NCBI GenBank assembly: GCA_021234155.1
Contig: JAJEKV010000027.1
Location: forward strand, 8,044,873-8,108,872
Length of the DNA: 64,000 nucleotides
DNA from: Isoetes taiwanensis
Lineage: Eukaryota; Streptophyta; Lycopodiopsida; Isoetales; Isoetaceae
Direction: 5' to 3'
In this document: piece by piece, positions 1-64,000 of the stretch
Numbering within the stretch: the first letter of the stretch is position 1
Layout of the letters: each line of letters opens with the position of its first letter
Made by a program: the position numbers and the translations under genes
Notes under the pieces: model-generated
Databases searched by the model: none
The model's input: only the letters and a program-made list of their open reading frames with translations
Told to the model about the DNA's origin: nothing

Positions 1-838
1 TTTTTAACATCCACGGGGAGCTTACGAAGACTACGGGAGAAAACACACCCAGATGTGGCTCATCCCCACTACAATACATGGCTGAAATGGGTCCTTCACT
101 ACGAACATTACAATGATCATGGTCACTTTCACAACGAAGCGTCGAACCCGTGACCCTGGGCATGGCAATTTAGAGGCATGGTGACATAGGCGATTACTCC
201 TAAGGTCATTCGTTTAGTGAAAGATAAAGAAGTAGAGAAAAAGGAGAAGCATTTATAATGTCCAACTGTTCTATGAGACGTGCACATCACACGAACATTG
301 CTCTATTACTACTCATTTAGATGCGACCATCCTCTTCATAATATAAGAGCACAAGTTAACTTTACCTTTAATTCGTGGATTCTGGTTATGGCAGGTGGTA
401 CCTCCCTCCCTTTCCCCCAACGACTGTTGTTTACTCGGCCCTTCGTTATCAATATTTAGTTTTGGTACAATGTTCTGGCTTCCACGTCGTATACTTGCGG
501 ACGAGATTGCGGCATGATGCATCTGATTTTTGGGATATCGTCCATTGCGTTCTGGAGCACGACTATTCCACCATGTTACAACACACTCTAGAACTCTAGT
601 ATGGGAAACAATGCTTTAGGATCACATAGGATCATCCCTGCCATGTTAGGCCTAGATGATAGTACCGAACGCACCATCGCCATCGTAAAAAACCACCATG
701 AATCCAAGCCATCGGGCCCAACACCGGAGTCTTGAGTGCAACATTGCGATCCGTTGCACTGGGAATTATACAGGCGAAACTAACCCCTGGTATCCCTCGG
801 ATGAGGCGCCAGAGCATAGAGAACCGTGTCCAAATGGT
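1..838. repeat. TIR element copy A (left end outside the window)
   Basis: This stretch matches about 2477-3334 nearly base for base, including the starting TTTTTAACATCCACGGGGAG. Its left terminal repeat would lie before the window. The match to copy C stops near 838, where the two diverge. No credible protein is encoded. It is the first of three neighbouring copies of one family. Confidence 0.8.
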
Positions 839-1367
839 GATGATCATTTGCATATTATACTCGTGTGTACAAAGATGGTTGTCACACGATGTAAAAGGCC
901 AAAGCCAACAAACATTTGGATATGAATCAACCCTGGTACGGATGCTGGAGCACAATAACTGTGCTCCATAAGCTACCCATGAAATTGATCTCGATGGCCC
1001 GCGTGCATGGTTGCAATATGGAGGCTGTCATGTTTCATCACGAGGCATCTCGACCGTCGGATGCCACGCCAAATCTAGGTCGTCCATCTCCTCCTTTGCT
1101 TTAGGATCCTCAAATGGCGATCCTAGAAGCATGGAGCTCTCATCTGTGAGCTTTGCTCCAGTATTGCTACCCATGCGATATGGAATGTGGTTGCACAATA
1201 TTTGTCGTGTGATGAGATCCAACATTTATTTTCGCAATAGTTCCAACTTTTGATGATCGAGACTGCAATGCAGCACCGATCGATAATGAACCAACCGAAG
1301 GTTGGGATTATGGTCAAATCGCCGCCATTTAAAGGCATACTTTCCACGTCTATGACTTGAGTCTAAC
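839..1367. other. Unassigned sequence between TIR element copies A and B
   Basis: This may be more interior sequence of copy A that is deleted from copies B and C, or flanking DNA. No convincing gene or motif is seen. The short reading frames overlap on both strands and show no recognisable domain. Confidence 0.4.
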
Positions 1368-2300
1368 TTAAGATTTTGAACTCCGATTCAAGTGATTCTA
1401 GCTCTGATAGGAAGATATCGTTGTACCTACAATGGAGCTGAAGGATATATTCTCATTCTAATCATCATAAAAAAGTTACGGTCATTTCCATCAAAGATAT
1501 CCCAAAAACAGGGGCATTTTCACAATTTTGCATAAATATAGGGGTATTTTTATAATTTTTCCTTATTTTTAACATCCACGGGGAGCTCACGAAGATCATG
1601 GGAGAAAACACACCCAGATGTGGCTCGTCCCCACTACAGTACATGGCTGAAGTGGGTCCTTCACCACGAGCATTACAATGATCATGGTCACTTTCACAAC
1701 GAAGCATCGAACCCGTGACCCTGGGCATGGCAGTTTAGAGGCATGGTGACATAGGCGATTACTCCTAAGATCATTTGTTTAGTGAAAGATAAAGAAGTAG
1801 AGAAAAAGGCGAAGCATTTATAATGTCCAACTGTTTTATGAGACATGCACATCACACAAACATTGCTCTATTACTGCTCATTTAGATGAGACCATCCTTT
1901 TTCTTCTTCATCGTCCATTGTGTTCTGGAGCACCACTACTCCACCATGTTACAACATACTCTGGAACCTTAGTATGGGAAATGATGCTTTAGGATCACAT
2001 AGGATCACCCCTGCCATGTTAGGCCTAGAGGATAGTACCCAAGGTGCCATCGCCATCGTAAAAAACCACCATGAATTCAAGCCATCGGGGCCAAGACCAG
2101 AGTCTTCAGTGCAAAATTATGAAAATGCCCCTGTTTTTGGGATCGTTCTGATGGAAATGACCGCAACTCTTTAGTGATGATCCGAATAAGAATACATCCT
2201 TGAGATACATTGTAGATGACAACGATATCTTCCTAACAAAGCTAGAAGCACATGAATCAGAGTTGGGGATCACAAGTTATGTTAAATCCTTACAAATTTT
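1368..2300. mobile_element. TIR element copy B, internally deleted, with long inverted ends
   Basis: The left end (about 1378-1560) and right end (about 2100-2260) are inverted repeats of each other. Both contain GGTCATTTCCATC, then CCCAAAAACAGGGGCATTTT, and an outer block with GGAAGATATCGTTGT. Arms of roughly 160-190 bp fit a non-autonomous Mutator-like or foldback element. The interior resembles copies A and C but lacks the segment between about 1905 and the TCGTCCATTG block. No transposase is present and no clear target-site duplication was found. Confidence 0.65.
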
Positions 2301-3514
2301 TGTGTATTAAAAGTAACATAACTTAAGATTTCAAACTCCGATTCAAGTGATTTCTAGTCTGATAGGAAGATATCGTTGTACCTAGTTACGGTCATTTCCA
2401 TCAAACCTATCCCAAAAACAGGGGCATTTTCATAATTTTGCATAAATATAGGGGTATTTTTATAATTTTTCCTTATTTTTAACATCCACGGGGAGCTCAC
2501 GAAGATTATGGGAGAAAACACACCCAGATGTGGCTCATCCCCACTACAGTACATGGCTGAAGTGGGTCCTTCACTACGAACATTACAATGATCATGGTCA
2601 CCTTCACAACGAAGCGTCGAACCCGTGACCCTGGGCATGGCAGTTTAGAGGCATGGTGACATAGGCGATTACTCCTAAGATCATTCGTTTAGTGAAAGAT
2701 AAAGAAGTAGAGAAAAAGGAGAAGCATTTATAATGTCCAACTGTTCTATGAGACGTGCACATCACACGAACATTGCTCTATTACTACGCATTTAGATGCG
2801 ACCATCCTTTTTCTTCTTCATAATATAAGGGCACAAGTTAACTTTACCCTTAATTCGTGGATTCTGGAGCAAAAGTCTTCTGGCAGGTGGTACCTCCCCC
2901 CCTTTCCCCCAACAACTGTTGTTTACTCAGTCCTTCGTTATCCATATTTCGTTTTGGTACAATGTTCTGGCTTCCACGTCGTATACTTGCGGACGAGATT
3001 GCGGCATGATGCATCTGATTTTTGGGATATCGTCCATTGCGTTCTGGAGCACGACTATTCCACCATGTTACAACACACTCTAGAACTCTAGTATGGGAAA
3101 CAATGCTTTAGGATCACATAGGATCATCCCTGCCATGTTAGGCCTAGATGATAGTACCCAACGCACCATCGCCATCGTCAAAAACCACCATGAATCCAAG
3201 CCATCGGGCCCAACACCGGAGTCTTGAGTGCAACACTGCGATCCGTTGCACTGGGAATTATACAGGCGAAACTAACCCCTGGTATCCCTCGGATGAGGCG
3301 CCAGAGCATAGAGAACCGTGTCCAAATGGCGAGGCAGTACAATATATGTCTTAGGACCGTATACTGTGCTGGAACGTCACAGATACATCTTATTAACTCC
3401 TAAGACCTTCAATTAGATAGCACTATTAGATGGATAGATAAATTATTTTTAGGCAAATTATAAAAATACCGCTGTATTTATGCAAAATTATGAAAATGCC
3501 CCTGTTTTTGGGAT
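2301..3514. mobile_element. TIR element copy C
   Basis: The left arm starts near 2320 and is shortened next to GTTGTACC. It runs through GGTCATTTCCATC at about 2389 into the same interior as copy A. The right arm (about 3455-3512) is inverted relative to the left and contains AATGCCCCTGTTTTTGGGAT. Around 2265-2325 the right arm of B and the left arm of C meet as a large imperfect palindrome. The element abuts a different repeat at about 3517. Confidence 0.6.
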
Positions 3515-3516
3515 AG

Positions 3517-3955
3517 TTCTCTTCAGCAAAATCGTACTTTCTTCTGAAGAAGAAGACGGCAGTGCAAATAAAGCTGGACCTCTTTAACATGAAGAAGAAT
3601 TTTGGCCTGAGATTTCAATCTTGATGATTCATGGTCTTTGCAACATATATCAGGACTTGAGGCAACAGTTAAAGCGATTGTGCAAAAAATAGGCGGTAGA
3701 GCTTAACATTTGCAAAACTCGCTTTCTTTCAACAAATTTCAAATGATCTGCCGTCGACATTGATTTGTGCAGGTAAGAAACTCTGCTTGCGTGACTTTGG
3801 AACAGATGGCAGGATTTGCCCTAATTCAAGGACACCTAACAAGCTTCAACTCTTAGTATATTTTCAGAGCGCTTGAAGAAATAAAATTGATGAGGCTATA
3901 AGACTCAAACCCCTGCAAGACCAGAGATGCTTGACATAAATCCTTATGCATTTGC
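3517..3955 (+). repeat. Direct repeat R1 (uninterrupted partner of 4945-5331)
   Basis: It begins TTCAGCAAAATCGTACT and matches 4945-5331 over almost 400 bases. It then continues CAAACCCCTGCAAGACCAGA and GATGCTTGACATAAATCC. In the second copy this continuation is found only on the far side of the Copia element (11029 onward). R1 therefore approximates the sequence before the Copia insertion. No protein is evident. Confidence 0.75.
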
Positions 3956-4944
3956 AAAAGCGCCTACAAATTTGCCTTGTATCCAGGGCATGCTATTAAT
4001 CTCAAGTTCTTGGCATCCAATTTGCAGCAGCAGCCCATGACTACTGGATGCTACAAGACTGCCAAGCTCAAGATCATAAAACAAGAAGAAAGAAACAAAT
4101 ATGCGTAAAGAATATGGGAAATGTGCTCCAAATGAAGCTCTCTAATTATGAGATAAAACCTGGTTACATCTGAGCCCTACATCTAATTAAATCTAAATCG
4201 TACACTTATGCTAATCTAAGCATGCCAAGTGTAGTCTACCACCACTAACACCTAGCATGTGCACAATGTTAACTACCAAGTGGTTAACACTATCATCATC
4301 CCCTCCCCTCCCCCGGGCGGGCCCCACTCCAAAGAAAGAAAAAAAAATTCCACTTAATTCAACGATGATAGGGGGCCTTTAAAACATAAGTACCAATTCA
4401 TGTACTCCAATATCAACCATAAAGATCATGGGCAAAGAAAGCGCGAGTATTTTGTGAGTGTGCAACTTTGGAAAATTCATATGCCAAGGAGCAAAGCGTG
4501 AGGCCTGCGAGCATGACTTCTTGTACAAAAGTGTGAGCACGACTATTCAATACCTAATCATGGCTTGTTGACCGTGATGAAAGCATGAGAGGGGCCATGA
4601 GGGTGACCCTAAAATTTTAGAACATCCATAACCTAAAAATGAGATCGCCATCTGAAACACAAGTTTAGATGGCTAATATTGAATCGTTCAAGAATTTTTT
4701 GAAGCCTTAAAACGGGTTGGTTGATGCAATGTGAAGAAGACAAGTGGATCCGAATGTGATCTGCTACAAATAGTAACTTGTGATTGTTGCGTGATTCTGC
4801 TAGAATGGCGACTGATGTGCTGCAACGTTACATATACTATCTAGTGCGATTGAGCTGGAACTAGAGAAATAGATCGATGGCCATAAATCTCAAAGCAATA
4901 GCTTCTTAAATTTGCTTTCCAAGGCCACTAACGGTGATTCTAAA
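3956..4944. other. Intergenic, no gene recognised
   Basis: AT-rich sequence with a short C-rich stretch near 4293-4330 (CCCCTCCCCTCCCCCGGGC). I see no coding potential or terminal repeats. Confidence 0.5.
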
Positions 4945-5331
4945 TGAAAATTCAGCAAAATCGTACTCTCTTCTGAAGAAGATGTGTGGTGCAAATAAAG
5001 CTGCATCTCTTTAACACAAAGAAGAATTTTGGTCTGAGATTTCAATGACTGCATGATGCTTGATGATTCATGGTCTTTGCAACATGTATCAGGACTTGAG
5101 GCAACAACTAAAGCGAATTGTGCAAAAAATAGGCGGTGGAGCTTAATGCCCACAAAACTCGCTTTCTTTCAACAAATTTCAAATGATCTGCTGTCGGCAT
5201 TGATTTGTACAAATAAGAAACTCTGCGTACAGAACTTCCGACCATATGGCAGGAAGAAATAACTCTTAGTATATTTGCAGAGCACTTGAGGAAATAAAAT
5301 TTATGAGGCTATAAGACTCAAACCCCTGCAA
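4945..5331 (+). repeat. Direct repeat R2, split by the Copia insertion
   Basis: It matches R1 (3517-3955) up to the junction CAAACCCCTGCAAGAC, where the Copia 3' LTR begins. The rest of the R sequence resumes at 11029 as GATGCTTGACATAAATCC. Confidence 0.75.
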
Positions 5332-5822
5332 GACAAGGCTAGCTTGACAAAATGCACTAAGAAGTTTTGAAGTCCAATTTTAATCTATTGCATAATTGTC
5401 AAAGCTCATACTTCATAATGCATATTTGCAATGTCCATATGCAAAAGTCTCAATTCAGTATTTCAACTTAAGGATTAAATACAAAACCCTTTTACCAGTT
5501 CGTCTTACAACTACTTGAGATAGATCGATTGAATAAACTTTAATGGCTCAAATCCGAGAGCTCAAGCCTGCCCTATCCGGCAGCTCTGCGTGTGACCTAT
5601 ATGGATTGATTGGCTACACATTAGCTTTATAGTTCCCACCGTTTTCACAGTAGGAAAATTTCTTTTCTAGCATTTCGTCCATTGAACCGAAGAATGAAAA
5701 GCGGTTCAAGATAAATATAACATATGTGCATATTTAGCATTAGGTTAACCCAATACTGAATAATTAGTTTTAACTGATGCACCACTAGTATTATGACATG
5801 ATAACCTATGTTGTTTCTTTCA
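5332..5822 (-). repeat. Copia 3' LTR
   Basis: Direct repeat of 10527-11028. On the minus strand it starts TGAAAGAAACAAC at 5822, directly after the polypurine tract. The other end has lost the expected terminal CA, with GACAAGG in place of TGAAAGG on the plus strand. It lacks a short block (AAGCTGGCACTGT region) present in the 5' LTR. Confidence 0.9.
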
Positions 5823-5830
5823 TCCCCCTT
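5823..5830 (-). other. Copia polypurine tract
   Basis: The minus strand reads AAGGGGGA immediately before the LTR start TGAAAG. This is the expected position and composition for the primer of plus-strand DNA synthesis. Confidence 0.8.
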
Positions 5831-5842
5831 CATGTCAAAATT

Positions 5843-6190
5843 ACTATCTGTTCAGCCAGGTTCAGTAAAAGGGATTCTGATAAAAATGAGCAATTGTTAT
5901 AGCTTGCACCTGACCTTCACATAAACTTGTGTATCAGCATTTCTGTTATGCAGCATAACTGTTTTAACTAATTATGAATCTTTTGTACTTCAGAGCTTTA
6001 AGCACCTTCATAAAAATATCAGCATAATTTCTGTCTGTTCAACCAGATCCAGCAACCTCTGATCAAATGTGAATATCTGTTATAACTTGCTGCACTTTTA
6101 CATAACCTTTAACTCAGCATCTCTGTTATGCAGCATCATTGTCTTACACAATCATAGAACTTCTGCACCTCATAACTGTATGCAATTTCA
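5843..6190 (-). repeat. Degenerate tandem repeat in the Copia 3' untranslated region
   Basis: Two diverged units of about 180 bp, starting near 5845 and 6028, share CTGTTCARCCAG, TGTTATARCTTGC and CTCTGTTATGCAGCAT. They lie between the end of pol (6261) and the polypurine tract. No coding potential is seen. Their function is unknown. Confidence 0.6.
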
Positions 6191-6260
6191 CCTTTAACAA
6201 CAATAACTTCAGTTACATTATTATGCCTTAGCAACAAGTATTGACGACTTCAACATTACC

Positions 6261-8975
6261 CTATATTGCTGTAACACCTATACATTTCAGCAAATTCTTT
6301 AATTTCGAGAACCTGTTAAAATGCAAAGCCTTTGTGAAGATGTCTGCAAGTTGGTCTTCTGTTTGCATATACTCCAGCTTAATTAACTGCTTATTTACAG
6401 TTTCCCAAATAAAATGCATTTCCAATTCAATGTGCAATCTTTGACACCGTACAATTTCCTTTGCTGCAAGAGTTGTGGAAGCATATTCGGCCTCAGCTGT
6501 TGACATGGCAGTGAAGGTCTGTTTTTTGCATCTCCATGAAATTGGAGCTCCTCCTAATAAGATGACATATCCAGAGGTGGATTTTGGAAGATCTAAATCT
6601 CCTGCCCAATCTACATCACAATATGCTTGCAGCTTCAAATCCTTTGAACAAAATACTAGTCCATGAGTCTTTGTTCCTTTAAGGTATCTAAGAATTCGTT
6701 TTGCAGCTAGCCAATGACCTTTCCCAGGATTATGACAATCTCTACTGAGCAAATTAACACTGTAAGCAATATCAAGTCTTGTGCTATTTGCTACAAAAAG
6801 TAGACATCCAATTAGTTCTCTATAGGGAATTTTCTCCATGTCACGAATTTGCTCATCTATTTTAGGACACATTTCATTTGAGATCTTGCTGCCAGGTACA
6901 CTCGGCGTATTAACTGGATTGCAATGTTGCATATTAAATCTTTCTAACATGCTATCAATGTTTAGAGCCTGAGAAAGTGCCAGAACTCTCAATTTTTTGT
7001 CACGTTTGACTTCCACATCCAAGAATTTATGGAGTTCACCCAAATCACTCATTTTAAATCTGTTTTTGAGAATATCTTTGCACTTATTCATTGTCTCCAT
7101 GTTACTTGCTGCCATGATGCAGTCGTCTACGTCATCTCCCTGTTTAAGCATGTATAGATTTCCATCATTTTGTAACTTTGTAAAGCCTTGTTCTTGTAAA
7201 TATGAATTCATACACCTGTACCACTCTCGTGGAGATTGTTTTAGCCCGTAAACTGCTCTCTTGAGTCTCCATACTTTGTTATCTCCTTTGGAAAATCCTG
7301 GGGGCTGTCTCATATAAATTTCTTCTTGTAACTTTGCATTTAGAAATGCTGTTTGTACATCCATATGGTGCAGATCTAAATCAAGTGCATTTGCTAAAGC
7401 AATTAGCATCCTAACACTTGTCACTTTTACAATTGGTGAGAAGGTTTCATCATAATCAAGACCCTTCTTTTGGGAGAAACCCTGTGCCACTAATCTCGCC
7501 TTATATTTTGGTGTTACGCCATCTGCTTCAAGTTTAATCTTATATATCCATTTGTTTCCAACTATATTTTTTTCTTGAGGACTGTCTACTACTTCGTATG
7601 TCTGAGTTCTATCAAATGCTTCCATTTTGCTTTCCATAGCGTTTCTCCAACTAGCTGCATCAGAGGAACTAATTGCCTCTTCATAATTTTTTGGCACACT
7701 AGGTTCTAGCACCGTCAATGCTTCTAAAATATCAATATCATTAATTTCAGTGTTCAAAGAATTACCTTGAATTTTGGCCAATTGTTTACTTCTGCCTTGA
7801 TCTTCTCTTCCCTATTGTGTAGTATCAATAGCTGCTTCATCTCTCAACCTTTGGCCCTCACTTCTTCTTCTTCGATGTATTTCTGCATTCTTTTCTTGAA
7901 CAAGTGCAGCTTGAGATGCAGTACAGTCCTCATTTGATGTTGGGAGATCAATATGTGCTCCTTTATCCTCTCTTTGACCTGTCTTAACATTCTCATGATT
8001 AGCATTAAAGTTAGAAATAAGTAAATCGTTATCATCTTCAACAATTTGCTGCAACAATTTTTCTTTCTTAGCATGCATACTCATATGAGTATTAGCTCTC
8101 GTAATATTGCTTGCATCAACAACAGTAGATTCAGCTTTGTCAATTATTGATCTAGGTTTGTAAAGCTGCCCTTCATCAGATGTTACATCACGGCTTATGA
8201 TAATCTTCTTTCTTTGCGGATCATAGAGTCTGTAACCTTTGGAGTGTCGGCCATACCCTACCAAGTATGCAATCCAACATCTATCATCGAGTTTAACTCT
8301 TTGTTTCGCAGGAACATGCATAAAGGCCAAGCATCCATAAACTCTAAAATTTTCATAGCTTGGCGTAGATCCTGACCAAAGTTTCTGAGGTATGCCTCCG
8401 TTCAAGCTTGCAGATGGCAAGAGATTTTGTATGTAGACAGCAGTCATGACCGCCTCCTCCCATAAATAGTTTGGAAGGCCGCTATGTTTCAACTTTGCCC
8501 GAGCAGAATTTAGGATAGTTCTATTCTTCCTTTCAGCCACTCCATTTTGCTGTGGTGTATGACTGCAAGTGTATTGCCTTTTTATTCCTTTCTCGCTGCA
8601 ATAGGCGATAAATTTAACTGACATATAATCTCCGCCTCTGTTTGATCTTACACATTTTATCTTTCTTCCTGTTTCACACTCAACTTCACTAGCAAACAGT
8701 TTAAATGCATCAAATGCAAGATCCTTAGTCCGTAAGCAATAACATCTAGTTTTTCTACTAAAATCATCAGTAAATGTTATAAAGTACCGTTTACTTGTGA
8801 TGCCAACCACATTCAGAGGACCATACAAGTCTGTATGTATCAGATCGAGCAATCCCTTTGCTCTTTTGTTTGATTTTTGAAACGACAATCTGGTGTGCTT
8901 TCCCAATTTGCATCCAACACATATAAACGGATATGTGACAATTTCTGAAACTGTGATCAGACCTTGTTTGGCCAT
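6261..8975 (-). pseudogene. Copia pol: integrase, reverse transcriptase and RNase H
   Basis: The first part (8975-7812) is the integrase. It has the zinc-finger end CVGCKLGKH and a core with IHTDLYGP and NGVAERKNR. The second catalytic aspartate region reads VRSNRGGDY where Copia integrases have a D before the GG, so the active site is damaged. An in-frame amber codon at 7812-7814 separates it from the reverse transcriptase part (7781-6261). That part has KARLVAQGFSQ, MDVQTAFLNA, the D-V-D-D active-site aspartates (DDVDDC), YGLKQSPREWY and the RNase H motifs AYCDVDWAGD and STAEAEY, ending DIFTKAL. The reverse transcriptase half is one long open frame; the gene as a whole cannot make the usual polyprotein. 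Confidence 0.9.
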
Positions 8976-10468
8976 ATATTTACATTTGTAATATTAGTAT
9001 GGCCTAATTTTTTGTGCCATGTCCTTGTTGAATAAACAGTGGTCAGATTTATACTTGACAAACATTTACTGCTCAACCCAAACAGATTGCCAACTCGTTT
9101 TCCAATGAACTTTAATTCATTTCCAAAAAATACTTTACAATCGAGTTTCTCAAAGACAACTCTAAATCCCAAATCCACAAGCTAAGATATTGAAAACAAA
9201 TTCCTTACTAACGAAGGAACACACAAAACATTTTTTAAGTTCACAGTTTTTCCATTTAGATCATACAATTCAAGTATGCCTACATCTTCAATTCTTTGCA
9301 TTTCTCCATTGCCAACTTGCACATATCCTGATTTTCTTCCATTGCAATCCTTCAGCATTTTAACTGAGCGTGTCACTGACCTCTCAGCTCCACTATATAA
9401 GATTACAAAATCATCATCAATTTCGTTATTTGTTTCAGAAATAGACAAAGCTTGAATTCTTACCTCAGCATCATGATCTGAACCTTCTTCTTCCTCTTTC
9501 GAATTTTCTTGTGTGAAGTGTACACTAGCACTCTTTCTTTTATCTGCGCCTCTTCCTCTTCCAGCAGATCCTCCACGATTTCCCCTTCCTCTTCCTCTAA
9601 AGTTAGAGCACTTAGGACTAGAACAATTGTTGGACATATGTCCTTTGCCTCCACAATTATAGCAGACTGGATCTGAGTCATTTAGCTTAGAACAATGGGC
9701 TTTAATATGACCATATGAATTGCAATTATAGCATGGACCAATCTTTCCTTTTTCTCGACCTCTAGTTGCCTTGTTGGTGTAGAGTATTTCTGCTGTTTTC
9801 TGCTCATTTTCCTGATGCAAGAGCTGATGCTCAATTTCTGCTCTTAAAATGTTCTCCGCCTCCTCTCTTGATTTTGCAACATTCCTGATAAATAAGGATA
9901 GTTGCCCAAATTCAACTAACGATCTTGAAATAGCATTAACTTCATGCTGGGGTGTCATTTTGATACCTGCTCCTTCTAGATCAGAAACAATAGTGTCAAA
10001 TTTTTCAAAAAATGCATCCACATCATCCTTCTCTCGAAACTTTAGTTTCCTTAACTCACTTTCCAGTACATCAATTTGAGAGGAAGTTTTCTTCTCAAAA
10101 TGCTCCAGCAAGTACTGCCACATTTCTCTTGGAGTTTTATTCTTAAGTTTAAGCAAAATAGTAGGGCCAACTTTACTAGTGATTATGCCTTCAGCTTCTC
10201 GAATTTTTTCAGCTTCTGATTTGCTTCCCCCTGCATTTATTACAGATCTACCACTGCTTAGTGTCCCTACTGTACCACTACTTGCAAAAGTAGCTCCTTC
10301 TTGCTCTGCACTGGCAGCTCCAGTATTCACAACAGTGAACGAGCTTGTTCCAATCTTTTCACCTGTGCTATCAACAATATCCCATAGTTCTTCTGCCACC
10401 AACACACGATAGCAACAATATCCCATAGTTCTTCTGCCAGCAACACACGTTTCATTTTCTCTTTTCAT
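8957..10468 (-). pseudogene. Copia gag and protease
   Basis: The frame runs from 10468. A gag core (HFEKKTSSQIDVLESELRKL) precedes two CCHC zinc knuckles, CYNCNSYGHIKAHC and CYNCGGKGHMSNNC, which bind element RNA. A glycine-arginine-rich linker follows. The protease catalytic triplet, normally D-S-G, reads Y-S-G (VILYSGAERS), so protease is probably dead. An amber codon at 9182-9184 interrupts the frame, which then continues into the pre-integrase segment ending WHKKLGHTNITN. A frameshift near 8960 separates it from the integrase core. Confidence 0.88.
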
Positions 10469-10516
10469 ATTTGAAATCCAGATCCTCCTCTGAATTCATC
10501 TATGGCACTCAATAAT

Positions 10517-10524
10517 TGATACCA
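10517..10524 (-). other. Copia primer-binding site
   Basis: The minus strand reads TGGTATCA two bases inside the 5' LTR. This is complementary to the 3' end of initiator methionine tRNA, the usual primer for plant Copia elements. The match weakens after these eight bases. Confidence 0.75.
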
Positions 10525-10526
10525 AT

Positions 10527-11028
10527 TGAAAGGTTAGCTTGACAAAATGCACTAAGAAGTTTTGAAGTCCAATTTTAATCTATTGCATAATTGTCAAATC
10601 TCATACTTCATAATGCATATTTGCAATGTTCATATGCAAAAGTCTCAACTTAGTATTTCAACTTAAGGATTAAATACAAAACACTTTTACCAATTCGTCT
10701 TACCACTACTTGAGATAGATCGATTGAATAAACTTTAACGGCTCAAATCCGAGAGCTCAAGCCTGCCCTATTCGGCAGCTCTGCTTGTGACCTATACGAA
10801 TTGATCGGCTACATATTATCTTTATAGTTCCCACCGTTTTCACAGTAGGAAAATTTCCTTTCTAGCATTTCGAAGCTGGCACTGTTCCATTGAACCGAAG
10901 AATGAAACGGTTCAAGATAAATATAACATATGTGCATATTTAGCATTAGGTTAACCCAATACTGAATAATTAGTTTTAACTGATGCACCACTAGTATTAT
11001 GACATGATAACCTATGTTGTTTCTTTCA
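10527..11028 (-). repeat. Copia 5' LTR
   Basis: 502 bp, bounded on the minus strand by TGAAAG and CTTTCA, so it has the TG...CA ends and a short inverted terminal repeat. It matches 5332-5822. Its outer part (10905-11028) is also the start of the segmental duplication repeated at 15708. Confidence 0.92.
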
Positions 11029-11989
11029 GATGCTTGACATAAATCCTTGTGCACTTAAAAAACTGACAAAACTAAAATTTAATGCCAGTACTGATGTGGC
11101 TTGATAGAACATGTTAGCTTGATAGAACATGTTATTACTTGGGCAGTGACGATAGTACGACGAATGTTGTGAACAAGAAAGTCCTCCAGATGGACAGTGT
11201 AATGGTTGATTGGTTTATGCTTATTCGCACTCGTCGCGCCCAACACCCCATGTGGCCGTCAGATTCAGCCATCCTATGGCTCCCATATGGTCAGGGTGCA
11301 CCCGCTGCGAATATACTTAGAAATGATTGGTCACACTATATTTGTAATCAAATACCCTATGATTTATAATGGTTGCTTATTTCCTTTGTTGGAGTTGGGT
11401 TGTGGAAGGCTTAATGCCACACACTTCAGAGTTGTCCAGCATATGATGACATTCGGATATGCTATGCTGAGCTGGTCCATCCTGGCCAGCCCCTGCACGA
11501 GATGCTGAGCACGAGCTTGGTACGAAGGTTGGGATCATGCATTCAAGAGATCATGGATCACCGAGATCAGCTCGATCCTCGGGCACTTACCAGATACATG
11601 TACATATTTCTGTCCCTCATGATATATATTTATATTTGTGTTTGTATTTGTACCGGTTTTTCCACCAAATAACCCTTCGGGGCGGGGAGGGGGTTTTTTA
11701 ATTCGGACAGTGATACACTTGTTGCGCCTCCTGTTTGGGTCCCATAGGCCAATTAGTCTCCATGGACGACAAAAACTCTATTCTATTCCATTCCATTCCA
11801 TTCTAAGCACCAACACCCTAATACCTTTATATGCCTAAGAAGGGAGATACTCTCCTATTTTGTGCTTGAGAAGGGAGATATTTTTCTACCTCTTTTTTGA
11901 AATCCTATACACGTAGAAATGATTGGTCGCGCTATATCTGTAATCAAACACCCTATGATTTGCAGTGGTTGCTTATTCTATCAATACAA

Positions 11990-12060
11990 AGATTCGAACC
12001 TCCATAAAAGAAGAACAAAACCTTTTTGACAGTCCTCTAACCACCAACACCCTTAATACC
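11990..12060 (-). mobile_element. tRNA-derived SINE-like head
   Basis: On the minus strand an A-box-like TTGGTGGTTAGAGGAC is followed after tRNA-like spacing by the B-box GGTTCGAATC. These are the two internal RNA polymerase III promoter blocks. No cloverleaf with paired acceptor stem is evident, so a SINE or tRNA relic is more likely than a tRNA gene. An identical copy lies at about 16829-16899 in the duplicated segment. Confidence 0.4.
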
Positions 12061-12686
12061 TTTACATGCTTGAGAAGGAAGCTATTTTCCTTGGGCATAG
12101 GACCAATTGTCTATCCCACCATATTTATTTCCTTTTTTCCCCTTGAAACCCCCAATCATTTTTATGCTTATTCAAAATGAGGAATTTTGAGGGCAGCAAG
12201 ACAACAGTAAAACAACAATTCTAAGGAATACGATCTTGAGCGAACCTCGACATATAAATGTAAATGTAAATTTATTCACTCTCATAGAGACCCTACGGTC
12301 TAGGAGACGAAAAATCAGAAACAAACATAAAGGTGCTACAAAATGAGGGACAAGTCAGTCCATCGCTGCAAAGAAGCCTCACGCTCCTCAAGGAAAGATG
12401 CAAGTGATTGTGAGCATAACCGAAAAACTATATATACATTTCGAAGATCCGACTCGTTCAATCCATGACGATCTCTTGAGGCATTGGGCAAAACCAAGGC
12501 ATTAAATGATATTTATAGGATGGAAGCTGATGCTCATCTAAGAAATTTGGGGCTTTAAGAGGTCTGTTATTTCATTTAATTCTTTGATTGGAATCTGCAA
12601 ATGTGAAACAATGTACCTATTGTCAATTCAATTTAATTTATAATGTATTAATGTAATTGGTGCTTTAGCATATACAAGAAACTTAT

Positions 12687-12708
12687 CGCGGCGGCCAAGG
12701 CCGCCGCG
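12687..12708. other. Perfect GC-rich hairpin
   Basis: Ten-base arms CGCGGCGGCC and GGCCGCCGCG flank two A residues in otherwise AT-rich DNA. A second, looser echo (CCTTGGCCGC and CAAACGTTTCTC) follows. The same structure is at 17527-17548, and a decayed relative (TGGCCAAGACCATCGCGAAC) is near 47262-47282, so it belongs to a repeat family. It could be a transposon end or a processed inverted-repeat transcript. Confidence 0.6.
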
Positions 12709-13010
12709 AACGTTTCTCTTCCCCTTGGCCGCTTCAAACGTTTCTCATGTGATGATTTTTTAAACACATGAACAGATTGGAAATAATATTTCAATATTTC
12801 ATGGTCTGATCTGGGCATTATAATAACCGAGGCATTATAGAGGCCTTAGGCTCATCTATTCAAAGTTCGAATTACAATATTATATCTGGCACATATAATC
12901 ACTTGTTCTTATGCCAGCAACACTTAATGTATTTTGCAAAATCAAATAGCATGATTTAAATGGTCTGTAAAACCTGGAGCTAAAAATGCTCAATCAAAAT
13001 GGTCTAACAT

Positions 13011-14874
13011 GCACAAGGCCCCCAAAATTGAATCAGTATGATTTTTTTTAAATGATTTATTAGTGAAAACCAAATCTTAAAATCATTACCGGTATGTGGG
13101 CCAAAAAGTTTACAAACCATATCTGGTTATACATTATAGTTCATCACTACAATTCCACGACGTGATAAAAGATCGTTGTTTTTTTATATAGTAGTAGAAC
13201 ATGATAGTTATAGTTAGTCTTCATAACAACTTAAAATATATGATGTGCATTATTGCTTAATATGTCTAGTTTGATAGAATGATTATTAATCCCATCTATC
13301 TTTCTTAACATATACACATGGTAATTTTAAGTGTTTATGTTACGATGATTTATAGTGATTAATCGTAACAACATACGATAAATGTAATTGGTTTAGGTTT
13401 GCTAGTATGAGTTTATAGTGATTAATTGTAACAACAATATATGATAATTATAGTTGGTTTAGATTTGCTAGTATGACTTTTTTTGCATGATACCAAATGG
13501 TTAACCACCTAATATTACCAAATAGTTCACCTTTGTAATTTTACAACCTAATTTTGAGCATATGATATTTAATATGATATTTAATAGTGTTGTATGGGAA
13601 GGTGAACATGTGGGAGTTGAACCCACAATTTTACCATATGTTTCACAATAAAATTAGATCAGATATAGTCATGTGATATGTTTCTAACGAGCCAGACACC
13701 TAAAAGGTCGGATGCTTCATAATGCAAATAGAGAGGATCTTCCAGGACTGGTGGCCGTGCCATTAGGCGGAATCTTTGAAATTCTCAAATTAGCCCCACA
13801 AAAGTTGTGATTCTAGAAGTGGGCGATTTCATGAATGCTTTCAATGCGAGCCTTTATTAACTTCATCTTTGTCTACCTTTGAGCTTGTTAAATGTTTAGA
13901 ACCATGGGTATGATGTTTCTTTGGCTTTTACTAGGGCCAGCTAACCAACATGCATTCCGGTAGATTGAAGCCAGTGATTGTCGTGATTTTCTTCGCGGAA
14001 GGCAATAAACGTGCCTCCCATCCACATAGGCCAATAACCTTTTGTGCACGCAAATCAATAGGAATAACTTAATGTCATTTATAAATACACCAAGACAATA
14101 GAGTTTTAAGATAATAGCTAGATTAAAAAGTATTTCATAAAACAAAGATCTACAAGGATAAAGATAGAGACCTTGTAAAATGCCGCGATATGATAGAGGC
14201 ATTAAACTTTCACAAGCAAATTCTTCTCCCGTTATCATGCGAGATGGATAAGAAAAAGAAGGCGTTCAATCTGTGGACCCCTTGACAGCTTCATCTGGTC
14301 AAACAACTGGCAAAAAAGCAATCAGCAGAAGGGCATCGCACCGATCATTATAAGCACCAATCAGAGCTGATGGTAGAGAGGATAGAAAGTATCCTATAGA
14401 TTCTGAACGTGTATTTCCTCTCCATGGACAAAGTCTTGATTCTACATGTCAAGCTTCTTCCGAATGCTTCAACAAATGGGCTATCAACTATACCGGCAAA
14501 GGGGTAAAGAAAATGAGTCCGGTTCGACCAGCCTAATTTTATTACACTTTTTCAGCCGAGATAATAGAATTAAGTGCCTTCTACAGCGAGACATATTATT
14601 CACAAAGCTCATATTACAGACATGGAGAATCAAGATGGAATTTATTATGAAAAAAACGAACCCTCATTTTGTGACCAAGATTTTGACGTAGAAAAGATAA
14701 GGTGTGCTCCACATCCTTCACAATTTTATTGTATCCGTACCAATATTTACCCATCCTCGTCTAGCACAAGCTAGTGGACCAATAATCTGCCACAGGAAGA
14801 GTTTTAGACGCCAGGTTTTTTTAGAAGTATAATCATTCCTAAAAGGAATGAGGAATTTAGAAGCCAGGTTGCTT
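13011..14874. other. Intergenic between duplicated segments, no gene recognised
   Basis: AT-rich DNA with short random reading frames only. A 116-codon frame on the minus strand at 13888-14238 has no recognisable domain. Confidence 0.45.
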
Positions 14875-15281
14875 AGAAGCATGAAAACAAAGGAGCATTA
14901 CCTAGTGTAATATGATAACCCCAGCAATAACCCTGGAAAAAGACAGGTTAGGATCATACAGAAGATGAATAAACTGTTGAAGACAATAAAAATAGCTTGC
15001 AGAGTCAAAACCTGCCTGCTCTAACAAACTGAAATAGATAAGTAGTAAGGAATACCCATGCAATCATGGAAGCATTGAAGCAAAGAAGCATTACCTAGTG
15101 TAATATGCAAGAAAGCCACTTCGCCCTGAACTCCAGCAATAAGCCTGGAAAAAGACAGGTTAGGATCATACAGAAAATGAATAAACTGTTGAAGACAATA
15201 AAAATATCTTCCAGAGTCAAAACTGGCCTGCACTAACAAATCAAAATAGATAAGTAGTAAGGAATAGCCATGCAATCATGC
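14875..15281. repeat. Tandem duplication of about 195 bp
   Basis: Unit 1 (about 14875-15068) and unit 2 (about 15069-15281) share AGACAGGTTAGGATCATACA, AATAAACTGTTGAAGACAAT and AGATAAGTAGTAAGGAAT. On the minus strand unit 2 has a 49-base stretch, about 15098-15146, bounded by a good acceptor (CTTTTTCCAG) and donor (GTAATG). It could be a small exon reading LIAGVQGEVAFLHIT. The matching part of unit 1 is deleted. The protein is not recognised. Confidence 0.55.
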
Positions 15282-15707
15282 CTAAGAACATCAACTAGGA
15301 TCTAACCTTGAAATCTAATGCAACCTAGCATGATGCCTCCAATGCTTCCAGCTACAAAATGGTACTATCTTCTTAAAGCTCTAGGCACAGAAAATCAAGA
15401 CTCCTTGGCATAAAATACATGATTCTGTAACTTTCTTGTTGTTTCTCCACTACACAAACTGAACACAATAAAGCAAAAGACAAAATGTTTCACAAGATTT
15501 TTCTTCCGGCTCTTTTTCTAGAAATATTAAACTGACAAAGAGAACATGGAGAACTTGCAGCAGTTCCAAAGGAACTAAAAAGAAATTCTAAAATATATGT
15601 ATTTACAATGCCCTTGCCGAGCAACAGAATGCTTGTGCACCATCTACCTTTCTCATAAAACCTTTCTTTGTCTATAAGTCTTTGTGCTTGCAACTTACAA
15701 AATGCAT
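15282..15707. other. Intergenic, nothing recognised
   Basis: No supported gene or repeat was seen in this stretch, which ends where the second copy of the segmental duplication begins. Confidence 0.4.
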
Positions 15708-16008
15708 AAACGGTTCAAGATAAATATAACATATGTGCATATTTAGCATTAGGTTAACCCAATACTGAATAATTAGTTTTAACTGATGCACCACTAGTAT
15801 TATGACATGATAACCTATGTTGTTTCTTTCAGATGCTTGACATAAATCCTTGTGCACTTAAAAAACTGACAAAACTAAAATTTAATGCCAGTACTGATGT
15901 GGCTTGATAGAACATGTTAGCTTGATAGAACATGTTATTACTTGGGCAGTGACGATAGTACGACGAATGTTGTGAACAAGAAAGTCCTCCAGATGGACAG
16001 TGTAATGG

Positions 16009-16275
16009 TTGATTGGTTTATGCTTATTCGCACTCGTCGCGCCCAACACCCCATGTGGCCGTCAGATTCAGCCATCCTATGGCTCCCATATGGTCAGGGT
16101 GCACCCGCTGCGAATATACTTAGAAATGATTGGTCACACTATATTTGTAATCAAATACCCTATGATTTATAATGGTTGCTTATTTCACTGCCAGGTTGGA
16201 GCTGTGGAAGACGAATGCCACACACTTCAGAGTTGTCCAGCATATGATGACATTCGGATATCTTTATCCGAATGG
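16009..16275 (+). pseudogene. C-terminal fragment of a non-LTR retrotransposon protein
   Basis: The frame contains VEDECHTLQSCPAYDDIR at 16204-16257. It resembles the C-terminal zinc-binding tail of LINE reverse transcriptases, which typically have an E-D-E-x-H...C-P-x-Y-x-x-x-R pattern. Upstream residues (ILRNDWSHYICNQ) are uncertain. The matching region of copy 1 (about 11390-11460) is more decayed. No reverse transcriptase core lies nearby, so this is a fragment. Confidence 0.4.
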
Positions 16276-16576
16276 TCCATCCCCGCCCCGCGACGAAAGA
16301 TGCCGAAGCACGAGCTTGGTACGAAGGTTGGGATCATGCATTCAAGAGATCATGGATCACCGAGATCAGCTCGATCCTCGGGCACTTACCAGATACATGT
16401 ACATATTTCTGTCCCTCATGATATATATTTATATTTGTGTTTGTATTTGTACCGGTTTTTCCACCAAATAACCCTTCGGGGCGGGGAGGGGGTTTTTTAA
16501 TTCGGACAGTGATACACTTGTTGCGCCTCCTGTTTGGGTCCCATAGGCCAATTAGTCTCCATGGACGACAAAAACT

Positions 16577-16643
16577 CTATTCTATTCCATTCCATTCCAT
16601 TCCATTCCATTCCATTCCATTCCATTCCATTCCATTCCATTCT
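16577..16643. repeat. TTCCA microsatellite, expanded
   Basis: About twelve tandem pentamers TTCCA. The corresponding place in copy 1 (11779-11804) has about three. The expansion occurred after the segment was duplicated, or the other copy contracted. Confidence 0.9.
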
Positions 16644-18012
16644 AAGCACCAACACCCTAATACCTTTATATGCCTAAGAAGGGAGATACTCTCCTATTTT
16701 GTGCTTGAGAAGGGAGATATTTTTCTACCTCTTTTTTGAAATCCTATACACGTAGAAATGATTGGTCGCGCTATATCTGTAATCAAACACCCTATGATTT
16801 GCAGTGGTTGCTTATTCTATCAATACAAAGATTCGAACCTCCATAAAAGAAGAACAAAACCTTTTTGACAGTCCTCTAACCACCAACACCCTTAATACCT
16901 TTACATGCTTGAGAAGGAAGCTATTTTCCTTGGGCATAGGACCAATTGTCTATCCCACCATATTCATTTCCCCCCCCCCCTTGAAACCCCCAATCATTTT
17001 TATGCTTATTCAAAATGAGGAATTTTGAGGGCAGCAAGACAACAGTAAAACAACAATTCTAAGGAATACGATCTTGAGCGAACCTCGACATATAAATGTA
17101 AATGTAAATTTATTCACTCTCATAGAGACCCTACGGTCTAGGAGACGAAAAAATCGAGAAACAAACATAAAGGTGCTACAAAATGAGGGACAAGTCAGTC
17201 CATCGCTGAAAAGAAGCCTCACGCTCCTCAAGGAAAGATGCAAGTGATTGTGAGCATAACCGAAAAACTATATATACATTTCGAAGATCCGACTCGTTCA
17301 ATCCATGACGATCTCTTGAGGCATTGGGCAAAACCAAGGCATTAAATGATATTTATAGGATGGAAGCTGATGCTCATCTAAGAAATTTGGGGCTTTAAGA
17401 GGTCTGTTATTTCATTTAATTCTTTGATTGGAATCTGCAAATGTGAAACAATGTACCTATTGTCAATTCAATTTAATTTATAATGTATTAATGTAATTGG
17501 TGCTTTAGCATATACAAGAAACTTATCGCGGCGGCCAAGGCCGCCGCGAACGTTTCTCTTCCCCTTGGCCGCTTCAAACGTTTCTCATGTGATGATTTTT
17601 TAAACACATGAACAGATTGGAAATAATATTTCAATATTTCATGGTCTGATCTGGGCATTATAATAACCGAGGCATTATAGAGGCCTTAGGCTCATCTATT
17701 CAAAGTTCGAATTACAATATTATATCTGGCACATATAATCACTTGTTCTTATGCCAGCAACACTTAATGTATTTTGCAAAATCAAATAGCATGATTTAAA
17801 TGGTCTGTAAAACCTGGAGCTAAAAATGCTCAATCAAAATGGTCTAACATTGGCTTTGCTTATTGTATATGCTAAGAGCAAATCTGCCACAATCTTAAGC
17901 ACTTGCATCACTGGGACTGTGTCACTGGGATAGAGTATTGAGGCCACCATAAAGAGATTTCACTTCTCCAGAAGTCTTCACTAGCCAATAGTGAATATTC
18001 TGCTCCTAGTAC

Positions 18013-18716
18013 CTTTACAACCAATGTATTTACTGCTAAGACTGCAGGAGCGTCCACACCATTCAGATAAGCCTTAACTTCAGGAATTCCAGATCCTGCT
18101 GCAGCAGCTGGAGCAACAAAAACACATAGAATAGCAGCTAGAAGAACTAGGACAACATTGATCGCAACAAACACCATGAAAGCCATGAAGTACCTGCATC
18201 ACAGCAACATATTGTAAGTGTTCTCTGCTTCTATGTTTAAATGGCTTGATATTCTATCTGGCACGCAATAAGGATCCTATATACTCCACAAGACATTGCA
18301 AACTCTTAAGATGTTTATCCTTTTTTAAATCCTTTTTTAAACCATGTGTTTACATCCTTGTAAGAAGCTTGATTGTGTGACACTGAAATGCATATCAAGA
18401 AACCATATTTCTTCCCATCGTTATACAACATAGATTTAACAGGCTATAGACAGCAGCAACAGACCCATGTCGTGAAAACCATGTAAATGATTCGTGGCAA
18501 CAGAGTCCGGACTGTCAAAGGAAAAGACTAGGTTTAAACACAAAGGATTACTTTAGAAGCACACAAAAATGCTATGTGGTCTTCCCCGAATTAAGGATCT
18601 ACACAAAGTCCATTGTACATAAAATCTGCACTGCCATCCTCACCTGATTGGTAAAAATCGTTCAATGCCAGCACCAAATCTAGCAACCAAGAAATGGCTA
18701 TTATAGCTAAGCAATC
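18013..18716 (-). pseudogene. Plant-type CLC anion channel/transporter exon(s), truncated gene
   Basis: The exon at 18193-18013 is bounded by an acceptor (GTGATGCAG) and a donor (GTACTA). It encodes 60 residues: a membrane segment (AFMVFVAINVVLVLLAAIL), then FVAPAAAAGSGIPEVKAYL and NGVDAP. The G-S-G-I-P motif coordinates the anion in CLC proteins, and the run up to YLNG is characteristic of plant vacuolar/Golgi CLCs. A possible upstream exon, 18716-18644, has good splice sites and its AG end joins in phase to the G-TAC start of the CLC exon. Its reading (LLSYNSHFLVARFGAGIERF) is not clearly CLC. The next downstream exon, which should carry the K-E-G-P motif, is missing: duplicated DNA begins at 17850. 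Probably a broken or captured gene. Confidence 0.75.
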
Positions 18717-20779
18717 CTGAAGATAAAGCTGCAAAACTGGAAATCTTACTTCTGTGTTCTGCAAGTTAAAAAACAACAAATAAAAATTTCTCCACATATT
18801 GAAGAACGGGCTTCTCTTTGTTCTGTATGTTCATTTAGAGCATTCAGTGTCCTTCACGTTTTAGTAATGTCAATTATTCAATATTGGTATCAATTTGCCA
18901 TTACAAAATAATGCAATCACATAAAAAAAGGCTATAAAACCTAGTGATCATCTATGGCAATATATAACTTTCTATTCTATTCTACATTAGCAATTTTCAT
19001 TCTTAAGATCAACTTATGCAAAAGATTATCAACTTACCAAGCTTTTTGAAGAAAGGTTCGCTTCTACCATGGAACTGTAGAAAGCCCTCCCTAAATAGTA
19101 ACTCCCGTGATGCAAAATTAGTTAAACATTTTTCCCAAGTTGGCGGGCATCACCTCCATGGTGGACATCGTCTCCCTAATAAACTCAAAGAACAGTAAGG
19201 GCCAAGTTAGTTTATGCAAAAGGCCTTAAAATTATTAATGACAGAGTATGAACGTAAACAGATGCTTTTTGAACTGCATTTACATTATCATTGTTATCAT
19301 AAAGTTAAGATAACAAAGAACGATATTAATATGTCAGCATGTACCCCAGAGTGTTGAAACATAATTGGAGTCATTTTCTAAAAAAAATGAAATTCAGGGG
19401 ATCCAAAGCCTGATCATGGCTTGGGGGACTTGAACCTACTTTAACCGTTTGTACCATTAAAAATATTGTGTGTTTTAAAAGCTTATCTTCAGGCAAAGCA
19501 GCAAGCAAGAGTAGAAGCTGCTTCAAATCATCTGCTGTAATGAACCATAGAAGGGAGCTCATACCTGCTAGGGAGATTATGAGAACCTTGCAGATATGCC
19601 CTGTGGTGGCAACATCTGGTTCAGTATTAGGAATTTCAACCTATGGCGGAGGCTGCTTAGCTCAGTTTTATTTTACCTCGCTTTTTCTTTCCTTGTTCTT
19701 GAGAGGAAAGAATACACACCTTAAAAAGTATCAGACCTGTCCATCGAACTCATTTCCGCAAAATCTACGAGCGATATTGGAGTTCCGGAAGCAAACTGTT
19801 GTTTCTGGGGGAACTATTGCTCGTTCAATGCAATGAGTGTTTGAAAACTACTGCACGAAGATCACCCAAATATGAATTTTTTACATTTTAGATAGATGCC
19901 CAACAAATTGGTATCAGACCTGCGCCCAAGAATGAGATGCCATGTTAGAAATAGATAAAAACTGCTCACTTAACGCAGCACCACTTTCTGGGCCAAAATT
20001 TTGCCAGACAGTGTTTTCTTGTCAACTCAAAAAGCTGAAATTCTTCTTTCTACTCCCAAATCCGACCTTTTTGGTTTAGAAAAGGCCCATCCTAGGTCCG
20101 GATAACTGGGCTTGAAAGAACACAACCGAAGATAATCGAGCCTATTATACTCTTTGATTTACGCAAAAACCAGTAACATACCTGCATAGAAGGTCTGAAT
20201 CGATGAACTCTTCCTAGTGTCTTCATAGTCCATGAATTCTCTTTACCTGCTCCAGAGACACCATAGAAGTAGAAGCTGGAACCCTCAAAGAACCGCCACA
20301 GAAGCTGAAGATGCCCTTGAAGAAGCACCGAAGCTAAAGCCGGAGCCATGGACTCAATGCTGGATCAACTGGATTTTTGCCAAGGCGGCTTGCTTGATCT
20401 CGAAGAAACCTCGTTGCCTTGCTCTCGACGAAAGCCAAGCCCAGCAAATTTCAGAAGCCGTAACTCCTTTTTTTTTTCCTTCATTTTTTTTTTAAGGCAC
20501 GTGTCTCTCCCAGGTTTTTTTTTCATCAAAGAAAATAGAAAGAAGCAAAAAAGGAACATGCTTTATATAATGTTTTGATGATGGATGCAATGATTCATTT
20601 CAAATGCAAGGTTCTTCTTATGTCTTTAATTTCTTTCATGCATTTTATTATTTTCGTAGATGTAGAATGATGATGGCACCATTAGTGGCTGGACTATTGA
20701 TGCCATCGTCATCCTGCAGTTGTCATTTGATTTGTTTGCTGTTGCCATCGATCCGAGCCATCGGATCGGTATTCTTGAA
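18717..20779. other. No recognised gene; possible stray exons
   Basis: On the minus strand a frame at 20349 begins MAPALASVLLQGHLQLLWRF and runs to a GTAAAG donor, which could be a first exon. Another at 19562-19371 reads LKQLLLLLAALPEDKLLKH. Neither matches a family I know, and no promoter or continuous gene can be built from them. They may be exons of the CLC gene's surroundings or captured fragments. Confidence 0.3.
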
Positions 20780-21395
20780 TAGGGCGAGCATGCATCTCTC
20801 CTATGCATGCATGCATTGCATGCATTTTCTGGGGCTCTAGTTCGTTTAGGGATCGCTATTTCTTGCAGGTTCTTCATCGACTTCTCATCGGCATTTTCTC
20901 CTCTCTCTGCAGTTCCCTTGACTCCCACCCACCCTGCCTTAATATGTATATCATTGTAAATATTATTTTTTGTTGCGTGGCACACGTGACCAGCCCCTCG
21001 CTTTTTCGAGGTTTTTTTTTCTATTGGTTTTTTTTGTTAGTGATGTGCAGGTCTAGGGGTGATGCACGACTTCGTATTTTCTGTGGAGCATGGTTTTTTT
21101 TTTTTTGGGAACGTTTAGCAGCCTTGCATTGTCCAAGCCCCTTGCCGAGATGTTATCGCTAGGGTTTTTCCTCGAAAACCCGAAAGAGTGGGGTTTTTTA
21201 ATCCCGACAATAAGCTCTCAGTAGGTACACTAGCGAACATCTATAACAAACAATTTTATTTGGGGTCCACGTGTTATAATTAAATATTCCCGATGTTTCT
21301 CATTTTTTGGGTAACTTGTGATGTACAGCTACCCGCTCTATACCATTGTAGAAAAACTACTGAGATGAATGAAAAGCCTAGCAGTTTTCTCCTCT
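20780..21395 (-). repeat. Dispersed repeat with CATGCATGC block and CGGGATTAAAAAACCCC motif
   Basis: Read on the minus strand it matches 58606-59200 in order. It has a TACCATTGTAG region, a GGACCCCAAA region, then the 67-base motif with CGGGATTAAAAAACCCC and TTTCGGGTTTTCGAGG (21151-21217), then GGCAAGGGGCTT, and finally a GCATGC-rich block. Long T runs interrupt it. The family is unknown; terminal repeats were not identified. Confidence 0.6.
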
Positions 21396-24149
21396 TTCAA
21401 CAGTTCCCTTGACTCTCGTTCTTTGACAGCAGGCAGGGGAGGGGTTTCTTCCTGCTTGGTTTGACAGTTTTGGCGTCTTTTTCCATGATGTGGCATGTTC
21501 TTCCCCAAATTTAGCCACAAAGCCATATACAGATAGTACGTAGATAAATATTTTATTGTCCATGGAGACCAACCAAGGGCCATGAGACGTACAAAACATA
21601 GGCAAGTGTTCCAAAGAACAATACTGATGCTACTTAGATTATCTAGACATAGCCAATCCAAGGATTAGAAGATCAATGGTCTACAATAATGGTTGTGCCT
21701 CCCATATAGACTGCCAATTCTTTTGCAAACATGCTTCCCTCACTTTACAAACTTCTCCTGTAGTTACATAATTAAAGAGGGAAGTTCTTCTGCACAAAAT
21801 CTAGTCCCTTTAAGGTAGTTTCAATGCTGTAGTTTCGATGCTGAAGAACATGCAGCCTAGTGAAGTGCATCATGAAACTAAACCAGAAGATGGCGAGGAT
21901 GATCAGGTCCTCAACATGCACATGCTTGGATCAGTAAAGAAATGAAAAGCTACATCCAGATCTAAATGGTCCTCCGTCATTGTCTCTACAACATCTATAA
22001 TGTGTAGATTCAAGGTTCTAGCATTAGACACTAGGAAACCTAAACGCCGCTCACCAGGCTGATGCTGGAGTTCTAGCTCTACTGTGCATTATGGAGATGC
22101 CTAGACTCTCACCTCAATATAATGCTTTTCCTATAGCTGAATTCCAAACAATGAGTTTTTCATCAAGACATCAAATGTTCCCCCGATCTCTGGACTACAA
22201 GAGTAAAAAACCGTCACGAGGATTAATTGTAACATTCCTGAAAGTTCCTGAAAGTCATGGATGTGTCACTCATAGATCCCTCATAATGAATAGTTTGTAC
22301 CTGGTCACCAAATATAGATTGCAAATGCCGGACTTATATATCTAAAGCAGTTTATTGATCTTTCTAGATCTCTTTGTCACTGGGTATTTTCCGACGAGGC
22401 TGTTCATGGCAATAAAGCTAAGTTAGGGAAGGCTCTTCTAACAATGGTTCATAGAATTAAATCTCTCATGTATTGGTCCTCTGTATCAACCAATAAAGGT
22501 CATTGGAGACCAAAGAGAGGAGGTGGCAAAATTATTTGAATGCTACTAACAACTTGTTTCGGGCTTGGAAGCTAGACCTTGAAACCGACACTTACCAATA
22601 TGTTGAGACGACCTACACTGGTTACAAAAAAGAAGGTGAGAGAAGAAGAGCAACATGCTAACTCATGAAACGTAAAAAACATATAGGTGCAATTCGGTCC
22701 TCTTCGCCTATCATGTTGTGCCATGTGGCACTTTTCTTTTCCAGGAACACCGTCAAGACTTTTATTGCAGCAGTTTTCTTGCATTCTGTTGCGTTACTCA
22801 ACATTCTCCTATTTTACCCATAATTCTCGGATTTTACCCAACTTTATGTCCTACTAAATCACACCTCTTTGTCTTCCATGTTACACCAATGTCTATTTAC
22901 CAGACATTCCTGAGGTGTCAACACAGCTCCGCACTCCTCGTGTCGCTCAGTTTCCATCTCAGGAATGTCAGACATTCCTGTATACAACAATATTGCTTTA
23001 AGCATCCCATACCTGTCTTTGCAAGGGGCTAAAAAACACGATCGTAACTATAACTGATAGTTAAAATGCAACATGAAGTATTATTATAGATGTTATGCTA
23101 GTACCTAGCAGTATAACATGAAGTGTTATTATAGGTTTTATGCAAGTATCTAGCATTTATGGAACGCTGAATTGAAAATATGGACATCATTGTTGAAAAC
23201 AAAAATGGCAATAAACTGTGGCAAAGTAATCTCCCTTGAAAAATCCAATGGCTCAATACAATGAGATACTCATAGTGTCAAACAACGATTCCCATGTGAT
23301 AAGCCTTTACGTACCTTTGCGTAGCCTTACAATGTTTCAATGGGGTATACGTGGTCCCATTATGGAATCTTTGAGGTCCCAGAATGGGACGTGATACCCC
23401 ATGGTAATTCGTTGGACTTCAAAGATTGCATGGACATCACTACCATGACCACCGGTAGATTTTAATTTGATTGTCATATATATGCCACAAATTGGTACAC
23501 TATGCTTCGTATCGTTCTTAGCAAACAAGAATTGAACTTCATTATGTGCTTATAGGATGTTGTCCTGTTGTTGTATGACGTAAAAAATACTATCTATCTA
23601 TTAGTTTATAGTTAGGAACAAAGTAAAACACTAGGTATCAACACATTCTATTATAACTAGAAGTTGACTAGAGCCAGAAGTTTGATAGGTGGTTAGTAGG
23701 ACCTAAGCATCAAATATCTAGAACCCTAGAAGCCAATTAGGCTTGTGTTAGGTCGACAACACAGTAAACACGAGGTACCAACAGGTTCGACTAACTGAAA
23801 GTTCACAACAACCAGTGGTTTGATAGTTTAGTAGGACCACTCGAAGCGATAGATTGATAAGCTAGTAGGACCTGGGTAGCAAATATCTGAACTCTGGAAG
23901 ACGATTAGGTCTGAAGGTTAGGGCGAGCGAGAGGGTGAAAATATCTGGAGCAGAGCAATGAGGGTGCGCCACGAGAAAGAAGATGGACGATCCAGGTGCA
24001 CAAGGAAGAGAGAAGGCAACGTTGATGCTAAGTTTGGCAAAGAGACATGAGCTAGGGCCATGGGCCACGCCCAAGATATTACAACTTGAAGAGGTTGGTG
24101 TCTCCATTGGAAGAAATGTGACAAAAAAAACTTTTGTTTATAACAAAAG
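21396..24149. other. Intergenic, no gene recognised
   Basis: Only short overlapping frames are present. The one local structure noticed is a perfect 10-base-arm inverted repeat at 22960-22980 (CAGGAATGTC, A, GACATTCCTG), with a third copy of the same word at 22901-22914. No family could be assigned. Confidence 0.4.
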
Positions 24150-24645
24150 AAAAATAATCAACCCCATGCATGGGCCGTCCGTTTGCACCCCACCTATAAC
24201 CATGCGTCGCCGGCGGTTCCGATTTTCCGGCTAGATCTCGGCCGATCCAGGCCGCCCGCGCCCCGTGTCGAGCCTCCAAGCGCATAGCTATGGCTGTTTG
24301 GAGGCTAGCGATGGGCGGCATTGGCTGCTTCGGCAGCTTCCGGTGGCCCCGAATGGCTCCGGCGGCATGGCCGTCAGGTACTTTCTTATGATTTCGGGCT
24401 TTGCGGCGCCGCAAATATCAATCTCCAGGTCGGAACTGCAGTCTATGCCACCCAAAACCGCTGCATATTTCTTTTGATTTGTCTATACATTCCTTTCTTC
24501 TCTTACCCAATTTGTTTTCCTTCATTGTCATAGCTGTGCTTCTTTGGGTTGCCATTTTGCTCCTTTCTCTCAGAGTTGGATTTAGTCCGTATGGCTTTTC
24601 TTTTCTGATTTTGCCTCTTTCGGTGATTTGTTTGCTTGATTGAAG
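24150..24645 (+). promoter_or_regulatory. Presumed promoter and 5' leader of the TPR gene
   Basis: This block is clearly richer in G+C and CpG than its surroundings (about 24170-24420). A short upstream ATG frame starts at 24290. A donor-like CAG/GTACTT occurs at 24377/24378, and the leader ends GAAG immediately before the TPR start. A 5'-UTR intron from 24378 to about 24645 is therefore possible. The upstream ATG would not be in frame with the TPR gene after such splicing. Confidence 0.4.
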
Positions 24646-26218
24646 ATGAATATGGAGATTCATCTAAGCATGCGGCCTCTGGTTTCGGTTTCTGCACCCG
24701 ATCTTTTTCACAGGAGCAATTCTGGAGCAGATGCATGTGTTTCTTCTTTAGGGCATGTTTCTTACCCGGGCAAGAGGCTTCATTTTTCAGAAATTTGGGG
24801 AAACAGAAGAGCCCAATACAGGCAGAAATCAAGAAGGTTGTACAGATTCATGGCTTCATTCCAAGAAAATCATATGGGCGGAAGCTCTGATCCAAATCAT
24901 GAGCTTATGTCAGATCCTGTGGGTATTTCACTTTCTTTGAGAGATTTAAAGAGGCAGAAGCACAGAAAAAAGCTCATGAAAGATGACACAGTTACAGGGA
25001 TAGCGAGTTGCTCCATTAAAAAAGCTTTTTCTTCCATGGTATTTATGATCAGGACCCTTCAAAGCCATACCCTTCGCATGCGCCATGCCTTATGCAGGGG
25101 CACAGATTTTCACAGCTTATCAAACCTTGTGCAAAGAGAACTGCATTCGTCCTTTGTATGGCTTTTCCAGCAGGTTTTTGCATGCACACCTTCCTTGATG
25201 GTGTCTGTCATGATTCTTCTTGCAAATTTTACTGCCTATTCCATAGGAGAGCATGATGTAGTATATGCCCTCCAGCTTCAAAACCCAGTAATGGTGTCTA
25301 TTCTGCAAAATGCAGCATCCAATGAAGGGGTGACTTCTTTTCATGTTCCAGAAGGGATCCACGTTTCTGATTCTTCAGATATACAGGCATTTTCTGGTTG
25401 CGGATCTGGCAGAGGAAATTCTAAGAACATATTTATTGCAGGTGGTGCTGATGGAGAAAATTGGTTTAGCAGAAACTCTGATGCAAGAAGAATGGTGTCT
25501 AGAGAAGAGGTCAGTGCCTCAGACACCTTCATCTCAGGCAGATTTCTTTCAGATCTCAAAGATGAGCATGGAACCTTGACTGTGTTAAGTTCTAAGCCCG
25601 ATCAATCTCAATATAGAGTCTCTAAAGAGGATAGTCTTCTTGCGAGGTCTTTGATGCAAGAAGCCTCTTTAGATTTAGGTACTATACCACATATGGTACC
25701 TATTGATAGAGAAACTCTTAAGATTTTGGTGGCTCCTGTTATCAGCTACTTAGAACCAGATGATTATGAGTGTTATGACAAAACTGATCTCATCTATCAG
25801 CATGCGCTAAGCACAGACCCTGAAAATCCTTTGCTGCTTGCAAATTATGCTGAATTTCTTCATCTTGTTAGACATGATCACAACAGGTAAACTTTTGAAG
25901 CAATATGTTGGACATGGATGATGAGTTAGTGTTTATTGAATCTGATATCTTTTTTTTTTTAATTTGTGCAGAGCTCATGAGTTCTTCAAGAAGGCTATCA
26001 AGGCAAATCCAACAGATGGGCAGGTGATCAACAGATATGCAAGTTTTTTATGGCTAGGCAAGGGGGACAGGGAAGGGGCAGAGAAGGCATACAGGGCTGC
26101 CATGGCTGTAGAACCCACAAATCCGTTTCATGCTGGAAGCTATGCACAGTTTTTGTGGAATGCCCCAGATGGAGAAACGGCTCCATATCCATATCCCACG
26201 TTTCAAAGGGAAGCTTGA
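24646..26218 (+). CDS. TPR-like protein with one N-terminal-half hydrophobic segment; two exons
   Basis: Exons 24646-25886 and 25972-26218 are separated by an 85-bp GT-AG intron with a T-rich acceptor. The joined frame is 495 residues without interruption. The start is the first in-frame ATG; an alternative is four codons in from a TTG. The N-terminal 110 residues are basic and serine-rich. A membrane-like segment (SLMVSVMILLANFTAYSIG) lies near residues 183-201. A variable acidic/serine region follows, then TPR-type helices at about 378-485 (LIYQHALSTDPENPLLLANY, AHEFFKKAIKANPTDGQVIN, AEKAYRAAMAVEPTNP), ending SYAQFLWNAP. This resembles a plant family of about 500 residues with C-terminal TPR units, of unknown molecular role, such as Arabidopsis At1g07280/At2g29670 (recalled, not searched). 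TPR units bind protein partners. This is the only intact gene of the window. Confidence 0.85.
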
Positions 26219-27080
26219 ACACATCCTTGGCTAGCTGCAGCACTGTACAAAGTATGTCAGAGATATTTTGGCGGTGATCTTGTTCAGTTGGACTCTACTG
26301 AACTTTAGTTTACAATTTTCAAAGTGTTCATATGTTAGCTGCTTAGCTGTAGTTTGGACTCAGTGGGCAAAATATCAAAGAAGCCATCAGAGTGTATTAG
26401 GGATTGCAGGTTTCTGTGCATATGTTAAAACAGAACTAGAACAGCATTAAATATTTATGGCACAGATGCTCGAGTTTTTCGATGAGTTCTGTGTAGGAAT
26501 TCAAGATCTGAAGGGGTTCCATTTAGACGTGTGGTCGTTGAGTAGTTCTTTTTAGTCATGTCTGGCTCCTGGAAGAGGCAAGCAAGTGGGTTAGATTTTT
26601 TGACTTTGTTTGTGCAGTTTGGAAGTAGTAAAAAGTTTTATTTTTTGCAGTTTTGATTCCCACATGGGACCACTTCCTTTTTCCACTTATCTTTTGTGGG
26701 CCTCTCAAGTGGCACTTGCTCCTACTAGCTTTTAGGGCCACCCCATGGGACTCCAAAGTCTTGTGGCATCAAGCAATGGATCAAATAAGTCAAATAAGTT
26801 TTGACCAATATATTAGTCCATATTGCTTGGAGCGATCGAAATGGCTATGGAAGGAATCTAGGTTGGAGCCCGCGAAAAAAAAAAGAAAGAAAGAAAGAAT
26901 GGAATTGGCAATTGGATTGAATTGAATTAAAATGAATTTAATCTCTTTAACTCACTCGAGCTTAAAGCATTTTCTTAGCTTAAAGCGTTTTCTTTTCGAG
27001 TAATTGCATACTTTTGAAGGTCTATTTAGAGAATTTCAAAAATAAGATAAGCATATTTTAACGTTCACGGGAACCCCATT
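26219..27080. other. 3' flank of the TPR gene, no other gene recognised
   Basis: It probably contains the 3' UTR and polyadenylation region of the TPR gene. A short AAAGAAAG run occurs near 26876-26900. No terminator signal can be assigned with confidence. Confidence 0.4.
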
Positions 27081-27116
27081 GGGTTATGGGACCAGTACAT
27101 GCAGGGGTAGAAGCCT

Positions 27117-27340
27117 GATTGAAACTTGGGGATTAGGCCCATCATCAACCAAAATAACAAAAGAAACTAAAAAGAAAACCCCGATTGAAACTTGGGGAAC
27201 TTGGGGATTAAGCCCATCATCAACCAAAATAACAAAAGAAACTAAAAAGAAAAGAGAGAAGAAAAATGGAAGGGATTAGGCCCCATCATCAACCAAAATA
27301 ACAAAAGAAACTAAAAAGAAAAGAGAGGAGAAAAATGGAA
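27117..27340. repeat. Three tandem units with CCATCATCAACCAAAATAAC
   Basis: The block GATTAGGCCCATCATCAACC followed by AAAATAACAAAAGAAACTAA occurs three times, near 27131, 27207 and 27275. Spacers differ (GATTGAAACTTGGGG or GAGAAGAAAAATGGAA). It is a small minisatellite formed by local duplication. Confidence 0.85.
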
Positions 27341-27508
27341 CAAAATCGGAGAGCAGTTAAAAGTAACCCAGCCACGGGTTTTGAGGCCACTGGTTAAGGA
27401 TAATTGTTGTGCCTCCTCGATACACTGCCCATTTTTTCTAAAGCCTCTCCTCTTGAATCCTACGTAGCTCTTCGCGCCATTGAGTTAACTGCACTGGGGA
27501 AGAGTCTT

Positions 27509-28063
27509 CTACAGAAAAGTTCGCGCCTTTGAGGTGACTTCCATGTTGTAGCACATGCACCTATCCCATGATGTCGAGAAATGCACTAGAAGATGGCATG
27601 GTTCTACTCTCTGCGCTGTGAAGCCCCTCGGGCTCCAAATATACATTGTGTCTGTGAAAAAACATGTGGTTGTCTTCGTAACTGAGCTAGAACACGTTTT
27701 CGGAACCCCGATGAGGCGTAGGTTCAAGTGTCGTGGGTGATCGGATTGATCCAAACCTGCACTGTGTGTGTTGCCTGAAGTGCTAGCCTCTGGCTTCTGT
27801 GTGTTGTCTGGAGCACCGTCCTGCATATCTACATTTAAATCCACATATGATGGTGTCTCAACCTGCACCTCAGTTTGTACCATGGCATCTGCCCAGAGTG
27901 TGCCTGTAGATATCTCTGCTTCAGTCTGGATGACCGCATCTACTACCGATGGGACTGGTGGCTATGGAGCACTAGTAAAACACACTGCTTCTGTCAGAAG
28001 TGCCCAGAGCTCTAAAACCTCTCCCCGATTTTCCAGGGGCATATGCGTAGATGTCTCTGTCAT
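27509..28063 (-). pseudogene. Unrecognised frame with one internal stop
   Basis: From an ATG at 28063 the frame reads MTETSTHMPLENRGEVLEL to an amber codon near 27960. It then continues VIQTEAEISTGTLWADAM and VQTEVQVETPSYVDLNVDMQ down to 27509. The repeated V/I-Q-T-E words and acidic, polar composition look protein-like, but I recognise no family. It may be a transposon protein relic. Only the region down to about 27740 looks coding. Confidence 0.3.
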
Positions 28064-29037
28064 TGTGACTGTAGATCGGATAGTTAAGTTGGATAACTTT
28101 GTTGATAACCACCTTGCACTTCGTACGCACTAGTTATGCCATTTAGTGATGTTATATTATCTTTATAGGTACACATAAAGGTATACATTCATTTCATTCT
28201 CGTGTGAATGAAGGCATATTGTTTGAAACATCGAAGGCATATCATAATGTAGTGACTCATGTGCCCATACTAGTTAAACGGAGTATCTAATCAATCAACT
28301 CTGATAAGTTTGTTGTGAATTCTAGGCTACTTTTATGCTCTACACTTTGGAGGACCTCTTACAAAATTGACATGCCCACAACTCATGGAATTTCCTTTAG
28401 AAAAGTGGAGGTTACTCATTATGTTAGGGATGATGTGGCTGGTTCGGACGAGCCATAGACATGTTTGCAAGCAGTAATAAGGGTATGGAGGATGCATCAT
28501 CCAAGAGTGCCTCGTCATCAGAGACGTAGTATTCCTATGAAATCATGTGAAATTCCCTTTGCAGAAAAAGTTTGTTTGTTGCTAGATATTAATAATTTAG
28601 TAACCATACTCACCTCATCGTTGTAAATATCAACCAACCTATGTGACTTTCACATGTTAAATGCCTGTGTATACTGTATACCACGAATATGCCTGTGGTC
28701 TAAGCATGACCACGTCCAATATTTGAGGTGCTCGCACGCACTTAACAAAAGAAACAAGGTGCTGCGCACGAGGGGTTGCCCTTCGGTGGCTCGAAAGTGT
28801 GTTTTCATGTTTCGTTTTTTTGTGTTGGATTTTGTTTGTTTTGTGTGAATGATATGAACACGGGTTGTCATTTTTTTAGCTTAAGAAGGTGCTCATTGTC
28901 TATTTGGACTCGACACTTCTGTTCGTAATATGAATCCTATGGTCATTACATCATGTAATTGCGTTGAATCGGGCATTTTGCCAGTAAAGGCACCAGGCAA
29001 GTAGGCCCGTGCACCGCCAAGTCTAGAGCCACGAGTG
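28064..29037. other. Intergenic, nothing recognised
   Basis: No gene, terminal repeat or RNA structure could be supported in this AT-rich stretch. Confidence 0.4.
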
Positions 29038-29541
29038 TGCATATAGAATAACATAGTATATTGCGCGTACGCATCTTACAAGATGGCATATAGCGTAACA
29101 TTGCATTTGAAAATGTAGCTCATCTTGACAAACAACATTTAGTAAAACAAATTTCTATTAGTAACACAAACCCCAAATCATACGAAAAATATATTTCCCG
29201 ATTTTCGGATGATCGGGAATTTTTTCGGGCAACAAACACTCCTAAAACCTTAGCAAAACTACCTTAAGAAAAAATCCAAAAAGTTTTCGGAACCCGGAAA
29301 AACCGAATTTAAACAATAGGATGTTATGGTCTCCAAACATGTACATTTGTTGTGCTCAACGTGGATCATTACCTCTAATGTATTTTTATTCAATTAACCA
29401 CTTGGTTTCTACAATGCATCTAATAAGATGGCATATAGCATAACATAGTGTATTGCTTGTACGCATTCTTACAAGATGGCATATAGCGTAACATTGCATT
29501 TGAAAATGTGGCTCATCTTGACAAACAACATTCAGTAAAAC
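29038..29541. repeat. Direct repeat pair of about 110 bp
   Basis: 29038-29150 and 29431-29541 share ACAAGATGGCATATAGCGTA, ACATTGCATTTGAAAATGT and GCTCATCTTGACAAACAACA, separated by about 280 bp of unrelated DNA. This could be the ends of a small element or a local duplication. Confidence 0.8.
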
Positions 29542-32500
29542 ATTCACAATGTTCACAATGTGTTAAATAATCTCCCGTGAAAATACCAAATGTTACAATG
29601 TTTCTTGAATAATCTTCTAATATATGCAAAATAGTAGGTACTTACTCATAAGCGGACCACCGATTTTCCTAGATGTTAGATTGCACACTGATTGCTTAAT
29701 CTTTCTTCCCAGGGATCAAAAATCAAATAAAATTTGGAGCAGTGATTGACTTCACTGCATACGGAGTGGCAAAAGAAGAGAAATGTTTGCAGCCGCTGTG
29801 ATAAATTTCTTATAACCCTAAACATAGACCTTGGGATAGTTCGTCCATCTGACTTTCCAACATTCCTACCACAAAACTAATGCAAACTCCCATTGGAACA
29901 TGGATGAGAGAGAGCATAAAAGAAAGTCTTGACTAGGTCAAAGATAATTAGACCTAGCTCCGCTACAAAGTTGTTAAAACATATGCCTTTATTAAAAGTG
30001 TCAAATACACAACATATGCAAAGCTAGCATATGCAGAACATAGCAGCTTCAACCCATATTTTACATAGCTATTGGAGATCAAATATTTATTACAACTGCC
30101 TGAATTGCCACGGTAGCCTCCCACATTGAAATTAAAGAATGGTGATCTACAAGTAGATCAATTAGTCCTGTTTTATAAGATAATAACAGTTGTTGTGAAT
30201 ATACGTCCTAATAGTGAACCTGCTAAAGGGAATTACCGTTGAGAACAAAGGAAACAAAGCAATATTGGTGAATATGCACCAAGATTCAAATCATTTGCAA
30301 ATGCACCATCTGACAAGAAGTTTCAAAGATACCATACCAAAAAGAAAGAGGGAAAAAAATTTAAAAATAAATCCATTCCACCTTTGATCTCTTTTCTCGA
30401 GAGCCACCACTCTGAAAGAGAATCTAAACATTTTTCTAGAAAAGGCATTAAAAGACGTAGCATTTGGATCAGAATGGACAGAAATAGAGCGAAGCGGAAT
30501 TTGGTGCAATTTATAGCATAGTGAATTGGAGAAGCCATAGCACATCATGACACCTTATCATTAACATTAGCTATGTGAGAAAATGCCAACTAAGTCAAAC
30601 ATCACGAAATGACACTTATTTATGTCAATATCTAAATAGAATTGGACCATGGATCAGATAGGAGCAATACCAAACGGAAACATGTAGCTAAAAGACTCCA
30701 TGAGATACATCCATGTACAAGAGTGCACAATGACGATCCAAACTTATATGTTAATATTACAGTCTCCTAAGGGAGTCAAGAGTGCACAATGATGATCCAA
30801 ACTTATATGTTAATATTACAGTCTCCTAAGGGAGTTTGGATATTGAGCCAGGCCTTTTGAAGTAGAGATCTACTAAGCTAATAATGCTAGCGAGTTAGAG
30901 AACAAAGGTTCAAGGTTCCATTTTCATCATCCCTCTCCAAAGTCTTTTGCAAACATATCTCATAGGAGGCGGAACTTTGAGTTGAGAGATTTTTAAGTCT
31001 GGCAACAAAGCCTGTAATCTGCCCCACTAGTCCAAGATATTCACCCATGCCCCCCTCAGGACTACAAGCGATAATCACTCTCGCCGGGGATCTACAAAAC
31101 TCCATACAACAGGTATGAGGAGGGCTGGATGTTAAACCAAGTCTTTCCAAATCGCACCCACCGATCAATGTCATTCTATACTTAGTTGGGATACTTTCCC
31201 CTAGGTTCCGAGCATGCCCGAGGTTCACCTTAATAATGCAAGTTTGAGATTCCTCTTAACTAACAATAATAATCTAGCCACGCCTAAAGTGGAGGCAGTT
31301 ACATAAAGTTAAAACTTGGCTCATAAGCTAGTGAGACCAAACTCCATATGGCAAACCTTTCTGGGTGCCATGTAAATTCCTCTGTTACTTGAACCGTAAG
31401 CATAGATTAGCGGCCGGATCGGTATCAACATTCATATTGCTTGGTTCTTCTCCATCTAGTTAGAATAGAATCAATTACACTAACTCAAGCTAGGTACACG
31501 GTATTACGTGAAACAGACACCAAAGTTAAAAGCGCATATTATATATCCTATCTAGTTGAAATCGGAAAATCCATCCCTTGCCCAAGCCGGACTTATATGA
31601 TATGGGAGTAGCAAAGTGCGGAATATCGCCTATGCCATTCTCATTCCCAAACTACTTGAATGGCCCTTCTTTATAAAAAGGCAACCGCATAATGGACCTG
31701 AAAAATGTATTGATTGGTCGGATAAGCATGAGAAGCGGGAACACTTGTGTATCGAGGAACATGTGTGAGAGTAGCACATGTAATGGCTAGGAAGTACACA
31801 CGTGATATAAGCTTCTTTCAACTTTTGGGAGATCCATATTGTAAGCAAAACCTTGTAAGTTTGTATAATTATTCAATTCCATCGAATTTGGCCACCTCTG
31901 GCTGTGTGCTAGCAGATTTCCAAGTTCTTTATCTACATAGAAATCATTGTTCTCTCGAAAATAATTTTGAGTTTCCTATGCCAACATAGATTTCTTTGAA
32001 CCGAAATTAGTGCATTCTTGTCGACTGGCTAGATTATTCCTTTTTGCCTGCCATTACTGTGACAAGGTACTCTCTGCAATCTTCATCCAGCCACAGCTAT
32101 GAAGAACCTATGAATTTATTGTGCTGGCTGGTTATGATATACCATGCTTTGAGGAAAATATCATCTAGGCGAGAGCACAAAGCACACATGTAGAAAAATG
32201 TATCAGAAAGCTAAGCAATGCCAGGAAAACTTACTGCCATCCCAGAAGCATGTAAACACAGAGATCAACCAATTGCTATCATTCAAAACCCTAAGAGCCC
32301 AAGTAGAAAAGAGATTACTTTTCTTAATAGAAAGCAACTCAGGTATTACTTGTCCGGAATCGAACACATCTGTCCATCTATAGCTAACTAAGCCAAAGCA
32401 ACAACTTAGCCAAAAATACTATCTCTTCCATCACAGATCAGAGGTCCTCTTCAGTGCATAAATTGGTATGCTGCTTCATGTTCCTCCTTCACCAGGTCAT

Positions 32501-33315
32501 AGTGATGCGTGCAGCAATGCATGTGCATGCGTGCACTTGCATGCATGCGGAGAAAAAACTACATACATTCTCGAGACCGGACATTCTCGAAGCATATCTC
32601 CTGCATCAAGCATTTCTTGAACCATTCAGTAGAAGGCGGAGAACTTAAAAATACCTGTTGGGTTATGCACGAGAATCCCCGCCGCCGCGGTGGTACCACG
32701 GACCCAAGATCTCAAACTATATACGTAGCATGAGCTCAAGCTTCAAGATCGCATACCATAACGCAATCCGGATTCCAAAATTTCAATGCCCGAGAAGCCG
32801 CCATAACCAGAATGCCAGAATGCATCGCTGAATCCAGGGCTTTGCCATGGTGCCGGCCTGCATCATGCCGGTTAGGCGGTTCGAAGAGCATCGACCTACA
32901 AATATTGAGCCGGTTCTTGGCGGGCGAAACCGGTTTTAGGATCATCAGCATATCCTAAGCATATGCTGGCATATACCTGGATATACCCACAAACCCACAT
33001 AAACAAGGGTTTGCCCCCCTAGGGGCAACCCAAAAATCTTCTATACGTGGTATTAATTTTAACAACTACTTCATCAGTAGTCCAACAAAAGACATCTTTA
33101 GGACCATCTAGACATGAAAGGAAAGTGACGACAATTATGTTTTCTCTTTAAAGTGGGACTAATTGGATGTTGTCTCGTGGCTTGATCACGAACATTGGCT
33201 TATTGAAGAGAGAAAGCCTCAACGGCCATGTCTTGGCCACGACACAACATCCAATACAAATGTATGCATCTGAAGGACTGTATGAATTGACCCTTCAAAA
33301 CACACCCAACATGAA
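29542..33315. other. Intergenic with one 59-bp tandem duplication
   Basis: 30719-30777 and 30778-30836 are almost identical units (AAGAGTGCACAATGAYGATC through CTCCTAAGGGAGT). A B-box-like GTTCGATTCC on the minus strand near 32355 lacks a matching tRNA fold. Otherwise only short random frames are present. No gene is supported. Confidence 0.5.
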
Positions 33316-35040
33316 AGATTCCCCTAGATCCCCTTGGATTTCTCTCATATTCCCTAAGATTCTATAAAGATTCCCCGAGGTTCATAAGGTTCTGTAGAGA
33401 TTCCCCTAGATTTTCAAAGATTGCCCTAAGATTTCTCTAGATTCTATATCTATATAGATTCTCCTAGATTCCCTTAAATTCTATGAAGATTTGGTAATTG
33501 CACAGAAGGGTGTCTCATATTTCTTGTATAATGTAATAAACCTGTACAAAGGGTTAGTGTAGTTAGGGAGGGGAAATAGATTTGCATGACCTCCCTATAC
33601 CATGATGTTCTACATGACATTAGGGTTCTACATATTGGTTACAATAAATGTAAAAGATGGGCCCTGCATCTGCTTTACATCTGCCTACATATTGCCTATG
33701 TAAATGTAAAATATGGGCCCTTTTTTTATCCACCCTTTCGTGCAATTACCAAGAGATTTTTCAAGATTCTATCAAGATTCCCCTAGATTCTCAAAGATCT
33801 TACAAAAACCCCCTTAAATTCTTTTATATTAACGAAGATTCTTTTGAGATCCTCTTACATTCCTAAAGATCATCTCAAGATTCCTATTCATTCTCCAAGA
33901 TTCTATGTATATTTTCCTAGATTCTCTAAGATTCTATGAAGATTCCCTTAGGTTTCCCTAGATTCCTAGATATTCTCTTGATATTCCCATAGATTCCCTA
34001 AGATTCTCATGAGATTCCTCTCGATCCTTAAAATTCTATAAGCATTCCCCTAGATTCTCCAAAATTCCACAGCGATTCCCCTAGATCCTATGAAGATTTC
34101 CCTGCATTCTCCAAGCTTCCATTCGGATTCCCCTACATTCTTAAAGATCTTATGAACATTCATTTAGATTCCTCTAGATTTCTAAAGATTCTCTTGGATT
34201 ACCCTAGATTCCCCTACATTCCCAAAGATTATCCCAAGATTCCTCTAGATTCCTCAAGATTCTATGTAGATTCTCCAAGATTCTTCTAGATTCCCTTAGA
34301 TTATATGAATATTCTCTTAGATTCTCCAAGATTCTTCTAGATTACACTAGATTCTTAAAGATTTTAGAAAGGTTCTCTTAGATTCTGTTAGATTCTCAAA
34401 GATTCTCTTAAGATTCCTCTAGATTCTCTAAGATCTTAAAAGATTATGCTAGATTCTCCAAGCTTGCATGAAGGGCCCCCCAGATTCTCAAAGCTTTATG
34501 AAGATTCCCTTAGATTCCCATAGATTTTGAAGGATTCTCTTGAGATTCCTATAGATTCCCTTAGATTTTGATGAGATTCCCCTAGGTTCTCAAAGATTAT
34601 TCCAAGATTCCTCTAGATTTTCCAAGATGCTATGTAGATCTTCTAGATCCCTATAGATTCTATGAAGATTCTTCTAGATCCCCTTGGCCTTCCCTTAGAT
34701 TCCTTAAGACTCTAGAAAGATTCCCCTACATTCTTATGATTTTACAAAGATTCTCCAAAATTCCGTCAAGATTACCCTAAATACTCAAAGATTTTAGCAA
34801 GATTCCCCTTGATTCTACTAAATTCTGAAAGATTCTCTTAAGATACCCATAGATTCCCTAAGATTCTCTTGAGATTCCTTTAGAGTCCCTAAGATCCTAT
34901 AAAGATTCCTCTAGATTCTCTAAGATTGCATTAGGATTCCTCTAGATTTTCTAAGTTTTTATGAAGATTCCTTTAAATTCCCATGAATTCCCTTTAGATT
35001 TCCTAAGATTCTCTAAGATCCTCTAAAGATTCCCTCGATT
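33316..35040. repeat. 10-bp-periodic AGATTC array
   Basis: The word AGATTC, or a one-base variant, recurs about every 10-12 bases for 1.5 kb, as in AGATTCCCCT, AGATTCTCCA, AGATTCTTCT, AGATTCCCTT around 34250-34330. Higher-order blocks such as TTCTATGAAGATT recur at looser intervals. It is a degenerate short-period satellite with no coding potential, interrupted by a MITE at 33491-33752. Confidence 0.9.
33491..33752. mobile_element. MITE inserted in the AGATTC array
   Basis: Perfect inverted ends TTGGTAATTGCAC (33491-33503) and GTGCAATTACCAA (33740-33752), extending imperfectly to about 22 bases with AAGGGTG. The 262-bp interior is free of AGATTC words, while both sides are the array. No transposase. 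The target duplication is unclear because the flanks are repetitive, so the superfamily is not assigned. Confidence 0.75.
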
Positions 35041-35049
35041 CTTATATCA

Positions 35050-37010
35050 GACGACTCTATACTCTCGCAGCCAACAGAGCTCAAGCAACATTTGCATGAC
35101 CACTTTCAAGAATTTTTCGCCGCGAAATATCTGCCCTTTCAGTCAGAAATGTGAGAAGCAATCCTATCTACGATAACTCCCATCATTTCTGAAGGACAAC
35201 ACCTATCAATAGAGGCTGCTATAACTGCTGCTGATTTGAGTGCGATAGTATTTGAACTTAAAAAAGGCAAGTGCCCAGGATTGGATGGTATACGAATTAA
35301 GTTCTTTCAAGAATATTGGGAGTGGTTGGAGTCAGAACATTGTCGGTCCACTACCCTGGAGCCATCCCATTGATCCCCAAGAACAAGGATCCCCAGCATC
35401 ACTTTATTATGATCAAGTATATAAAATATCTGCCAAGTCATTTGCAAGGAGTGTGAACGGTATTCTGGCTGAGTCCATTTCTAAAACCCAGTCAGGATTT
35501 CTTCCAAGAAGATGCATTCTTAATAATGTGCTACTGCATATGAAGGGATCTACTGGGCACGTCGGCGAAATCATCCTATTGTGTATCTTAAACTCGATTA
35601 TGCAAAAGCTACGACCGTGTCAGTTGGGAGTTATATGCTTGTGTATGCTCAGATTGGGACTTGGACAGCAATTCGCATCAGAGGTCATGAAGTTACATCT
35701 CTCTGCCCGAGCTATTGTTCTCTTTTATGGTGAGCCATCATCGTCTTCCCACTTGGTCGAGGTATTCGTCAGGGATGCCCTCTAGCACCACTCCTTTTCA
35801 CAATTGTCACCGAGACGCTATCGCAGTCAGCGGACGGGATCCTTCAGGGTCTTGCTATGGAGGATGATACACAGGAAGTTTGCAGTCAATAGACTGATGA
35901 CACGTTTCTTTTTCTTGTCGTTGACTTCGAGAACCTTGAAGCTGCAAAACTGCTCTTAGACATATTCTCTTTTGCTTTTGGTGTGTTGGTGGGTTGGCAA
36001 AAGTGCACGGCCTTGTGGGCATTGGACACTCCAATTCCGGCATGTTTCCATGATTATCCATAGAAGATTCTTGCTCATGGACATGCCATGAAGCTACTTG
36101 GAATTCGTGTTGGAATTCATGTTGGTGCAGGAGCAGCATAGTAAAAAATTATTAAGGGTTTGGAGAAACACCTACTGGTTGTCAACTGCAAAGTTATCCC
36201 TATTACAGTTGCTAAATCAGTGCTCAGCAGTACCCATGTGTATATGGCTTCCTTGTTGCTAGCCCCATAAATTAAAGTACGAGAGCTTATTACAATAGTC
36301 CAAAATTTCATATGGGTTAGCACAGAGGAGAGTGCGGTGGTTAAGATTGGCTGATCTAAATGCATCCTCCCTAAATGGGCGGGTGGTGTGGGTATGATGA
36401 ATTTCTTATTCAGAGTAAGGTCCTCATCTCAAAATTCATTTGGAAGCTCCTGAACGGTGAAGATGACTCTCCTAAGCTTCACCTTCTCAAACAATCTCTC
36501 GATCATTGTACTCCTCTAGGCAAGAAGACAGTCAAACCAGTTCTTCCCTGGGCTCTATTTCACCCTCTTGAGCTTTTTTCAAATGCATTTCCTTTTCTTC
36601 GAGGATTGTTGGCAGCATGGGATGTGGTCAGACATCTATTTTGGTTGTGTCCATCCACCCATACTCTCCTAGATATTCCGTGGTGGTGGGCGCCATTGCC
36701 ATCGGACCCCGTAGTATCTCCACTTGTTGCATCTGTTCATTCCCTTCTGCAGAGACAGTGGGCCCTAGTAGGTATCATCTCAATTGAGGCATGGTATGAA
36801 GGTGGTCATCTCTTGTCATGGCCGACACTTCGAGCAAAATTTTTACTCTCATGTTGGGATGTAAATGTATGGGAGAAAGTGGCAGAGAACTTGCCTCTCA
36901 TAGTAGAAGTCGGTGCCATGGAAAGGGTGCCATGGGGTTGTCACTGAGTACCTTGTCCGTCGTCTGCTCTTAGCTCAACGTCCCCTCCCATTGCCAAATG
37001 GATGGCAAAC
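35050..37010 (+). pseudogene. LINE (L1-type) reverse transcriptase, heavily decayed
   Basis: Reading across frames, successive reverse transcriptase blocks are seen in order. They are ELKKGKCPGLDGIRIKFF (about 35250), a GAIPLIPK-like block (about 35368), SKTQSGFLPRRCILNNVLL (about 35480), VYLKLDYAKAYDRVSWELY (about 35585), RGIRQGCPLAPLLF (about 35760), TDDTFLF where an F-A-D-D active site is expected (about 35893), and LPKWAGGVGM (about 36367). Many stops and frameshifts make it non-functional. The endonuclease end is missing upstream, where the AGATTC array begins. The frame at 36375-36947 is probably the rest of the C-terminal part. Confidence 0.85.
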
Positions 37011-37359
37011 ACAGATCCTAGAACCCATGCAGGCTCGTACATGGCGTTGGCTTTGAGGAAGCATGCGACCTAATCCTCTTCTTTTCCCCCCCCCTATCTA
37101 TGAGGTTTAGTGTCTAAGGTACAAATGGACACAAAACATTTTGAATTCATTTCAGAACGGAAATGTGCTATATGTCCCTCTCTTCATATCTAGACATATA
37201 TAATCCAGAGTCCAATTTTTTATTTCTGTTCAACCTTAAGGGATTTTTCTGGGCCGCAATCCAAAACTCTGTTTTTGTACCATGTTGCACCACCATACCC
37301 AATCTAGCGGAGGACGGCGATTTCTTGCTGGTTAAGGCATTGAGTTTCAAGCTCCAACT
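37011..37359. other. LINE 3' flank, no gene
   Basis: It contains ATGGACACAAAACATTTTG at about 37126. A similar sequence (ATGGACATAAAACATTTTG) stands alone near 46531, so this is probably the 3' end of the LINE or another dispersed repeat. Confidence 0.4.
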
Positions 37360-37502
37360 GTTTCTAGCTGTCTCGAAATCCAGGATTTGTCTGGCAGCAG
37401 TTAGACCACAGATTCTTACCATTCAGGCTCATTGTTTCTAGCTGTCTCGAAATCCAGGATCTATCTGGCAACAGCTAGACCACAGATTCTTACTATTCAG
37501 GC
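37360..37502. repeat. Tandem duplication, 74-bp unit
   Basis: Two copies start TTTCTAGCTGTCTCGAAATC, at 37361 and 37435, and end CACAGATTCTTACYATTCAG. Few differences separate them. Confidence 0.9.
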
Positions 37503-38974
37503 ATATATATGAGCCGGAGAGCTCTTGCAGCCACTTCTAAATCGCGCAAGTCTGATGTTCTTCTAAATCGCCATATTCAGGTAACCTCTCTCCTTGCTCT
37601 CTCATTTCAAACTTCGTTGAAGCTTTTCATTCGCAGCTTTTCATTTGCAGCTTTTTATTTGCAAAATTTGGTCTTTGATAAATATAACCAGACTCGTTTC
37701 ACGAAATTGAGTTTTCTTGACGACTGTAGAGCATAGTTGTGGAGATTTGGCCCGTCGAAGTGTCCTGTAAAACTGTTGATGAAAGCTATAGACTATTTTA
37801 ACTGTACAGGTCTTAGTTTTAGGATGTGAGCCCAGCCTTAGCCATGAATGGCAAGGCCGGATGTGAGAAAGATTTGTGGGCTTGAGCTTGATAACTGAAT
37901 TTAATATTCGTGAAATCCTTCACTAGGTTATCATTCTTGTTGTTTTGTTCTGTATAGTTCTTTGAAGCAATCTGTTCCATCTATTTCGTAGCCAGCTTGC
38001 AAGCAGTGTTTGTGCGCCAAAATCCATTCTATCTCTAGTATAGATAGATAGTGTTTGTGTATGACATCTGTAAAAATTTCTTTGTTTACATGACAACTGA
38101 TCCGGCATTGCTAAGGCATAGCCAGCTAGCACGCCACAATCGGTTCTAATGCTTGGACGACATCTGTTAACAAAAGCCATTAAAAAGAGAAAAAGGACGA
38201 GGAATTAGCAAACAGAAAAGGGTCTGGCTAAGCCAAAAAACCCAGCCAAGGGCAGATTAAAAAAAAAAAACCCAACTGCGACTTCCTCCACCATTCCAAC
38301 TTCCTCCTTGCAATTCTTTCTTATGCACATTAAATTCTTTGTGGAACTTTCGGGCTGGCAGCAAATAATGAGGGCCTGAGTGAGGGCAATAAGGGGGGGA
38401 GGCCATCTATGACGCACATAACGGGAAAATGGATCGCAGAAGACCTTCTGGTGCTTAGATCAAACACCTAAATGGTGGAATGGATGCCCCAGATATGGAG
38501 CTATCGTATGCCCTAAAAATTGCCCCATGCTGAGGCTTTATTGGCGAGATACAGGGCTCCAAAGAAGCCCCTGTTTTGACCTCTAATGGTGCACAAGGGG
38601 CCTGCTCCGTTGAAAATCATTTAAAACCCTAAAAGAATGGGCAACATTATATAGGTCATGATTAGATCTCTCAAACGCATCTAGTGCGTTCAATTTTCGC
38701 CTGCCCTAAAAAAGGATCTTTTAGTTAATAAAATATGCAAAAAAGGGGGGGAATTTAAACCGGGCAATCCTGGCCATTGGATGGCCATCTGGGGGTGCTC
38801 CATAAGGGTCCCCGCATAATTGATGGCCTCCCCCCCTTATCACACTCAGCATGGATGGAAAAAAAAAGGGAGCCCCAGTGCCTCCTTTCGTCCGACGTCA
38901 TAATGACATTCTGTTTTATCGCTCTTTTTTAAACACAACATTGACGGTTGTTCCCTCCTTATCTATTGGTATTC
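37503..38974. other. Intergenic, no gene recognised
   Basis: Short CAGCTTTTCATTTG-type repeats occur at 37623-37670, and homopolymer runs at 38258 and 38858. No supported gene. Confidence 0.4.
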
Positions 38975-39465
38975 TGACCATTGAATAACGTTATTCAAAA
39001 ATGAAAATTGGGAGTTGAAGTTCTGGATTTGGGCTAAAATTTTAAGGCTAAGTGGTGACGGTCCTCATTAGAATAAACTGATAAGAATCTATTGCTACAA
39101 AGTATCCGAGTGCCACCAATAATGAGCGGCCAAAACAATAGCCCAAACCACCCTGCTAAAAAACCACTGCCCTTTCGTTTGTAGATTATGTTATTTTTAA
39201 CTTCTTAGTTATTTATTGTGGTTTTTTAAACATGCCGATGAGATTGAATGGTTATGCCCCCATTATATAATGGTATTTTCCGAACCTATGATCTGCCGAT
39301 AATTTTGAATCGTTGTGCTCTCGATATGTAATGTATTATCACCATTGGATGACCTTATTTAGAAATGAAGATTAGAAGTCAACGTTCTAGATTTGAGCTT
39401 AAACTTTGAGACTAACGACGATTCTCCCCGTCACTCTAAACTGATTGAAATACATTGTTAAGCAA
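38975..39465. repeat. Diverged pair of about 115-bp units upstream of the Helitron genes
   Basis: 38985-39105 and 39350-39460 share, with many differences, an order of words around TTATTNARAAATGAARATT, GTTCTRGATTTG and ARACTGATNRRAAT. They may belong to the 5' noncoding part of the Helitron or to an older repeat. Confidence 0.45.
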
Positions 39466-39688
39466 GTATTGCACCATGGTTGGCATTTGATTAGTGTTAT
39501 ATATTCCTCATCATACGGAGTGTATTGAGATTATAATCATTTGTGCTATTGGATGACGTGTAATTGGAAAAAGGAACGTAAACAAAGCATTATCAAGTAC
39601 GTTACTATCCTACACTTTTTGTTTTGGTTGGGAGTTAGGACGTGAAAATTCTCGTCTATTAGATAGGACTGACCTAAAGTAAACGGAC

Positions 39689-40351
39689 ATGGATAATAGC
39701 AATACGATTGCACAAAGGGATGTAGCTGAGAGCTATAGGGAGAGAGCATGACATAGAGAGAGAGAACGCTATGCAAATATGACTGAGGACGATAGAGAGA
39801 AGATACGAGAAAGAGCTAGAGAGCGTGCAAGACAACGTCATGCTAGAATAATAGAAGAGAGAAATGCAGAACATAGAGATGCAGTTGTGAGTCAGCAAAA
39901 TGGTACTACAAATTTGAATAGTTCGGTTGAAGGGAGTATGGAAGGGAAGATTGTGCGTGAAAGAAAAAGAGGACGGTATGCGAACTTACCCGAGGAGGAC
40001 AGGGACATGATACGTCGTAAAAGAGTAGAACGCTACATTAACTTATCCATGGAGCATAGGGAGAATATACGACAGAGAGATAGGGAACGCCATGCAGAGC
40101 TCTCTGAGGATGATAGAGTGAGATTGCAGCAAAGACAGGTAGAGCGCTATGCACAGCTATCTGAGGATGATAGAGAGAGCATAAGGCAAAAAGAGGTAGA
40201 ACGTTACGCAAGCTTAATTGAACATGATAGATTTAGAATGAGGCAAAGGGCTAGAGAGCGTTTAGGACGACCCCTCTCTATACCCCCACAGAGAGATGTA
40301 GCCTTTCGAACCATTGATATCATACCAACATCCTCAACCCAAACATATTGA
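39689..40351 (+). pseudogene. Helitron N-terminal domain of repeated E-R-Y-A-x-L-S-E-D-D-R units
   Basis: From ATG 39689 a frame runs MDNSNTIAQRDVAESYRERA to a TGA, then continues. It contains about seven units of roughly 22-26 residues patterned R-x-R-Y-A-x-L-x-E-D-D-R-x-x-I-R-Q-R. Examples are RYANLPEEDRDMIRRKR, RHAELSEDDRVRLQQRQ and RYAQLSEDDRESIRQKE. It is highly charged and probably forms helical nucleic-acid-binding repeats. A frameshift near 40320-40350 passes the reading to the next frame (IEANGTYGEVTSG). Confidence 0.75.
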
Positions 40352-42035
40352 AGCAAATGGTACATATGGGGAGGTAACATCAGGAGCTTCCACACATTGG
40401 CAAGCCCGTGCACATGACATAAATTTGGCTATACGCCGAAATTATGTGATGTGCTCCTGGAATAAGAGATGCACACATTGCCAAATTCCACTTCTCAACG
40501 TTGAGCGCGATGGGTTCTGTTGTAATAAGGGAAGGTGGTTATTACCACCACTACCCCCTTTGCCCTTGGCACTAAACAACCTGTATAACATGAAAGAGTT
40601 TGCGGAGGTAGCAAGAAAAATAAATAAACTATTCTGTTCCAGTGTATTAGGAGTTAGCGGTGGATTTGTGAATTTAGACTTCCCATCTTCGGTAACTATT
40701 ACAGGACGAACATATCACCGATTACGACCCACATCGGAATCAGGGCATCTAATACATTGGTATATATATGATGAATCTGAACAATATGTACAAGCAGAAG
40801 CCCAAAGAGTACCATTTCAATGGGCTGCTACTGTCGGGTCAATTCTTGAACAAGTAAATCCATTTATCCAAAACCTTCGAACCATGGGAAGTATGCATAT
40901 GCCATCAGCATATATTACAATTCAAGGAGTGGTTGCTGGCAATGAGATTGCCGCCATTGCAGATGCCAGTAACACAGCCGATCTCGCTCCTCGGATAGCT
41001 GGCTTTTGGGTTTGTAACGAAGGGGAGCCAACCTTCATGAACATCCTTGACCCTATGTATGAACCATTGCAATATCCACTTTTTTTCCCACATGGAACTA
41101 TTGGTTGGGGACTTGGGAATGAACATGGTCTTACACAATTGCAATGGTATAGGTCTAGATTGCTACATGAGGAACGGATTCTTCAATTAGGGCGTTTGTG
41201 TGGAGAATATTTAGTTGACATGTATTCTAGAGTTGAGGATGCTCGTTTAAACTACTTCAGAACGCCAACATTTCGAAATAGAAGAGTACAATATGATGAG
41301 GACTATGCCGAACAAGAAAACGATGCTCAAAATGACGTCATTTTACCATCATCCTTCTTAGGATGTCAGAGATGGTGTTCTGTGCAAGTCGCTGATGCGT
41401 TGGCACTATCTAGGTCAAAAGGTCGCCCGACGTTATTCATCACTATGACTACAAATACGGATTGGCCAGAAATACGAGTCAGACTCAGACCTGGACAAAA
41501 TGCATCTGATGTTCCAATGATTGTTATCCGATGCTTTCATGGAAGATTGCAACGATTAAAGGAGCTTCTTCATAAATGTTTCCAGCATATATCATATATG
41601 ATAACTGTTATCGAATTTCAAAAACGAGGATTGCCACATGCTCACCTCGTCTTGCGTACTGAACCTGACATACCAATTGAATGCATAGACAAAATTATCT
41701 CTGCTGAATTGCCTGTAGATCCAGTCCTTCGAGGACAAGTTCAAAAGTTCATGATGCACAGAGACACAGAAAGGTGCTCTGCAAATGGTAGCCCATGCTG
41801 TTACAAATACCCGAGGGATGTCAACCCAACAACATATCTTGATTCGAAGGGTTATGTACAATATAGAAGGAGGAGTATAGATGATGTATGGGTGGTTCTG
41901 TGTAATGCTTTCCTTCTGCATGAGTTGGATTGTCATATTATGGTAGACGTAGCTTCTACGGTCCATGTATTCTCTTATCTTTATGGTTATACTTATAAAG
42001 GATTCAGCTTCTGTACCATCATCATTAGGCAATGA
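40314..42035 (+). pseudogene. Helitron Rep (HUH endonuclease) region
   Basis: A Cys-rich start (CSWNKRCTHCQIPLLNVERD) precedes the Helitron-like N domain (YRSRLLHEERILQLGRLCGE). A nuclease core follows: TLFITMTTNTDWPEI, IEFQKRGLPHAHLVL with the H-A-H metal-binding motif, and HVFSYLYGYTYKG carrying the tyrosines that cut and join DNA. These catalytic features are preserved. The frame ends at 42035 where a shift of frame leads into the helicase part. Confidence 0.9.
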
Positions 42036-44358
42036 GCATGAAACAATCGCGGAATCCTCATTGAGGAACAATGATCAAAGAGAATATACCACGAGCCAAT
42101 CATCAACACATGGACCATCTGAACAAGCCATTAGGCGGCCTATTAGGAATGAAATACAGGATTATTTGAGAGCACCTTATCTATCAGCAACAGAAGCGGC
42201 ATGGAGAACAATGTCATATGAAATAACAAATAAGTGTCCTGCTGTCAAATGCCTACCTTTACATCTTCCACATCCTAACACGAGGTCATTGCTAGATCGA
42301 TATTTCTTACGTCCTCTAGACCTCGAGTTTGATACCTTCACATATATTCAATACTATGAACAATACACCTTGACCGTATACAATTTAGCATTGGCAAGTG
42401 AATCTGGAAGCCATGTGGAACAAGAGCGGGAGGGGTTCACGAGGAATATAGTGAAGAGAAGGGTCAGGCAACCAATTGTATGTAGGATACGATTGCTATT
42501 GCCTCGTGTGGGAGAAGCATTCTACTTGAGACAATTTCTTTTACATCGCCCTGTGAGGACATGGGATCAGTTGAAAATTATCAATGAACAACAATATGAA
42601 ACGTACCAGCAAGCTGCAGAGGTAGAAGGATTACTCGCAGCACATAATAAAGCAGTGTTAGTCATGGAAGAAGCCATATCCTTATCATTGAGTCCCACGC
42701 AACTACGGTTTCTTTTTGCCATGCTACTGCTTGATCAAGATCCAGCAATTGAGCTATGGACTAGATTCAAAATACAGATGAGTGTGGATTTACTAGATGA
42801 ATATCCAAATGATGATATGACCGCGTTCAATGAATCAATTCATTTAATCAACAATATTCTGACACAACACAATACTAGCATCACGGCATTTGGTCTCCAA
42901 TTACATCCTCGTCTTGGAAGAAATGTCATCCACGAATTACAAAAATTTTCCGACCATTGAAGATATTTAGATACCGTGATGCAGATGATGAGCCTAATGA
43001 ATAATGACCAACAAAAGATATACGACTTCATTCGTGAATGGTTAGAATCATGAGAAAGCACCCAACCGTTATTCATCGATGGAAAAGCCGGTAGGGAAAA
43101 GACATTCCTACTGAATTGCGTATGCCTGTCTGTACGAGGCAACCAAGGTATAGTCCTCCCATGTGGTACAACAGCATTAGCAGCTCTCCAATATCTAGGA
43201 CGAACGACCCACTCATTGTTCCAAATCTCTGTGGAAGAAAACAATTCGGGGTTACACTCAATGATAGAACATGATTCTGGTATAGCAGAATTGCTCATTG
43301 CAGCTAAGGTCATTATTTGGGATGAATTCCCAATGGCCAATAAAGCTGTCATGGAAAGTGCCCATCATCTGTTGCAATGATTGTGCGGGAACAGTCATCC
43401 GTTCGGTGGCAAACACTTCATCGCCTCTGGAGATTTTAGACAGGTAGCCCCTGTTGTCAAGGGAGGAGGGAGAAATGCAACATATAATGCATCTATAAAA
43501 TCCTCGACACTTTGGCAAAGTTTTCGTGTGTTTAGATTAGAATAACCAATATGCAATGCGCGAGATCCTGAATTAATGCTATTTGTTGATCGTATAGGAG
43601 AGAATTGGGAAGAATCCACAATCTTACTGGATATCTTCAACACAACTACGAGCGTAGAAAATAGTGTTGAGTTTCTCTATCCTTCTAGCATCCTTCAAGA
43701 CTCAGCACTATGCAAAAAACGTAACTTTCTATCTCCAATCAACAAGAGCATTGATAATATAAATGGCCACGTTCTTAATAGACTTTGTACTTATGACAAA
43801 TCATATTATAGCCATGATCACATCACCGAACAAGATGAGATTATACATGACCATCCTTATGCGACATCAGATTTCTTAAATAACTTCACTCATTCTGGAA
43901 TACCTAATCACGAACTAAAGCTTAAAGTAGGCGCTATATGTCACATTATGAAATGATTAGACATGGAAAAAGGTCTAGTAAAAAATGCAAGAGTTATGGT
44001 CGTTTCGATGCACGCAAAATTCGTGATGGTAAAAGTATTAGATGATACAACTCAAGAGGATGCATGCACATACCCAATCTCTAGAACCGACTTCTTTTAT
44101 TAACTAGAGAACCGGCCCTGGACCATACATAGACGACAGTTACCCCTACGATTATCCTACTCAATTACCTTCAACAGCTGTCAAGGATTAACATTGGATC
44201 GTGTAGTTATCGACTTACGTACCGATGTATTTGCACACGGCCAATTATACACTGTGCTTAGTCGCATGCGGACAAAAGAAGATGCACTCATCTTACTTTC
44301 ACCAGAAAACACTATGAAGCATACTAAGAACATGGTTTATAAAGAGTTGCTATGTTGA
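41965..44358 (+). pseudogene. Helitron Pif1-like helicase region
   Basis: One frame throughout. It starts RNEIQDYLRAPYLSATEAAW and passes FYLRQFLLHRPVRTWDQL to the helicase motifs. Motif I is FIDGKAGREKTFL, where the usual G-x-G-K-T has E before K. Motif II is IIWDEFPM, then GDFRQVAPVV, and the C-terminal NSCQGLTLDRVVIDL and LYTVLSRMRTKEDAL. Stops interrupt at about 42958, 43051, 43378, 43543, 43954 and 44101. The TGA ones probably arose from CGA arginine codons. The helicase unwinds donor DNA during rolling-circle transposition. This copy cannot work. Confidence 0.88.
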
Positions 44359-44650
44359 TAATGTATGCTTTCCCTCAATCTTTTTTTTTGTACAGGTCTC
44401 GTAAGAAAATGATAAGAATTAAACTTGGAATAAGGTACACACTCTCCAACTTTTACAATTATCGCATCCACGTTTCTTTGACCATTCCTTGCAGGTGCAC
44501 ATGACTTCTCCAGCATTCATCTGCAAATGACATTATCACATACAAAAATTTGGAGTTGTTCATATAAGGTACGTTAAAAAAAAAAAGAAGGGTCGTACGA
44601 TAGATGACGTGCTATTCAATTACCATGGGATTCCCCTTACGCATCTTTGA
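44359..44650. other. Helitron 3' flank
   Basis: A T-rich stretch and no clear CTRR terminus with preceding hairpin could be fixed. A GA-rich microsatellite follows at 44648-44697. Confidence 0.35.
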
Positions 44651-44720
44651 GAGAGAAAGAGATAGAGTGAGAGTGAGAGGGAGAGAGAGAAAGAGAATCA
44701 ACACCCGAAACAATAATCAT

Positions 44721-45747
44721 CGCGGTGGCAGCCTAGTGTTCAAGCTATTGGTAATGGGCGACCCCCATCCAGGCCTAAAACCCATTGACTATCATCAGGA
44801 TGCACAAAAAGGGGGGATGGAGGGAGAGAGAGAGGAAAGGGTAATGGAGAATAATGAAAGGAATGTTCATCGCGGTGACAGCCTAGTGGTGAAGCCATTG
44901 GTAATGGGCGATCCCCACCCAGGCCCAAAACCCACTGACTCTCATCGGATGCATATAAAAGAAAAGGAAAAATATGTGGGAGGGGGGGGTTATTAAGAAG
45001 AACATTCATTTTGGGAAGGGACTCGCAAAGGACACAAAACCGGCCGTTCATCACAACAACAGTATACAATGTTTGAAGAATAGAGAGGGGTAGCCGACCA
45101 TAGGAACAATATCGGGCTACCCCGGCAACAAAAGAAATGTGCGCAGGCAGTATAGAAGGGTAATGGCGACAACTTCTTATCGGGATAAAAAACCTCGCCC
45201 TTTCGGGTTTTCGAGGAAAACCCTAATGAGAAATGGTCGCCAGCAACCTTGAATGTGTTGCCTGGAGAACCGAAGGAGATGGGTCGATGGCGAAACCAAA
45301 AAAAGCAGGACCTCTGAAGATGGCATAAAACCTGCAAGCAACACAAAGAACTCTAAAAAACACCCGTGACTGGTTAGAGAAAAATCAAAGAGCAGCACCC
45401 AATAGGGTGGAGAACAACATCACACAACGGGTGGAGAACAATTATGTAAAAAGAAATATGCTACACATGGATGGTCAAAACTGAACAAAAACAATAGACG
45501 AACTCGAAATAACATATAAGGGCGGGTAGGGTGGGAAGCAACGGACAAGGAAAGAGATGCTGCTGTGAGAAGACGCCGATAACGAGCCACAAGAAGGACG
45601 AGCACATATATAGCTGCTCGTCCCTTCCCAGAATAACGATCCGAGGGTTCAGATCGATGCTATCGCGGTGACATTCTAGTGGCAAAGCCATTGGTAATGG
45701 GCGATCCCCACCCAGGCCCAAAACCCACTGACTGTCATCGGATGCTG
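44721..45747 (+). repeat. Three copies of an 85-bp SINE-like repeat
   Basis: 44721-44805, 44871-44953 and 45664-45747 share CGCGGTGACAGCCTAGTGG, TGGTAATGGGCGATCCCCAC and CCAGGCCCAAAACCCACTGA. GCCTAGTGGT resembles an A-box and GGGCGATCCCC a weak B-box of RNA polymerase III promoters, suggesting a tRNA-derived SINE head. The boxes are closer together than in a tRNA, so the assignment is tentative. GA-rich spacers separate copies 1 and 2. Confidence 0.5.
45174..45235 (+). repeat. Dispersed 60-70-bp motif with CGGGATTAAAAAACCCC core
   Basis: CTTATCGGGATAAAAAACCT followed by CGCCCTTTCGGGTTTTCGAGG is shared with 58769-58838 (plus) and 21151-21217 (minus). Flanks here differ, so the motif can travel without the rest of the larger repeat. 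Confidence 0.7.
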
Positions 45748-48497
45748 GAAACAAAAAAAGATGGGACATACTATAGTGGGAATCCCATGGTGTTCAACTC
45801 CTGCATGTTTTCAAACTATCTATCTAAATAGATACATCGAGTAGTCTTGGTAATTCTATAAAATTTGGCAAACATTCTACTACCAATTATGTAGATGAGG
45901 GTTCTTATTGTTGAATAAGATGACAAAGAATGTAATTGTAGTATAAATAAGGTAGAATATGAAGTAGGTTTGGCATGAAAAATGTCACATGGCCATTCAC
46001 TTTCGTTCAGAAACCACGTTCGTTATAGTCAAAGAATCCTAGAATATGATGGAATTCTGGTGTGCTTTTTTAGACTTCTTACATCATTTTCGAATTAACA
46101 CAGAAATTACATAAAGATTCTAACATTTATTTTGAAAAGTAGATGGTTCATATTTGTGCTCTACATATGACCCCACACTCCCGCACCATGTAAGAGAACA
46201 TGCACAACCAACACTCGAAACAAATGTGCTTAGTGAGAAGGCAAGATTTCTAACACATCTTTGTCTCTTTCAACTGCTAGAGCTGAAACATTTGGGTTAA
46301 AAGGGACATGGTGCCACTACTTCGCCAAGCAGATGATAAAATTGTGGCTTGTAATAGGGACTAAAAATTAACGTGTATAAGTCTTTAATTTCATCAGTAG
46401 TATTTGCCAACTTTATATGTTGTCTTTTATATTTTGATCAAGAGAAGCATGCTTCCTATCTTTTTGTTTTTCTTTCTTCTTCTTCTTTTTTTTTTCCCCT
46501 TTTTTTGTCTTTCTTTGTCTTCTATTAGGTATGAATGGACATAAAACATTTTGCATTAATTTCAAAAAGCAAATAGGCTATATGTCGCTCCATTCGCGCC
46601 TCTGCAAATAGTACAAAGATTCTAGCATTTATTTTAAAAAGTAAATGTTTCATATCTGTGTCTTGGTAATACGACACTTGCTTTTTTTGGATAGTATGTG
46701 TATCCTCTTGGATTGAAAGGTGTGGCTACATCTCTTTTGCGCATAGATAAGACCCTTGATGTCGCACTTATGAGAGGACGAAAAATATTGGCAAAGGTGT
46801 TGAATATTGCAGTAAATTGTTATTGCGCCTAACTTTTCTTTTAGCTGCATATCAATCTAAGAAAGTGGGGTCTATGTAAGATAGAAAAATAGAAATTTTA
46901 ACATCCAAGAAAGGGAGTCTATTCAACTAAAGTGCGAATTGACGTTATGCATTCTCGCTGTTCAATTAGATATTTTTTGCTCTACTAGCATGTTAATATA
47001 AAGAGCAACAAATGACATTATGCCATTTTGTAACTATGCCCTTTTTTATTTCGTCATGGACATGTGGTCCATGGTAGACAAGGACCAATCATAGAACGAT
47101 GGATGCCACTTAATCTTTGACTTTGACACTTGGGCAATTTCCACAACGCAATAAAAAAAACAATGTCCATAATGCAATAAACATTATTTATTTTATTGTA
47201 ATAGAAAGTAAATTAAAGTAATACAAAATAAACATTTACTTTATAATAAAAATTTATCAAAGTGGCCAAGACCATCGCGAACATTTCTCTTTATCAAACA
47301 TTGTGTTCAATCAACATTGTATTTAAAGAAATGTAAGTTTTGAGAGGATGCTTAATTGAAGGGATGGAGTAATATAAATTAGTATATGGACTAGACTCAT
47401 GAACAAATAAAAAAGTGGGTTACCATTGACTTGCTTGTCTACCTACATGGTTGTCCAGAAAGAGAAATACAACGGCCGCAAATATTTTCCTATGCCAATT
47501 TGCTTATTGGTTACAACCAGTAGAATTGAACTCACTAAACATTTTTTTTTTCCAAGAAAGATTCGAATGGCATCTTTCGAATAAGATCACAAATTCCATG
47601 AACAACCACAACTAAAAAAATTCACTTTTTTTTTATTGTCTGTGGGTGCTCTCGCGCAAGCTTATGGATCCTCTAAGGTTTTTCACCAACAGGGCTCTCA
47701 TTTGGTTCATTTCCATCCTAAACACACGTTGCTTCGACACTCTCCTTCTCACTCATTCAACTTCAATCGCCAGTCAAACATTCCTCTAGGATGTTTTTAA
47801 TAGTATTGGACAATGAAACTTGAAGATCATAGACATTTCTTCTACGTGCTTTTCCATTTCAGCTGCACAAAAGAATGCACCATTCTCTATTCTGAGAACA
47901 TTCTCTAATGTATTATCAATCAATGCTCTCGCAGCCACAGCGGAGCTACTTTCTAGCAATTTCCTTTCTTCATCCAAGCAACTCCTTCCACGAGCTTCCC
48001 TATAAAAATTCATGGCAATGATAATGGCAATGGCAAAAAGATTCACGACTTGTTACCTGATCTCCTCCATCGGTCATGACTTTGGAGCTTAACAATCGAG
48101 TTTAATTCTGCTATTAATCGACATTTGAAGGTGGTCAATGTTTGATGCTATATTAGTGCATCTTTTTAAAATATTATCACATCCTTTTTTAAAAGTTGTG
48201 TTGGCCATTCAAAAAGTAGAAGGTTTGGCTATTTTTTATTGCACAATATCTAGCATAATAACTAGGGGTTATTTTTATAGTTGTATATGTTTTTTGGCAT
48301 GGTTTTCCTATTATTTTAGTGTTGTATTTATTGGGGCATATTAAATAGTATTTCTAGAGTGTGTCACCTTTGGAGCATTGATTTAAATTAGCTTAAACAA
48401 TCTAACCCCACATTCTTAATGGTTTTTGCCCTATTTTTTGCATGGACTCTTTTCCCTTATCCATCTCAATGGCCAGATTGACTCTGACTTCTTAATC
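45748..48497. other. Intergenic, no gene recognised
   Basis: AT-rich. It contains a repeated word pair near 46116 and 46617 (GATTCTAACATTTATTTTGA type), a T-rich tract at 46460-46520, a LINE-tail-like fragment near 46531, and a decayed relative of the 12687 hairpin near 47262. The frames at 47786-48046 are not recognised. Confidence 0.4.
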
Positions 48498-48718
48498 CAA
48501 TGATTCATCATAGCTTTTTTTTTTTTTAATATTCTAATTTTCAATATATCTCTAGTATAAGTGGACCTGCAAATATCGACCTTTTCCTTCCTAGGGTTAG
48601 ATGATAAGAAATTGTAAATAAACTCTCAAACCGGCTGGAAGGCAACAACCGTGTTGCTTTGCGTGACAAATGGCTTCTGTTTTTCTTTTGTGTTTCTATT
48701 TTGCAGATTTGTATTTGA
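48498..48718 (+). repeat. Uninterrupted copy of the sequence split at 57011/61078
   Basis: AATGATTCATCATAGC plus a T run equals 56985-57011. The following bases, from AATATTCTAATTTTCAATAT to TTTGCAGATTTGTATTTGA, equal 61086-61275. It is therefore an empty-site version of the place where the phosphoglycerate-mutase insertion sits. No coding potential is assigned. Confidence 0.8.
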
Positions 48719-49586
48719 ATAGGACACATTCCTCTAGATGGCGATTGCAGACAACTTGAGTCCTATTACTTGCTTGAAGTCGGATGCGTATGTGTATATT
48801 TTAAAGACAATCCTTTCTCTGAATTTCAGGGTTTCTAAAACCCTAAGTTGTGCAGTTTCATGCCATTCTTTCTGCCCATTCATGAGACTTAGGTTTATGA
48901 TGCAATATTCTTGAGGATCTATTGGCAGGTGTATGCGTTAGATAATTTCATATTTATTTTGAAATATTTGGAAAGGCTTGGAGAAACCTCGAAGAAGTCG
49001 ATCCCAGAATAGCAAGAACATATTTATCTGGAAAGCCCCGCAAGGCTTTGAGTCACTCTGATTTGCAGCAGAATTGATCTGGGCAAGAGGAGTGTAACCT
49101 CTTGACCTCTTGAGAAGGTGACAGCTATCAGAGCCTATTGAAAACAGCTTTTTTCTATAAGACTACCGCAACTTCAGAGGAAGAAGTTGCACTTTTGGCA
49201 TTATGGTGAGTTCATGAGTGCCTTAGCTGATAAAAAGACCTCAATGTCTCTTCTATTTGATCCTTTAGGCCTTTGCTAGTTGCACGTACTGTCCTAAATC
49301 TTCTTCTTGTAGTGCTATGAATTCTTTTCTGTCCTGTGTTGGACATTCTGTTCTGTGAACATCCTCTGTTTGCAATGCCAGTTATGACCTGTATGTGAAA
49401 ATCTTCCTCTCTTTGAGTTGCTATAGATGGTCAGAGGAATATAAAAGCAACTGCACGCAACCTTGCCTTTGAGTTGCCACAGATGGTCAGGGGACGCAAA
49501 AGCAATTGCAGGCAACCTTGCCGTAAGAGATAAAGTGTCTACAATTTCTACTGGATGCGCCCAATTTGCTTTTAACAAGATTGCGT
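48719..49586. other. Left flank of the ParB-methyltransferase element, with a 56-bp tandem duplication
   Basis: 49411-49466 and 49467-49521 are two diverged units starting CTTTGAGTTGCYAYAGATGG and ending GCAACCTTGC. No gene is recognised; a GTGAGT donor-like site at 49204 follows a short frame (TTATSEEEVALLALW) of unknown origin. Confidence 0.5.
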
Positions 49587-49640
49587 ATTAAACGGGAGCA
49601 AATCATCGAAACGAGAGCAAAAGGAATATTCCTTTAAGAT
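49587..49640 (+). repeat. Left terminal inverted repeat
   Basis: ATTAAACGGGAG at 49587-49598, then AAACGAGAG, then the 16-bp palindrome AAAGGAATATTCCTTT at 49620-49635. The first and last blocks match the right end in inverted order. A poly-T and poly-A stretch follows inward. Confidence 0.6.
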
Positions 49641-49960
49641 TCCCTTTTTTTTTTTTACAAAAAAGGGGTAAAACGAGGAAAAAAAAGGGTTGCATGAAAT
49701 TCTATTTTGATCCCCCTCCCCCCCTCCCCCAAATGACTAGTTTTTTTGTGCAACAAAAGAATTGACTTTTTTAAAGTGACACTTTTCTTAGCAAATAGAA
49801 TGTTCTTGAAGTATGTTTTTAGAGAGAAACTCTAATTTCAGAGGATAAAATATTTAACAAAAAATTGAAGTAAAGTCTGTAACTGAAACTGTAGTATTCT
49901 TAAAATTTGAAGATAAAATCTTCATATTCACATGCAAAATTTACAGTCTTTTTCTAAGAC

Positions 49961-52186
49961 TCAGTTATGTACAAAAGTGTGAGGAGTGATGAAGGAGGGA
50001 TCCAGGACGTCATCATATTCATTTATGCCATCCTCATCACCTTCACTTTTTTCACTGTCACTCGAGGAAGTGCTTGAGTTGTCTTTCTCATCACTATCAA
50101 CAGATGGTGAAGCATTGCCACCACCACTCCCTTCTTCATCCTCTTCCTCATAACTACAAGCCTTTTTAAGCAAATTGATAGTTCTCTGGCACAGACGATT
50201 GTCAGGTTTCAATTTGAAATCATAGCACAATATAGTCACATCACTTTAAGTTCAGCTCATCCCTACAACCCACTTTCTTGGACTTCCTCCCTTTTCTTTG
50301 ACTTCTCATTTCTAACTCTACCTACCTTCAAAAGCATTTTCTGAACGTGTCGCAAGCCAGTGAATCGTGAGTTTAGTTACTAAGCCTTCCTCCTTGACTG
50401 TATCAAGAACTTTTGCTACCGAAAAAGGTTGACCTTTGTCATCTTCCTCAGTTGGAAGAGCAATCAACATACCTTTGACAATTTTTGTGATATTGCCTTG
50501 AGGCTCATTCCTACGTCTTGGTCCGAGGTACATGCTCGGTCCTCGTCTTCCTCTGGTGCTAATGTAGCATTGCTTGGACCTGCCTGGTTCTGGGGTTGAT
50601 GGAAGGTATCAGGCCATTGAAACGGTTCTTGCAACTGTCTTAGAGCTAGGTTGTCCAAGACATCTTTCTGTTCAAGAAAGAAATTTCTCCACCACATCTG
50701 ATCTTCTTCTGAGAAGTACTTAAAGCCTGAGGTAATGCCATTTCCAATGGCTTTTAAGGATGTCAATAAGGTACTTTTCTTCTGCACGTTAGGAGAAATA
50801 TGCTTTTCTTCTGTCAATGACTCCTTAGGATTTTTGAGAGGAAGTTGCTCAGCACGTTCTATGAAGCAATGGTCTGGAACAAATTTAAGGAAGTGCAATC
50901 CCTCTGGTGGACTCCAATCCTTAATTGTGGTGTACTTCTTCCCCGGTAAGAAGCTTTGTCCATCCTTCAAGTAGAACTTGATGTGATGTTGAAAGGTAAG
51001 ATCATTCAACTTGTTCACAACTAGTTCTCTATCTGAACGTTGAGGAAAAACAAACTCTCTAAAGTCAGCAGTCTCTTTAAGAAGCTCGACCACTGGAATA
51101 GGAGTGTAAGAATCTTCAATGATTCGAACTAAAGTAGGAAGACAAAAAGCTTCTTCCTTCTAAGGCGCACAGAAAATCTGCTGAACATCTGGTCAATCTG
51201 ATCATGTGTGTGCCCTACAAGTAAAAATCCGAGCTTTACTTTTCTGAAGATCCTTAGCCCCACTAGCATAGCACAATAAGCAAAGAGTGTTTGATTCTTG
51301 TTCTCTCTTGTAGTGTTGTCAAGTTGCAGGTAGAGCACTGGTGGTAGTTGCTCTTGCTCGGACAGGACCTTGTTAAGAATTGTAATTGTCAGGTTCGGGT
51401 CACCATGAAGTTTGGATACGTCAAAAATACTTTGCACTTTAGACTTCCTTTGAAGACCATGGCTCCTACAAGGTGGACTTTAACAAAACATTCCTCTGGC
51501 ACATCTTTGGAATATTTAGGAAATGGGGTAGAGTTGTCTTTTTTCTATCCATTCCATCAATTACAATAGACATATATTGCAGTGGACATTCGAGAGCTTT
51601 TTTTCTGTGTTTTGGCGAGCTTTCTTCTCTTTGCTGCTTGTTGTTCATGATGTCTGGCAAGATTCTGTTGCACGATATCTGTAAAAGAAATCAGGTTAAA
51701 ATATTTTCTTTAAAACAAGTGAGAGATTGGAGGACTTGAGCTTACTTCTTTCGACCTCTGTCTTTGCAGTTTCTCGTTGACTTTTTAATTCTGCACACCT
51801 TGAGCAAACAAACACTCTATGTCTCCTTGGAATTTTCACAAGGCCAAATTCACTTTTTCATAGTCTAGTGAAGTGTGAGTAAGGGATGTGCTGAAACTGA
51901 ATGCAAGTCTCTTTGTATTCTTTGAAGACCTCTTTTTTGTAATATTGTCTGTCAAATGATACATGTTGCTATTAGGCAACTTCTCACATGTCTCTCTAAA
52001 ATATTTCCCCATCCATGTCACAGCAGCCAGGGCATGCATGGTTACAACTCTTCTTGGACCACAGTGATTATCAATTGCTGGGTTTTTATCCAGTCTTTTG
52101 TGTATTCGAGACATTCTTGTGGACCCTAAATGGTGGACAACCATAAAGCTATTTTTGACAGACTTGTTCATGAAGCGGTTCGTCAT
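49961..52186 (-). pseudogene. Transposase-like protein (DUF7869-type), decayed
   Basis: From 52186 leftward the reading gives a helical N-terminal part (RRVVTMHALAAVTWMGKYF) and a KKEVFKEYKE segment. Next comes a likely zinc site (RRHRVFVCSRCAELKSQR), then an intron (51745-51679, GT-AG). After it come IVIDGMDRKKTTLPHF, VLYLQLDNTTRENKNQTLF and VGHTHDQIDQMFSRFSVRL. The D in IDGMD, the D in QLDN and the D/Q of HTHDQIDQ are candidate RNase-H-like catalytic residues (inference). A C-terminal segment (GMLIALPTEEDDKGQPFSVA) resembles a BAH/chromo-like fold, and the end is acidic and serine-rich. The order matches proteins I recall annotated DUF7869 in algae and corals; a search is needed. At least three frameshifts break it. 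Confidence 0.6.
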
Positions 52187-52299
52187 CGTAACAACTGCAA
52201 ATTAGTGTAGAGATTTGAGAAACTTTCTCTAATGCAGAACTTTTCTTATTCCCAAATACGGTACAAGTAGAAGTTCCTGTAATGATTAAGTGAAAGGAA

Positions 52300-52902
52300 A
52301 ACTAAAAGCTATTCTGGAATACACTGGAGTAGGACACTAAGGCTAAACGTATTCCATTTCACATAGAATACGAGCAAGACGAAAGGGTTACCTGTAAAAG
52401 GAAATTTTGGCGCCCTCACTTCCGTATTCCAGTCTCTGAGTTCTAGTCGCCAACGCCAGCGCCTTCAATATTAAATTCAGAGACTGTATTCTGATTTGCA
52501 TAGAGAAGACATGGACAAATGAGTGTAAAAAGTACAATGTACTTTCATTTTCAAATCTGTTGCTTATTCCAGAATAGAATTTGGTTGATCAAAGGAGCCA
52601 AAGTGTATTCCGGAATACACTTTGGCTCCTGTGGGTAAGCCAAAGTGTATTCCGGAATACACATTCGGTGTTGTTTTGTAGGCAAGTTGTAATTTTGAGA
52701 AAAATTTGCCTGCTTTTTGCTCTAAGGAGCATGTTTTTCAACACATTTTAGACGACAAAAAACCCCTAAATGCATTGAAATTGTTGTGGAAAAGTCTTAA
52801 ATTTGTTCTATTTAAGAACCAAAATTCTGTTTTTTTATTCCAGAATAAGTTTTTATCTTCGTTTCGTCTTCTAATTTTGGTTTTAACAAAAACATTTTAC
52901 AG
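52300..52902. promoter_or_regulatory. Divergent intergenic and leader region rich in GTATTCCGGAATAC palindromes
   Basis: This lies between the leftward and rightward genes. It holds TATTCTGGAATAC (52310-52322), half sites at 52349 and 52423, TATTCCAGAATA (52565-52576), a 38-bp perfect palindrome (52593-52630), an 18-bp copy (52645-52662) and TTATTCCAGAATAA (52835-52848). The last part (to 52902) is probably an intron, because an acceptor ATTTTACAG precedes the first coding exon at 52903. Placement between divergent genes suggests control of both. Confidence 0.6.
52593..52630. promoter_or_regulatory. 38-bp perfect palindrome
   Basis: The left arm AGGAGCCAAAGTGTATTCC is followed directly by its exact complement in reverse. 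It is the longest member of the GTATTCCGGAATAC family, and a second 18-bp copy lies 14 bp downstream. A perfect palindrome of this length in a decayed element indicates recent origin, gene conversion or constraint. Confidence 0.9.
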
Positions 52903-54263
52903 GCAAGAAGGTAGCAATAAAACTTCACGCAAGACGATAAAGCTGAAATCAAAACCACACCCACAGGCTAGGGTTCAGGACACAGATGAACCTGCTGTGT
53001 ACGAAAATTTTCAGACACAGTGGTTCATAACAAGGGGAACTGGAAGAAAGTACAGCACACTCACTTTCCTCCATGTCTGCGGAAGTCCGGGAGGCAAGCG
53101 CTACGATGACTCGGAGTTTAAGTGCATGGGAGTCATCGAAGAAATTTCAGAAATCGCGGGTCAGTCTGGACAACAGGGAAGGCTATCTTTTAAGACCTCC
53201 CAAGGATTTATAGTTGTGGACCAGACCTATTTCAGACTTGGTAGAGTGGCACCTCCAGCTTTGCACAAGTACATGACACATTACATAAATAAGCTGAGGT
53301 TGTCGGAAATTATAAAAAGAGTTCAATCCACTCAAAGCGAGGATTTTGCTTGCAGTGAATCTGAAGATGAAATAGTGGAGGAGGAGAGGTAAGAAGATGC
53401 CTCCAGTCAGGAAGAACGGGACGAAAGTCCCAGTACATCAGAAGAACATCAGAGGATGAGCCAGTTACAAGGCACTGTTGCAGCTAAGGAACCTAAAAAA
53501 CGCAAAGTGCAAGAGATTATGGTGCAGGAAATTCCAGAAGAACATCCAAAGAAAAAGAAGGGAAAGGGTAAGGCACCAGGGGTGGCCATCAAGGAAAAGA
53601 AGGTGGACAAGACCTCAGAGCGGATGGAAGAAATAAATTTGCACAAATATGTGCAAGGAGTAATTTATTTGCCAGTAACTTCCATGAGGTTGCCACCAAA
53701 AAATGAAGCTGGTGACCGCCCTCTTTAGGTTCGGAAGATTTACGCTGACCACTTAAGGAACCTAAAGACAGAATCAGGAGCAACTCCAATGCCCACGTTG
53801 CACCGACTGTCGTTATCGTGGACAGATCCCAGTGCATGGACCCCAAGGACTACGACAGAGAAAATGCAGACACTTACATACATTATGTTCTAGGTGGAAC
53901 CACAGTTTTAAAGCAAGGAGGCAGTTGTACAAGGAGAAACATAACCCGAGATATCTCTCTGTCCTCTGTGCTATTTACTGTGGCCTGACAGACGAAGAAG
54001 CGAAGATCGTTGCCAACACACACAATGCTGACAACGAGTATAAACTTAAAATGAGCTTCGTCGACAAGATCAGGTTTATGCATAGGGAGTTTGTAATATT
54101 TAAAGAAAAATATGGAGAAGATCTAAAAAAACCAGCAAACTCTTTAGAGCTGAAGGAAGCGTGTGCTGTCGAGTGTTGTCTCAAGTACGACGAGGCTAAC
54201 AAACGACAGTCTCTGATAGCACACGACAACTGGTTTCAACTAGCCTTCAGAGACGGCAGAGTA

Positions 54264-54296
54264 AGTATTTTTTGTATTCCAGAATAACCGTACAGT
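54264..54296. promoter_or_regulatory. Palindrome site in intron 54261-54327
   Basis: GTATTCCAGAATA at 54274-54286 in the 67-bp intron. It is one base from the consensus centre (CA for CG). Confidence 0.6.
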
Positions 54297-54663
54297 CCTC
54301 CCACTAACCACGTTTATATCTGTGCAGATTTGGGACCTATAAAATGAAATTTTTACCATGTTCGAGCGTGGAGAATTGAAAAGCAACGGAAAGGTCTCCG
54401 AAAAGAAAAAGGCTCCGACGTTCCGAAGAAAGAGATGACAATAACCGTCTGGAGAGAAATGCAGGGCTTCACAGACATGGACTTACTCGAAAGGCTACTG
54501 CAGAAGGTTGTGGACAAAGAATTTACTCTAGAAGAAATGTCCAAGTTGCTGCACAAGTAAGACAGAACGCCATTTGCTTTTCTTCTCTGCAATTATAACA
54601 GGACGTCATATTTATAAAATTAAGAAAATGCTTCGTGGCACGTTTTATTACCAATCCACAAAC

Positions 54664-54840
54664 GTATTTCGGAATATGCCTCTTCCTCTGTTTGCGGCTA
54701 GTTTGTTTTCCGAAGTATACATTTCTCTAAGCTGAAGCTAAAGTGTATTCTGGAATACACTTTAGCTGCTAAAAAAGCAAAACGTATTCCGGAATACACT
54801 AGTGCCTAGTCTAAAAATGATCCCGTATTCCGGAATAGGA
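54664..54840. promoter_or_regulatory. Cluster of four palindrome sites in intron 54557-54963
   Basis: GTATTTCGGAATAT (54664-54677); a 32-bp near-perfect palindrome (54736-54767) whose only defect is TG in place of the central CG, as CpG deamination would give; GTATTCCGGAATAC (54784-54797); and GTATTCCGGAATAG (54825-54838). The exons on either side contain none. Confidence 0.75.
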
Positions 54841-55607
54841 TTGTGCTTTGACGTGTAGGCAACAGTTGCCTCTGTTTACCACTTGTAGTGTTCTAAAGTG
54901 TTTCCTTCTTATTGATGCCTTCTAGTTAGTTGTCTTTCTTCTGATGTTGTAGTTATTTTTCAGCCAAAAAAACGTCATCACATGTCAAACATGTTTGATG
55001 GAACAATTGAATGTTGACAGCTGGGAAAGATGTAAAGAACTCTATCCTATCGCAACCTCGGATGAAAGGATCATCCAATATGCACCAAAATTTGAAGGCT
55101 GGGTATGTTGAATTATTTTCTACGTTTTCATTTTTCTTGTTACAGAGACGTTCTTTCTTGCAGAGCAAAAAGAAAAACAAGGACCTGCCGGAGGGCTTCA
55201 TGCACTTGGTCAGGACAATACGGGAGGAGAGAACATTAGCGAACAGGCGTGTTTTGGATAATGAGCCCTCCGATTACGAACGTTTTACCATGTTCGATCA
55301 AAACAACCTGTTTTGTATAGTACACGGTGACTGCACGAAATTGTTCGATCAAGCCCCAAGATTTCACCTTAGCAATAGCTGACCTGCCATATGGCTTCAA
55401 GCTTAAGGACAACCGCTACGATGACCAGCATTTAAAAACTCTGAGTTTAATGCTTTCGTCGACGGCATTAAGAAAATTACCACGACGAAACATTGGAGGC
55501 TAGTTGTTTTTCACTCAAGCATGCAATCCGGACTTGTGGAAGCCACCTTCAAGAATCACTTTGGTTACCAGTGCAAGCTGGATATGAAAACCTGGTCTGG
55601 TAAGTAC

Positions 55608-55714
55608 TTATTCGGGAATACAAATGTCTCTTTGTTTTCTTTATGTACTTTTTCTTTTAGTTAAATATGCTAGCATTTTCACATTCTTGTTAGGAGTTTC
55701 TATTCCGAAATACG
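55608..55714. promoter_or_regulatory. Two degenerate palindrome sites in intron 55600-55762
   Basis: TATTCGGGAATAC (55609-55621) and TATTCCGAAATACG (55701-55714) each differ from the consensus by one or two bases. Confidence 0.5.
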
Positions 55715-56726
55715 TTTCTTTCGGTACAAGTTAACTCGTATGTTATTTTTCTTGTTCCTTAGGTACAAAACAAATATTAATTACCATGGTGGACGACCGA
55801 GACTGCTAAGTAAGGTGAATATCTCCATGTCGCTTACTGGAGTTTCGACAGAAAGCGTATAATGGAACATTTTAACACAGCAGCGTGCCAGAATTTCTCG
55901 AACGTATTGGAGTTCCCAGTGGTATTGCAGAAGCTGCAGGACCCTAGTGCACAAGGGAGAATAGTGAATCATTACCAGAAGCCACAAAAGTTGATTAACC
56001 ATCTTCTAGACATGTTCTCACGACCATGAGATTGGGTGCTCGATGCATTTTCTGGCTTGCTTGTGCAATTAGGAAGGGCCGTAATTGTGTAGCCATTGAC
56101 ATTGATAAGGAGGCTGTGAACTTCATCAAGATGAGACTGTCTGCCTTACCAACTCTACCAGACGAGAATCAAGAGTTGGGCGCCAAGTCTTCATCTGATT
56201 TTGCCAAGATGACATCTTCGGAGATACAACCTCCATTTACAAGCTCCTTGGATGACGAAGCTACTTTTGTAGAGTTGAAAGAAGTAGCTCTAGCTACAAT
56301 ACCGGAAGCAACTAGCAACACAGAGAAGCCTAAGTCACCGGAAAAAGATGAAACGACAGAATCTGACAAAGCTGAGACGAGCATGAAAAATGAAGAAGAC
56401 TATGCTTTAAATCTGTGACTTGTCTTATGCTATAGTTATTGATTGACATTGATTATTGCCATTATTGATGTAACACAAAAACTGTAAAGAAATTATTATT
56501 ATTATTTCTACTAAATTTGTGTTATTTCTACATCCACCTTCATAAAATTGCGTACTCATGTCTGAATTTTGCCATTTTTATGTGATTCACTCTACAAAAC
56601 CAAGGTCGTGTCCAAAAGGGACCCCAAAAATAGGCAAAAAAAAAAAATTGATACTCCTGAAATTTTAAACTTCTATTAAAAAAGTCCAATTTTGAAAGAG
56701 ACGTGCTTTTTTTAAAGGAATCTTTG

Positions 56727-56756
56727 AAACGGGAGTGCTGCAACACTCCCGTTTAA
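56727..56756 (-). repeat. Right terminal inverted repeat with hairpin
   Basis: AAACGGGAGTG (56727-56737) and CACTCCCGTTT (56744-56754) form an 11-bp perfect stem with a 6-base loop. The outer arm continues to AAT and is the inverse of the left end ATTAAACGGGAG. AAAGGAATC inward matches the inner block of the left end. Confidence 0.65.
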
Positions 56757-57011
56757 TTTGCAACCTTGTTTTTTGCCAAGGAGTCATCGTTGCATAATGA
56801 TCCTTCTTATTGCAGGTACATATCTCGCAACACAAACTATATGCCATACTACATAGGCCACATTGCAGGTAGGCATGTATCCGAGGTACAATATCAGTAA
56901 AAGGACTTTGATTCCAATATGCATCCCATGGACTTTAATTCCAGTATGTACCAATATGATGTGAAATGGACAGAGAAAGCAACTAATGATTCATCATAGC
57001 TTTTTTTTTTT
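56757..57011. other. Spacer between two insertions
   Basis: It includes two similar words (GGACTTTGATTCCAATATG and GGACTTTAATTCCAGTATG) near 56903 and 56930. It ends with AATGATTCATCATAGC and a T run, which is the left side of the site also seen intact at 48498. Confidence 0.5.
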
Positions 57012-58605
57012 AGCACGTTTGCACAAACGAGGGTGGAGACTTTGGAGCGATTTGAAGGCATCCACGTTGCAGCCAGCTGGGATTATTGTGCACGTGGAAA
57101 GCCTTATAGTCGTTAGATTTGATCTAAGGTGGAGAAAAATGATGGAAATTCCAGCATGTCCACCATTGGGAAGTTATTCCGGCGTGGGGAAGCTATGGCG
57201 GGGCAGAGTTTTTGCAGAAACAAGAAGAAGAGTTTTTGCAGAGTTATGGCGGGGCTTACAAGAAGCATTGGCAGGGGGACGTGCTATTGGCGAAATTGAT
57301 TTTGACATAATTTTTACAAGCCGGCTGGTTCGGTCGAAGCAAACTGCTCTCATCGCAATGACTCAGGTTTGCCTTTCATATTTAAGTACTTGAAAGTCTT
57401 CAAAGTGGACTTTTCGTCTAGGGCATACTAGTTACATTTATCCTCGAGGTGATAATGAGCTAGGAAGGGACATTGTTGTAGTGGTGCTCCAAAGCCTCTA
57501 TTTCTTTGTTTACATTACTGGGATCTTTGGTTATAGTGCTCTTGTATTCTTCTCTTTGGAAAGCAGAGTAAATTCAAGCGAGTTCCAGTTCTTATCCGAG
57601 GTGGTTTTTATGGGAAAGGAAAAGCTGGTGACGACAATCGGTTGAAGCTACGAGAAGCTACAGCTCGAGCCTTGGAACATGCTTCATGCCAAATGGTTCC
57701 TGTATATGCAGATCCTGCTCTTAATGAGCGCAGTTACGGTGATTTGCAGGTCTGTTATTGAAGTGGTTTGACAATTTCTTTTCTAAGGGAGTAGTTCAAA
57801 TATCCTCTAGAAAATTTTCTTCTTACCGAATGTGAATTGCATCTGGAGAGAGCTATCTATGGCAACATAACATAGAAGTCGATTACATATAATATTGGGT
57901 GGTTAACAGTAGAGCCTCTGTCCATTTATAAAGATTACTATTTTTAAGAACCTGTCTTTTATAAACATCATACACTTGAAAGCATGGACTATCATGTTTT
58001 CGCCAACTGAACTGACTCTAATAATAATCATTTTGGAACTTAAAGATGCGCTTTAATATTTACCCTGAAGTTGGCTATATGTAGTACTGAAGATAGTAAA
58101 ATAGCAGCATAGTCCACAAATTACATGACATGGTTTGAAGGTCTAGCGCGTGGTTTAGTAATGTAGTAGTGTAATGCCGCCTTTGCATGGGTGATTGAAG
58201 GTTGAACATGAGTTTTGAGTAGAGCATTTTATCAAAATGAAGCTGATGGAAGTTTTATTCATACATTATCCCATTTAGCAATCTTTGTTATTATGGCTAG
58301 TTTCATCGTATTTTGGCATTGGATTATTTAATCGAGTAAAACAATACATGCAGGGATTGAGCAAGGAGGTGGCAATACAGGAATTTGGAGCTGCCACAGT
58401 GACGAAATGGCGCAGGAGCTTTGATACAAGGCCGCCAAATGGAGAGAGCTTGCAGGTATTGAGGCTTTCATGAACTGCAATTTTAATGAAAATCAAGGAC
58501 TATTGCCCTTTCAAGTTCAAACAAAAATATATTTTGATAATTTTTCCCTTTTAACTGATACCCCAGTTCTACATTCTTGCACTGGGACTCGCATGAAACG
58601 AACAA

Positions 58606-59245
58606 AGCGCCCGATAGATAGGCTTCTCATTCATCTCAGCAGATTTTCTACAATGGTGGATAGTGGGTAGCCGCGAACTACCCACAAAAAATAAAGGGAA
58701 AATCCAATTATATCGCTTGGACCCCAAAAATACAATGCTAACAGATGTTTGGTTGGTGTACCTGCCGAAAGCTTATCACCGGGATTAAAAAACCCCGCCC
58801 TTTCGGGTTTTCGAGGAAAAACCTAGTGATAAAAACCGGCAAGGGGCTTAGACAAGCGCTAAGGCAGAGAAATCGCTCCCAAAACCCACGAATGGAGAAG
58901 TCGAAACGGATGCCGCCGCCAACCCTGTACTGCACATCACCAACACCAAAAACAAAACAAAACAAACCTCCCGAGTGGGGGCTGATTCTGCTTGGCGTGC
59001 CGCGACAAATATAATAAAACAAAGAAGGGGGAGGGTGGGTTCAAAGAGAAATAGGCCGGCTTTGAGAGAAGAGGAAAGCGCCGATGATGAAACGTCGATG
59101 AAGAATTTCGCAATAAGTAGCAAACGCCCAACCTGATGAAGCGGCCCAAAATGCATGCGATGCATGCATGCGGCCTTATGCAATGCATGCATGCTCGTCT
59201 TGAAGCAAGAATGGCGATTCGCTCACGCGAATCGGCGACATTCTT
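58606..59245 (+). repeat. Dispersed repeat in the mutase intron (inverted relative of 20780-21395)
   Basis: It contains the CGGGATTAAAAAACCCC motif (58769-58838) with short inverted ends TTATCAC/GTGATAA, then GGCAAGGGGCTTAGAC and a GCATGC-rich block. It lies in the long intron before exon 4 of the mutase fragment, so it inserted after or with the captured gene. Confidence 0.6.
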
Positions 59246-59625
59246 GCACCGCATTCGACTCGCATGAAACCAACAAAGCGCCGAATACCAAAGGACTTCC
59301 TTAACAAACTAGGATCGAGGGACGAAGGTCGCGGGATGAAGGCTAAAGGCGGGAAAAGAGCAGCAAGAAAGCAACGCCAAATTGGCCAAACCGCGGGAAG
59401 AAGCCCCTCCCCACGCCGGAAACAATTCAAAAGAGAAATAGGTACTGCTGAGAGAAGAGGAAGCGCCGATGAAACGTCGATGAAGAATTCCGCAATAAGT
59501 AGCAAACGCCCAACCTGATGAACGGCCCAAAATGCATGCGATGCATGCATGCGACGCATGCAATGCATGCATGCTCGTCTTGAGCAAGAATGGCGATTCG
59601 CTACGCGAATCGACGACATTGTATT
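59070..59625. repeat. Duplicated CATGCATGC-rich block
   Basis: 59070-59245 and 59449-59625 share AAGCGCCGATGATGAAACG, AAGTAGCAAACGCCCAACCT and GCGATGCATGCATGCG. Each ends with a GATTCG...CGCGAATC stem. CATGCATG words resemble the plant RY (Sph) element but are here part of a repeat. Confidence 0.8.
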
Positions 59626-60478
59626 GCAACCATTTGCAACAATGCAATGTTCCCTTTCATACTCAAATTAAGCGCCAATCATGTTAGCGTGGTTCCTGTA
59701 TGGACAGAAGAAGTGGGATGATCACTTGTAAATAGTCAAGTGTTATGTTAAGAATGAAAGGAACAGACTCGTGCATGGACGACGTTTATATGAATGAGTG
59801 TAGAGGAGAGAACATAGAATTTTTCTTGTCTCATGCAGTAAGATGGAGCTTCAGATGGAACCCGTTGACTTCTTTGGAGTGTGGCATACAAATTAAGTAG
59901 GGCTTGATTGTTAAGCGATTGCTACCATTACTCATTACTGTCTTTGTACAATTAGGACACAAAGAAGGCGTGCTATTTGCTTCTTCCAAATCGACAATAG
60001 TGCCCATCCTCAAGGAAAAGCGAAGGGTCCTAATAGTAGCTCATGGAAATGTTTTTCTGTTGTCTCATTTCTCACATTCTTTGGCCCGACAGAGGAAGAA
60101 ATGTTTAGCCTCTTGGTGATAACCCAAACCTACCCATTTTTACCATTTCAAATTGATTATTTGTAACTTGAAGTTCCAACCACAAGGGGTCAGGTTCAAA
60201 TCTACTCTAGGACTTAACAGCTATAAGCTAACATGGGATGCTTAATGTTGTATGCAATAGCAATTGATGGAAGTAGGTTGGGCTGACATTTCTTCCTTTT
60301 TAGTATCTGACTCGTGTATCCGCTTTTTCAGATAGTGACTGCATTACCATATGCTTATGCTTCTGATGGGGCAGTATTTGCTGAGTGTTGTGTCCTACCT
60401 CCTCTTGATGGCTCTGATGATAATCCTCTTGTCATACCATCAGGTTTAACAAAGGGTGAAATAGACTCTCTAATTTGA

Positions 60479-61058
60479 TTTGTAGAGATTCTTCTTTGCA
60501 AAGAATCAAATCAAGAGTGAACGCATGCACTTTTTATGTTGTTGACATTCTATTTCTTGGTGTTAAGTAGGTAGCAAATTCACTTTGGGCTTTGTTTTTG
60601 TCACTTGGGAAAAAAAATGAAATGTGCTTTTCGTGCAAGCACACTTTTATTCGCATAGATGAGCTAGCACTGTGTTGCCATGAACATTATTATGCTTATT
60701 GGCCTTTTGCTTGTAAAACATAGATTACGTGATGGACCTAGAAAGCCTTTTTCTTGTAAAACTTAGATTATACGATGAATCTAGAAACTTAAAACAGAAT
60801 AAACATCATTATTAGGGCACAATATAACATTTATATACATAGTTCTTCTACTTGATTAGGGTCATTCTCTATCAATTTGTGTCGCCTACCCTTTGCCCCA
60901 AGCCTCATCCACAAGTATCACGGAATTTGATCATTTATTTAAGATCTTATTAATTGGTGACTCTGGTGTTAACAAAAGTAGTCGTCTCTTACGATTTACA
61001 ACAGATACTTTTGATGATAGGACCCACACAGATCCTACAATTTGCTATGCAAAGTAAT
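60479..61058. other. Right part of the insertion, no gene recognised
   Basis: AT-rich sequence with a repeated word (CTTGTAAAACWTAGATTA near 60712 and 60752). No coding potential. Confidence 0.4.
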
Positions 61059-61085
61059 CAAACGTGCTTTTGACTAGTTTTTTTT

Positions 61086-61275
61086 AATATTCTAATTTTC
61101 AATATTTCTCTAGTATAAGTGGACCTGCGAATATCGACCTTTTCCTTTCTAGGGTTAGATGACAAGAAATTGTAAATAAACTCTCAAACCGGCTGGAAGG
61201 CAACAAACGTGTTGCTTTGCGTGACGAATGGCTTCTGTTTTTCTTTTGTGTTTCTATTTTGCAGATTTGTATTTG
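61086..61275 (+). repeat. Right half of the interrupted site (match to 48528-48718)
   Basis: From AATATTCTAATTTTCAATAT to TTTGCAGATTTGTATTTGA, with few differences from the copy 12.5 kb upstream. Confidence 0.85.
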
Positions 61276-63119
61276 ATATAGTGTGCTAATTTCGTTTTGG
61301 GTTGGGAAGGGTATTCTGGCAGTGGTTAGGACTATGATTTCAGTATCATATTGTATGAAAAATGGTATAATTTGCCATGTGGGAGCAGCTTAAATGGTTT
61401 TTGCTATTTTGGGTGATTTGCAACTCCCTTCTTTCATGGATGTTTTTGCATTTTTTGTAATGGTTGAAAGGAAGCGCTCACACTATCTCCCCCCGATTGG
61501 GGTTATTAAAAAAAAAAAAATGGAAACCCTTCCAAATTTCCCTAAAATCCGGAAGGGTTTCCACAATAATATTTTTTTTTTTTGGGGTTTCAAGATAGCC
61601 ATCGGTAATTAATGCTTCGAATTAATCACGAAAATTCTGCCCTGATCATGCCCGCGCTTTGATCATGCCCGCGCTTTGTCTTGTTCTGCTGCGAAGCTTC
61701 AGCTATGGCGGATTTGGTGCTTCAGCTATGGCCGGATTTGCGCGGATTTGGGCAGTAAAAGGAAAGCGAAAATGATGGATTCTTGTGCGTAATGGGCGTT
61801 TCTTACGTATTTCAAAGCGGCCTCGTTCTTGGGTTCTTCAAATCGAAACGACCTCTCTTCTTCTCCTTCTTCCCAAGCCAAAACCTTAGATTCTACTTTG
61901 CATCTCTTAAGCGCACATTCTTTCGGCAGATCTTTCTTCTTTATCAAGAAAAATGGCTTCCACGGGAGGTTTTTTTTTTCGTCTGCTTTGTTTCGGTTTT
62001 TAGCAGGCGGCGGCGGAGTTGTGGATTTGGGGAACTCGCCATTTTGGAACAACGGTATGAATCATGCCATAGTTACATTTCGCGGATATATGGCATCAAA
62101 AGAATCCGCCTAAAGAATCCATCGGAAATGCTTCAACAAATGAGTTGAATCGCATGAAATGATTTCTGAGCTGGATTTGACATAGGGACACACAATCTTC
62201 ATGAGATCACCCTGTTTTGGGTTTCAATTGTTCAATCACGGTTCAATCACGGTTCTTCCCCTAATTCTGAGACCCGATGGACATTTTCTTCTAATTCCAG
62301 CTGATTATGAGGCAAGAAACTAATTCCTTCACCCCACTAGCACGAAATTGTCCCCCGAATCTAGAGGATCAAAAAGCCCTATGCAATTTGGCCAATTAAT
62401 GCTGCAATTAGATCAGCCCGGATTTCTGCCCCAAATAAGGAGCCCGATCTTCTTTTGACCCCAAATCCAATCGATTCCAAGTCCGAATTCTAATTAACTT
62501 TCACCATTGGCTCAAGAGGCCATTCCGAACCTGAATCTGCAAAAAGCCCCATCCGACGATTTGCTCATTTTGGTTTCCATTTTTTTTAAAAAAAAGCAGT
62601 CCCGCCATAGTCAAGAACCGTAACAGACTTGTCCCTTCAAATTGGACATCCAAATGCTCTCTATTTTTCAATTAACTTTGCTAGAATGATCTTATGGCTG
62701 ATCCCAACATTTTGATCCGAGGAAAGCCCCATGGATTGCCCACGATTTCTCCAGTAATCATAGGCTTTCCACTGCTGCAAAGACCGCGAGGCACCCGAAC
62801 TAATGTACCCTCTAAAGGCCCAAGATTAGACATCAAAATCGCTGAATCATGGTCGGATCTATGCTCCTCCCATCTTACTCCAAAGCCCCATAGATTAACA
62901 GCAATATTGGGCTTATTTGGCAAGAAATCGGGTGGGATTTGTTAAGGGGGCAATTTTGTTAAAGGTTTACTTATTTTGTAACCTTGGAAAACAATTCAAT
63001 GTGCAATCCTAGCTTGATATGTGCACAATGAAATAACTCACCTTCACTTTCGATGGACGTGCACCTTAATGTCGGCGTCCGGGAAATCGAAAAGTGTGAG
63101 CCATAAAGGCTCGCGTGTG
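61276..63119. other. Intergenic or possible gene start, nothing firmly recognised
   Basis: A foldback of the GGAAACCCTTCC family lies at 61521-61562. Tandem words GATCATGCCCGCGCTTT (61643-61676) and CTTCAGCTATGGC (61697 and 61722) follow. At 61952 an ATG reads MASTGG before a possible donor, with an acceptor-like TTTTAGCAG at 61996-62004; this could be the first exon of a gene but has no recognisable product. Confidence 0.35.
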
Positions 63120-63139
63120 TGTTTAAAAAAAAAAAATTC

Positions 63140-63445
63140 CGTGGAAACCCTTCTTGTTTTCCACGGAAACCCCCTCGATTTTCAAATTGGAAACCCTTCC
63201 AATTTTCCATTAAAACCAGGAAGGGTTTCCATGGAAACCCTTCCTATTTTCCATGGAAACCCTTCCTATTTTCCGGGTTTTGGAAAATAGGAAGGGTTTC
63301 CATGGAAACCCTTCCCCGGTTTTAATGAAAGCCGGAAGGGTTTCCATGGAAACCCTTCCTATTTTCCATGGAAACCCTTCCTATTTTCCATGGAAAATAG
63401 GAAGGGTTTCCATGGAAAATAGGAGGAAGGGTTTCCATGGGAGCC
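63140..63445. repeat. Palindromic array of GGAAACCCTTCC units
   Basis: About a dozen copies of GGAAACCCTTCC or its complement GGAAGGGTTTCC alternate in orientation, often joined through CCATGG and spaced by TATTTTCC. Several adjacent pairs make perfect palindromes with 12-base arms around AT. Single-stranded DNA or RNA from here would fold strongly. No coding potential. Confidence 0.9.
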
Positions 63446-64000
63446 CAACCCAAATAGGGAGTACTTAGAACCATCGGAAAGGAAGGGTATTTTTAATTTT
63501 AGGGCCACGGATAAGATTGCACGCTAGTTTCTTTTTTTGGGCGAGGTGCAGAGGGATCCGGTTGCAAGAATCGGGGGTTGGGGGTTTTGTGCGGATTTGA
63601 GGTTAAGAATGCTAGAACGGACGAAGAAATCTAACATGCGGAGTTCTTGCTTTGCTAAATTAAAGCTCGATTGGATTCAGCGTGGGTCGTGAAGCAAATC
63701 GACAATTTTTTGGCGGGGCGAGCGGCAAAGCCCCCTTTTCCTTCTATTCTTTCCAAATCCAACCCCTCGGCTTCCTTACAGATGCAATGTGAAGAGGCGC
63801 TTTCTTGCTTTCTCAAGATCCACGATCGCGGCTTCTACACGTGGAGCGCCAGGCTATGGCATGTCCAAGCGGCCCTTTCTGGATAAAGTCACGGTGATTG
63901 CATAATATTTCTGCTAAAAGCTAACGCGGAAAGAGGAGCTTTGAAGTTATTAGAAGAGGATCCGCCTTCCATAGCCGCAGCTATGGCAGATTCTTTGAGC
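63446..64000. other. Window end, no gene recognised
   Basis: A 71-codon frame at 63671-63886 and an alternative frame (KRRFLAFSRSTIAASTRG) are not recognised. The word CAGCTATGG seen near 61700 recurs near 63980. Confidence 0.35.

What the first reader, a model, noticed from the sequence alone, without database searches (positions are those of the whole stretch)
52300..55714. About a dozen GTATTCCGGAATAC palindromes confined to introns and the intergenic region of the element
Seen: copies at 52310, 52565, 52601, 52645, 52835, 54274, 54664, 54741, 54784, 54825, 55609 and 55701, all outside exons; I noticed none elsewhere in the 64 kb. Known: ParB proteins bind palindromic parS sites, and the VANC anti-silencing proteins of VANDAL transposons bind short motifs spread through their own noncoding DNA. 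Inference: these are recognition sites of the element's own ParB-methyltransferase or transposase, giving self versus host discrimination.
Basis: partly seen in the sequence, partly recalled or inferred. Interest (0 to 1): 0.88.

Follow-up and report, generated by a model that had tools for sequence, protein, structure and literature searches.

The report
Phased palindrome arrays in a transposon
A large family of jumping genes in this 1.66-billion-base genome carries ordered rows of one DNA palindrome in its control region and introns, which look like docking sites for one of its own proteins and may help it recognise or protect itself.

Summary
The palindromes are real, far above chance and conserved in the family. 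Thirteen (<=3 mismatches to GTATTCCGGAATAC) lie in the 7.2-kb element at 49574-56770, none in the exon model; shuffles average 0.16. TATTCCNGAATA occurs 8468 times on the forward strand genome-wide, against 333 for the reversed control; close pairs 4508 against 1. The site is a dyad of 24 bp or more, AAAGTGTATTCYRGAATACACTTT. Spacing is about 42 bp (four helical turns): 50 of 62 close pairs in mostly motif-picked DNA, 12 of 13 in DNA picked by protein. In 8 two-gene copies, promoter and intron 3 sites recur in 8, intron 5 in 6, intron 2 in 5. Sites are better conserved (0.78-0.87) than the rest of the introns (0.46-0.67) in 5 of 5 copies aligned. The element encodes a DUF7869 protein and a PF01555 DNA methyltransferase under purifying selection. 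Best reading: phased docking sites for an element-encoded dimeric protein, a VANC-like self-recognition system. Which protein binds is unproven; the ParB-like domain was not confirmed. The central CpG decays to TG/CA, as methylated cytosine would.

The parts
49574..49598 (+). left terminal inverted repeat AACAAGATTGCGTATTAAACGGGAG; preceded by TTTT (49570-49573), the 4-bp target-site duplication
   Evidence: (inverted repeat I5); the same repeat is found in other copies
56746..56770 (-). right terminal inverted repeat, followed by TTTT
50318..52201 (-). DUF7869 (PF25273) transposase-like gene, in broken frames; lacks much of its N-terminal part relative to the 987-aa frame of L032
   Evidence: (PF25273, 1.6e-39)
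52246..52848 (.). divergent promoter / 5' leader with sites at 52246, 52309, 52564, 52605, 52647 and 52835; 52593-52630 is a perfect 38-bp palindrome
52905..54260 (+). N-terminal region plus ParB-like segment (frame broken in this copy; ParB identity unconfirmed)
54274..54287 (.). single palindrome in intron 2 (54261-54328), at the same place in 4 of 5 aligned copies (C21 differs)
54329..54558 (+). exon 3
54664..54838 (.). intron 3 array: 54664, 54745, 54784, 54825 (the last three 39 and 41 bp apart; an apparently decayed unit between the first two)
54965..55101 (+). exon 4
55165..55598 (+). methyltransferase N-terminal exon, with a DLPYG motif in relatives (motif named from recall)
55608..55713 (.). 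intron 5 sites 55608 and 55700
55764..56419 (+). methyltransferase C-terminal exon (PF01555 in relatives; frame broken here)

Best explanation
The palindromes are cis-acting binding sites for a symmetric (dimeric or oligomeric) DNA-binding protein encoded by the element itself. They form arrays phased at four helical turns in the divergent promoter and in introns, that is, in sequence free of coding constraint. Several dimers would sit on one face of the DNA and cooperate, so that only DNA with many sites (the element, including non-autonomous copies) is recognised and scattered host matches are ignored. The most likely binder is the conserved second protein, which carries a bacterial-type DNA methyltransferase domain. 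Binding would mark the element's noncoding DNA and keep its promoter open against host silencing, as VANC does for VANDAL. Shown: sites, phasing, conservation, noncoding placement, retention in two apparently non-autonomous copies, and selection on the protein. Inferred: binding, which protein binds, anti-silencing, and any self-methylation.
For: Genome-wide 8468 forward and 8376 reverse hits against 333 and 348 for the control (a CCGG-centred site counts on both strands); 4508 close pairs against 1. Dyad-symmetric 24-bp logo from 96 sites, 3 of them counted twice because two fetched regions overlap. Spacing 39-43 bp in 50 of 62 pairs <=50 bp apart and in 12 of 13 in the DUF7869-ascertained sample. 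Sites in coding matches: 0 of 133 and 0 of 32, with the N-terminal exon query out of frame in both; with the right frame 9 of 133 fell in matches, all in leader or intron read-through tails by inspection. Four of 5 loci found by protein, not by motif, carry sites; the fifth is a fragment. Motif identity exceeds the rest of the intron in 5 of 5 copies. dN/dS is 0.04-0.18 in 19 of 20 values (5 copies, 10 pairs, two gene halves; one undefined; 4 more diverged or partial copies were left out). L010 and L014 have both element ends and sites but no tblastn coding match at E<=1e-3.
Against: No binding, expression or methylation data. The ParB-like domain was not confirmed. No covariation between a protein clade and a site type was demonstrated: a short-centre site variant appears in some copies, mostly in C21, C30 and C17, which are diverged and lie in contigs of 325-345 kb where assembly error is possible. 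Array alignment can pair any repeat with any other, which inflates motif identity. Tandem or inverted duplication also produces regular spacing. The intron 2 and intron 5 sites are missing at <=2 mismatches from 3 and 2 of 8 copies. Beside the left end a palindrome, AAAGGAATATTCCTTT (49620-49635), holds the half-site GGAAT in the opposite arrangement and recurs in several copies, which favours the transposase rival somewhat.
Confidence: 0.5

Rival explanations
1. The DUF7869 transposase binds the palindromes, as internal or subterminal transposase sites or for autorepression of the divergent promoter.
For: Of the fetched regions with a site of <=2 mismatches, those I checked hold a DUF7869 match, a second-gene match or element ends. 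In the apparently non-autonomous L010 and L014 the sites lie about 220-1330 bp from the nearer end. The promoter is shared by both genes. A left-end palindrome, AAAGGAATATTCCTTT (49620-49635), with the inverted half-site recurs in several copies.
Against: In the full-length window copy the sites are about 1.1-3.3 kb from the nearer end, and about half lie in introns of the other gene, an odd place for transposase sites. The terminal repeats themselves carry no site at <=3 mismatches.
Confidence: 0.22
2. They are sites for a host transcription factor that drives both genes; the core TTCnnGAA resembles a heat-shock element (recalled).
For: Promoter position and palindromic form.
Against: The constraint extends over 24 bp or more, arrays recur inside introns, and the pairs are almost absent from the control.
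Confidence: 0.12
3. The palindromes act as structure: cruciforms in DNA or hairpins in intron RNA, affecting splicing, small RNAs or replication.
For: Long perfect palindromes (38 bp in the window; 34 bp in L032). Spacer arms covary symmetrically: 137 of 217 against a shuffle mean of 106.7, 0 of 5000 shuffles as high, for 31 spacers of 28 nt.
Against: The centre has no loop. The core sequence itself is conserved, not just pairing. The ~42-bp phase suggests duplex DNA. No folding energies were computed.
Confidence: 0.1
4. A neutral by-product: a palindrome spread by tandem and inverted duplication with no function.
For: Regular spacing, inverted symmetry of the spacers, variable copy number of the intron 3 array.
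Against: Spacers diverge (mean identity 0.45 in the middle 12 nt of 31 spacers of 28 nt) while sites and spacing persist across copies with synonymous differences of 0.37-0.74 per site.
Confidence: 0.06

Closest known systems
VANC / VANDAL21 and VANDAL6 anti-silencing systems of Arabidopsis (PMC5735166 and PMC10398659; passages seen)
   Same: A short motif at high density in noncoding DNA (upstream regions and introns) of one transposon family and rare elsewhere; copy number varies through repeat formation; motif variants within the family.
   Different: Here the motif is a palindrome phased at ~42 bp; the VANDAL motifs in the passages are 8-9 bp, not palindromic, and VANC21's are arrayed in one orientation. 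The genes differ: DUF7869 plus a bacterial-type methyltransferase. No anti-silencing effect has been shown here.
ParB-parS (recalled)
   Same: A palindrome bound by a dimer in clusters; a weak ParB-like segment in the second protein.
   Different: Different sequence, ~42-bp phasing in a eukaryotic-type transposon with introns, ParB domain not confirmed; a ParA partner was not searched for.
Sola2-type DNA transposons (PMC3627910, passages seen)
   Same: 4-bp, mostly AT-rich target-site duplication, short terminal repeats; some carry an extra protein.
   Different: Relationship of the Sola2 transposase to DUF7869 not tested; no palindrome arrays in the passages seen.
Beta-class DNA adenine methyltransferases (M.MboIIA, M.RsrI, CcrM; class name recalled)
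   Same: The C-terminal part aligns (composite query); PF01555 6.5e-18 in L035.
   Different: Sits in a spliced transposon gene downstream of unknown domains; base specificity unknown.

Membership tests
VANDAL/VANC | motif enriched in the element's own noncoding DNA and rare elsewhere | tested here: met
VANDAL/VANC | MULE element with MuDR-type transposase and ~9-bp duplication (recalled) | tested here: not met
   4-bp duplications TTTT, ATAC, TTTA and AATG; the only Pfam match at E<=1 in the intact transposase-like protein is DUF7869
VANDAL/VANC | element protein binds the motif and removes DNA methylation | not testable with these tools
   no binding or methylation data
ParB-parS | ParB N-terminal (CTPase/nuclease-like) domain | tested here: inconclusive
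   DUF6551 E 0.061, 0.011 (composite), 0.11; phrog_723 E 0.22; nothing
ParB-parS | parS sequence and spreading | not tested
   parS recalled only
Sola2 | 4-bp AT-rich target-site duplication with short terminal repeats | tested here: met
   feature seen in passages of PMC3627910; ATAC and AATG each hold one non-AT base
Sola2 | Sola2 transposase homology | not tested
N6_N4 DNA methyltransferase | PF01555 match | tested here: met
   in relatives, the window copy being broken

The most novel reading that the evidence does not exclude
A nuclear DNA transposon family carries a bacterial-type epigenetic self-marking system. A ParB-like and methyltransferase protein loads cooperatively on helically phased palindromes in the element's promoter and introns and deposits a non-host mark (adenine or N4-cytosine methylation) or blocks CpG methylation there, so that the family, including its non-autonomous members, escapes host silencing as a self class.
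Probability: 0.2. Interest if true: 0.92.

Novelty: new variant of a known kind. Interest (0 to 1): 0.72.

Why it matters
If right, this is a second, unrelated solution to the problem VANC solves: how a transposon marks only itself with a short code. It would use helically phased palindromes and a bacterial-type methyltransferase instead of tandem short motifs. It makes a testable case for whether adenine or N4 methylation has a role in a large eukaryotic genome, and thousands of sites and copies allow natural-variation tests.

Tried and rejected
Rejected: chance or base composition; equal genome-wide frequency; a feature of this one copy only.

Tried without result. Protein homologs of the joined ParB-methyltransferase query: 5006 candidates, none at E <= 0.001. 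Solved structures for the ParB-like part: one search gave 10 weak matches, nine to a sodium/potassium pump subunit and one to a ribosomal protein, taken as chance; the profile search gave none. Phage records with the ParB-like part: no match. One phage methyltransferase was compared with it: no alignment, but Pfam shows no ParB domain in that phage protein, so this says little. Two single-sequence structure models were unusable (mean pLDDT 59 and 42), so no fold search was run. The 24-bp site in viral contigs: 0. The methyltransferase C-terminus in viral contigs: one locus at 36%.

Considered and not claimed: covariation of site type with protein clade. Half-site gaps of 0-1 instead of 2 occur mainly in C21, C30 and C17, with one each in C4_70000 and C1_323000, and in L035, a copy in a 21-Mb contig with long open frames. 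Gap-3 hits are mostly a sequence in the DUF7869 gene, taken as chance. A short-centre pattern gives 353 forward and 357 reverse against 24 and 22 genome-wide. Short-gap and 2-bp-gap sites coexist in one element, so decay or assembly error is not excluded.

Method limits: the N-terminal exon query was out of frame. With the right frame, 9 of 133 sites fell in coding matches; by inspection these are read-through tails of stop-to-stop queries over leader, intron 2 or intron 5. In the L032, L035 and L036 open frames, the sites lie outside the N-terminal frame of the second gene.
Full report
WHAT IS THERE. The finding lies in a 7197-bp DNA transposon at 49574-56770. It has a 25-nt terminal inverted repeat and a 4-bp duplication: TTTT here, ATAC in L014, TTTA in L010 and AATG in L036. 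The window sits in a 1.66-Gb assembly. The tools give no species name; that it is a plant is my impression, not tested. The element has two divergent genes. The minus-strand gene matches DUF7869 (PF25273, 1.6e-39); a relative, L032, has a 987-aa open frame with the domain at 4.4e-51. The plus-strand gene has a conserved N-terminal region of unknown type, a segment with weak ParB-like signal, and a C-terminal DNA methyltransferase: PF01555 at 3.3e-10 in L012 and 6.5e-18 in L035. A composite query from relatives has M.MboIIA, M.RsrI and CcrM as nearest solved structures. Both genes are broken in the window copy.

IS THE OBSERVATION TRUE. Yes. One search lists 17 matches with up to 3 mismatches in 64 kb, against 1.85 expected. 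Thirteen of the 17 lie in the element, and all 10 of the better ones (<=2 mismatches) do. Shuffling the element 500 times gives means of 0.01 (<=2) and 0.16 (<=3), with maxima of 1 and 2. No site lies in the exon model.

THE SITE IS LARGER AND ORDERED. A logo from 96 sites in the window and 12 fetched regions (3 counted twice through an overlap) shows a symmetric 24-bp site, AAAGTGTATTCYRGAATACACTTT. Long perfect palindromes reach 38 bp in the window and 34 bp in L032. In 15 non-redundant segments with 133 sites (<=2 mismatches; the window element and 14 stretches fetched mostly around motif hits), 62 pairs lie within 50 bp and 50 of these are 39-43 bp apart, with echoes near 83-85 and 125-127 bp. 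Pairs 5-35 bp apart (end to start) number 4508 in the genome, against 1 for the reversed control. A 42-bp step is four turns of DNA, so neighbouring sites face the same side. The spacers differ (mean identity 0.45 in the middle 12 nt of 31 spacers) but are themselves symmetric beyond the site: for 31 spacers of 28 nt, 137 of 217 arm positions pair, against a shuffle mean of 106.7, and 0 of 5000 shuffles reach that value. For 23 spacers of 27 nt, 21 of 5000 do; for 4 of 29 nt, 423 of 5000. This fits inverted duplication or strand switching as the way arrays grow, or a weaker second dyad half-way between sites.

IT IS A FAMILY TRAIT. Twelve regions chosen because they held motif hits all contain blastn matches to the element, although in L010, L014 and L017 these are only ends and site regions with small remnants. 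Of two regions fetched later for hits that stood alone, L021 matches the element's end and L020 shows no long match. To avoid that bias I took 5 loci from the 150 scored hits of a DUF7869 search (7752 first-look candidates), chosen by rank or open-frame length. Four of 5 carry sites (8, 4, 8 and 12); the fifth, L034, holds only a DUF7869 fragment. The reversed control gives 0 in all five. In that sample 12 of 13 pairs within 50 bp are 39-42 bp apart. No site lies in a coding match: 0 of 133 and 0 of 32. In both calls the N-terminal exon query was out of frame; with the right frame 9 of 133 fell in matches, all in read-through tails over leader or intron by inspection.

LAYOUT. Eight copies retain both genes well enough to compare: the window, C1, C3, C21, C23 and C29 and L035 and L036. 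At <=2 mismatches the divergent promoter has sites in 8 of 8 and intron 3 in 8 of 8 (2 to 6 sites, mostly phased). Intron 5 has one or two in 6 of 8 (not C29 or C21), and intron 2 has one in 5 of 8 (not C21, L035 or L036).

SELECTION. Between the window and five copies, identity is 0.66-0.86 in exons, 0.46-0.67 in introns outside the sites and 0.78-0.87 in the sites; the sites beat the rest of the intron in 5 of 5. Two cautions: the sites were defined in the window, and alignment may pair any array unit with any other. The second gene is under purifying selection: over 10 pairs of five copies, dN/dS is 0.04-0.12 for the ParB-like half and 0.04-0.18 for the methyltransferase half, with synonymous differences of 0.37-0.74 per site. 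One of the 20 values could not be computed, codons with gaps or stops were dropped, and four more diverged or partial copies in the alignment were left out. L010 and L014 have both element ends but gave no coding match at E<=1e-3 (L010 keeps a DNA-level remnant near exon 4). They still carry 13 and 15 sites (<=3 mismatches) between their ends, so the sites are kept in cis where neither gene is detected.

CENTRE OF THE SITE. Of 111 sites with intact flanks, the central two bases are CG 48, CA 30, TG 25, other 8. In the protein-ascertained sample CG is 18 of 30, CA 4, TG 3, other 5. CA and TG are what 5-methylcytosine decay of CG yields, so the centre has probably been methylated by the host in silenced copies; a binder that tolerates YR at the centre is the alternative. 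CpG observed/expected is 0.59 in the window and 0.59 in the element.

A SITE VARIANT. Some copies carry half-sites 0-1 bp apart instead of 2 (gap 2 in 132, gap 1 in 17, gap 0 in 9, larger gaps in 6). In the ParB-to-methyltransferase stretch, five copies (window, C1, C23, C29, C3) have gap 2 at 35 of 35 counted sites, C21 at 2 of 8, C30 at 1 of 8, C17 at 0 of 1; C4 has none to count. Genome-wide, GTATTCGAATAC with a nearby TATTC occurs 353 times against 24. This recalls the motif subtypes within VANDAL21, but I do not claim co-evolution: types coexist in single elements, C21, C30 and C17 are diverged copies in contigs of 325-345 kb, and assembly error is possible, although L035 in a 21-Mb contig has some too.

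MECHANISM. The length, symmetry, phasing, noncoding placement and retention without detected coding sequence fit docking sites for a symmetric protein that binds cooperatively. The family restriction argues for an element-encoded protein. I favour the methyltransferase protein because it is the conserved second gene and arrays lie in its own introns. The DUF7869 protein is the main rival; a palindrome beside the left end, AAAGGAATATTCCTTT at 49620-49635, holds the half-site GGAAT in the opposite arrangement and recurs in several copies, which speaks somewhat for it. The biological effect is by analogy with VANC proteins, which bind motifs in noncoding regions of their own family and remove silencing marks (PMC5735166 and PMC10398659, passages seen). 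ParB identity, DNA binding, methylation and anti-silencing are not shown.

KNOWN OR NEW. VANC/VANDAL is the nearest working model but not the family: the transposase-like protein and duplication length differ. The 4-bp duplications fit Sola2-type elements as described in passages of PMC3627910, but transposase relationship was not tested. Seven literature searches (listings only beyond the three papers named) did not show this system: DUF7869 is in 0 papers of the library, and I saw no listing of phased palindromes with a transposon methyltransferase. Most subscription papers and all bioRxiv preprints are missing from that library.

Noticed in passing
window 63137-63446 (and 61517-61563): A different palindromic, inverted-tandem array with a ~22-bp unit around TTTCCATGGAAACCCTTCC.
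   Followed up: partly
window 49620-49635: Perfect palindrome AAAGGAATATTCCTTT just inside the left terminal repeat, with the half-site GGAAT in the opposite arrangement to the studied sites; near-identical in L014, L018, L032 and L033.
   Followed up: partly
window 50318-52201 against L032:749-3709: The window's DUF7869 gene lacks much of the N-terminal part present in the 987-aa frame of L032, and its frames are broken.
   Followed up: partly
L018:118, 4632, 8874 (the last is the same place as L019:374): Head-to-tail repeats, 4.5 and 4.2 kb apart, of the DUF7869 half with palindromes; at two of the three units the terminal repeat directly abuts a palindrome (TATTCTGGAATA then AACAAAG), as if one insertion hit a site and was then duplicated.
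   Followed up: no
copies C23 and C3 (L028, L011/L012): The ParB-like half and the methyltransferase half of the gene give different trees and different synonymous differences (0.72 against 0.44), suggesting recombination between element lineages.
   Followed up: no
L011/L012 (C3:15500-31900): A retroelement reading frame (copia-like, label recalled) lies inside this copy of the transposon, splitting the ParB-like exon.
   Followed up: no
window 49411-49522: Two copies of a 55-56-bp direct repeat about 50 bp outside the left end of the element.
   Followed up: no
whole genome: 7752 first-look DUF7869 candidates, of which 150 were scored; several lie in open frames of 500-987 aa, suggesting a large and recently active family.
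   Followed up: partly

Follow-up and report, generated by a model that had tools for sequence, protein, structure and literature searches.

We analysed a 64-kb stretch of the Isoetes taiwanensis genome (the window), in which an inverted-repeat DNA transposon copy of 7.2 kb, flanked by a 4-bp target duplication, occupies positions 49574-56770. Within this element, a DUF7869 transposase-type gene on the minus strand lies head-to-head with a multi-exon plus-strand gene that joins a ParB-like domain to a beta-class N6/N4 methyltransferase (Table 1). The window copy is dead, with its exons split by stops and frame breaks. The initial annotation was confined to positions 52903-56418, which covers the methyltransferase gene but omits the transposase gene and the element ends. 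Its view of the fusion gene as transposon cargo holds, because the gene sits inside this plant inverted-repeat element.

Table 1. Features of the element copy in the window (positions are those of the window; SEQ1 denotes the palindrome GTATTCCGGAATAC)
Feature	Position	Strand	Basis or remark
Left target-site duplication, TTTT	49570..49573	.	Identical to the 4 bases past the right end
Left terminal inverted repeat	49574..49598	+	Differs at 2 positions from the 25-bp end typed in other copies
Degenerate transposase-type gene in separate frames, encoding a DUF7869 (PF25273) domain	50464..52201	-	PF25273 match and frames
Intergenic SEQ1 cluster: 52309 (2 mismatches), 52605 and 52647 (exact)	52309..52660	.	
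Exon E1: conserved N-terminal region, basic patch with PKKRKV, ParB-like domain; frame broken	52903..54260	+	Homologous to open E1 of L008, L009, L012 and L018
Intron, palindrome at 54274 (2 mismatches)	54261..54327	+	Splice sites by eye against L018
Exon E3	54328..54556	+	Comparison with open copies
Intron, palindromes at 54664, 54745, 54784 and 54825	54557..54963	+	Splice sites by eye
Exon E4	54964..55102	+	Comparison with L018
Exon E5: methyltransferase N part, motif IV DLPYG; frame broken	55164..55599	+	
Intron, palindromes at 55608 and 55700 (2 mismatches each)	55600..55762	+	Splice sites by eye
Exon E6: target-recognition region, motif X, motif I (VLDAFSG), C-terminal tail; frame broken	55763..56418	+	
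Right terminal inverted repeat	56746..56770	-	2 mismatches to the typed end
Right target-site duplication, TTTT	56771..56774	.	Identical to the left TTTT

The element belongs to a family that is abundant in I. taiwanensis, with thousands of candidate places and elements of 7-10 kb. All seven copies for which both ends were seen have these ends and perfect 4-bp duplications, and terminal inverted repeats with 4-bp target duplications are also present in L042-L045. Both features are described for Sola DNA transposons (PMC10741241). The window family matches them in both respects, with its transposase known here by DUF7869 only, and the window element is probably Sola1-like. The transposase assignment comes from a profile search that matched PF25273 (E 1.6e-39) in the frame at 51132-51479; the predicted structure of the DUF7869 part is a low-confidence model.

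Enzymes of the beta class carry motif IV (D/S-x-P-Y) first, followed by the target region, motif X and motif I. The D-L-P-Y-G loop, YQKP, VLDAFSG and GRNCVAIDIDKEAV blocks that the initial annotation had recognized are present in the order it gave, split over frames and exons, with DLPYG in E5 and YQKP followed by WVLDAFSGSGTT in E6. Because the window copy is degenerate, none of its frames alone reaches the Pfam cut-off (best methyltransferase-type matches E 0.024 and 0.22), and its last exon gives only a weak phage-profile match (phrog_67 DNA methyltransferase, E 0.002). The joined exons of copy L018 match PF01555 N6_N4_Mtase with E 9e-18 (65.5 bits, the cut-off being 26.7) and phrog_67 with E 5.2e-27, and the methyltransferase identity is therefore far beyond chance. 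The proposal of a beta-class N6/N4 enzyme thus survived the profile search. A PDB sequence search with the last methyltransferase exon returned CcrM, MboIIA and RsrI, and motif IV D-[IL]-P-Y is present in all four lineages described below. The suggestion that the gene was captured from a phage fared less well, as the 15 listed of 22 matching phage records share 23-36% identity over 9-26% of the protein.

Open copies of the gene were found in the same genome, where the initial annotation had suggested looking for them. The L018 model comprises five exons that encode 943 amino acids, including DLPYG and motif I, and its GT-AG introns confirm that the gene is interrupted. In the seven copies aligned, E1 starts behind a splice acceptor, and neither a start codon nor a first exon was found. 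Of 37 pairs compared, eight have a computable dS, with w between 0.01 and 0.33; in the remaining 29 pairs dS is undefined, which we took as saturation, and dN is 0.03-0.19. The methyltransferase protein is under strong purifying selection.

Upstream of the methyltransferase part, both sequence features previously noted in E1 are in place: GLTDEEAKIVANTHNADN in the frame at 53766-54287 and PKKRKV at 53492-53509. The latter reads PKKRKV in L008 and L009, PKKRKA in L007 and L010, PKKRKT in L011 and L012, and PKKRVL in L018. Since it varies among copies, we regard it as a basic patch that resembles a nuclear signal, and we dropped the exact SV40 signal as a conserved feature. The ParB-like assignment is weaker than that of the methyltransferase. 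Its profile matches are those of a sister lineage to phrog_1033 'ParB-like partition protein' (E 0.001) and to phrog_6392 and phrog_723 (E 0.012), together with matches to DUF6551 in the Pfam profile search (E 0.014-0.11). Pfam searches of the exon translations listed no match to PF02195, and the PDB profile search gave no ParB match. An AlphaFold model of E1 has low confidence (mean pLDDT 39.5), with ten-residue blocks of the ParB stretch ranging from 33 to 81. Matches to RFX and Tas3 (E 0.02-0.3) were taken as chance.

The non-coding DNA of the element carries arrays of the palindrome GTATTCCGGAATAC, which in the window's lineage are placed between the two genes and in the methyltransferase introns, outside the modelled exons. 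When up to 2 mismatches are allowed, all 10 matches in the 64 kb of the window fall inside the element, and none falls in an identified exon. Each fetched copy carries 12-17 sites. Three sequences were tested against 20 random sequences apiece, all of which gave 0 matches. Over the whole genome, the exact matches on each strand number 3720 for GTATTCCGGAATAC, 1551 for CTATGCGCGCATAG, 12556 for GTATAAATTTATAC and 64 for GTATGAATTCATAC (the last three being palindromes of sister lineages), and the corresponding reversed words occur 0, 0, 17 and 11 times. A chance motif is thus ruled out by both types of control. With the motif masked, 19 of 20 motif places, taken from the start of the place list with some skipped, still match the element.

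The spacing of the sites is regular. Of the spacings of 60 bp or less, 187 of 214 are 19-22, 28-33 or 39-44 bp, clustering near 21, 31 and 42 bp, although these values are not independent because the copies are related. A period of 10.5 bp has no sharp advantage over some others. Full copies in the window's lineage are free of sites for about 1 kb at both ends: counted from the left end, the first site comes at 3.6-3.7 kb (L008, L010 and L012), and at least 1.1 kb separates the final site from the right end. Sites in the GCGCGC lineage are scattered across the fetched 8.5 kb. Four gene-poor derivatives, in which the transposase gives no match and the methyltransferase survives as a trace at most, have 8-12 sites each, with the first about 0.4 kb from the left end; the motif is ascertained in these derivatives because they were found through it. 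Only 4 sites are present in L019, which came to light through its methyltransferase.

In three sister lineages, the corresponding places are occupied by other palindromes. All four words share a TAT......ATA frame and differ in their six-base cores, which are TCCGGA, GAATTC, GCGCGC and AAATTT. Only 2 positions distinguish the GAATTC word from the AAATTT word, and the two cross-match. A finder restricted to perfect 12-mer palindromes missed the AAATTT arrays in several loci, and these were recovered with a near-palindrome finder. When 27 DUF7869 domains are placed in a tree, each of three palindrome types forms a single clade (support 98/97 to 100/99), and the AAATTT type shares a 100/99 clade with five loci that lack any clear word of the four and that may be rearranged copies. 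Four palindromes thus correspond to four lineages. The top words of L055 and L061 are different again and exceed shuffles. A single palindrome for all DUF7869 elements is ruled out, because L046-L051 carry other palindromes and none of the window's. Among sampled sister loci, 10 of 21 have a methyltransferase match, and arrays are present in all 10 of these and in 6 of the 11 without such a match. As an independent predictor of arrays, the methyltransferase is weak.

The finding of a private palindrome in each branch suggests that these elements recognize and mark themselves. The arrays, to which the initial annotation did not refer, lend indirect support to its suggestion that the fusion could mark the DNA of the element. 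Our preferred explanation, which we consider somewhat better than an even proposition, is that the lineage-private palindromes are recognized and methylated by the element's own ParB-like/methyltransferase protein as a self-recognition system. From the sequence patterns we infer that this protein, acting in the nucleus, would bind its palindrome in the element's non-coding arrays and methylate it, most likely at an adenine in the common TAT......ATA frame. Marked in this way, the element and the gene-poor copies derived from it would be distinguishable from other DNA; the most plausible purposes are resistance to host silencing and licensing of transcription or transposition. As the specificity of the protein drifted, the palindromes of the element would drift along, yielding separate lineages with separate words.

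The palindromes could instead be binding sites of the DUF7869 transposase, serving as internal or subterminal repeats in synapsis or autoregulation, with the methyltransferase a passenger that has another job. Palindrome type does follow the transposase tree with no exception among labelled loci, but it tracks transposase and methyltransferase equally because the two go together at the lineage level. This alternative also accommodates the arrays in the six loci that have a transposase domain and no methyltransferase match, as well as the subterminal first site of the four derivatives. It is harder to reconcile with the site-free ends of full copies in the window's lineage, whose sites are concentrated in the methyltransferase gene and just before it, or with the spread of sites through the GCGCGC elements, and we judge it unlikely, though a serious contender.

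Host factors might also act in a divergent promoter region and introns, which is where the arrays lie, and slippage can spread tandem arrays. The arrays would then be transcription-factor or insulator sites, or a promoter minisatellite, acquired in each lineage and read by no element-encoded protein. However, nearly all of the sampled motif places belong to the element family, and independent acquisition would not be expected to give four cores with the same frame, similar placement and similar spacing classes, which makes this origin improbable. We give still less credence to a methyltransferase that acts broadly rather than at the palindromes, in a general anti-silencing or DNA-damage role, with a ParB-like part that nicks or binds non-specifically. 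There is a precedent in the ParB domain of Bacillus cereus Bce_0392, which is fused to an adenine methylase and reportedly nicks non-specifically (PMC5512222), but such activity leaves the lineage-dependent private palindromes unexplained.

Self-recognition by the ParB-methyltransferase can be extended to a broader proposal, which we put forward tentatively and with doubts that outweigh our confidence. Transposons of a vascular plant may run a diversifying self/non-self code in N6-methyladenine, in which each lineage's ParB-methyltransferase would read and write one private palindrome (TCCGGA, GAATTC, GCGCGC or AAATTT in TAT......ATA) spaced on one helix face, in a plant lineage from which the usual eukaryotic 6mA pathway is reported to have been lost. 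Self-recognition by methylation, if true, would be a clear case of a transposon with its own DNA-methylation identity tag and the target arrays to match it, and at least four specificities would have evolved within one genome. It would also constitute a non-5mC DNA mark in a land plant and a source of sequence-specific DNA methyltransferases adapted to nuclei.

The fusion is not new in itself as transposon cargo. ParB-methyltransferase accessory genes have been described in algal transposons, and the algal authors already propose that the fusion binds and modifies the element's own DNA (PMC12477816, citing Iyer 2011 and Petroll 2025). Their suggestion becomes sharply testable with four named words, thousands of sites and reversed-word controls. 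The algal protein (1104 aa) likewise joins ParB-like and N6/N4 methyltransferase parts in one protein, encoded on the strand opposite the transposase in a large DNA transposon. Compared by description, the Isoetes system differs in its vascular plant host, its 7-10 kb elements, its thousands of candidate places, the introns in the fusion gene and its lineage-specific palindrome arrays; the word 'palindrom' is absent from the main text of the algal paper. The literature searched yielded no ParB-methyltransferase transposon gene in a land plant.

Other known systems share individual features with the Isoetes elements. The bdelloid rotifer N4CMT is likewise a bacterial-type amino-methyltransferase captured by a eukaryote, but it has a chromodomain, deposits 4mC at transposons and uses a catalytic SPPY rather than the DLPYG or DIPYG of the Isoetes proteins, and no ParB domain is named in the portions of that report available to us (PMC8885841). 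Fungal TET/JBP dioxygenases are also DNA-modification enzymes carried by diverse DNA transposons, yet they oxidize 5mC, and the abstract of their description names no private target arrays (PMC12730594). Bce_0392 resembles the fusion in its domain pairing and differs in being bacterial and in its reported nicking. In Arabidopsis, VANDAL elements encode the VANC protein family and carry short tandem motif arrays in introns and upstream regions that differ between related families (PMC5735166). VANC causes 5mC loss, with no methyltransferase domain named in the excerpted text, and the VANDAL motifs YAGTATTAY and AGTTGTCC are not palindromes, unlike the Isoetes words (PMC5735166). The likeness to VANC is one of arrangement only. 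In our preferred reading, the self-recognition proposed here would work in the manner of VANDAL/VANC anti-silencing. Against this background, what looks new is the presence of lineage-private palindrome arrays in non-coding DNA.

The initial annotation had described a set of ParB-like and beta-class methyltransferase blocks in the window, and these were found where it had placed them. The window copy of the gene is degenerate: none of its separate frames scored above any Pfam cut-off, and its phage match came from the last exon only and was weak (phrog_67 methyltransferase, E 0.002). The initial annotation had proposed looking for intact copies and for a methyltransferase profile match, and L018, another copy of the window's lineage in the same genome, provides both. 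This copy is open for 943 codons without a stop across five modelled exons with GT-AG introns, and its protein matches PF01555 (E 9e-18) and phrog_67 (E 5.2e-27). In a PDB sequence search, the last exon resembles CcrM, MboIIA, and RsrI. A phage tblastn search matched 22 records, with identities of 23-36% over 9-26% of the protein among the 15 listed. The first exon of the gene was not found in any copy, and therefore the true protein is longer than modelled. The N-terminal part of the modelled protein, which matched no Pfam family, is conserved between copies and is a possible reader or chromatin domain.

The ParB-methyltransferase protein is under strong purifying selection, because it is well kept while its silent sites are saturated. 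Amino acid identity in the ParB core is 0.82-0.99 among eight copies, and dS was undefined in 22 of the 28 pairs (dN there 0.03-0.14), which we took as saturation of silent sites. The remaining six pairs gave w of 0.05-0.33, with the two highest values coming from near-identical pairs. For exon E6 (motifs X and I), w was 0.04 and 0.01 in two of three pairs and undefined in the third, and all six pairs were undefined for exon E5 (motif IV; dN 0.12-0.19). First-look candidates in the genome numbered 2950 for the ParB-like exon, 1444 for PF01555, and 9907 for DUF7869, with 150 of each being scored. The genome also gave four LEAFY SAM-domain matches, against none in 14 control genomes, as expected of a plant.

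The ends of the element were placed by comparing the window with six 10-kb copies, and perfect 4-bp target duplications flank all seven copies that showed both ends. For L007, no left end turned up in the flank fetched, and the end scan, which left out L020, found only the right end of L018 and neither end of L021. Copy lengths span 7.2 kb (the window's) to 9.7 kb (that of L009); L019 measures 4.1 kb. The left end typical of the window's lineage occurs 981 times in the genome (513 + 468; up to two mismatches; reversed control 0). Head-to-head with the methyltransferase gene lies a minus-strand gene that matches PF25273 DUF7869 (E 1.6e-39 in the window, 1.5e-43 in L008), called transposase-type because of its position, abundance, and conserved acidic blocks (judged by eye). 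Structure prediction for the DUF7869 part had low confidence and revealed no fold. Relative to copy L008, copies L011 and L012 are 76-78% alike in the methyltransferase half (introns included) and 87-92% in the transposase half; either an exchange of halves between copies or a difference in evolutionary rate may account for this. Observations on the surroundings of the element are included in the table.

Coordinates and assignments of the element, its palindromes, and side observations
Feature	Position or locus	Detail
Element, window copy	49574-56770	Target duplication TTTT
Target duplication	L008	TTGG
Target duplication	L009	CTCA
Target duplication	L010	ATTG
Target duplication	L011	TTAA
Target duplication	L012	TGTT
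Target duplication	L019	ATCC
Conserved first ~130 residues of modelled protein	window 52903-53390; E1 (ParB-like exon) of L008, L009, L010, L012, L018	YEN..QTQW..TRG..KY.TLTFL
Histidine-phosphatase-like piece	window 56965-57760, directly downstream of element	PF00300 at E 0.0024, under the cut-off; possibly an intron-containing host gene
Helicase-like coding stretch	window 43001-44370, plus strand	Helitron/PIF1 kind suggested by eye
~70-base block (GCGGTG.CAGCCTAGTG...GGGCGA.CCCC), three times	window 44720-44790, 44850-44930, 45650-45750	By eye; resembles a short interspersed repeat
Two left ends directly after GGAATA	L031, L032 (C21:15000-20700)	At edge of another copy's palindrome array
TCCGGA word, GTATTCCGGAATAC	L066	1 further locus
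GAATTC word, GTATGAATTCATAC	L046, L052	2 loci
GCGCGC word, CTATGCGCGCATAG	L048, L051, L060	3 loci
AAATTT word, GTATAAATTTATAC	L047, L049, L050, L054, L056, L057, L058, L059, L064, L065	10 loci
27-bp tandem array, core GCGCAGCTGCGC	L055, ~3195-3390 of oriented 4-kb piece	A possible fifth word, or else an unrelated minisatellite
Top near-palindrome ACAATTCGAATTTT	L061, oriented 4-kb piece	Irregular spacing

The palindrome of the window's lineage (the TCCGGA word, named by its six-base core) has 10 matches in the window (up to two mismatches; 3 exact), every one inside the element and none in the identified exons, whose limits were set by eye. The six fetched 10-kb copies hold 12-17 sites each, and L018 holds 14, none in modelled exons. 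For three sequences, 20 first-order randomizations apiece gave no match at all. The exact word occurs 3720 times per strand in the genome (reversed-word control 0). Twenty two-kb motif places were drawn from the top of the motif list, passing over C1, C23, C50, and several close neighbours of those already chosen. Outside the masked motif, 19 of them show a match to the element, some over just 200-400 bases, and one (L040) does not. In a check independent of the motif as a starting point, an exact palindrome lies no more than 7 kb away on the element side (by eye) for 10 of the 11 exact left ends listed on contigs C1-C46, and no more than 4.6 kb away for nine of these; for the remaining left end, on C1, the nearest lies only at about 13 kb.

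Among 214 neighbour spacings of up to 60 bp, which are not independent because the copies are related, 18 fall at 19-22, 85 at 28-33, and 84 at 39-44 bp, which approximate two, three, and four turns of the helix. For a 10.5-bp period the strength R is 0.61, the same as for 11 bp and little more than for 13 bp (0.54). Four derivatives of 3.2-4.3 kb, found via the motif, keep both ends, 4-bp duplications (TTTA, ATAC, ATTA, TATA), and 9, 12, 9, and 8 sites; they have no transposase match, and methyltransferase exon 4 left at most a trace, in three of the four. L019, found via the methyltransferase and also without a transposase match, has only 4 sites, and fragment L020 has none. At L031 and L032, copies seem to have inserted into the palindromes of earlier copies, or one insertion was tandemly duplicated.

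A non-random set of 21 further DUF7869 loci, comprising L046-L051 (chosen for different match types) and L052-L066 (15 hand-picked from the first 40 rows of matches), was given a palindrome consensus per locus with a near-palindrome finder. All four words share (G/C)TAT......ATA(C/G) and differ in the six-base palindromic core. L047 (6 sites versus a shuffle maximum of 5) owes its inclusion solely to spacings identical to those of related loci. None of the four words is clear in five loci (L053, L055, L061, L062, L063), and L055 and L061 have other top words with 7 matches each versus shuffle maxima of 5 and 4. Within 23 four-kb pieces (up to two mismatches), neither the TCCGGA nor the GCGCGC word occurred outside its own lineage, and the GAATTC and AAATTT words, with two differing positions between them, cross-match. 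Exact genome counts are 64 for GAATTC (control 11), 1551 for GCGCGC (control 0), and 12556 for AAATTT (control 17). Where a lineage shows both places, sites recur in the stretch separating the divergent genes and immediately after the ParB exon; those of the GCGCGC lineage also occur between the two blocks of the transposase gene and farther outward.

Three things stand as facts of sequence: the gene, the element, and the association of palindrome with lineage. The most economical account would make the ParB-methyltransferase a putative reader and writer of the palindromes, because similar proteins were proposed earlier to mark their own element (PMC12477816). This account also draws on the protein combining a DNA methyltransferase with what is probably a DNA-binding part. 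The main rival is that the DUF7869 transposase would bind the palindromes. In a midpoint-rooted tree of 27 DUF7869 domains, in which the L012 row is long and frame-shifted, the TCCGGA loci (seven rows) and the three GCGCGC loci are each set apart from all other rows by a single branch (support 100/99 for both), as are the two GAATTC loci (98/97); the 10 AAATTT loci fall in a single clade with the five loci in which none of the four words is clear (100/99). The ParB-methyltransferase also differs between lineages (about 40-66% identity in better-preserved pieces), so the palindrome tracks the element lineage, a pattern equally compatible with the transposase and with the methyltransferase. Arrays are present in 10 of 10 loci with a methyltransferase match and in 6 of the 11 without one. 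The reader and writer account is further favored because the palindromic six-base cores of the four words resemble methyltransferase sites.

As a general rule, a D-type motif IV goes with adenine and S-P-P-Y with cytosine. Motif IV of the quillwort ParB-methyltransferases reads D-[LI]-P-Y, which points to adenine over cytosine, and a common methylation target within TAT......ATA, the sole inner bases shared by the four words, would be adenine. In N4CMT, the catalytic motif reads S-P-P-Y (PMC8885841).

Among the records listed by a literature search, with subscription papers mostly outside it, there was neither a land-plant case of the fusion nor a mention of palindrome arrays. In a 2025 study, N4-methylcytosine was reportedly found in Marchantia sperm. 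By its 4-bp duplications (PMC10741241) and opposite-strand accessory gene (PMC12477816), the element is probably Sola-like. The closest working analogue is VANC, likewise an element-encoded protein, whose system, in the excerpts of its report, likewise has short motifs in tandem arrays within introns and upstream DNA that vary between families (PMC5735166).
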